From positions 1 to 36,108 of the forward strand of contig JAMOQL010000188.1 in the NCBI GenBank assembly GCA_027064025.1: 36,108 bases of DNA, read 5' to 3'. Source of the stretch: Bacteroidales bacterium (GTDB lineage: Bacteria; Bacteroidota; Bacteroidia; Bacteroidales; JAFGXI01). The notes under the pieces were generated by a model. That model was given only the letters and a program-made list of their open reading frames with translations. It did no database searches and was not told the DNA's origin. This document shows, one piece after another, positions 1 to 36,108 of this stretch. The translations under genes and the position numbers were made by a program. Position 1 is the stretch's first letter. Every line of letters starts with the position of its first letter.

Positions 1-15
1 TTCTTCTTTGTCCAT
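1..15 (-). mobile_element. Possible 5' end of a transposase ORF running off the left edge (ATG GAC AAA GAA GAA = MDKEE...)
   Basis: Reverse complement of bases 1-15 reads ATGGACAAAGAAGAA. An IS-end-like sequence lies about 50 bp upstream at 68-105. Only five codons are visible. Confidence 0.35.
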
Positions 16-45
16 TGTTCTGTGTTTGGTTATATAAATATAAAA

Positions 46-105
46 AGTCTAACGGTAACTTGGAACCATTAGACTTTCACTTTACACAGTTTATGGGATA
101 CTACC
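46..105. repeat. IS-like terminal region: subterminal hairpin (46-75) plus a 38-bp repeat (68-105) that recurs inverted at 17817-17854
   Basis: AGTCTAACGGT (46-56) pairs with ACCATTAGACT (65-75) with one G-U-type mismatch. Bases 68-105 are the exact reverse complement of 17817-17854. Confidence 0.7.
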
Positions 106-140
106 ATTCTGGACTTTCCCATTTTCTATTGACAAAAAGA

Positions 141-2303
141 TTAGTCTTCCACTAATAAAAAATCTAGTTGTTTCTTTTCTAAATTAGCTTTCTGTACCAA
201 TATATTTACGTTATCTCCTAATTGAAGTTTACGTTTATATAAACGACCTATCAAGCAGAAATTTTCTTCATCGAAGAAATAATGATCGTCGGTAATATCC
301 TTAATACGAACCATTCCTTCGGTTTTGTATTCAGAAATTTCCACATAAATACCCCATTCGGTAACTCCCGAAATAACACCTTCAAATTCTTTACCAACCT
401 TATCTTGCATAAACTCAACCTGCTTATACTTAATGGATTGCCGTTCGGCTGTTGCTGCCATTTTTTCTTGTTTAGAAGATATCTTACATAAATCTTCGTA
501 TTTCGATTTTAGTTTAGAAGCTTCTCCATTCAAATAACTTTGCAATAATCGATGAACCATCACATCAGGATAACGACGAATAGGAGATGTAAAATGAGTA
601 TAATACTCAAAAGCTAAACCGTAATGACCGATATTCTCTGTGGTATATTCCGCTTTAGCCATAGAACGAATAGCCAAAGTTTCTACCACATTTTGCTCTG
701 CCTTTCCTTTTACACTTTTCAATAACTTATTAATCGAATTAGAAATATTTTTGGTCGAACCAATATTCATTCGGTAACCAAAACGTTCTACAAAATTTGA
801 AAAAGCAACTAACTTGTCTTGATTAGGCGTATCGTGAACGCGATAGACAAAAGTCTTCTGCTTTTCTTTTTTATCTACTTTCCCAACATACTCAGCAACT
901 TTTTTATTAGCAAGGAGCATAAATTCTTCAATCAATTTATGAGCTTCTTTCGATTCTTTAAAGTAAACACCTAAAGGATGTCCTTTTTCGTCTAACTTAA
1001 ATTTTAATTCAACTTTATCGAATGCAATAGATCCATCTTTAAATCTTTCCCCTCTTAAAATCTGAGCCAATTCGTTAAGTTTTAGAATTTCTTCTTTTAA
1101 ATCACCGTCCTCGCCTTCTATTATAACCTGCGCTTCCTCGTATGAAAATCGTCTATCAGAATTAATAATTGTTCTACCAAACCATTGTTTCTGAACTTCT
1201 GCCTTTTCATTAATCTCAAAAACAGCAGAAAAGCAAAGTTTATCTTCGTTTGGTCTAAGCGAACAAATTCCATTCGATAATCGTTCTGGCAACATAGGAA
1301 CAACCCTATCTACCAAATACACCGAAGTTGCTCTTCGTATAGCTTCTTTATCGAGAACCGAACCTGGAATTACGTAATGCGAAACATCGGCAATATGAAC
1401 GCCAACCTCCCATAAATTGTCCTTTATTTTTCTAATAGAAAGAGCATCGTCAAAATCTTTAGCATCGTGCGGGTCAATAGTAAAAGTGGTAACTTCTCTA
1501 AAATCTTTTCGCTTAGCAATTTCTTCCTCGCTAATATCTTCTGAAATAACCTCAGAAGCTTTAATAACTTTATCGGGAAACTTCATTGGCAAATCGAATT
1601 CAGCCATTATTGCATTCATTTCCGTTTCATTATCACCTGGCCAACCAAGTACAGAAACTATTTTTCCAATCGGACTTTTCGATTTCTTTGGCCAACTGTT
1701 AATCGCTACAATAACCTTCTGACCATTTTCTGCTTTTTTTAATTCTTTTGCAGGTAAGAATATATCATATGGCATTTTATTACTATCACAAATAACAAAA
1801 GCAAAACCATTAGATTCTTCAACCGTTCCTACAAATTCAGTTTTATGCTGCTCCAATATTTCCACCACTTCTCCTTCTGGCTGTCGTCCACGACGAATAG
1901 CATATAAAAACACTTTAACAATATCACCATTCAAAGCATGCATTAAATTATTTTGAGAAACAAAAATATCATCTTCCAAATCGTCTGAGACTATATAAGC
2001 AGCTCCTCTAGCAGTAAGATCTACGGTACCAATAATATAAGTTTCCTTGGTTGTATAAATAAATCGTCCTCTAGAGATTTCTTTCAATTGTTCTAACTCG
2101 GCCAAATCTACCATAGTCTGTTGAATTCGTTGTTTGAGAGCCTCTCCTTTAACGCCCAACTTTTTAGCAACTTGCCTATAATTAAGAATTAATTTTGAAT
2201 TTTGCGAAAATACTTTAAGAATCTCATTGGTCAATTGGCGTTTATTCCAATTGAACGAGTTCTTTGTTTTAAGTCTATGTTTTGTTTTTTTATTTTTTTT
2301 CAT
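141..2303 (-). CDS. rnr: Ribonuclease R (RNB-family 3'-5' exoribonuclease)
   Basis: 720-aa ORF with cold-shock-like domains, RNB signature (TIDPHDAKDFDDALS, VGVHIADVSHYV, HYGLAFEYYTHFTSPIRRYPDVMVHRLL) and a C-terminal S1 domain. Confidence 0.97.
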   Translation of the reverse strand: MKKNKKTKHRLKTKNSFNWNKRQLTNEILKVFSQNSKLILNYRQVAKKLGVKGEALKQRIQQTMVDLAELEQLKEISRGRFIYTTKETYIIGTVDLTARGAAYIVSDDLEDDIFVSQNNLMHALNGDIVKVFLYAIRRGRQPEGEVVEILEQHKTEFVGTVEESNGFAFVICDSNKMPYDIFLPAKELKKAENGQKVIVAINSWPKKSKSPIGKIVSVLGWPGDNETEMNAIMAEFDLPMKFPDKVIKASEVISEDISEEEIAKRKDFREVTTFTIDPHDAKDFDDALSIRKIKDNLWEVGVHIADVSHYVIPGSVLDKEAIRRATSVYLVDRVVPMLPERLSNGICSLRPNEDKLCFSAVFEINEKAEVQKQWFGRTIINSDRRFSYEEAQVIIEGEDGDLKEEILKLNELAQILRGERFKDGSIAFDKVELKFKLDEKGHPLGVYFKESKEAHKLIEEFMLLANKKVAEYVGKVDKKEKQKTFVYRVHDTPNQDKLVAFSNFVERFGYRMNIGSTKNISNSINKLLKSVKGKAEQNVVETLAIRSMAKAEYTTENIGHYGLAFEYYTHFTSPIRRYPDVMVHRLLQSYLNGEASKLKSKYEDLCKISSKQEKMAATAERQSIKYKQVEFMQDKVGKEFEGVISGVTEWGIYVEISEYKTEGMVRIKDITDDHYFFDEENFCLIGRLYKRKLQLGDNVNILVQKANLEKKQLDFLLVED

Positions 2304-2585
2304 AATAATTTAAATAAATACAGGTTAATAAATACAAAATGACACCTGTTACAGTTCAAAATTACAAGAAAGTAAAGTAATAAATGGCTTTTGCCAAAAT
2401 TATTTTTATAATAAAGTAATAATTGATGTCGTTGGATAAATTTAATCTAAAGTATAATAATTCAAGATGAAAATTAAGATTTTTTAACATCTAAGAACAC
2501 AAAATCACCCTATCGGGTGAACAATAATATCACATACTCTGATAATTTTGTATTATTAATTAACAATGATAAAAGATAAAAAGAA

Positions 2586-3875
2586 ATGAAAAAATTAACT
2601 TTAATCTTACTTGCATTTGTAATCGTATTTTCATCATGTAAGAAAGAAGATGTTTCGCCAAGCGATTCTTCTAACAATTCAAATACTGACAACAATGACA
2701 ATTCCACAACTACTTATTTATGGGATTATCAGTTTAGTGATTTTGATTACAATATCTCCAAAGATATTGCATTAGATAATAATGATAATATTTATGGCAT
2801 TGGGAAATTTGATAATGAGAATTATGTATATTCCATTAATAAAGATGGAAATTTGAACTGGAAAGTTACTCTTTCTGAAGCATCATACAACAAACATGAC
2901 TTAATTACCATTACTGATAACGAACTCATTATAGGCTATAATTGGGATAAATTAGCCGCACTTAACCTTAGTGACGGTAGTTTACTTTGGGAAAATACCT
3001 TAACAACAGGTTTTGTAGATATGGCATATAATAATGGCATCTTGTACTTAGCTCAATGCAATACTTTTGATCACCTAAGCATACTCTCTTCAATTTCACC
3101 ATCGACAGGAACTACAAATTGGCAAATCAATTTAGATCATCACGCAGATCCAAGAATAAGCGTATATCAAGATAAAATTTGCTTAGCAACACGCAACGAA
3201 TTAAGCACCTATAATTTAGGAATTAGTATATATAAAGACAATGGTTCTGACGCTTCTCTTTTATGGAGAAAATCTACTGATATAGATTATCAAAGTAAGC
3301 CAACAACTAGAGCCATTTTCGATGGTCAAGGAAATGTATATTATGAAGAAGCGGCTCACGACACAAGCTATATTCATTCTTATAAATTATCTGATGGTTC
3401 TGAAAATTGGGTGAAGAAATTATGTAATTATAGCTTACCTGATCCTGTAATTTTATATTCTAATGGAAAGATTATCGCCAGCTACAAAGATGACGACAGT
3501 TGGGGAATTGTTACAAGTATAGCAATTATTGATGCAAGCAGTGGAAATATTGATGCCCAAAAAGAAGGTGTTATTTTAGCCGATGAACAAGTTCTTCTCC
3601 AATCCAACAACTCATTCTTAGTATTTAATCGTTTAAAAGATTCTAAACCAACAATTCAGGTTTTAGATCAAACAGGCGGTTTAGTTTCAAGCAGAAATAC
3701 TGAAGCATTTGGATCTTTAATTAGTTTTGATGATTGTCGAATTAATTCTTCAGGAAATCTTGTAATACTCGATGGTGAACATCTAGTATGTACCAAAGCA
3801 AATTATACTTCACCAACTATAGGAACTTGGTCTTGCAGACAAGGCACAAATAAAAATACAAAATCATTAAACTAA
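2586..3875 (+). CDS. PQQ-like beta-propeller repeat lipoprotein
   Basis: Signal peptide with lipobox (IVFSSCKKED), a D/N/S-rich linker, and repeated propeller-like blades (SINKDGNLNWKVTL, LNLSDGSLLWENTL, YKLSDGSENWVKKL). Confidence 0.75.
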   Translation: MKKLTLILLAFVIVFSSCKKEDVSPSDSSNNSNTDNNDNSTTTYLWDYQFSDFDYNISKDIALDNNDNIYGIGKFDNENYVYSINKDGNLNWKVTLSEASYNKHDLITITDNELIIGYNWDKLAALNLSDGSLLWENTLTTGFVDMAYNNGILYLAQCNTFDHLSILSSISPSTGTTNWQINLDHHADPRISVYQDKICLATRNELSTYNLGISIYKDNGSDASLLWRKSTDIDYQSKPTTRAIFDGQGNVYYEEAAHDTSYIHSYKLSDGSENWVKKLCNYSLPDPVILYSNGKIIASYKDDDSWGIVTSIAIIDASSGNIDAQKEGVILADEQVLLQSNNSFLVFNRLKDSKPTIQVLDQTGGLVSSRNTEAFGSLISFDDCRINSSGNLVILDGEHLVCTKANYTSPTIGTWSCRQGTNKNTKSLN

Positions 3876-3901
3876 ATGACTTAATCAATATCATAAATCC
3901 G

Positions 3902-3935
3902 AAGCCATCTCATAATAATTTGAGGTGGCTTTGTT
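3902..3935 (+). terminator. Rho-independent terminator after the lipoprotein gene
   Basis: AAGCCATCTCA-taataatt-TGAGGTGGCTT followed by TGTT. Confidence 0.65.
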
Positions 3936-4382
3936 CTAAAAAAATTGGTCGTAAAAAAACTCAAAAAAACTAATTAAAAAGACCCCCCAGATACTCACAA
4001 CAACACTTAAATGAAGAAACTTTAGCTTTTCATTTTTATAATATTGGCTCAGTATAAAAGCACCGACAGGAATTGATAGAATTACAGGTGTAAGAATAAC
4101 AATACCCCAATACCCATAAGAATTCTTAAGTTTAATAATTTGTCGTTTCTTCTTATTAACTTTTACTTTCAAAATCGGTTTTTCGACTTTCTTGACAATA
4201 TGAATATTCCATACTTCAAGAATATACTTCCAGATATATAAAAAGAAGAAAGCGCCTGCTATTCCTCCAGAAATTGAGATAAACAGAGCTTCTTGATAAT
4301 TAAATGCAACTGCAATAGGTAATGCAGCCACAGCAAATTTCACAGAACTAAGCAAAAAGAATCCCAATGCTTTTAACCACAT
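3936..4382 (-). CDS. Small multi-pass membrane protein of unknown function
   Basis: 148-aa ORF with about four hydrophobic segments, followed upstream by compactly spaced same-strand genes. Confidence 0.65.
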   Translation of the reverse strand: MWLKALGFFLLSSVKFAVAALPIAVAFNYQEALFISISGGIAGAFFFLYIWKYILEVWNIHIVKKVEKPILKVKVNKKKRQIIKLKNSYGYWGIVILTPVILSIPVGAFILSQYYKNEKLKFLHLSVVVSIWGVFLISFFEFFYDQFF

Positions 4383-4402
4383 AATTTATATTCTTTTTAG
4401 AA

Positions 4403-5053
4403 TTACTCTTTTTCGCCGAAAGCAAGATCCCCTGCATCTCCTAGACCAGGAACAATATATGATTGAACCGTTAACTCATCATCAATAGCACCTGTCCAAA
4501 TAGTAATTTCTGAGTCTTTAATATTGCGTTTAACATATTCAACACCCTCCTTGCTAGCAATTGCTGCCACAATATGAGTATGCTTTGGAATTCCATTTTT
4601 AAGCAAGGATTTATACGCCATCACCATTGACGAACCTGTTGCAAGCATTGGGTCCGAAAGAATTAATACCTTATCATCTAATCTAGGAGAAGACATATAT
4701 TCGATCTTTATATCAAAATCGTTATCGCTATGATATTTTCGATATGCCGTTACAAACCCACTTTCTGCTTTATCAAAAACATTTAAAAACCCGTTACTTA
4801 GTGGCAAGCCCGCCCTTAAAATAGTCGCCAATACAACTTTATCTTTGAGAACCATAGATTTCGAAATCCCCAAAGGCGTTTGGATATCAACAGCTTCGTA
4901 TTCTAATACTTTAGAAATTTCATAGCCAATCAAAGCTCCTATTCGCTCCATATTAGTTCTGAATCGTAACGAATCTTTCTGAATCTTTTCATCTCGCATT
5001 TCTGCAATATACTGATTTATAAGCGATTGTTTCTCGTTAAAATTAATAAGCAT
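4403..5053 (-). CDS. upp: Uracil phosphoribosyltransferase
   Basis: 216 aa with PRPP-binding loop (VLILSDPMLATGSSM) and UPRT features (ATILRAGLPL, IVPGLGDAGDLAFGEKE). Confidence 0.93.
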   Translation of the reverse strand: MLINFNEKQSLINQYIAEMRDEKIQKDSLRFRTNMERIGALIGYEISKVLEYEAVDIQTPLGISKSMVLKDKVVLATILRAGLPLSNGFLNVFDKAESGFVTAYRKYHSDNDFDIKIEYMSSPRLDDKVLILSDPMLATGSSMVMAYKSLLKNGIPKHTHIVAAIASKEGVEYVKRNIKDSEITIWTGAIDDELTVQSYIVPGLGDAGDLAFGEKE

Positions 5054-5055
5054 AT

Positions 5056-5955
5056 CTAATTTCTTTTTAAGAATTGTTGCAATAAAGATAATAAATTTTG
5101 TTTGGTATGGTGCTGATACTGATAAGAATGATATGATTTAAAATTAAATGCTTCAAAAATCTGAGACTTATTGTTATGACTATGATTTTCTAAAGTAATA
5201 TTATACAAACACAATTCTTCAATAATAGTATTTATCATTTTGTAATCTGCCCTTTCCTTTTTTGCTTCTGGAGCATAAGCAGTATACATGATATAAGCTT
5301 TCGATTTTGAAAAAAGCAAAAATGCGACTGCAGAAAGCTCATTTTTCTTATTGTAAATAGAATACATTTTTCCTCTTTTTAATCTAGTAGCACGAAGGAT
5401 GATTTTTTGTATCGTTTTAATTTCATCCATTGAATAATTAGAATATTCTTTTATGAACGAAATAAAATTAAATAGAGAACGTAAACTAATACATCTAAGT
5501 TGATTATTATTTGCAATATCTAAATTTTGTTTTACTTCGGGACTAAAGGTTTTTGCAATGTTATTGTATCGCTTAATTAAATCTTTTTGAAAATATGGAC
5601 TCGGGATAAATAATGGGTCTTGACTAAACTTATATTGATATTTACTGAAATGATAATCAATACTCACAAAGTTTTTATTCCAAAATTCTAAAATAGATTC
5701 AAATTCATCTACACTTAATGTTTTCGAAGACACTATACCCAAGTAGGGTATTAATTGAGGGAAATACACTTGTTTCTTCTGAACAAAAAATGGAAATACC
5801 CAATTATAATCATTCGCAATTAGAGCATACCAATCATCATCTATTAACTCTAGAAACCATGAAAAATGGAAAATCGAAGATTTAGGAGATGACAGAATTA
5901 AAGTATCCCATAATTTAAAATCAATTTCATTATTATGAAGTAGACGAATATTCAA
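5056..5955 (-). CDS. GNAT/FemAB-like acyltransferase-fold protein
   Basis: 299-aa ORF whose layout resembles FemAB-like proteins (SPKSSIFHFSWFLELIDDDWYALIAND, KMYSIYNKKNELSAVAFLLFSKSKAYIMYTA). Confidence 0.55.
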   Translation of the reverse strand: MNIRLLHNNEIDFKLWDTLILSSPKSSIFHFSWFLELIDDDWYALIANDYNWVFPFFVQKKQVYFPQLIPYLGIVSSKTLSVDEFESILEFWNKNFVSIDYHFSKYQYKFSQDPLFIPSPYFQKDLIKRYNNIAKTFSPEVKQNLDIANNNQLRCISLRSLFNFISFIKEYSNYSMDEIKTIQKIILRATRLKRGKMYSIYNKKNELSAVAFLLFSKSKAYIMYTAYAPEAKKERADYKMINTIIEELCLYNITLENHSHNNKSQIFEAFNFKSYHSYQYQHHTKQNLLSLLQQFLKRN

Positions 5956-5981
5956 AATAGAATTATTAATAATAAAATTAT

Positions 5982-6914
5982 CTAGGCAATGAAATCTAAA
6001 TATGCTTTCTCAGTATTTATTTCAATCCTCACAAAACTACCCAATCGTAACGCATAGTTTTGTTTAATATGACCTGCTGGAAAATCAAATAATACTGGAT
6101 AATCAAAATCTTTTACTGCGTCTAAAATAATTTCTTTTGCCGTCTTTCCGAAAGGAATAGTATTATCGTTCATATCGCTCATTCCTCCAACAACAAGAGC
6201 CTTTAGGCGATCTAATTTCCTTCCAATTTTAAGATTCATCATCATTCTATCGATATGATAAAGATACTCGTCTAAATCTTCGATAAATAATATCTTATTA
6301 TCAGTTTTAACATCTGCTAAAGTGCCTCTCAAACTATAAATAATGGATAAGTTCCCTCCTACAATAATACCTTCAGTACCTCCTAATTTATTGTCAGCAG
6401 AAGATTCAATTTCATAGTGCAATTTTTTACCTTCAAGCGCATTAAATAAAGATTGAATAGGCAAATCGTCTTGTTGATAAGCTCCAAAATTAATAGGCAT
6501 ACTTCCATGAATAGTTTGGATACCAATCTGTTCGTGAAAATAAGAATGAAAAACCGTTACATCGCTATATCCAATAATCCATTTAGGGTTACTTTTAATA
6601 ATCTCAAGATCAACAAGTTCTAAAAGCCGTACAGATCCATAGCCTCCTCTTGCAAATAATATAGCCTTGACTTCAGTATTCTGAAAAGCATCATGTAAAT
6701 CTGAAATACGTTGTAAATCGTTACCCGAATATTGATGATCTTCTTTAAAAATATTTTCTCCGAGCAAAACTCTATAACCTTCTTTTTCGATAATACTGAT
6801 GGATGGCTCTAGCTCTTGTTTGGAAATTTTCCGAGCCGAAGAAATAATAGCTATTGTATCTCCTTTCTCTAAGAACGGTGGAGCAATACAACTATTTTCA
6901 GAGAGAGTATTCAA
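5982..6914 (-). CDS. LD-carboxypeptidase (peptidase S66 family)
   Basis: 310 aa with KGDTIAIISSARKIS, AILFARGGYGSVRLLELVD, WIIGYSDVTVFHSYF and FDFPAGHIKQNYALRLGS. Confidence 0.92.
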   Translation of the reverse strand: MNTLSENSCIAPPFLEKGDTIAIISSARKISKQELEPSISIIEKEGYRVLLGENIFKEDHQYSGNDLQRISDLHDAFQNTEVKAILFARGGYGSVRLLELVDLEIIKSNPKWIIGYSDVTVFHSYFHEQIGIQTIHGSMPINFGAYQQDDLPIQSLFNALEGKKLHYEIESSADNKLGGTEGIIVGGNLSIIYSLRGTLADVKTDNKILFIEDLDEYLYHIDRMMMNLKIGRKLDRLKALVVGGMSDMNDNTIPFGKTAKEIILDAVKDFDYPVLFDFPAGHIKQNYALRLGSFVRIEINTEKAYLDFIA

Positions 6915-6925
6915 AACAAAAAGTT

Positions 6926-7711
6926 TTAGTAAGCATAAAATTCTTTAGGAGCTCTACGTGAAAAAGGAATGACAATGCCCGCCTTTACAGAATATAACAT
7001 ATCTAGACGCTTAATGTTGTCGTATTCCATAGAATCGTAATTATAAGCTCTTCTATTTTGGGTTAATGCTTGAGTCCATTCTATACCAATATAGAAATTA
7101 GACATTTTATTATTAGCATAATGACGATAACCAATAAATTCTGAAAACGCAATTCCATTAGTTAAACGATCGTAACCATTTTTATAATCATCAGAAACTT
7201 GTGGGGTATCATTTCCTGCATTATCAATTCTAATTTTATGTTGAAGAAAACCGATTCCTCCCTGTAGCATTGGGCCTGAATTTTTATTAGTCTGAAGAAA
7301 AGGCAAAATCTTTCCTCCTTTAAACATCAGTGTATAACCACGTTCCCCCAATAAAATACTTCCTGGAGTTCCATATTTACTAGTTATTTGACCGTTTTTA
7401 GTTTTTAATGGATCTAAAACAGAGTATGCTTCTTTTTTTAAATCTTGCCCAAACATGTAGCCTACTTCAAAAGTTAGAACCCAATTTTTCTTAAGTTTAA
7501 GACTAAATGCCGCACCTATTTTGTGATTAAATCCAAATCGATTCGACAAATCGCCTGCAGCTAACTCAAAAGCATAGAAAGCAGACATCGAAGGAATAAT
7601 ATCTCCTTGCTCCATTTCTTTTTCTTGACTAACAGAACCTGATTGAGTAGTTTGAGAAAACCCAATTACAAATAAAAAAGAAAATAATATAACAAGTGTG
7701 TATCTATACAT
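6926..7711 (-). CDS. Putative outer-membrane beta-barrel protein
   Basis: 261 aa with signal peptide (MYRYTLVILFSFLFVIGFSQ), alternating aromatic strands, and a C-terminal barrel-like segment. Confidence 0.6.
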   Translation of the reverse strand: MYRYTLVILFSFLFVIGFSQTTQSGSVSQEKEMEQGDIIPSMSAFYAFELAAGDLSNRFGFNHKIGAAFSLKLKKNWVLTFEVGYMFGQDLKKEAYSVLDPLKTKNGQITSKYGTPGSILLGERGYTLMFKGGKILPFLQTNKNSGPMLQGGIGFLQHKIRIDNAGNDTPQVSDDYKNGYDRLTNGIAFSEFIGYRHYANNKMSNFYIGIEWTQALTQNRRAYNYDSMEYDNIKRLDMLYSVKAGIVIPFSRRAPKEFYAY

Positions 7712-8415
7712 TAGTATATATTGGCAGTTTTTTGAAGTCTTTTCTCGTCAAGAATCGTAATCTTACGACCATTTAATGCTATTATTTTATCTTCTTTAAA
7801 TTCTGACAATAATCGTATAGCAGATTCTGTGGCTGTCCCCGTAATATTAGCAATCTCCTCTCTAGTTAAAGAAATCTTAATAACACCATCTTTGTCTAAT
7901 CCAAAATCATTTTTTAGAAAAAGTAAGATCTCGGCCAAACGTTCTCTCACATTCTTTTGTGCAATATCTGTAATAAAAGAGTTAGACTTCCCTAATTCGT
8001 CACAAGCAAACTTCATAATATCAAACGAAAACTCATTATTACTATGCAATAAATCCAACCACGCTTCGGATGGAATAAAACAAAGATTCGTTTCTTCTAT
8101 TACTTTTGCAGTTGTACAAGCTAGTTCAGAGCTCAAAATAGATCGATAACCAATAATATCGCCTTTCTTAGCAAAACGTATTATCTGCTCTTTACCTTCG
8201 ATTCCAGTTTTATATAACTTAATTATCCCTTTCGACACGCAATATACACCGGTAGGTCTATTTCCTTCGTGGTAAATAATTTCTCCCCTTTTATGAAAAT
8301 TACAAGATTTTGTATAATTAAGATTCTCAATTTCTTCTTGACTTAAGTGCTTAAAAATATTTGTCATATTAGAAACGCATTGCTCGCAAAATGGGATATC
8401 GTGATGGCTTTTCAT
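7711..8415 (-). CDS. Crp/Fnr-family transcriptional regulator (start placed at MKSHHDIPF)
   Basis: Cyclic-nucleotide-binding fold (KRGEIIYHEGNRPTGVYCVSKGIIKLYK...GKEQIIRFAKKGDIIGYRSIL) and Crp-type HTH (SLTREEIANITGTATESAIRLLSEFKEDKII). The ORF track starts at 8466 but MKSHHDIPFCEQC is the more typical start. Confidence 0.9.
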   Translation of the reverse strand: MKSHHDIPFCEQCVSNMTNIFKHLSQEEIENLNYTKSCNFHKRGEIIYHEGNRPTGVYCVSKGIIKLYKTGIEGKEQIIRFAKKGDIIGYRSILSSELACTTAKVIEETNLCFIPSEAWLDLLHSNNEFSFDIMKFACDELGKSNSFITDIAQKNVRERLAEILLFLKNDFGLDKDGVIKISLTREEIANITGTATESAIRLLSEFKEDKIIALNGRKITILDEKRLQKTANIY

Positions 8416-8746
8416 TTTAATAATAAAAGTTATTTTATAAAAATATCTATAAAGTAGAATATGCAAATATAAGAAAAAATAAGAATGTGATACTCGCTGG
8501 ATAATAATAAATAAAAGTATTTGTACACTTTTTAAAAAAGAGGAACCTTAATTAACACAAAAAAATGAGCTATTTTTGAAGGAAGAAAACGTAAATAAAT
8601 TTATTTAATAACAGACTTGTGAACATATTTAAGATTCTCGAGATAACTTTATCTTATACTAATTATTTTAAATAGAGCACATTAGTACATTTAGATCAAT
8701 TTTGCAAAATATTAAATAAATATTTGAAAATAAAACAGATAGAGTA

Positions 8747-8777
8747 TTTGTAGATTCGCAAAAACTTTATACTTTTG
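8747..8777 (+). promoter_or_regulatory. Bacteroidota-type promoter for the rplM operon
   Basis: TTTG (8747-8750), 19-nt spacer, TACTTTTG (8770-8777), matching the Bacteroidota consensus TTTG-N19-TAnnTTTG. Confidence 0.7.
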
Positions 8778-8787
8778 CAGTTCGCTT

Positions 8788-8823
8788 TTTTAGGTGGATT
8801 ATCCTTATGTCAGTAATCTAAAA
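8788..8823 (+). promoter_or_regulatory. Candidate structured leader in the rplM 5'UTR
   Basis: Hairpin TTTTA-[ggtg]-GATTA-tccttatgtcag-TAATC-TAAAA between the promoter and the rplM start. Confidence 0.45.
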
Positions 8824-8877
8824 TAATTAAGTGTACAGATAGAATTAAATAAAGTCAATTATATAACAGTAAAGTAA

Positions 8878-9333
8878 ATGAACACATTAAGTTACAAAAC
8901 TGTATCGGCAAACAAAGCAACTGTAAACAAACAGTGGTATGTTATCGATGCAGAAGGAGAAGTCTTAGGACGATTATCTTCGGCAGTAGCAAAAATACTC
9001 CGAGGTAAAAACAAGCCTGATTTTACTCCTCACGTAGACTGTGGTGATAATGTTATTATTTTGAATGCACACAAAATCCGATTAACAGGAAACAAGTGGG
9101 CTGACAAAACTTACATTTCTCATACAGGTTACCCAGGAGGTCAGAGAACAATTAATGCTGAAAGCCTTATGGCTAAGAAGCCAACCGAAATGGTACGAAA
9201 AGCTATTAAAGGGATGTTGCCTAAAAATCGTTTAGCAGCTCAACAATTAAAGAACGTATATATTTACGATTCTACAGAGCACGAACACGAAGCGCAAAAG
9301 CCTAAAACAATCAAATTAAACGAAATTAAATAA
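8878..9333 (+). CDS. rplM: 50S ribosomal protein L13
   Basis: 151 aa with WYVIDAEGEVLGRLSSAVAKILRGKNKPDFTPHVDCGD and MVRKAIKGMLPKNRLAAQQLKNVYIY. Confidence 0.98.
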   Translation: MNTLSYKTVSANKATVNKQWYVIDAEGEVLGRLSSAVAKILRGKNKPDFTPHVDCGDNVIILNAHKIRLTGNKWADKTYISHTGYPGGQRTINAESLMAKKPTEMVRKAIKGMLPKNRLAAQQLKNVYIYDSTEHEHEAQKPKTIKLNEIK

Positions 9334-9336
9334 GCT

Positions 9337-9723
9337 ATGGAAGTTATCAATTCAGTTGGAAGAAGAAAAGCATCTGTTGCTCGCGTATACCTTAAAGAAG
9401 GAAAAGGTAATATCACAATCAACAAGAAAGATTATAAAATCTATTTCCCATTAGAGACATTACAATATATCGTAACTCAGCCCCTAAACACTTTAGAAGT
9501 TATGGGTAATTTCGATATCGTTGTTAACGTTAGTGGTGGCGGATACAATGGACAAGCCGAAGCTATTAGATTAGGAATTGCTCGTTCTTTGGTGAAATTA
9601 GACGAAGAAAATAAACCAGCCTTAAAAGCAGAAGGATTTATGACTCGTGATTCAAGAATCGTTGAACGTAAAAAGCCAGGACAAAAGAAAGCTCGTAAGA
9701 AATTTCAATTCTCAAAACGTTAA
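9337..9723 (+). CDS. rpsI: 30S ribosomal protein S9
   Basis: 128 aa with VGRRKASVARVYLKEGKG, GGGYNGQAEAIRLGIARSL and the C-terminal KKPGQKKARKKFQFSKR. Confidence 0.98.
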   Translation: MEVINSVGRRKASVARVYLKEGKGNITINKKDYKIYFPLETLQYIVTQPLNTLEVMGNFDIVVNVSGGGYNGQAEAIRLGIARSLVKLDEENKPALKAEGFMTRDSRIVERKKPGQKKARKKFQFSKR

Positions 9724-9733
9724 TACACTTACT

Positions 9734-9805
9734 GGCAATTTGTTTAGTATCGAAATTAGTAAGACACTTCGTACGGAAGTTTACTTATTGATTGCCTAAC
9801 AAATT
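9734..9805 (+). promoter_or_regulatory. Candidate structured RNA element in the rpsI-rpsB spacer
   Basis: Inner stem AGTAA-gac-ACTTC-gtacg-GAAGT-TTACT (9758-9785). Competing outer pairings are AATTTGTTTAG:CTAACAAATT and GGCAAT:ATTGCC. Confidence 0.5.
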
Positions 9806-9835
9806 ACTGAATGTAAACAAATAAAAAAACATAAA

Positions 9836-10759
9836 ATGCCAAAAACAAATTTTAAAGAATTACTTGAAGCAGGTGCTCATTTCGGCCACCTAAAAAGAAA
9901 GTGGAATCCAGCTATGGCTCCGTATATTTTTATGGAACGTAACGACATTCATATAATTGACTTAAATAAAACCGTCGTTAAAATCGATGAGGCAGCTGCT
10001 GCATTAAGACAGATAGCTAAATCAGGAAAAAAGATTTTATTCGTTGCTACAAAAAAACAAGCCAAAGAGATTATCGCTGAAAAGCTTCAAGGAACAAATA
10101 TGCCATACGTTACAGAAAGATGGTTAGGAGGAATGTTAACCAACTTCCCTACTATTCGTAAAGCTGTAAAGAAAATGAATAATATCGATAAAATGAAAAC
10201 CAATGGAACCATGGATATTTTATCGAAACGTGAGCAATTACAAATTATGCGTCAAAGAGCTAAGTTAGAGAAAAACTTAGGTAGCATTGCAGAATTAACT
10301 CGTTTACCTGCTGCAATGTTTATTGTCGATATCAATAAAGAAAATATTGCTGTTCGTGAAGCACGTAGATTAAATATTCCTGTATTCGCTATGGTTGATA
10401 CTAATTCTGATCCAACTTTAGTAGATTTTGCTATTCCTGCTAATGATGATGCTTCAGCTTCTATTTCTCTTATTTCTGAAATCATGATTTCTTCTATTAA
10501 AGAAGGTCTTGCTGAACGTAAAATTGAAAGAGAAAAAAATGCAGAAAACAAAAAGGCTAAAAAAGAAGAAAAAGCTAAAAAAGTAGAAGAAACACCTGTT
10601 ACTGAAGAAAAAAAGAAAGAAGTTAAAGCTGAAAAAGTTTCTGTAAAGAAGGATGCTACTGAAAAAGCACCTGCTAAAAAGACACCAGCAAAAAAAGCAC
10701 CTGCTAAAAAAGCTACACCAGCAAAAAAAGCACCAGCTAAAAAAGAAGACAAAGAATAA
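9836..10759 (+). CDS. rpsB: 30S ribosomal protein S2 with a long Lys/Ala/Pro-rich C-terminal extension
   Basis: S2 core (LLEAGAHFGHLKRKWNPAMAPYIFMERNDIHIIDL, RWLGGMLTNFPTI) followed by about 80 residues of K/E and AKKAPAKK repeats. Confidence 0.97.
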   Translation: MPKTNFKELLEAGAHFGHLKRKWNPAMAPYIFMERNDIHIIDLNKTVVKIDEAAAALRQIAKSGKKILFVATKKQAKEIIAEKLQGTNMPYVTERWLGGMLTNFPTIRKAVKKMNNIDKMKTNGTMDILSKREQLQIMRQRAKLEKNLGSIAELTRLPAAMFIVDINKENIAVREARRLNIPVFAMVDTNSDPTLVDFAIPANDDASASISLISEIMISSIKEGLAERKIEREKNAENKKAKKEEKAKKVEETPVTEEKKKEVKAEKVSVKKDATEKAPAKKTPAKKAPAKKATPAKKAPAKKEDKE

Positions 10760-10778
10760 TTTTTTAAAGAATATAACA

Positions 10779-11606
10779 ATGGCAGATATAAAAGCAGCAG
10801 ATGTTGCTAAACTAAGAAAAGCTACTGGAGCAGGAATGATGGACTGTAAAAAAGCTTTGATTGAGGCTAATGGTGATTTTGACCACGCAGTTGAAGAAAT
10901 TCGTAAGAAAGGACAAGCAATTGCAAATAAAAGAGCCGATCGTGATGCTACTGAAGGAGTTGTTTTAGCTAAGACAACTACCGACAATAAAAATGGAGCA
11001 ATCGTCGTTTTAAATTGTGAAACAGATTTTGTGGCTATTAACGAAGATTTTATTAGCTTCGCCACCTCAATCCTCGATAAAGCTATCGAAACTAAAGTTT
11101 CTACTTTAGATGAGCTTAAAGAAGTAGAATTAGAAGGCCATAAAATTGGTGATTTAGTTGCTGAGAAATCAGGGATTATTGGAGAGAAAATTGAATTGGG
11201 AGGTTTTGCTAGCGCTTCTTCCGAAATGGTTATCCCTTACATTCATCAAGGTAATAAATTAGCTACTTTAGTTTCTTTTAACAAAGAAATTGACGCACAA
11301 GTTGGTAGAGATGTTGCTATGCAAGTTGCAGCAATGTCACCAGTCTCTGTAGATAAAGATAATGTTCCTGCAGATGTTGTTGCTAAAGAATTAGAAATTG
11401 GTCGTGAGCAAGCTCGTTTAGACGGTAAGCCAGAGGCGATACTTGACAAAATTGCTCAAGGTAAATTAGGAAAATTCTATAAAGAAAATACTTTAATGAA
11501 TCAAATCTTTGTGAAAGATGGTAAAGCAACAGTTGCTACTTATCTTAAAGGTATTGACGCTGAAATAAAAGTAAATTCTTTCGAAAGATTTTCTTTGAAT
11601 AACTAG
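10779..11606 (+). CDS. tsf: Elongation factor Ts (start corrected from the 10653 ORF)
   Basis: MADIKAADVAKLRKATGAGMMDCKKALIEANGDFDHAVEEIRKKG is the canonical EF-Ts N-terminus. ATG at 10779 is in frame with the listed ORF. Confidence 0.97.
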   Translation: MADIKAADVAKLRKATGAGMMDCKKALIEANGDFDHAVEEIRKKGQAIANKRADRDATEGVVLAKTTTDNKNGAIVVLNCETDFVAINEDFISFATSILDKAIETKVSTLDELKEVELEGHKIGDLVAEKSGIIGEKIELGGFASASSEMVIPYIHQGNKLATLVSFNKEIDAQVGRDVAMQVAAMSPVSVDKDNVPADVVAKELEIGREQARLDGKPEAILDKIAQGKLGKFYKENTLMNQIFVKDGKATVATYLKGIDAEIKVNSFERFSLNN

Positions 11607-11625
11607 AATTAAATAATATATGAAG

Positions 11626-11655
11626 AAGGATATTCTACTAGAGTATCCTTTTTTT
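11626..11655 (+). terminator. Terminator of the rplM-tsf operon
   Basis: AAGGATA-TTCTACTAGAG-TATCCTT followed by a run of T. Confidence 0.8.
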
Positions 11656-11659
11656 ATGC

Positions 11660-12634
11660 CTACTTATTACGAGAAATAGTATAATTGATTAATTCAATTA
11701 TTGAGGCTTTGTAAACCGAATCAGGATAAAGATTGATAATTTCAAGTGCTTTATTTTTAAACTCATTCATCCTCTTAGTAGCATATACAATTCCTTCACT
11801 CTGATTTACAAACCCAACCACTTCTTTAATATCGGAATTAGTTTTATTATTTTTATTAATAATTTTTTTAATGCTCTTGGCCTTCGCTTTATCGGTGTTA
11901 TTAAGTGCATAAATAAGAGGAATCGTCATTTTCTTTTCTTGAATATCGTTTCCTGCAGGTTTTCCTGTAATATTATCTAATTGAAAATCGAATAAATCGT
12001 CTTTTATCTGAAAAGCCATCCCAATATTCTCACCCATTTGCCACATTTGTTCTACTTCCTCCGAAGTTGCTCCAACAGATTTAGCACCCACTGCAGCACA
12101 GGAGGCAATTAGTACAGCTGTCTTTTTTTTGATAATTTCAAAATAAATATCTTCTGTAATATTCAATTTACGAGTTTTTTCAATCTGAAGTAATTCTCCT
12201 TCACTCATTTGCTCTACAGCTTTAGATACAATCTTAAGTAAATCGAAATTCCCATTATTTACGGCAAGTAAAAGACCTTTGGATAATAAAAAGTCGCCTA
12301 ATAAAACTGCAATCTTATTTTTCCATAATGCGTTTATTGAAAAGAACCCTCGACGTTGATTTGAATTATCGACCACATCATCGTGAACCAACGTGGCGGT
12401 ATGCATAAGTTCGATTAATGCAGCACCATTATTAGTTTCATTATTACTTCTCCCAAATAAATTGGCAACGAGAAATACAACCATTGGTCGCATTTGCTTC
12501 CCTTTTCTTTTTAAAACGTATTTAGTTACCAAATTAAGCAAAGACACGTCACTTTTCATACTAGATGAAAAGAAGCTCTCGAACTGCTTAAGCTCCTCTT
12601 TTATAGGCTGTTTAATCTTATCTACGACAGACAT
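11660..12634 (-). CDS. Polyprenyl (trans-isoprenyl) diphosphate synthase
   Basis: 324 aa with both Asp-rich motifs: HTATLVHDDVVDNSNQRRG and FQIKDDLFDF. Confidence 0.93.
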   Translation of the reverse strand: MSVVDKIKQPIKEELKQFESFFSSSMKSDVSLLNLVTKYVLKRKGKQMRPMVVFLVANLFGRSNNETNNGAALIELMHTATLVHDDVVDNSNQRRGFFSINALWKNKIAVLLGDFLLSKGLLLAVNNGNFDLLKIVSKAVEQMSEGELLQIEKTRKLNITEDIYFEIIKKKTAVLIASCAAVGAKSVGATSEEVEQMWQMGENIGMAFQIKDDLFDFQLDNITGKPAGNDIQEKKMTIPLIYALNNTDKAKAKSIKKIINKNNKTNSDIKEVVGFVNQSEGIVYATKRMNEFKNKALEIINLYPDSVYKASIIELINYTISRNK

Positions 12635-12672
12635 CTTTTATCATTAAATAGATTTGCAAGTTAAATACTTTT

Positions 12673-13581
12673 TTAATCTTCGAGCAAGGATTTTACAATT
12701 TCAGAAATACTTAATTCTTTATCTACAAATTCGACAACTTGCCCCGCTACAAATATTTGACTATAATCAGCATCAACACCAGACTTCTGAAGTAATTCGA
12801 TTCCTCTTTCTAAATTCAATCTTTTTAATTTTAATTCGTTTTCCATTTTCTGAAGATATTCAGACTTAATAACAGAAGCTGGAACTCCCGACAATATCTT
12901 TGTCATTGTAATATCACTCGCTTTAGCCTTAAAAATAGCTTTCTTATAAGCCTCGTCAACCTCAGATTCTTGACTTGCAATAAAAACAGTACCCGCAGAA
13001 ACTCCGTCAGCTCCTAGAGCTAGGATAGATTTTAAACCTTTTGCATTGGCAACACCACCCGCTCCAATAATTATTTTGGAGGGGAAAAGCATACGCAAAG
13101 CAGGAATTAAAACCTGTAAAGAGATATTCCCAGCATGCCCTCCTGCTCCTTGACCAACCGCAATAAATCCATCGGCTTTTTCTGCTTTTTGAGCATGAGC
13201 AACATTTATCACATCACAAAAAACAGTTCCTCCATATGCATGCACTTTTTCTATTACTTCACTCGGATTTCCAAGCGATGTTATTACCAAGGGCGTTTTA
13301 TTTTTTACAATAACATCTAGATGCTCTTTATATTTGAGGTTTCCTTTAATAATAAGATTAATTCCAAAGATTCCTTTTTTATTCTTATTATAATCGTTTA
13401 GATTTTTAATATCGAGAGCCAGAGATTCTGAATCTAAATAATTCAAACTCGGCATTACACCGGCAATCCCTATATCGATAGCGGCTTTTAGCATCTTCAC
13501 ATTAGAAACTAAAAACATTGGAGCCATAATAATTGGGTGGCTGATATCCAACTGTTGAGTTAATCTAGTTTCAAGTTTCAT
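12673..13581 (-). CDS. Nitronate monooxygenase / 2-nitropropane dioxygenase-like flavoprotein
   Basis: 302-aa TIM-barrel ORF with HPIIMAPMFLVSN, GAGGHAGNISL and IIGAGGVANAKGLKSILALGADGVSAGTVFIAS. Confidence 0.85.
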   Translation of the reverse strand: MKLETRLTQQLDISHPIIMAPMFLVSNVKMLKAAIDIGIAGVMPSLNYLDSESLALDIKNLNDYNKNKKGIFGINLIIKGNLKYKEHLDVIVKNKTPLVITSLGNPSEVIEKVHAYGGTVFCDVINVAHAQKAEKADGFIAVGQGAGGHAGNISLQVLIPALRMLFPSKIIIGAGGVANAKGLKSILALGADGVSAGTVFIASQESEVDEAYKKAIFKAKASDITMTKILSGVPASVIKSEYLQKMENELKLKRLNLERGIELLQKSGVDADYSQIFVAGQVVEFVDKELSISEIVKSLLED

Positions 13582-13593
13582 AAAATTTGTTTT

Positions 13594-14877
13594 TTATTGA
13601 TTATAGATTGAAGAATTATCTTTCATCGAATTTACTATTTTGAACCCTACTAATCGATCGTAAACATCCCCAAAACCTCGTAAATAAACATAAATAAGAT
13701 AGTTATTTTCTGTTTCGTAATGAGTGCCTTCAGTTATTTGTGGGTCAAAAATGTTTTTTTCTTTGTTAGCAAAAACATATTCATAATTATAATAACCTTG
13801 TTTTAATTTTAACATCAACTGATAAGCCTTCTTTTCGTAACTATAAACCATTTTATTTTGCTCATTAGTCTGCCAATTGGTCAACTCCCCAAATACATAT
13901 AAATCGCCATCGCTAACAGGCTCATCCATTGGCAAAACAAAATACACCTGAGCAAAATCAGCATCTACTTCAAAATCATCATAGTCTCTATTACGAACAA
14001 TATAACTTCCATTAATATCCTTTTCGTTTAAATAAACTTTAAAACGTTTATCATCATCATTCATTAAACGAACAAAGTAAATATCATCTTCAAAATAAAT
14101 TTTTGCTATTCTGTCTTGAAGATATTTTAGACTTTTCATATCAAATCGCCGAAATTCATTATAACCCTTGTATGAATTATCTTCTGTATCTTCATAGATT
14201 AACGCACCATCTCTAACAAATTGAGGCATTAAATCTGTCTTAGCCAATTGCCAAATATTATTCTGAACTACAACAACTTTTATATCGGAATATGGATCGT
14301 TAATAACCAGATCTTGCGTCAATACGGTAAAATCTACTTGTTGGTGAGTGCTTCTATATTTTGCTAATATAGCTCTACGGGTTGAAGCCTTAATTTCGAG
14401 AAGGTTCTCGCTGATAGAAAACCGTCTAGTTAAAACGAGCTTTTGTTCATCATAATCTTCGTAAACTTTAATAATATAATTACCCGAAACTTTAAACTGA
14501 ACATTATTATTTGGTAAAAATAATTTATAATGAAAGAAATTGGTAAATGTATTGAATGAAGGACGAGGAGAGTCGATTTGATTTTCAAAGAAACCATTAA
14601 GATATTCGTTTTCAGATAAGTCTGAAACGATCCAATCTGCATTGCAATGAATTATTTTATACGAAAAATCTTTTATCTCATCAGATAAGTCATCAAAAGA
14701 AAGGAGTAATTGATTATCGCTTTGTAGGTCGATAATTGGATAAGAAATTTCCCAATCAGCAATCTCCATTTTCACTGCTTTTATTTGATCTTGGTATACG
14801 TAATTATCTAAAATTAACTCTTGAGAAAAGAGGTTTGTAAAAATTAAAAAAGCAAAAACGTTTAAAAAATATCTCAT
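13594..14877 (-). CDS. DUF5103-family protein (type IX secretion system plug protein-like)
   Basis: MRYFLNVFAFLIFTNLFSQ signal peptide at in-frame ATG 14877. Body shows the DUF5103 layout (PIIDLQSDNQLLLSFDDLSDE, SFNTFTNFFHYKLFLPNN, VFGELTNWQ). The track start at 15066 overlaps the divergent mtaB. Confidence 0.8.
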   Translation of the reverse strand: MRYFLNVFAFLIFTNLFSQELILDNYVYQDQIKAVKMEIADWEISYPIIDLQSDNQLLLSFDDLSDEIKDFSYKIIHCNADWIVSDLSENEYLNGFFENQIDSPRPSFNTFTNFFHYKLFLPNNNVQFKVSGNYIIKVYEDYDEQKLVLTRRFSISENLLEIKASTRRAILAKYRSTHQQVDFTVLTQDLVINDPYSDIKVVVVQNNIWQLAKTDLMPQFVRDGALIYEDTEDNSYKGYNEFRRFDMKSLKYLQDRIAKIYFEDDIYFVRLMNDDDKRFKVYLNEKDINGSYIVRNRDYDDFEVDADFAQVYFVLPMDEPVSDGDLYVFGELTNWQTNEQNKMVYSYEKKAYQLMLKLKQGYYNYEYVFANKEKNIFDPQITEGTHYETENNYLIYVYLRGFGDVYDRLVGFKIVNSMKDNSSIYNQ

Positions 14878-14999
14878 AAAAAATGGATTGTTACGCAAAG
14901 TTAACAAATAGTCTGCCATTTGAATGTATCTTAAAGTATTTTTGCATCTATCTAAATAAGTTTTTCTAGCTTTGCAATCTAAAATTCTTCTAAATAGCA

Positions 15000-16298
15000 A
15001 TGCAAAAAATCGCGTTTCATACTTTAGGTTGCAAATTAAATTTTTCTGAGACAGCAACCCTCTCAAGACTTTTTGTAACAGAAGGCTTCGAGAAAACGGT
15101 CTTTAACAAAAAGGCAGATGTTTATGTTATTAACACCTGCTCGGTAACGGGCACAGCCGATAAAAAATGTAAAGCAGCCATAAGAAAAGCAACAAGACTG
15201 AATCCAGAAGCAACTGTAATTGTAACGGGTTGTTATGCTCAGTTAAAACCAAAAGAGATTGTAAATATTCCTGGAGTAAGCCTTGTTTTGGGGGCCAACG
15301 AGAAATTAAATCTTGATAAATATCTTGAACAAATAAACAATCGAAAAGCTCCAGAGGTTCATTCTTGCGAAATATCTGAAGTTGACAATTTCTTTTCGGC
15401 TTACTCTCTAAATGAAAGAACTCGATCTTTTTTAAAGGTTCAAGACGGTTGCGATTATCCATGTACATATTGCACGATTCCAAAGGCTCGTGGGAAAAGC
15501 AGAAATGGAACTATTGCACAAATAATCGAAGAAGCAGAAGATATTGCAGCTCATGCTGTTAAAGAAATTATATTAACAGGAGTAAATATTGGGGATTTTG
15601 GTAAATCAACTAACGAAACATTCTTCGAATTAATTCAAGCGTTAGACAAGGTTGAAGGTATAGAACGTATTCGTATTTCTTCGATAGAACCTAATTTATT
15701 GACCGATGAAATTATTAAATATGTAGCAAATTCAAAGAAAATAATGCCTCATTTTCATATTCCATTGCAATCTGGCTCCGACCATATTCTAAAAACAATG
15801 AAACGTCGGTACAATTCTAATTTATTCCGCCAAAAGGTTGAATTAATCAATAAACTAATGCCCCATGCAGCTATTGGGGTAGATGTTATTGTTGGCTTTC
15901 CATCTGAATCTGACACTCACTTTGAAGAGGCAAAGACATTTATCAATAGTTTAGATATTATGAATTTGCATGTCTTCACGTATTCCGAGCGTTCAGGAAC
16001 ACCTGCTGTGGACATTAAACCTATTGTTCCAATTAAAAAACGTCAAGAACGGAGTCGACAATTCCATGTATTATCAGATAAAAAACAACGCTACTTTAAC
16101 GAACGCTTTTTAAATACAGAACGATCTGCTCTTATTGAAATAATGAACAGTAATGGCATTATGTATGGTTTTACAGATAATTATATCAAAATTGAGTTGC
16201 CATTTGATAAAGACATCCAAAATCAAATCGTTAAAGTCCGTTTGGATTCTGTATTAGAAAATGGAAATATGAAAGCCTCTTTAATTAAAAAATTATGA
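15000..16298 (+). CDS. mtaB: tRNA (N6-threonylcarbamoyladenosine(37)-C2)-methylthiotransferase
   Basis: Methylthiotransferase: IAFHTLGCKLNFSETATLSRLF, radical-SAM CDYPCTYCTIPKARG, HFHIPLQSGSDHILKTMKRRY. KLNxxE is typical of MtaB. Confidence 0.92.
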   Translation: MQKIAFHTLGCKLNFSETATLSRLFVTEGFEKTVFNKKADVYVINTCSVTGTADKKCKAAIRKATRLNPEATVIVTGCYAQLKPKEIVNIPGVSLVLGANEKLNLDKYLEQINNRKAPEVHSCEISEVDNFFSAYSLNERTRSFLKVQDGCDYPCTYCTIPKARGKSRNGTIAQIIEEAEDIAAHAVKEIILTGVNIGDFGKSTNETFFELIQALDKVEGIERIRISSIEPNLLTDEIIKYVANSKKIMPHFHIPLQSGSDHILKTMKRRYNSNLFRQKVELINKLMPHAAIGVDVIVGFPSESDTHFEEAKTFINSLDIMNLHVFTYSERSGTPAVDIKPIVPIKKRQERSRQFHVLSDKKQRYFNERFLNTERSALIEIMNSNGIMYGFTDNYIKIELPFDKDIQNQIVKVRLDSVLENGNMKASLIKKL

Positions 16299-17023
16299 AT
16301 TTATTTTTTGCTGCGTTACTTATTTTTCTATTAAATTTACCGTTCGGATTTTGGCGAGCCAATTTACGAAAACTTTCATTTTGGTGGTTTGCATCTATTC
16401 ATATCCCCATCCCTTTTGTGGTTTGGGTACGTTATGCTTTTGGAATTGGCTTTGCCTTATATTCTTATCCTATTTTTATTTTTGCTTTTTTTTCGGGACA
16501 ATTTTTAGGAGGATATATCAAGAGAACTTATTTTACAAATTATCAGATAAAGCCACAAATTAAAATTAATCCACAACGAAAATTAGTGGGGCTAAAAATA
16601 GATATGTCTCTATCCAAAAGCTCCACTTCAAAATTATGGAAGGCGTTTCTACCTTTACGAAATAAAATATCGAATCCTCTCAATTCTAATCTAATTTCTA
16701 TCCAAGTGTACCCTAATCGGTTCAATATTGAAGATAAAAAGACCATCTTTACAAAATGGGCAAGTGTTGAAGTTTCGGAATTTGTGAATATTCCTGAAGA
16801 TATGGAACGTTTCATTATTGAAGAAGGTCTATATGCTGTTTTCCACTATAAAGGATTTAACACAGATAATAATATTTTTAAATATATATTTGGAGAATGG
16901 TTAGCTAATTCGGAGTATAAATTAGATGATAGACCTCATTTCGAAATTTTAGGAGAGAAATATAAAAAGAATGATCCAAAATCTGAAGAAGAGATATGGA
17001 TTCCAATAAAGAAAGAATCATGA
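16295..17023 (+). CDS. Membrane protein of unknown function (N-terminal TM helices, soluble C-terminal region)
   Basis: 242-aa ORF overlapping the mtaB stop and the next start by a few bp, which suggests translational coupling. The C-terminal part (FTKWASVEVSEFVNIPEDMERFIIEEGLYAVFHYKG...YKLDDRPHFEILGEKY...EEEIWIPIK) resembles GyrI/AraC-effector-like folds. Confidence 0.65.
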   Translation: MNLFFAALLIFLLNLPFGFWRANLRKLSFWWFASIHIPIPFVVWVRYAFGIGFALYSYPIFIFAFFSGQFLGGYIKRTYFTNYQIKPQIKINPQRKLVGLKIDMSLSKSSTSKLWKAFLPLRNKISNPLNSNLISIQVYPNRFNIEDKKTIFTKWASVEVSEFVNIPEDMERFIIEEGLYAVFHYKGFNTDNNIFKYIFGEWLANSEYKLDDRPHFEILGEKYKKNDPKSEEEIWIPIKKES

Positions 17024-17808
17024 ATTACGAAGAAATAATAATGCAAGTTGTCGATTTAGCAAAGGAAGTAGGAATTTATTTGCGCGAGGAACAAAAGAAA
17101 CTCAAGTCTGATGATATTGAAAAGAAGGGGCAACACGATTTTGTAAGTTATGTTGATAAAACTGCTGAACAGAAATTAGTCAATCAGCTTAAAATAATTT
17201 TACCCGATGCGGGTTTTATTGCAGAAGAAAATAGTGTGGAGCGCATCGATAAGGACATAATGTGGATTATTGATCCTTTAGATGGCACAACAAACTACAT
17301 ACACGGCATGTCGCCTTTCGCTATCAGTATTGGGTTAATGAAGAATCAGAAAATGATTGGTGGTGTTGTTTACGAAGTCGGTTTAGATGAATGTTTTTAT
17401 GCTTGGAAAGATAGCTATGCTTTCTTAAATGGTAACAAGATAAACGTTTCATCAACAACTTTATTAGAAGATTCGCTTATTGCTACAGGATTTCCTTATT
17501 ACGATTACTCGCGTTTAGAACCTTTTATGACAACGCTATCATATTTCATTCAGAATACCCATGGCGTTCGCAGATTGGGAACTGCAGCTACCGATTTAAT
17601 ATATGTGGCTTGTGGTCGTATTGATGGATTTTACGAGTATGGATTATCACCTTGGGATGTTGCAGCAGGGGCATTTATTGTTCAGCAAGCAGGCGGAATA
17701 GTTTCTGACTATAATGGGGACTCAAATTATATTTTTGGCAAAGAGATATTAGCAAGTAATAAAGGCATATATTCCGACTTTCTTACAGTCATTAAAGATA
17801 CTATGTAG
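17020..17808 (+). CDS. Inositol monophosphatase family protein (start corrected from 16996)
   Basis: IMPase motifs FIAEENS, WIIDPLDGTTNYIHGMSPFAISIGL and SPWDVAAGAFIVQQAGGIV. ATG at 17020 overlaps the upstream stop. Confidence 0.92.
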   Translation: MNYEEIIMQVVDLAKEVGIYLREEQKKLKSDDIEKKGQHDFVSYVDKTAEQKLVNQLKIILPDAGFIAEENSVERIDKDIMWIIDPLDGTTNYIHGMSPFAISIGLMKNQKMIGGVVYEVGLDECFYAWKDSYAFLNGNKINVSSTTLLEDSLIATGFPYYDYSRLEPFMTTLSYFIQNTHGVRRLGTAATDLIYVACGRIDGFYEYGLSPWDVAAGAFIVQQAGGIVSDYNGDSNYIFGKEILASNKGIYSDFLTVIKDTM

Positions 17809-17816
17809 AAAATTCA

Positions 17817-17854
17817 GGTAGTATCCCATAAACTGTGTAAAGTGAAAGTCTAAT
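17817..17854. repeat. Solitary IS-end-like repeat, exact inverted copy of 68-105
   Basis: GGTAGTATCCCATAAACTGTGTAAAGTGAAAGTCTAAT is identical to the reverse complement of 105-68. Weaker similarity continues about 10 bp further (TAATAGTTCTAAAG versus TAATGGTTCCAAG). Confidence 0.85.
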
Positions 17855-17883
17855 AGTTCTAAAGCTTATTCTTAACAATTGGC

Positions 17884-20295
17884 TTAGGCTTGATATAAAA
17901 CCGCAATAAGATCTTCTTGCTTAAAGGGTTTTGATAAATATCCATTCATACCCAATTTCAAGCATTTTTCTCGTTCCCCTTTTAAAGCATTCGCTGTCAT
18001 AGCAATAATCTTAGTAGTTTCTTTACTTTCCTTCATTTCTATATTTCTAATCGCTTGAGTAGCTTCATAGCCATTCATTTTGGGCATCTGAATATCCATT
18101 AATATAAGATCATATTTATTTTCCTTATATTTTTCTACAGCTTCCAATCCGTTATTTGCTATATCAAGTATATGCCCATTTTTTTTAATCGTATGGGCAG
18201 CCACTTTCTGATTAATCAAATTATCTTCTACCAAGAGGATTCTAAGTTCTTGACTAACTTGAATAGGAATGTCTTTCTGAGTTTTTTCAATCTCAACCCT
18301 ATCTTTAATAGAGTATTCTCCTGTAAACCAGAACGTACTTCCGTGCCCCAATTCACTCTCTATACCAACTTCGCCATCCATTAAATATGCTAATTTCTTA
18401 GAAATGGAAAGTCCTAAGCCTGTTCCTCCAAATTTACGTGTGGTTGATGCATCGACTTGAGAAAAATCTTTAAATAATTTTTTTTGATTTTCTTTAGAAA
18501 TCCCTATCCCTGTATCCTTAACACTAAATCTTAAAATAACTTTATCTTTCGTTTTCTTAATAGGCTCAATATTAATATTAACAAACCCTTTCGCTGTAAA
18601 TTTCAAAGAATTATTACAAAAATTAATAAGAATCTGTTTAATACGAAGTGCATCTCCCTCGATAAACTTTGGCGTATCGGGATGGATACTATGCGACAAT
18701 TCTAACCCTTTTGATTGTGCTTTTAGATTAAGCATTTTTACAACACTTCCCACCTCGTCGAAAAGATTAATAGGGATATTCTCTAACTCTAATTGATTAG
18801 CCTCTATTTTCGAATAATCAAGTATATCATTCACAATAGAAAGCAAACTATTTCCTGATATATCAATTATTTCTAAAGATTTTTGTTGCTCTATTGTTAA
18901 TTTTGTTTCTTTTAAAATATCAGCCATTCCTATAATTCCATTAAGTGGAGTTCTGATTTCATGACTCATGTTAGCTAAAAATAAAGACTTATATTTCGAA
19001 GCTTCTAGAGCTTTCTGTTTTTCTAATTCTAAAAGTGTTTTTTGCTCTGTTATTAATTTATTTTGTTGAATCGTATTTTCATTTAAAGTTTGAAGTTCTT
19101 CGTTATTTTGACGAAGCTCTTCTTCTACAGCTGTTAATTCTTCTAATTGTTTTTTTATTATTTGCTCATCCTCCTTCTGTTGGCTTAAATCTCTAATAAC
19201 AGAATGGACAATTATTTCATTCTCAATATTCATTGGGGTTAACCAAACCTCGCAAGGAAATAATGTTCCATCAGATTTCTTATGAATCCATTCAAATTTA
19301 TGAACTCCTTTTTCTAAAGCAATTGAAACCATTTCTTGAGATAAATCCGAACTTAACTTATTATTAATTTCTTTAGGAGAAATATCAGATGGTTTAAGAT
19401 GTAGAATTGCATCTTTATTGGGATATTTAAATAATTGTGCTGTCGCTGAATTACAATCGTAAAATTTACCATCTTTCATTAATAAAATAGCATCGTTTGA
19501 ATTCTCAAATAACAATTCAAATTTCTTTTTTTCTTCCTCAATTATTATACTCTTCCTCTCAATATTCTCATTAATAGTAAACAATTCTTCATTATTTTGA
19601 CGAAGCTCTTCTTCTATAGCCTGCAGTTCGTTGTGTCTTTCTTTAAGTTCAAATTTAGAAAGTAATAAATTTTGGTTAGTTTTTTTAACTTCTTTTTCGT
19701 ATTTAGAATTAAGATTCTGTATTAGAATTAAACTAAACGATCCAAAAATCATAAGAATAAATCCCGCTATTTTAAAAATTAATAACGAATGGGGACTACT
19801 AAATATACCTGTAATCTCAAATCCAAAGAAAGAATGAATTTCATGATAAAAAATGTATGTCAGAAAAGTTGGTAATAAGGCAATCATTAATTTTTGTCTT
19901 TCTCTAACTCCGAAAAACAAAACAGGAATCACAACTCCCATAATAATGAACAACAAGGGTGTTATGTATAAAACAACATTATAATTTGGATAAAATAAAC
20001 TGGCATAAACCGATGATGATAAAAAACTTAAAGGATACAAGAAGCTAACAATAAATTTTGTCCAATTGGTCTTTTCATACTTATTTAATAATAAACACGA
20101 TAATGCAATTAGGGCATCGAGTAAATAAGCTATATAAGGCGTATCGTTAAGGACAAAATTGGATAAAGTTAATATCGTAAATAAAATAAAAACACCTAGA
20201 ATAAGATAGTTAAGTAAAATTATCGATTTCTTTTGACTTGTAGGCATATTTTCCCTTACGCCCAAATTTGAGAATCTCTCAAGGATATTTTTCAT
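17884..20295 (-). CDS. Hybrid sensor histidine kinase: membrane N-terminus, coiled coil, PAS, coiled coil, HisKA, HATPase, REC
   Basis: 803 aa with H-box LANMSHEIRTPLNGIIGMAD, ATP-binding GTGLGLSISKKL, receiver ILLVEDNLINQKVA...DLILMDIQMPKMNGYEAT, and PAS region FELLFENSNDAILLMKDGKFYDCNSAT. Confidence 0.95.
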   Translation of the reverse strand: MKNILERFSNLGVRENMPTSQKKSIILLNYLILGVFILFTILTLSNFVLNDTPYIAYLLDALIALSCLLLNKYEKTNWTKFIVSFLYPLSFLSSSVYASLFYPNYNVVLYITPLLFIIMGVVIPVLFFGVRERQKLMIALLPTFLTYIFYHEIHSFFGFEITGIFSSPHSLLIFKIAGFILMIFGSFSLILIQNLNSKYEKEVKKTNQNLLLSKFELKERHNELQAIEEELRQNNEELFTINENIERKSIIIEEEKKKFELLFENSNDAILLMKDGKFYDCNSATAQLFKYPNKDAILHLKPSDISPKEINNKLSSDLSQEMVSIALEKGVHKFEWIHKKSDGTLFPCEVWLTPMNIENEIIVHSVIRDLSQQKEDEQIIKKQLEELTAVEEELRQNNEELQTLNENTIQQNKLITEQKTLLELEKQKALEASKYKSLFLANMSHEIRTPLNGIIGMADILKETKLTIEQQKSLEIIDISGNSLLSIVNDILDYSKIEANQLELENIPINLFDEVGSVVKMLNLKAQSKGLELSHSIHPDTPKFIEGDALRIKQILINFCNNSLKFTAKGFVNINIEPIKKTKDKVILRFSVKDTGIGISKENQKKLFKDFSQVDASTTRKFGGTGLGLSISKKLAYLMDGEVGIESELGHGSTFWFTGEYSIKDRVEIEKTQKDIPIQVSQELRILLVEDNLINQKVAAHTIKKNGHILDIANNGLEAVEKYKENKYDLILMDIQMPKMNGYEATQAIRNIEMKESKETTKIIAMTANALKGEREKCLKLGMNGYLSKPFKQEDLIAVLYQA

Positions 20296-20325
20296 AATAA
20301 ATAATAATTTTATCGTAAATAAATA

Positions 20326-22344
20326 TTAACTAAATATTGCAATTAAGGCTTCTTGTTTAAAGGGTTTTGATAAGTATCCGTTCATACCTAATTCTAAGCA
20401 TTTTTCACGCTCTCCTTTAAGAGCATTAGCTGTCATAGCAACAATTTTAACTGCACTACTACCATTTTCTTTCTCAATTCCCCTAATAGCATGAGTTGCT
20501 TCATAACCATTCAGATTTGGCATCTGAATATCCATTAATATAAGATCGTATTTATTTTTCTTATATTTTTCTACAGCTTCCAATCCGTCATTTGCTATAT
20601 CAAGTATATGCCCATTCTTTTTGATAGTATGAGCTGCCACTTTTTGGTTAATCAAATTATCTTCAACCAATAAGATATGGAGTTCTCTTAAGCTTTCTGT
20701 ATCTTCAATATCTTGTTTTTCTAATACAACAGAACTCTGAGAAACAATATTATAAACTCCTGTAAACCAAAACGTACTACCTTCTCCTAATGTGCTTTCT
20801 AAACCGACCTCTCCACCCATCATGTGAGCTAATTTTTTAGAAATAGATAACCCTAAACCTGTTCCTCCAAATTTACGTGTGGTTGATGCATCGACCTGAA
20901 CAAAATCACTAAATAATTTAGCTTGATTTTCTTTGCTAATACCCATGCCAGTATCCTTAACACTAAACTTTATTGTAACCTCATTATTATCGATATTCAT
21001 AGGTCTAAGGTCAATATTTACAAATCCTTTTTCCGTAAACTTAAGCGAATTATTACAATAATTAATTAAAATTTGTTTTATCCGAAGCGCATCTCCTTCA
21101 ACAAATTTAGGAGTATCTGGATGAATAGAATAGGACAATTCTAAGCCCTTAGATTGTGCTTTTAGCCCAAGCATCTTATTTACACTTTCTATTTCATGAT
21201 ACAAATTAAAAGGAATGGATTCAAGCTCTAATTGATTCGCCTCAATTTTAGAATAATCTAGAATGTCGTTAACAATAGAGAGTAAACTATTCCCCGAAAT
21301 ATCGATTATTTCTAAGCTATTTCTCTGATCTTTTGTCAGTTTTGTTTCTTTCAGAATATCAGCCATTCCTATAATTCCATTAAGTGGAGTTCTGATTTCA
21401 TGACTCATATTTGCTAAAAACAAAGACTTATATTTAGAAGCATCAAGAGCCTTTTGTTTCTCTTGTTCAACTAAATTCTTTTGTTTTTCAATAATTTTAG
21501 ATTTTTCTTCTAAACTCTCATTAATTGTTGAAAGCTCCTCGTTGTTCTGGCGCAACTCCTCTTCAGCAGCCTGCAGCTCTTCATTTTGTTCTTTTAAATC
21601 TTCTTTATTTTTTAAAATTAAGTCATTTTTTTCTTCTAAATCATCGTTTAAAGCTGCTAATTCTTCGTTTGTTTGTTGCAGTATTTGCTCCGAAATTAGC
21701 AAATCACTATTTACCTTTTTAAGTTTCTTTTCATAACTATAATTAAGATTCTGAATAACCATTAAACCCATTGAAATAAAAATCATCATTACAAAACCAA
21801 TAAGTTTATAAACAAAAAACGCACCTGTATCATAACTTAATAGATGATAATCAACTCCAAATAATAAATTGATCCAATCATATAAAAAATAAATTAATAA
21901 GAAAGGTAGAACTCCTAAAAACAATCTTAATTTCTTTTTAGAACCAAATAATACAACTGGCAACATTACCCCAGTAATAATAAATAAAAGAGGAGCTAAG
22001 TACAAAATAATATTATCTGTATAACCCTGAGACTTTGCAAAGGCAGAAGCAAATACAATCATCGTTGGGAAAAAAATACTAATTAAAACTTTTGATATTT
22101 TTGATTTATTATAATAATTAAGAATCAGTCCAAATAAAGCCACAAAAACATCTCCAGAAACGGCAAAACCGACTATAGGCCTATCGTAGATAATAAAATT
22201 AAAAATAGTAAGAAATGTAAATAAAAGAAAAATTCCTATTAAGAATCGGTTTAGTATTGTAATTGATTTTTGTTCACCTAAGGACATGTTTTTTTGGATT
22301 CCTAGATGAGAAATCCATTGCCAAAACGATATTACTTTATTCAT
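20326..22344 (-). CDS. Hybrid sensor histidine kinase, close paralogue of the adjacent gene but lacking the PAS domain
   Basis: 672 aa. The H-box, ATPase and receiver are near-identical to the neighbour and the N-terminal membrane region has the same layout. Confidence 0.95.
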   Translation of the reverse strand: MNKVISFWQWISHLGIQKNMSLGEQKSITILNRFLIGIFLLFTFLTIFNFIIYDRPIVGFAVSGDVFVALFGLILNYYNKSKISKVLISIFFPTMIVFASAFAKSQGYTDNIILYLAPLLFIITGVMLPVVLFGSKKKLRLFLGVLPFLLIYFLYDWINLLFGVDYHLLSYDTGAFFVYKLIGFVMMIFISMGLMVIQNLNYSYEKKLKKVNSDLLISEQILQQTNEELAALNDDLEEKNDLILKNKEDLKEQNEELQAAEEELRQNNEELSTINESLEEKSKIIEKQKNLVEQEKQKALDASKYKSLFLANMSHEIRTPLNGIIGMADILKETKLTKDQRNSLEIIDISGNSLLSIVNDILDYSKIEANQLELESIPFNLYHEIESVNKMLGLKAQSKGLELSYSIHPDTPKFVEGDALRIKQILINYCNNSLKFTEKGFVNIDLRPMNIDNNEVTIKFSVKDTGMGISKENQAKLFSDFVQVDASTTRKFGGTGLGLSISKKLAHMMGGEVGLESTLGEGSTFWFTGVYNIVSQSSVVLEKQDIEDTESLRELHILLVEDNLINQKVAAHTIKKNGHILDIANDGLEAVEKYKKNKYDLILMDIQMPNLNGYEATHAIRGIEKENGSSAVKIVAMTANALKGEREKCLELGMNGYLSKPFKQEALIAIFS

Positions 22345-22565
22345 AATGATGCTTTAATTTTAGTTTAATCATTGATACGAAGAAAGATTTAAAATGTTAT
22401 CTATTTAAAAACCTGCTCCAAAGCAGTTAAAATAAACCCCTCAGGACTTGATTAATATCATTAATATCTCGCTCTTTTTGTCTAAATTTGCTAAATGGGA
22501 AAATAGGATATTTCGATTTCCTAAAATGTTAATTATTAGATAAATAATTTGTAATATACTTTTCA

Positions 22566-23636
22566 ATGAAAAAACATAATTTTTACGCTGGACCTTCAGT
22601 ATTACCTGAAGTAGCATACGAAGAAACAATCAAAGCTATTAAAGACTTTGCAGGAACAGGTATTTCTTTAATGAGTATTTCTCATAGAAGTAAAGAATTT
22701 GAAGCCGTTATGGACGAAGCTGAAGCTTTATTCAAAGAGTTATTAAAAATTCCTGATGGATATAAAGTGTTATTTTTAGGCGGAGGTGCAAGCTCACAGT
22801 TTATGATGATTCCTTTTAACCTGATGAACAAAAAAGCCGCTTATCTTAACACAGGAACTTGGGCAAAAAAAGCAATAAAAGAGGCCAAAGGCTTTGGCGA
22901 AGTTATTGAAGTTGCAAGTTCTGCAGATTCTTTATATAATTTTATTCCTAAAGGATACGATGTGCCAAAAGATGCCGATTATTTCCATATCACCACAAAT
23001 AACACCATTTACGGAACAGAAATTAAACACGATATGGATTGCGATATTCCTTTAATTGCAGATATGTCTTCAGATATTTTCTCTCGTCCAGTAGATGTTT
23101 CTAAATACGATTTAATATACGGTGGTGCTCAGAAAAATTTTGCCCCTTCTGGAGTTACTTTTGTAATTATTAAAGAATCTATTCTAGGAAAGGTTGAACG
23201 TTATATTCCAACTATGTTAAACTACAAAACTCATATTGACGGTGGTTCTATGTTTAATACCCCTCCTGTTGTACCTATTTTTACAGGATTACAAACCTTA
23301 AAATGGTTAAAAGCTTTAGGAGGTCTTGAAGCAATGCAAAAAATTAACGAAGAAAAAGCAGCTTTACTTTACGACGAAATCGAAAGAAATAAATTATTCA
23401 AACCAACTATTCTAGACAAAGAAGACCGTTCTATCATGAATATTTGTTGGATTATGAACGACGAGTATAAAGATTTAGAGCAAGAATTCTTAAAATTTGC
23501 AACCGATAAAGGAATGATCGGAATGAAAGGGCATCGTTCTGTTGGAGGTTTCCGCGCATCAACTTACAATGCTTTACCAAAAGAAAGTGTTGAGGCTTTA
23601 GTTGCTGTAATGCAGGAGTTTGAGAAGAATAATTAG
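22566..23636 (+). CDS. serC: Phosphoserine aminotransferase
   Basis: 356 aa with [51 protein letters not shown] and [16 protein letters not shown]. Confidence 0.96.
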
Positions 23637-23678
23637 TTTTGAAAGTTACAAAGTTTTAATGTTGTAAAGTTATTTGGC

Positions 23679-23833
23679 TTGGGGCAAAAAATTGAAACAT
23701 TTGAAGATATGGAAATATGGAAATATGGAAGCTTTCGATAAAGTTAGCTTCCGATATTTCTAAATTATCTCAAAAAGGTTCTTTAAGGAGAACTAAGAAG
23801 CTCAGTTTATCTAAAAACAAAAGTTTAGTTTAA
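23679..23833 (+). pseudogene. Decayed four-helix-bundle protein (23S rRNA intervening-sequence protein / S23-like) ORF remnant
   Basis: TTG GGG CAA AAA ATT GAA ACA TTT GAA GAT ATG GAA ATA TGG reads LGQKIETFEDMEIW. Removing one 8-bp copy of ATGGAAAT restores ...WKLSIKLASDISKLSQKGSLRRTKKLSLSKNKSLV*. It matches the FEDLEVWK-type N-terminus of this family as I remember it. Confidence 0.6.
23709..23732. repeat. 8-bp tandem repeat (ATGGAAAT x2 plus ATGGAAGC) that causes the frameshift in the remnant ORF
   Basis: ATGGAAAT|ATGGAAAT|ATGGAAGC read directly from the sequence. Confidence 0.85.
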
Positions 23834-23871
23834 ACTTTACAACCTTCAAAACATTAAAACCATAAAAAGAA

Positions 23872-24789
23872 ATGAAAATATTAGTAGCAACAGAAAAACC
23901 ATTTGCGCCAGCAGCAGTATCAGCTATTAAAGCTGTAACCGACAAGGCAGGATTCGAATTGGTAATGTTAGAAAAATATACAGAAACAGCACAGTTATTA
24001 GAAGCTGTGGCAGATGTCGATGCAATGATTATCCGTAGCGATAAAGCCACAAAAGAAGTTCTAGACGCAGCCAAAAATTTAAAAGTAATTGTTCGTGCTG
24101 GTGCTGGTTATGATAATATTGACTTAACAGCCGCAACAGCAAATAATGTGGTCGCTATGAATACACCAGGACAAAATTCGAATGCTGTAGCAGAATTAGC
24201 CTTAGGCTTGATGGTAATGGCTGCTCGTAACAATTACAACGGAAAAGCAGGAACTGAGCTTTCGGGTAAAAAAGTTGGAATCCATGCTTATGGAAATGTA
24301 GGTAGGCTAGTAGGTAATATTGCACGAGGATTCGGTATGGAAGTATTAGCTTTCGACCCTTTTGTAGAGAAATCTGTAATTGAAAAAGATGGAGTTAAAG
24401 TCGTCGACTCTGTTGAAGAATTATATAGCTCTTGCGAATATATTTCTTTACATATTCCTGCAAATGACAAGACTAAAAACTCTATCAATTATGCTCTATT
24501 GAATAAAATGCCGAATGGTGGAACTTTAATCAATACCGCAAGAAAAGAAGTGATTCACGAAGATGAGTTAGTAAAAGTAATGAACGACAGAGAAGATCTT
24601 AAGTACTATTCTGACATTGCACCAACAAATTCAGATTTCTTAACAGAAAACTTTGCTGATAGAACATTCTTTTCACCAAAGAAGATGGGTGCTCAAACTG
24701 CAGAAGCAAATATTAAGGCAGGAAAAGCAGCAGCAGAACAAATTGTTGCATTTATAAAAAACGGAGATAAAACATTTCAGGTAAACTAA
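23872..24789 (+). CDS. serA: D-3-phosphoglycerate dehydrogenase (short form without an ACT domain)
   Basis: 305-aa 2-hydroxyacid dehydrogenase with VIVRAGAGYDNIDL, KKVGIHAYGNVGRLVG and NGGTLINTARKEVIHEDELV. It lies next to serC. Confidence 0.93.
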   Translation: MKILVATEKPFAPAAVSAIKAVTDKAGFELVMLEKYTETAQLLEAVADVDAMIIRSDKATKEVLDAAKNLKVIVRAGAGYDNIDLTAATANNVVAMNTPGQNSNAVAELALGLMVMAARNNYNGKAGTELSGKKVGIHAYGNVGRLVGNIARGFGMEVLAFDPFVEKSVIEKDGVKVVDSVEELYSSCEYISLHIPANDKTKNSINYALLNKMPNGGTLINTARKEVIHEDELVKVMNDREDLKYYSDIAPTNSDFLTENFADRTFFSPKKMGAQTAEANIKAGKAAAEQIVAFIKNGDKTFQVN

Positions 24790-24790
24790 T

Positions 24791-24971
24791 TTAGTTGGAA
24801 AGTAAAAAAGTTGTAAGGTTTTAAAGTTGGGAATTTTCTTTTTTAAAGATATATCTTAGTATTTTTTTAAGATTTTACAATAAAAATATATTATTAATAA
24901 ATTGGTTAATGAGTTGTAAAGATAATATGAGGTAAAACCTTGTAACCTTTCAACTTTAAAACCTTAAAACC
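24791..24971. repeat. Second inverted-repeat cassette, between serA and the DUF1015 gene
   Basis: Left core TTGTAAGGTTTTAAAGTTG (24811-24829) pairs with CAACTTTAAAACCTTAAAA (24951-24969), 18 of 19 positions. The interior is AT-rich with no ORF. Confidence 0.75.
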
Positions 24972-24980
24972 AGAGAATCG

Positions 24981-26231
24981 ATGGCAAATATAAAACCATT
25001 CAGAGGCATTAGACCTCCTAAAGATTTAGTAGAAAAGGTAGCTTGTTTACCTTACGACGTAATGAGTTCAGAAGAAGCAAGAGCTATGGCAGGAGAAAAT
25101 CCTATGTCTTTATTACATATTACCAAAGCAGAAATTGATTTCGAACCTGGATACGACGAACATTCAGAAGAAGTTTATCAAAAGTCTTTATCTAACTTTA
25201 AAATGTTCCAAGAAAAAGGATATCTAAGAAAGGAAGAAAAAGATATGTACTACATCTATGCTCAAACTATGGATGGCAGAACACAATACGGAATTGTTGG
25301 AGGTGCTTCTACTCAGGATTATTTAGACGGGATCATTAAAAAGCACGAACTTACTCGTCCCGATAAAGAGCAAGACAGAATGATTAATGTGCGTATTAAT
25401 AACGCGAACATAGAGCCTGTATTTTTTGCATATCCAGCTGTTGCCGAAATAGATGCTATAGTAGAAGATATTGTTAAAAACAAACCTGCAGAATATGATT
25501 ATACTGCAGAAGATGGATTTGGTCATCACTTCTGGCTAGTTGATAAAGACGAAACAATTGCTAAATTAAAAGAGCTTTTCGAAACTAAAGTACCTTATAC
25601 TTATGTTGCTGATGGACATCACCGAACAGCTGCAGCTGCTTTAGTAGGTGCCGAAAAAGCAAAAGAAAATGCTAATCATACCGGTAACGAAGAATACAAC
25701 TATTTCTTAGCTGTACATTTCCCTGATAATCAGTTAAAAATTATTGATTATAATAGAACTGTAACAGATTTAAATGGACATTCTAAAGAAGACTTTATTG
25801 CAAAATTAGAAGAAAAATTTACGGTAAAAGAAGAAGGTTCTGAAATATTTAAACCTGCTAAACTACACCAATTTTCAATGTATTTAGACGGAAAATGGTA
25901 TTCAATGGAAGCTAAAGAAGGTACTTATGACGATAACGATCCTGTTGGTGTTTTAGATGTTTCTATCTTAACCAATTCTGTATTAGATCCTCTATTAGAT
26001 ATTAAAGACTTACGTCGTTCTAAGCGTATCGATTTTATTGGCGGAATTCGTGGTTTAGGAGAATTATCTAAACGTGTTGATTCTGGTAAAATGGAAGTTG
26101 CATTTGCGCTTTATCCTGTTTCTATGAAGCAATTAATAGACATTGCTGACACAGGAAATATTATGCCTCCAAAAACAACTTGGTTCGAACCCAAATTAAG
26201 AAGTGGATTAGTTATACATGAATTAGTATAA
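24981..26231 (+). CDS. DUF1015 family protein
   Basis: 416 aa with KPFRGIRPPKDLVEKVACLPYDVMSSEEAR, NPMSLLHITKAE, VADGHHRTAAALV and DFIGGIRGLGELSKRVDSGKMEVAFALYPVSMKQL. Confidence 0.93.
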   Translation: MANIKPFRGIRPPKDLVEKVACLPYDVMSSEEARAMAGENPMSLLHITKAEIDFEPGYDEHSEEVYQKSLSNFKMFQEKGYLRKEEKDMYYIYAQTMDGRTQYGIVGGASTQDYLDGIIKKHELTRPDKEQDRMINVRINNANIEPVFFAYPAVAEIDAIVEDIVKNKPAEYDYTAEDGFGHHFWLVDKDETIAKLKELFETKVPYTYVADGHHRTAAAALVGAEKAKENANHTGNEEYNYFLAVHFPDNQLKIIDYNRTVTDLNGHSKEDFIAKLEEKFTVKEEGSEIFKPAKLHQFSMYLDGKWYSMEAKEGTYDDNDPVGVLDVSILTNSVLDPLLDIKDLRRSKRIDFIGGIRGLGELSKRVDSGKMEVAFALYPVSMKQLIDIADTGNIMPPKTTWFEPKLRSGLVIHELV

Positions 26232-26251
26232 TAAGCTTGCCACTTTTATAA

Positions 26252-26290
26252 AAGAAAGCCCCCAGCATTTATTTGTTGGAGGCTTTCTTT
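26252..26290 (+). terminator. Terminator after the serC-serA-DUF1015 gene set
   Basis: AAGAAAGCCCCCAGCA-tttatt-TGTTGGAGGCTTTCTTT hairpin. Confidence 0.75.
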
Positions 26291-26314
26291 AGTTTATTAA
26301 TCCGTTTATTCAAA

Positions 26315-27472
26315 TTATAATCTTGTTTTAAGAATCTCTTCAACTTTCATAGAATCAATATTTCGGTTCTCGCCTAATTTCCACCCCCGTTCCTTAATTC
26401 GTGGAGGAATCTCCCAAACCAGATAGCATTTCTCAGAATATTCTGTAATTCGAGTTAATACATTAAATGAATGGAAAAACGATTCCGTCTTCTCAATAGC
26501 CTGTTCTGCAACCAGCCTATCATCACCTTTAAGTCCCCATACATTTCGCCCATATTGAGCCAATTTCTTTTCCTTTTCATCAAACATTACCTCCCATACC
26601 CCCGGCAAAACAATAGCCAGCGTTTGAGCATGATCAATTTCAAAAGTAACTGTTAATTCGTGCCCAATCATATGTGTTGCCCAATCTTGTTTCACACCAG
26701 AGCCTATTAATCCATTTAATGCCATAGTAGCCGAAAACATAAAATGCTCTGCTAATTCTATATTCGATGAATCTTTAAAAATTCTAGGTCCTATTTCGAT
26801 TAAAGTTCTTAAAATAGTTTCTGAAAACCCATCTTGTATAAAAGAAGACTTATTAGAATCTGTAATATACTGTTCAAGGGTATGAACAAAAGCATCGATA
26901 ACTCCATTTGCAATCTGCTTTTTAGGTAGCGATACAACTACTGATGGATCTAAAATAGAAAACTTCGGAAAACAATTTTCGTTAGAAAAAACTAATTTTT
27001 CTTGTGTAGAAACTTTTGTAATAACAGCCCCAGAATTCATCTCAGAACCCGTAGCGGGTAGTGTAAGAATAGTTCCGAAAGGTAAAGCATTTTCAATATC
27101 TCCACCGCCATTTTTAACCATTTCCCAACTATCTCCTTCATAAGGTATGGCAGCAGAAATAAATTTAACACCATCTATCACAGAGCCTCCTCCAACAGCT
27201 AAAACAAAGTCTACTTTTTCGGTATTTGCTAGGTCTACAGCCTTAATAAGCGTTTCGTATTTAGGATTAGCCTCTACACCTGAGAATTCCACAATCGAAA
27301 AATCTTTTAATGCATTTATGACTTTATCGTAAACACCATTTTTTTTAATACTTCCTCCACCATATACAAGTAAAATCTTATCGTCGGCCTTTAAGTATTT
27401 ACCAATGGTTTCTATTTTATTTTGTCCAAAAATAAGTTTTGTAGGATTATATAATTCAAATGGATCCATCAT
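26315..27472 (-). CDS. Iron-containing alcohol dehydrogenase (YqhD/butanol dehydrogenase-like; start placed at MMDPFELYNPTK)
   Basis: Fe-ADH motifs KILLVYGGGSIKKNGVYD, FVLAVGGGSVIDGVKFIS, LTLPATGSEMNSGAVIT and GVKQDWATHMIGHELT. The 27526 start lies in terminator-like sequence. Confidence 0.92.
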   Translation of the reverse strand: MMDPFELYNPTKLIFGQNKIETIGKYLKADDKILLVYGGGSIKKNGVYDKVINALKDFSIVEFSGVEANPKYETLIKAVDLANTEKVDFVLAVGGGSVIDGVKFISAAIPYEGDSWEMVKNGGGDIENALPFGTILTLPATGSEMNSGAVITKVSTQEKLVFSNENCFPKFSILDPSVVVSLPKKQIANGVIDAFVHTLEQYITDSNKSSFIQDGFSETILRTLIEIGPRIFKDSSNIELAEHFMFSATMALNGLIGSGVKQDWATHMIGHELTVTFEIDHAQTLAIVLPGVWEVMFDEKEKKLAQYGRNVWGLKGDDRLVAEQAIEKTESFFHSFNVLTRITEYSEKCYLVWEIPPRIKERGWKLGENRNIDSMKVEEILKTRL

Positions 27473-27493
27473 ATTTTTCAAGTTTTCGTATTT

Positions 27494-27545
27494 AAAAAAA
27501 GCAGCTTCAAAGAATATTGAAATCAATTCTACGAAACTGCTTTTA
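27494..27545 (-). terminator. Candidate terminator downstream of the EEP-family gene (minus strand)
   Basis: AAAGCAGTTTC ... GAAGCTGCTTTTTTT on the minus strand, with a long loop. Confidence 0.45.
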
Positions 27546-27565
27546 CTTTTATAAGTATGTTACAT

Positions 27566-28621
27566 TTATTTTTTTTCTTTAATTAAATATAGAAAAACAG
27601 GAAAGTGATCACTATATCCTCCTAACCATGCCCCTCCAGCAAAGGTTCTTTTAGGATAATTTTTAAACCTTCCAGATTGTTGGATTAATTCAGGGTCTTT
27701 AAATATTTCGGCTTTATAATACTTCCATTTTTGAGCATCTTTGTTAATTAAACTAGGCGAAAGCATTAATTGGTCAAACAAATTCCAAGTATCATTATAA
27801 GCCCCTGTACCGTTACCCGCTTTATAGAATTTTTCCATAGGATTAAAAAACTGATTTTCTGCGACATTATTTATATCAGCAGAAGTATTAATAACTTTTT
27901 TCACACTCTTATTGGTAGGGTCATCATTCAAATCGCCCATAATAATAATCTTTGCACCTGGTTCAATGGCTCTAATCGAATCTGAAATAGAACGGGCTAG
28001 ACCTGCTGCAGCCTCTCTAAGTGGACTAGAGCGTTTTTCTCCACCTCTACGCGATGGCCAGTGGTTCACCTGAATATAAATAGATTCCCCACCCAATTTA
28101 GCATGCACAACTAGTTGATCTCTAGTTCTGAAATTGGGCTTTTTAGAATAATATAATCTTCGGGATTGCGAATTAATAATTTTCACAAAATCTTTTCTAT
28201 AAATAAGAGCGACATCAATTCCTCGACGATCTGGAGATTCATAATGAACAATACCATAATTATATTTTTTTAAATTCGGATGATTAATCAAATCTCGGAT
28301 AACTGCTTCATTTTCGACTTCCGACACACCAACAATCATTGGAGCTGTTTTGGATAAATCTGAACCCAATTGAGAAATAACATGCGACATATTATCAATC
28401 TTTTTTAAATAACGCTCACTATTCCACATGTTTTTACCCTTTGGAGTAAACTCATCTTGTAGGATTTTATTTGGATCTGGATCTACAATCGTATCGAATA
28501 GGTTTTCTAGATTATAAAAACCAATAGTAGCTAAATCATATGATTTTTGATTTTGTGCCGTTAAGTTAAAGGTTGATATTGAAAATATTACAAGTAATAT
28601 TATTAGGCTATAATGTTTCAT
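27566..28621 (-). CDS. Secreted endonuclease/exonuclease/phosphatase (EEP) family protein
   Basis: Signal peptide (MKHYSLIILLVIFSISTFNLTAQ) and EEP motifs TIGFYNLENLFDT, VGVSEVENEAV, QVNHWPSRRGGEKRSS, IIMGDLNDDPTN and GGYSDHFPVFLYL. Confidence 0.92.
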   Translation of the reverse strand: MKHYSLIILLVIFSISTFNLTAQNQKSYDLATIGFYNLENLFDTIVDPDPNKILQDEFTPKGKNMWNSERYLKKIDNMSHVISQLGSDLSKTAPMIVGVSEVENEAVIRDLINHPNLKKYNYGIVHYESPDRRGIDVALIYRKDFVKIINSQSRRLYYSKKPNFRTRDQLVVHAKLGGESIYIQVNHWPSRRGGEKRSSPLREAAAGLARSISDSIRAIEPGAKIIIMGDLNDDPTNKSVKKVINTSADINNVAENQFFNPMEKFYKAGNGTGAYNDTWNLFDQLMLSPSLINKDAQKWKYYKAEIFKDPELIQQSGRFKNYPKRTFAGGAWLGGYSDHFPVFLYLIKEKK

Positions 28622-28900
28622 ACTTTTATGTGTTTATTTTATTTGCGAATTGCTGTACAAAATAAAAGCCAAAAATTGTAAATATGAAAGAATATCACTT
28701 ATTTTTTTTAATATTAATTGGTTAACCACAAATTCAAGCATTAATTATGATAGATATTAATGTTTCGAAGAACAAAAAAGTAAATACAAAATATGCAAAA
28801 AATAGAAATTTCATTTCCTTAATTTTAGAGATACATAATTTAACCAAAAAGTAATAATCAATCTAAAAAATAATCGTAACATTGTAGTCCCAAAAAAATA

Positions 28901-28931
28901 TTGGTCATAAACTACTAAATATTTATTTTTG
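28901..28931 (+). promoter_or_regulatory. Candidate Bacteroidota promoter for the TonB-receptor gene
   Basis: TTG (28901-28903), 20-nt spacer, TATTTTTG (28924-28931). Confidence 0.5.
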
Positions 28932-29011
28932 GAAATGTTCTTTTGAAAATATTTTTATTAATTAGATTGTAAATACAAAAAGAAGTGTTTACAACATTAA
29001 ATTCTAAACAA

Positions 29012-31501
29012 ATGAGAAGAATTCTACTACCAATTTTTATTGGTTTAGTCGGTTTTTCATTTGCACAAGAGGTTAGGGATACTAGTTCAGCCAAAATGGC
29101 GAATCTACCAACGATTAATCTTTCAACAGATGAGATTGACAACGAAGAGAGTGAAGAAGTAAGCAATGTTTCTAGTTTGCTTCAAGGCTCAAAAGATGTG
29201 TTTGTTAATACCGCAGGTTACTCCTTTGGTGCAGCACGTTTTAAAATGAGAGGGTACGATTCACGTAACACCGATGTGTTTATGAATGGGATACCTGTTA
29301 ACGATATTGAAGGAGGCCGTGTATATTGGGGCATCTGGGGTGGACTTAACGACATGACCCGTAACAAACAGTACGTTAACGGATTAGACAAAAGTCAATT
29401 TGCTTTTGGCGGCATTGGCGGTTCTAATTACATTACTACTAGAGCCTCTAAGTATCGCAAAAGTATTGGAGCTAGTTACGCTGTTTCTAACAGATCGTAC
29501 AGAAATCGAATGATGTTAACTTATGCAACAGGTGAAATGGCAAATGGCTGGTCTATTGCTGCTTCAGCATCTAAGCGATGGGCACAAGAAGGTTACCAAG
29601 AAGGAACCTCTTACGATGCTTACGCTTATTTCTTATCTGTTGAAAAGAAAATAAACGACAAACACAGTTTTGGAATTACAGCTTTTGGTTCTCCTTCTAA
29701 ACGAGGAAAAGCTGGAGGTTCTGTTCAAGAAGCATACGACCTTACAGATAATAATTATTACAACCCAAATTGGGGGTATCAAAATGGAGAAAAAAGAAAT
29801 GCTAAAGTTTCTACTTCTCACAAACCTCATATTATTCTTTCGCATTATTACACACCGTCCGATAAATTATCAGTAACCACTTCTTTAAGCTATGCTTTTG
29901 GAACGTACGGAACAACTGCATTAGATTGGTACAATACTGCCGACCCAAGACCAGATTATTATCGAAAATTACCTTCCTATTATGATGACCCTACAGCCAG
30001 CGCAGCTGTTGCTGAAGCTTTTAAAGCCAATCACCAGTTAGATTGGGATCATTTTTATACTGTAAATAAATATAATAAAGACGGACGTTCTTCATACATT
30101 ATCGAAGAAAGAAAAACAGATTATACACAAGCTAACGCAAGCGTAATAGCTAATTATAAAATGAATGATAAAATTGCCATCGATGGTGGTGCTAATTACA
30201 GTTACTACAAAGGAAGACATTACAAAGAAGTTAACGATTTATTAGGAGGTCAGTATTATTTAGATATTGATAAATATGCAGAAAGAGATTTCCCTAACGA
30301 TCCTGATATGATTGATAACGACATTAATAATCCAGATAAAGTAAGACACGTAGGTGATGTATTAGGTTACGATTACGATATGAATCAAACAAAATATTCT
30401 GCTTGGGGACAAGTATCTGCAAAACTAGAAAAACTAGACCTCTTTGCTGCTCTTAATCTTTCTAATACCACTTTCTGGAGAACAGGACATATGCAAAACG
30501 GTAAATTTAAGGACAATTCTTTTGGCGATTCTGAAAAACAAAACTTCTTTAATTATGGAATTAAAGCAGGAGCCACTTATAAAATTAATGGAAGAAATTA
30601 CGTTTATGCTCAAGGTTATTACGGAACTAGAGCTCCTTTAATCAGAAACTCGTATGTTTCGGAAAGAACCCGAGATTTTACAGTTGATGGTTTATCGGAA
30701 GAAACAGTCATGTCAGCCGACGGAGGTTATTATTTACGTTCTCCTAGGATTAAAGCTAGACTCTCTGGATACTATGCTAAATTCCAAAATCAAACTCAAG
30801 TTTACAGTTTTTACAACGATAAATTTAACAGCTATACTAATCAGATTTTATCGGGAATCGATAAACAAAACATGGGTATAGAATTAGGTATCGACGGAAA
30901 GATTAATTCAAGCTTTTCAGCTAATGCCGTAGTGGCTATTGGTCAGCACACTTACACCAACCGACCAACAGGCGTAACCATTCAAGATAACGATGCAACA
31001 CCTTTAGCACAAGGAACAACTATCTACCAAGAAAATTTTTACCAAGCTATGGGACCACAAAATGCTTACTCTTTAGGAGTTAAATATACTAATCCTCATT
31101 TTTGGTTTGTTACTCTAACAGCTAATTATTATCAAAACAATTATCTACAGTTTAACCCTGCTCGTAGAACAGCAGAGGCTGTTTCTAACGAAACAGGAAC
31201 TCAGCAAATAGAATCAGGATCAGAACTATGGGATCAAGTTATCAATCAAGAAAAACTTAAAGATAATTTTACTTTAGATTTATTTGCTCGTAAAACTTGG
31301 AGAGTAAAAGGTTACTATATATACTTAAATGCAGGAGTTAACAATATTTTAAACAATCAAGATTTTGTAACTGGTGGATATGAACAAAGACGTTTCGATT
31401 TTCAAGACAATCCAAACGAATCTAATGTGGATAAATTTCCACCAAAATATTTCTACGCTTATGGTATTAACTACTTTGTAAGTGTTGGATTTTGGCTATA
31501 A
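29012..31501 (+). CDS. TonB-dependent receptor (start placed at MRRILLPIF)
   Basis: Signal peptide MRRILLPIFIGLVGFSFAQ, plug domain (VSSLLQGSKDVFVNTAGYSFGAARFKMRGYDSRNTDVFMNGIPVNDIEGG) and a long beta-barrel ending in an aromatic residue region (YFVSVGFWL). Confidence 0.9.
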   Translation: MRRILLPIFIGLVGFSFAQEVRDTSSAKMANLPTINLSTDEIDNEESEEVSNVSSLLQGSKDVFVNTAGYSFGAARFKMRGYDSRNTDVFMNGIPVNDIEGGRVYWGIWGGLNDMTRNKQYVNGLDKSQFAFGGIGGSNYITTRASKYRKSIGASYAVSNRSYRNRMMLTYATGEMANGWSIAASASKRWAQEGYQEGTSYDAYAYFLSVEKKINDKHSFGITAFGSPSKRGKAGGSVQEAYDLTDNNYYNPNWGYQNGEKRNAKVSTSHKPHIILSHYYTPSDKLSVTTSLSYAFGTYGTTALDWYNTADPRPDYYRKLPSYYDDPTASAAVAEAFKANHQLDWDHFYTVNKYNKDGRSSYIIEERKTDYTQANASVIANYKMNDKIAIDGGANYSYYKGRHYKEVNDLLGGQYYLDIDKYAERDFPNDPDMIDNDINNPDKVRHVGDVLGYDYDMNQTKYSAWGQVSAKLEKLDLFAALNLSNTTFWRTGHMQNGKFKDNSFGDSEKQNFFNYGIKAGATYKINGRNYVYAQGYYGTRAPLIRNSYVSERTRDFTVDGLSEETVMSADGGYYLRSPRIKARLSGYYAKFQNQTQVYSFYNDKFNSYTNQILSGIDKQNMGIELGIDGKINSSFSANAVVAIGQHTYTNRPTGVTIQDNDATPLAQGTTIYQENFYQAMGPQNAYSLGVKYTNPHFWFVTLTANYYQNNYLQFNPARRTAEAVSNETGTQQIESGSELWDQVINQEKLKDNFTLDLFARKTWRVKGYYIYLNAGVNNILNNQDFVTGGYEQRRFDFQDNPNESNVDKFPPKYFYAYGINYFVSVGFWL

Positions 31502-31558
31502 GCTATCCTTGACAAATATTTAAATAAAAAAAGAAAATAATATATTAATATTTCAATC

Positions 31559-33367
31559 ATGAAAAATACATTTAAAATAATACTAAGCCTATTTATCATT
31601 ACAGGGTTAATGATGACAAGCTGTGTAAAAGACGATTTCGACCAACCAGAAACCCCAGATCCTTGCGATATTAGCTCAGGACTAACACCAACTTCGGGAT
31701 TAACAGTTCAACGCTTATTGACAGAATATCCTTCTTTTAAAGTACTAGATGCTGCTGGAGAAGTAAGAGAATTTCCTGTTGATTCTAATTATATTTTCGA
31801 AGGCGTTATTGTTTCTAGCGATGAGACAGGAAACTTTTACAAAGCTATTTATGTACAAGATGCTACAGGCGGTATTATGCTTAGTATAGATGGTACAAGT
31901 TTATTTAATGATTATAAAATTGGACAAACTGTACATATCAAATTATCTGGGTTAACCTGCCATTATTCAACAGGTTCGTTCGAAACAGAAATTATTGAAA
32001 TAGGTTACGGACAGTACTCAGATTCCTACGGTCAAAAGATAGGCAGAATTCCTGTTACAGTATTGCCACAGTTTGTAAAAAACAATTCTTGTCCTACAAC
32101 GGTAACACCAATAGATATCGACATGTTGTCTAGCGACAATTCAAATATTGGTCGATTAGTTAGATTATCGGATGTAGAATTTATTGATAGCGAATTGGAT
32201 AGTACCTATGCTTTTACTAATAAGAATACAGATAGACATATCCAAGATTGCAATGGGAACCAAATAATTGTAAGAAATAGTGGGTATGCAAATTTTGCTG
32301 CATTACAATTGCCACAAGGCAAAGGAACTATAACAGGTATTTATACTAAATACAACGGAGCAGTTCAGTTTATTATTAGAGATACTACCGATGTAGATAT
32401 GAATGGTACACGTTGCGGTGGTGGTATAAATCCAGGTGCAGGTACTGGTTCTGGAACTTTCGACGATCCTTACGATATTGAAGCAGCAACAGCTAATCAA
32501 GACGCTGCAACTGGCGTTTGGGTAACAGGTTATTTAGTAGGTGTTTACAATACAGATGGCACAGATAATATTTCTGAATTTACACCTCCATTTACTATTG
32601 CATATAATGTATATTTAGCTCCTACAGCTGACGAAACTGATACAACAAAAATGTTAATGATTCAATTACCTTCAGGAGAAATTAGAGATTCAACAAATTT
32701 ATCTAGCAATGGCGGTATGTACCAGCAAGAAGTAAAATACCATGGTGACTTACTAACTTATAATAACCTTCCTGGATTAAAAAATACTGATGGTTATTGG
32801 AAAATGTCCACAAATACAGGTTTAGACCCTAATTATGTTGATCCAGGAACAATTTGGTCAGAAGATTTTTCTGCAATTGCAAACCCTTACGATCCTATCA
32901 CCTCTATGACTGTTGTAATGGAAGCAGGAACAAAAGACTGGCATGGTGATGGCTATAATGGTCAATCTGCAGAAATGTCCGCTTATGACTCAGGAGAAGC
33001 TAGTAATATTGGTTGGTTAATTACACCAGCTATTGATTTAACAACAGCAACTGCTCCAAAATTAACTTTCTACTCTGCTTTAAAATACTCAGCAGGAGAT
33101 TTACTTACGGTTTGGATTTCGACAAACTACGATGGTGGAACTTCACCACAAACAGCAACATGGACAGAGTTAACTTCTGCAAATATTGTTGATTCATCTG
33201 ATCCTGTAGATGGAGCATCAGGTTATAATTACACTACCTCAGGAGATGTTGATTTATCAACTTATACCTCATCTTCTACAGTATATATTGCATGGAAATA
33301 TGTTGGTAGCGGAACTAACGGTGAAACAACTAAATATAGAGTTGATGATATTAGAATTGGAGAATAA
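31559..33367 (+). CDS. Lipoprotein with DUF5689 (OB-fold-like), a second DUF6359-like OB region and a choice-of-anchor-J-like C-terminal domain
   Basis: Lipobox MMTSCVKDD. Regions: EGVIVSSDETGNFYKAIYVQDATGGIMLSIDGTSLFNDYKIGQTVHIKLSGL; GTFDDPYDIEAATANQDAATGVWVTGYLVGVY; WSEDFSAI...NIGWLITPAIDLTTATAPKLTFYSALKY. Confidence 0.8.
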   Translation: MKNTFKIILSLFIITGLMMTSCVKDDFDQPETPDPCDISSGLTPTSGLTVQRLLTEYPSFKVLDAAGEVREFPVDSNYIFEGVIVSSDETGNFYKAIYVQDATGGIMLSIDGTSLFNDYKIGQTVHIKLSGLTCHYSTGSFETEIIEIGYGQYSDSYGQKIGRIPVTVLPQFVKNNSCPTTVTPIDIDMLSSDNSNIGRLVRLSDVEFIDSELDSTYAFTNKNTDRHIQDCNGNQIIVRNSGYANFAALQLPQGKGTITGIYTKYNGAVQFIIRDTTDVDMNGTRCGGGINPGAGTGSGTFDDPYDIEAATANQDAATGVWVTGYLVGVYNTDGTDNISEFTPPFTIAYNVYLAPTADETDTTKMLMIQLPSGEIRDSTNLSSNGGMYQQEVKYHGDLLTYNNLPGLKNTDGYWKMSTNTGLDPNYVDPGTIWSEDFSAIANPYDPITSMTVVMEAGTKDWHGDGYNGQSAEMSAYDSGEASNIGWLITPAIDLTTATAPKLTFYSALKYSAGDLLTVWISTNYDGGTSPQTATWTELTSANIVDSSDPVDGASGYNYTTSGDVDLSTYTSSSTVYIAWKYVGSGTNGETTKYRVDDIRIGE

Positions 33368-33380
33368 CTAGCGAAGCTAG
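33368..33380 (+). terminator. Short hairpin directly after the stop codon (first of two tandem hairpins)
   Basis: CTAGC-GAA-GCTAG followed by AATTATTTTT. Confidence 0.5.
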
Positions 33381-33397
33381 AATTATTTTTATATCAT

Positions 33398-33431
33398 AAA
33401 GGCTGTCTCAAAAGAGATGGCCTTTGTTTTT
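33398..33431 (+). terminator. Rho-independent terminator after the DUF5689 lipoprotein
   Basis: AAAGGCTGTCTC-aaaa-GAGATGGCCTTT followed by GTTTTT. Confidence 0.75.
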
Positions 33432-33570
33432 AATAGTAAATATCGGCTTTTAGAAGAAAAAAATAAATTATAACTAAAATAAGTGTAATTCGAAACACAA
33501 TAATGAGTAATTTTATTACGTTAGCCACATATTGACACAAGCCTATTATTTCATAAACAGAAACAAAAAC

Positions 33571-35118
33571 ATGAGCAAAATAAAAATACTTTGGGTAGAC
33601 GATGAAATTGATTTACTCAAACCACATATCATATATTTAGAAAACAAAGGTTACCAAGTAGATACCATAAATAATGGACACGATGCCATAGAGATGGTCG
33701 AAAAAAGCTTCTATGATATTATCTTTTTAGACGAAAATATGCCTGGTATTTCCGGAATAGAAACCCTAAACCAAATAAAAAGATTTGCACCTTCTATACC
33801 TGTAGTAATGATTACAAAAAGTGAAGAAGAGAATATTATGGAAGACGCTATTGGAGGCGATATAGCAGACTACCTTATCAAGCCAGTGAAACCAACTCAG
33901 GTTATCCTATCCATCAAAAAACATGTTCAGAAATCAGAAATTATTAGTGAAAAAACTAGCTCAGCATATCAAGGTAAATTTCAATCATTGCTTGCCGAAA
34001 TCAATATGGCCAACACGTACCAAGAGTGGATCAATATCTATAAAAAAATTGTGTATTGGGAATTAGAATTAGAAAAGTCGGGTAGCAATGTGATGGACGA
34101 TATTCTAGATATGCAAAAAAGCGAAGCTAATCTCGCATTTGGTAAATTTATCAAGAAGAATTATACCGAATGGTTTAAAGGTTCAGAAAAACCTATTATG
34201 TCCCCTGAAATATTCAAAAACTATGTCTTTCCAAATCTATCGGAAGAATATACCACCGTATTTCTTTTAATTGATAACCTCAGATACGACCAATGGAAAA
34301 CCATATTGCCAAACATTCGCAAATATTATAATGTAGAAAAAGACGATTTGTTTTACTCAATACTACCAACTGCCACGCAATACTCGAGAAATGCTATGTT
34401 TGCCGGAATGATGCCTTTAGAAATAGATAAACATTTTCCTAATTATTGGCTGAACGATGATGAAGAAGGTGGAAAAAATCAGTACGAACCAGAATTATTA
34501 GAATACCAAATGGAACGTGCTGGAATTGATGAATCTTTCCATTTCGAAAAAATATTTAACAATAAACAAGGACAAAAAGTAGTCGATAATTACAAAGATT
34601 TACTCAATCATAAACTCTCTGTTTTGGTTTTCAATTTTGTAGATATCTTATCGCATGCCCGTACCGACTCGAAAATGATTAGCGAACTTGCACAAGACGA
34701 ATCAGCTTACCGTTCGCTAACTCAATCTTGGTTCGAGCACTCTTCACTACTTGAACTCTTAAAAGTATTAAGCCAAGAGAAAGTAAAAATTGTAATATCA
34801 ACCGATCACGGAACAATTCAAGTCGAAGAAGCAAGAAAAGTAATTGGAGATAAAAATACTTCGGTAAACTTACGTTACAAAATGGGAAAGAATTTAGATT
34901 ACAATCCTAAAGAAGTATTCGAAATAAAAAACCCTTCAGATATTAAGTTACCAGCTTCGAACCTAACATCTTCGTATATTTTTGCTCTTAACAACGATTT
35001 CTTGGCCTACCCAAACAATTACAATCATTATGTAAAATATTACAAAAATACTTTTCAACATGGAGGCGTTTCCATGGAAGAAATGTTAATTCCTGCAATA
35101 ACATTGATTCCTAAATAG
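33571..35118 (+). CDS. porX: PorX-type response regulator with REC and PglZ/alkaline-phosphatase-superfamily domains
   Basis: REC: MSKIKILWVDDEIDLLKPH...DIIFLDENMPGISGIETL...DYLIKPVKPTQVILSIKKHV. PglZ: TVFLLIDNLRYDQWKTILPNI, FNFVDILSHARTDSKMI, VISTDHGTIQVE. Confidence 0.92.
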   Translation: MSKIKILWVDDEIDLLKPHIIYLENKGYQVDTINNGHDAIEMVEKSFYDIIFLDENMPGISGIETLNQIKRFAPSIPVVMITKSEEENIMEDAIGGDIADYLIKPVKPTQVILSIKKHVQKSEIISEKTSSAYQGKFQSLLAEINMANTYQEWINIYKKIVYWELELEKSGSNVMDDILDMQKSEANLAFGKFIKKNYTEWFKGSEKPIMSPEIFKNYVFPNLSEEYTTVFLLIDNLRYDQWKTILPNIRKYYNVEKDDLFYSILPTATQYSRNAMFAGMMPLEIDKHFPNYWLNDDEEGGKNQYEPELLEYQMERAGIDESFHFEKIFNNKQGQKVVDNYKDLLNHKLSVLVFNFVDILSHARTDSKMISELAQDESAYRSLTQSWFEHSSLLELLKVLSQEKVKIVISTDHGTIQVEEARKVIGDKNTSVNLRYKMGKNLDYNPKEVFEIKNPSDIKLPASNLTSSYIFALNNDFLAYPNNYNHYVKYYKNTFQHGGVSMEEMLIPAITLIPK

Positions 35119-35264
35119 TTTGAGAAGTGAATTAACATCACCGAAGTAGGATCTACAAAAGATGATAAGGACTTTATTTATTAGCTCAACACACACAACG
35201 AGAAATGAAATTAATTAGGCTGCATTTTTATGAAAAACTATTATCATAGTTCAATATTTATAAT

Positions 35265-35272
35265 TACATTTG
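35265..35272 (+). promoter_or_regulatory. Candidate -7 element for the tRNA gene
   Basis: TACATTTG 24 nt upstream of the tRNA. No clear -33 element. Confidence 0.4.
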
Positions 35273-35295
35273 CACACGCAATTGAGAAATCAATT

Positions 35296-35373
35296 CGGGG
35301 TGTGGCCCAGTCCGGTTAAGGCACCTGCTTTGGGAGCAGGGGATCGTGAGTTCGAATCTCGCCACCCCGACCA
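35296..35373 (+). tRNA. tRNA-Pro (anticodon TGG), CCA encoded
   Basis: Acceptor CGGGGTG pairs with CACCCCG. Anticodon stem-loop CCTGC-TTTGGGA-GCAGG, T-loop GTTCGAATC, discriminator A then CCA. Confidence 0.97.
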
Positions 35374-35381
35374 CTGATAAC

Positions 35382-35415
35382 AAGGCTTTCGAGTAATCGG
35401 AAGCCTTTATTTTTG
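35382..35415 (+). terminator. Terminator downstream of tRNA-Pro
   Basis: AAGGCTTTCGA-gtaa-TCGGAAGCCTT followed by TATTTTT. Confidence 0.75.
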
Positions 35416-35515
35416 CTCTAAAATTTAACAAAAACAACCATCTTTAAAAAAATCTTAACCGTCTCGTAATCAGTTAATATTAATAGCCACAAAGCAAAAA
35501 ACATAGCATATAGCT

Positions 35516-35546
35516 TTTGCAATTACACAAAGAATTTGTACCTTAG
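35516..35546 (+). promoter_or_regulatory. Candidate promoter for the right-edge gene
   Basis: TTTG (35516-35519), 19-nt spacer, TACCTTAG (35539-35546), one mismatch to TAnnTTTG. Confidence 0.45.
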
Positions 35547-35562
35547 CAATCTACGAACTACT

Positions 35563-36108
35563 ATGGTTAAATATCTTACATTTCTTCTGTTTTTAACACA
35601 AACACTAGTGTTATCATCTCAGGTTACTATTGAGCTTAGGATAAATAATAACACTTTTCGACAAGCTTACCTTTGCGCTATTAGAGGTAGCGAAATAGAA
35701 ATAGTAAGTTGTACTAATTTTACTGGCGATAGTCTCTCGTTTATTCTTAGTGCAGCACCCAAAGGTCAGTATAAAATTTTGCTAAGAAACCATTCTCAAA
35801 TTGACCTCATTATTGATAAGGATGAGCAAATATCTATAGTAACAAGTTTACCAAACTTAAAACAAAACCTAAAAATTACTAAGGGCAGAGATAATATTAA
35901 TTATTATAGCTTTATTAATTTTAGATTGAAAGAAACCGCTAGACTAACAAAAATAATTGCTGATATTGGAGAAAGTAACCAAACAGCCGAACGAATTGGA
36001 TTCCTAAAAGGTATTAGTTCTTACAAAATCCATCAATACGCCGACAGTATTATCGCAATTGATTCACAATCTTTACTATCTAAAATCATTGTTACTCAAA
36101 TAATTCCC
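35563..36108 (+). CDS. Partial CDS, exported protein resembling the N-terminal DUF4369 region of Bacteroidota thioredoxin-family proteins (runs off the right edge)
   Basis: Open frame to the edge: MVKYLTFLLFLTQTLVLSSQVTIELRINNNTFRQAYLCAIRGSEIEIVSCTNFTGDSLSFILSAAPKGQYKILLRNHSQIDLIIDKDEQISIVTSLPNLKQNLKITKGRDNINYYSF... with a signal peptide. Not in the supplied ORF track. Confidence 0.65.
   Translation, partial: MVKYLTFLLFLTQTLVLSSQVTIELRINNNTFRQAYLCAIRGSEIEIVSCTNFTGDSLSFILSAAPKGQYKILLRNHSQIDLIIDKDEQISIVTSLPNLKQNLKITKGRDNINYYSFINFRLKETARLTKIIADIGESNQTAERIGFLKGISSYKIHQYADSIIAIDSQSLLSKIIVTQIIP

Follow-up and report, generated by a model that had tools for sequence, protein, structure and literature searches.

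A three-gene locus of a Bacteroidales bacterium, encoding a TonB-dependent receptor, an outer-membrane lipoprotein and a DNase-like protein of the EEP family, probably serves as the module that takes up DNA across the outer membrane in a pilus-free form of natural transformation in Bacteroidota. It was analyzed in contig JAMOQL010000188.1, the whole 36,108-nt stretch of which is referred to below as the window. The locus bears on how foreign DNA crosses the outer membrane of Bacteroidota, a dominant phylum of the gut, soil and sea. The receptor–lipoprotein pair has been known from one transposon screen in one species. What is new is that the pair, together with a DNase-like third gene, forms a module that occurs in many families across several orders and is apparently passed on vertically, and that the conserved EEP gene, absent from discussion in the paper we found, can be named as a candidate for the nuclease lacking in the published model.

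Organization of the locus

The three open reading frames described in the earlier note are all present at the positions listed in Table 1, the EEP gene being divergent from the other two. For the receptor, the first ATG yielding a signal peptide was taken as the start, whereas the mechanical ORF begins at GTG 28985. Only 57 bp separate the receptor and lipoprotein genes, and the latter is followed by a strong terminator-like hairpin, so that the pair probably forms a two-gene operon ending before porX. An Rfam search found no element in the intergenic region, the sole match being a tRNA.

Table 1. Features of the receptor–lipoprotein–EEP locus in the window
Feature	Coordinates	Strand	Evidence
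EEP-family (Exo_endo_phos_3) nuclease-like protein	27566..28621	-	PF19580, E = 1.2e-119
Intergenic region, 390 bp, presumed site of both promoters	28622..29011	.	sequence
TonB-dependent receptor, proposed outer-membrane DNA importer, RA0C_RS04915 orthologue	29012..31501	+	Plug domain, tree
Lipoprotein, proposed DNA-binding partner of the receptor, RA0C_RS04920 / M949_1556 orthologue	31559..33367	+	domains, lipobox
Terminator-like hairpin, 14 pairs plus T run, upstream of porX	33396..33427	+	sequence

The gene directly after the operon encodes the PorX regulator of type IX secretion (NF052313, 802 bits). A T9SS plug-domain protein (PF17116) is also encoded in the window, the type IX secretion genes being located at 33532–35118 and 13594–15066. 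Two hybrid histidine kinases (HisKA, HATPase, receiver) are found in tandem on the minus strand at 17884–22344.

A Plug domain (PF07715, E = 5e-6) is present in the receptor, which matches no NCBIfam model, those of SusC included. The absence of a SusD partner, pointed out previously, holds: Pfam and NCBIfam models identify no SusD gene at the locus, which, lacking both a SusC-type receptor and a SusD lipoprotein, falls outside the SusC/SusD systems. Among viral contigs only one distant paralogous receptor was identified, and plasmid records yielded distant homologues only. Sequence searches of solved structures with the receptor, the EEP protein and the lipoprotein returned nothing usable.

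Orthology to the transformation genes of Riemerella anatipestifer

In Riemerella anatipestifer, a transposon screen for genes of natural transformation (Huang 2021, PMC8459023) showed two adjacent genes to be essential: RA0C_RS04915, encoding an outer-membrane protein with a carboxypeptidase-regulatory domain, and RA0C_RS04920, encoding a protein with DUF5689 and choice-of-anchor J domains. Markerless deletion of either gene reduced transformation below the detection limit, compared to 5.4e-5 in the wild type, and the same was observed for insertions in comEC, dprA, comF and recA, whereas the remaining markerless mutants that had a defect, among them envelope mutants, showed only a 6–128-fold drop (PMC8459023). 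Moreover, transformation is lower in tonBA and tonBB mutants, of which tonBA has no iron-uptake defect (PMC8383284).

We found the R. anatipestifer locus via the published comEC primer and then searched the genome with the receptor profile. The best match (728 bits, compared to 173 bits for the next one) lies on the comEC contig NZ_QXHU01000005.1, with the gene order recA, dinB, sdhB, sdhA, sdhC, comEC, a gene for a 145-aa protein, carboxylase, EEP, receptor, lipoprotein. The last three genes, 2.2 kb from comEC, comprise EEP on the minus strand, followed by the receptor and the DUF5689 lipoprotein on the plus strand. Counting from recA (RS04870) and comEC (RS04895), they correspond to RS04910, RS04915 and RS04920, the numbering being assigned by gene order in strain CCUG25054, not taken from the ATCC 11845 record itself. 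As in the paper, the receptor is predicted to carry CarboxypepD_reg and the lipoprotein DUF5689 and anchor J.

In a tree of 63 proteins, the window receptor and RS04915 belong to one clade of 57 orthologues (SH-aLRT 100), while one paralogue each from Riemerella and from the window's own family lie outside it. The identity between the window and Riemerella proteins is 35% over 823 aa for the receptor, 39% for the EEP protein, and 31% over 304 aa, in the N-terminal half, for the lipoprotein. The window pair is orthologous to RS04915/RS04920. The family of the Riemerella locus belongs to the same class as the window and to a different order. The receptor seems to be inherited vertically, as the branching of its tree largely tracks taxonomic groups. 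The receptor homologue was published as restricted to Flavobacteriaceae (PMC8459023); since the window receptor forms a clade with RS04915 across orders, this statement needs widening, and the system reaches well beyond that family. The window has what characterizes the Riemerella-type module, that is, an RA0C_RS04915 orthologue and a DUF5689/anchor-J lipoprotein gene immediately downstream of it in the same putative operon.

The host genome also contains comEC, dprA, a gene for a triple helix-hairpin-helix protein like RS02645, and one for a DUF1343 protein like RS09020; the gene set known from Riemerella can be complete here. These four genes are near-universal in relatives and so do not discriminate. 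Co-occurrence with comEC and dprA was likewise discarded as a test of role, as both are present in nearly all of the 60 relatives regardless of the receptor.

Conservation of the three-gene module

Two samples were used, 60 relatives and 198 genomes across the phylum, with neighborhoods pooled from both. An orthologue of the receptor is present in 31 of the 60 relatives, mostly well separated in score from paralogues, and in 28 of the 198 phylum genomes, where it scores at least 618 bits and everything else at most 266 bits. The lipoprotein gene is directly downstream of the receptor gene in 55 out of 58 loci. The EEP gene is directly upstream in 36 out of 53 loci with enough sequence: in 35 it is divergent, with the spacing conserved (mostly 27–658 bp between ORF starts), and in one genome it precedes the receptor gene by 23 bp on the same strand, in an operon-like arrangement. 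This organization recurs in roughly 20 families from several orders of the phylum.

Clustering of all neighboring ORFs produced three frequent families (59, 56 and 37 loci), the next one occurring in only 9, and thus revealed no other conserved gene around the trio. In particular, the conserved genes of the locus include no nucleotidase, phosphatase, phosphate transporter or other gene for phosphate acquisition.

The earlier note had proposed co-occurrence of the families as a check, and the outcome is clear-cut: the EEP subfamily, defined by a score of at least 380 bits, is present in 26 of the 31 receptor-positive relatives and in 2 of the 29 receptor-negative ones (Fisher p = 7e-10; the genomes are related and were picked for having the receptor, so that the counts are not independent trials, yet they span about 20 families). 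Four out of five receptor-negative members of the class examined for EEP had none. The gene is non-adjacent in 17 of the 53 loci, and most of those genomes have a copy elsewhere. The receptor, lipoprotein and EEP genes constitute a discrete conserved module, the arrangement of which is far beyond chance, and the EEP gene (RA0C_RS04910 in Riemerella) is its third member.

The EEP protein

The EEP protein scores 399.4 bits with PF19580 (gathering score 27), and its catalytic-type motifs N37, E101, H187, D230, N232, D283 and D338-H339, which we take to correspond to DNase I and exonuclease III residues, are invariant across 19 homologues; both features place it in the EEP superfamily. The nearest named family for 15 of the 19 members is the ExeM/NucH DNase, at scores below the membership cut-off (the window protein, with 28.6 bits against NF033681 and a cut-off of 300, is not a member of this extracellular endonuclease family), and two members match exonuclease III. 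The protein is DNase-like, and its catalytic motifs are intact. It has a Sec signal peptide and no T9SS sorting domain, the EEP domain extending to the C-terminus, and is predicted to be periplasmic or secreted, probably the former.

Given the Sec signal, the lack of a T9SS tail, the invariant catalytic-type residues and the matches to ExeM/NucH and exonuclease III, the EEP protein makes a good candidate for the nuclease that would cut the DNA. In the published model, the production of single-stranded DNA was left to “an unidentified protein”, and RS04910 was named only as an unaffected upstream gene (PMC8459023).

In one genome (locus L117, 11076–12194), the EEP gene encodes a lipobox (LTGC), and the protein would be membrane-anchored there rather than soluble. 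A second EEP (PF19580) paralogue directly adjoins comEC in two genomes of different families, which suggests a wider tie between EEP nucleases and competence; none of the relocated EEP genes themselves have comEC as a neighbor, these two comEC-adjacent copies being paralogues only.

A serious possibility, if in our view a somewhat doubtful one, is that the pair imports DNA and the EEP gene is a mere neighbor, whose product may degrade surface DNA or act on phospholipids or inositol phosphates. The superfamily also comprises phosphatases and sphingomyelinases, the EEP gene is apart from the pair in a Flavobacterium-like genus (17–49 kb away where both are on the same contig) and in several relatives of the window, and it is not among the hits of the screen of 3000 mutants (PMC8459023). 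However, we estimate that roughly one in five screens of 3000 random insertions would leave a gene of 1.2 kb unhit, the best named family of the protein is a DNase, and an EEP paralogue adjoins comEC in two genomes. Moreover, adjacency prevails in most loci across many families, and even when separated the gene is retained in receptor-positive genomes while mostly missing from receptor-negative ones, which favors the EEP protein as a functional partner of the pair.

The lipoprotein

The outer-membrane lipoprotein has a lipobox with Cys22, nearly invariant among homologues, and three domains: DUF5689 (PF18942, E = 5e-61), as recognized earlier, DUF6359 (PF19886, 1e-25) and choice-of-anchor J (NF038128, 3e-15). 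The last two correspond to regions previously taken for a second OB-like region and a carbohydrate-binding-like C-terminus, respectively. Binding of glycans or proteins is common among choice-of-anchor J domains. The OB-like nature ascribed to DUF5689 gains slight support from marginal OB-fold matches in 3 of 35 homologues (best E = 3e-4); an AlphaFold model of this region built from one sequence had a pLDDT of 33, too low to judge the fold. In nine loci of relatives, two DUF5689-type lipoproteins follow the receptor in tandem, and the binder may be duplicated or multi-part there.

The transformation lipoprotein of R. anatipestifer (L159, 15387–16796) belongs to the M949_1556 family NF052645, passing it at 590.8 bits. 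The window lipoprotein scores 217.8 bits in two stretches with a cut-off of 475 and is outside the curated family; by its sequence it is a distant relative rather than a member. Mutation of M949_1556 in R. anatipestifer was reported to alter antigenicity and pathogenicity or virulence (PMC4976936, PMC12566107). In our literature search, no paper connecting that work with the transformation work was found.

Proposed role

TonB-driven import of DNA for transformation is the most likely role of the locus, because the orthologous pair is essential for transformation in Riemerella. The lipoprotein would capture double-stranded DNA from outside on the surface of the cell, and the receptor, energized by TonB, would draw it through its barrel into the periplasm. 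There the Sec-exported EEP nuclease would trim the DNA or degrade one strand, and single-stranded DNA would enter via ComEC and be handled by DprA and RecA. We infer that this route operates independently of pili and that the host organism is transformable. On the other side, the loss of transformation in Riemerella could be indirect and the TonB effects nutritional, and the window lipoprotein has diverged, with 31% identity over the first half and with DUF6359 being extra.

An improbable alternative is nutritional scavenging, with the module capturing and digesting extracellular DNA or RNA and importing oligonucleotides or nucleotides for phosphorus, nitrogen or carbon. Bacteroidota are reported to be important degraders of extracellular DNA with secreted nucleases (PMC8289736), the arrangement of binder, receptor and hydrolase is reminiscent of loci for nutrient uptake, and the EEP protein is DNase-like. 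However, the orthologues are required for transformation, where long intact DNA must survive uptake (PMC8459023), and in R. anatipestifer, whose transformation is described as constitutive, removing phosphate makes transformation fall, not rise (PMC8383284). With this and with no phosphate gene conserved at the locus, a phosphate regulon was rejected as the leading explanation. The earlier note had envisaged that extracellular DNA is bound at the surface, imported and hydrolyzed, for phosphate or nucleic-acid scavenging; the first part fares well, as the orthologues are essential for transformation and the EEP protein resembles extracellular DNases, while the scavenging part finds no support here, the demonstrated role of the orthologues being genetic transformation. 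DNA taken up in this way may additionally be used as a nutrient.

The least probable reading, a decidedly unlikely one, assigns the pair another ligand or an envelope role, a nutrient, glycan or envelope component being imported or anchored and the Riemerella defect being indirect, as might suit the typical ligands of choice-of-anchor J domains, the altered antigenicity and virulence of the M949_1556 mutant, and the SusC-like and envelope genes hit in the same screen; against it, both deletions behave like the comEC, dprA and recA mutants and not like the milder envelope mutants, and the partner gene is DNase-like.

Beyond uptake of DNA by the window locus, it is conceivable, and we propose it tentatively, that the TonB receptor and a DNA-binding lipoprotein replace the pilus throughout the phylum, with the EEP protein as a dedicated nuclease fitting DNA for ComEC. 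If true, this would be a phylum-wide DNA-uptake architecture distinct from the pilus-based ones. The result is one short gene list that can be tested in many hosts, and a pointer to which Bacteroidota may be transformable.

Comparison with known systems

The closest system is RS04915–RS04920 of Riemerella, with an orthologous receptor followed by a DUF5689/anchor-J lipoprotein and a divergent EEP gene upstream in both. However, the N-terminal CarboxypepD_reg domain is missing from the window receptor, DUF6359 is additional in the window lipoprotein, and comEC, nearby in Riemerella, is on another contig in this genome, from a different order.

In the SusC/SusD nutrient uptake loci, too, the gene for a TonB-dependent receptor precedes that for a surface lipoprotein and a hydrolase is encoded close by, but the window locus has no SusD protein, no SusC-type receptor match and no conserved neighboring glycan enzymes. 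For 15 of the 19 EEP homologues, the ExeM/NucH extracellular DNases are the best match, though a weak one; unlike them, the window protein is single-domain, with nothing fused to it, and probably periplasmic.

Other Gram-negatives and Streptococcus take up DNA using type IV pilus-based systems and EndA-like nucleases. The division of labor is the same, in that DNA is captured, brought through the outer layer, stripped of one strand by a nuclease and handed to ComEC, but here a TonB-dependent receptor and a lipoprotein would replace the pilus and secretin, and the nuclease would have the EEP fold.
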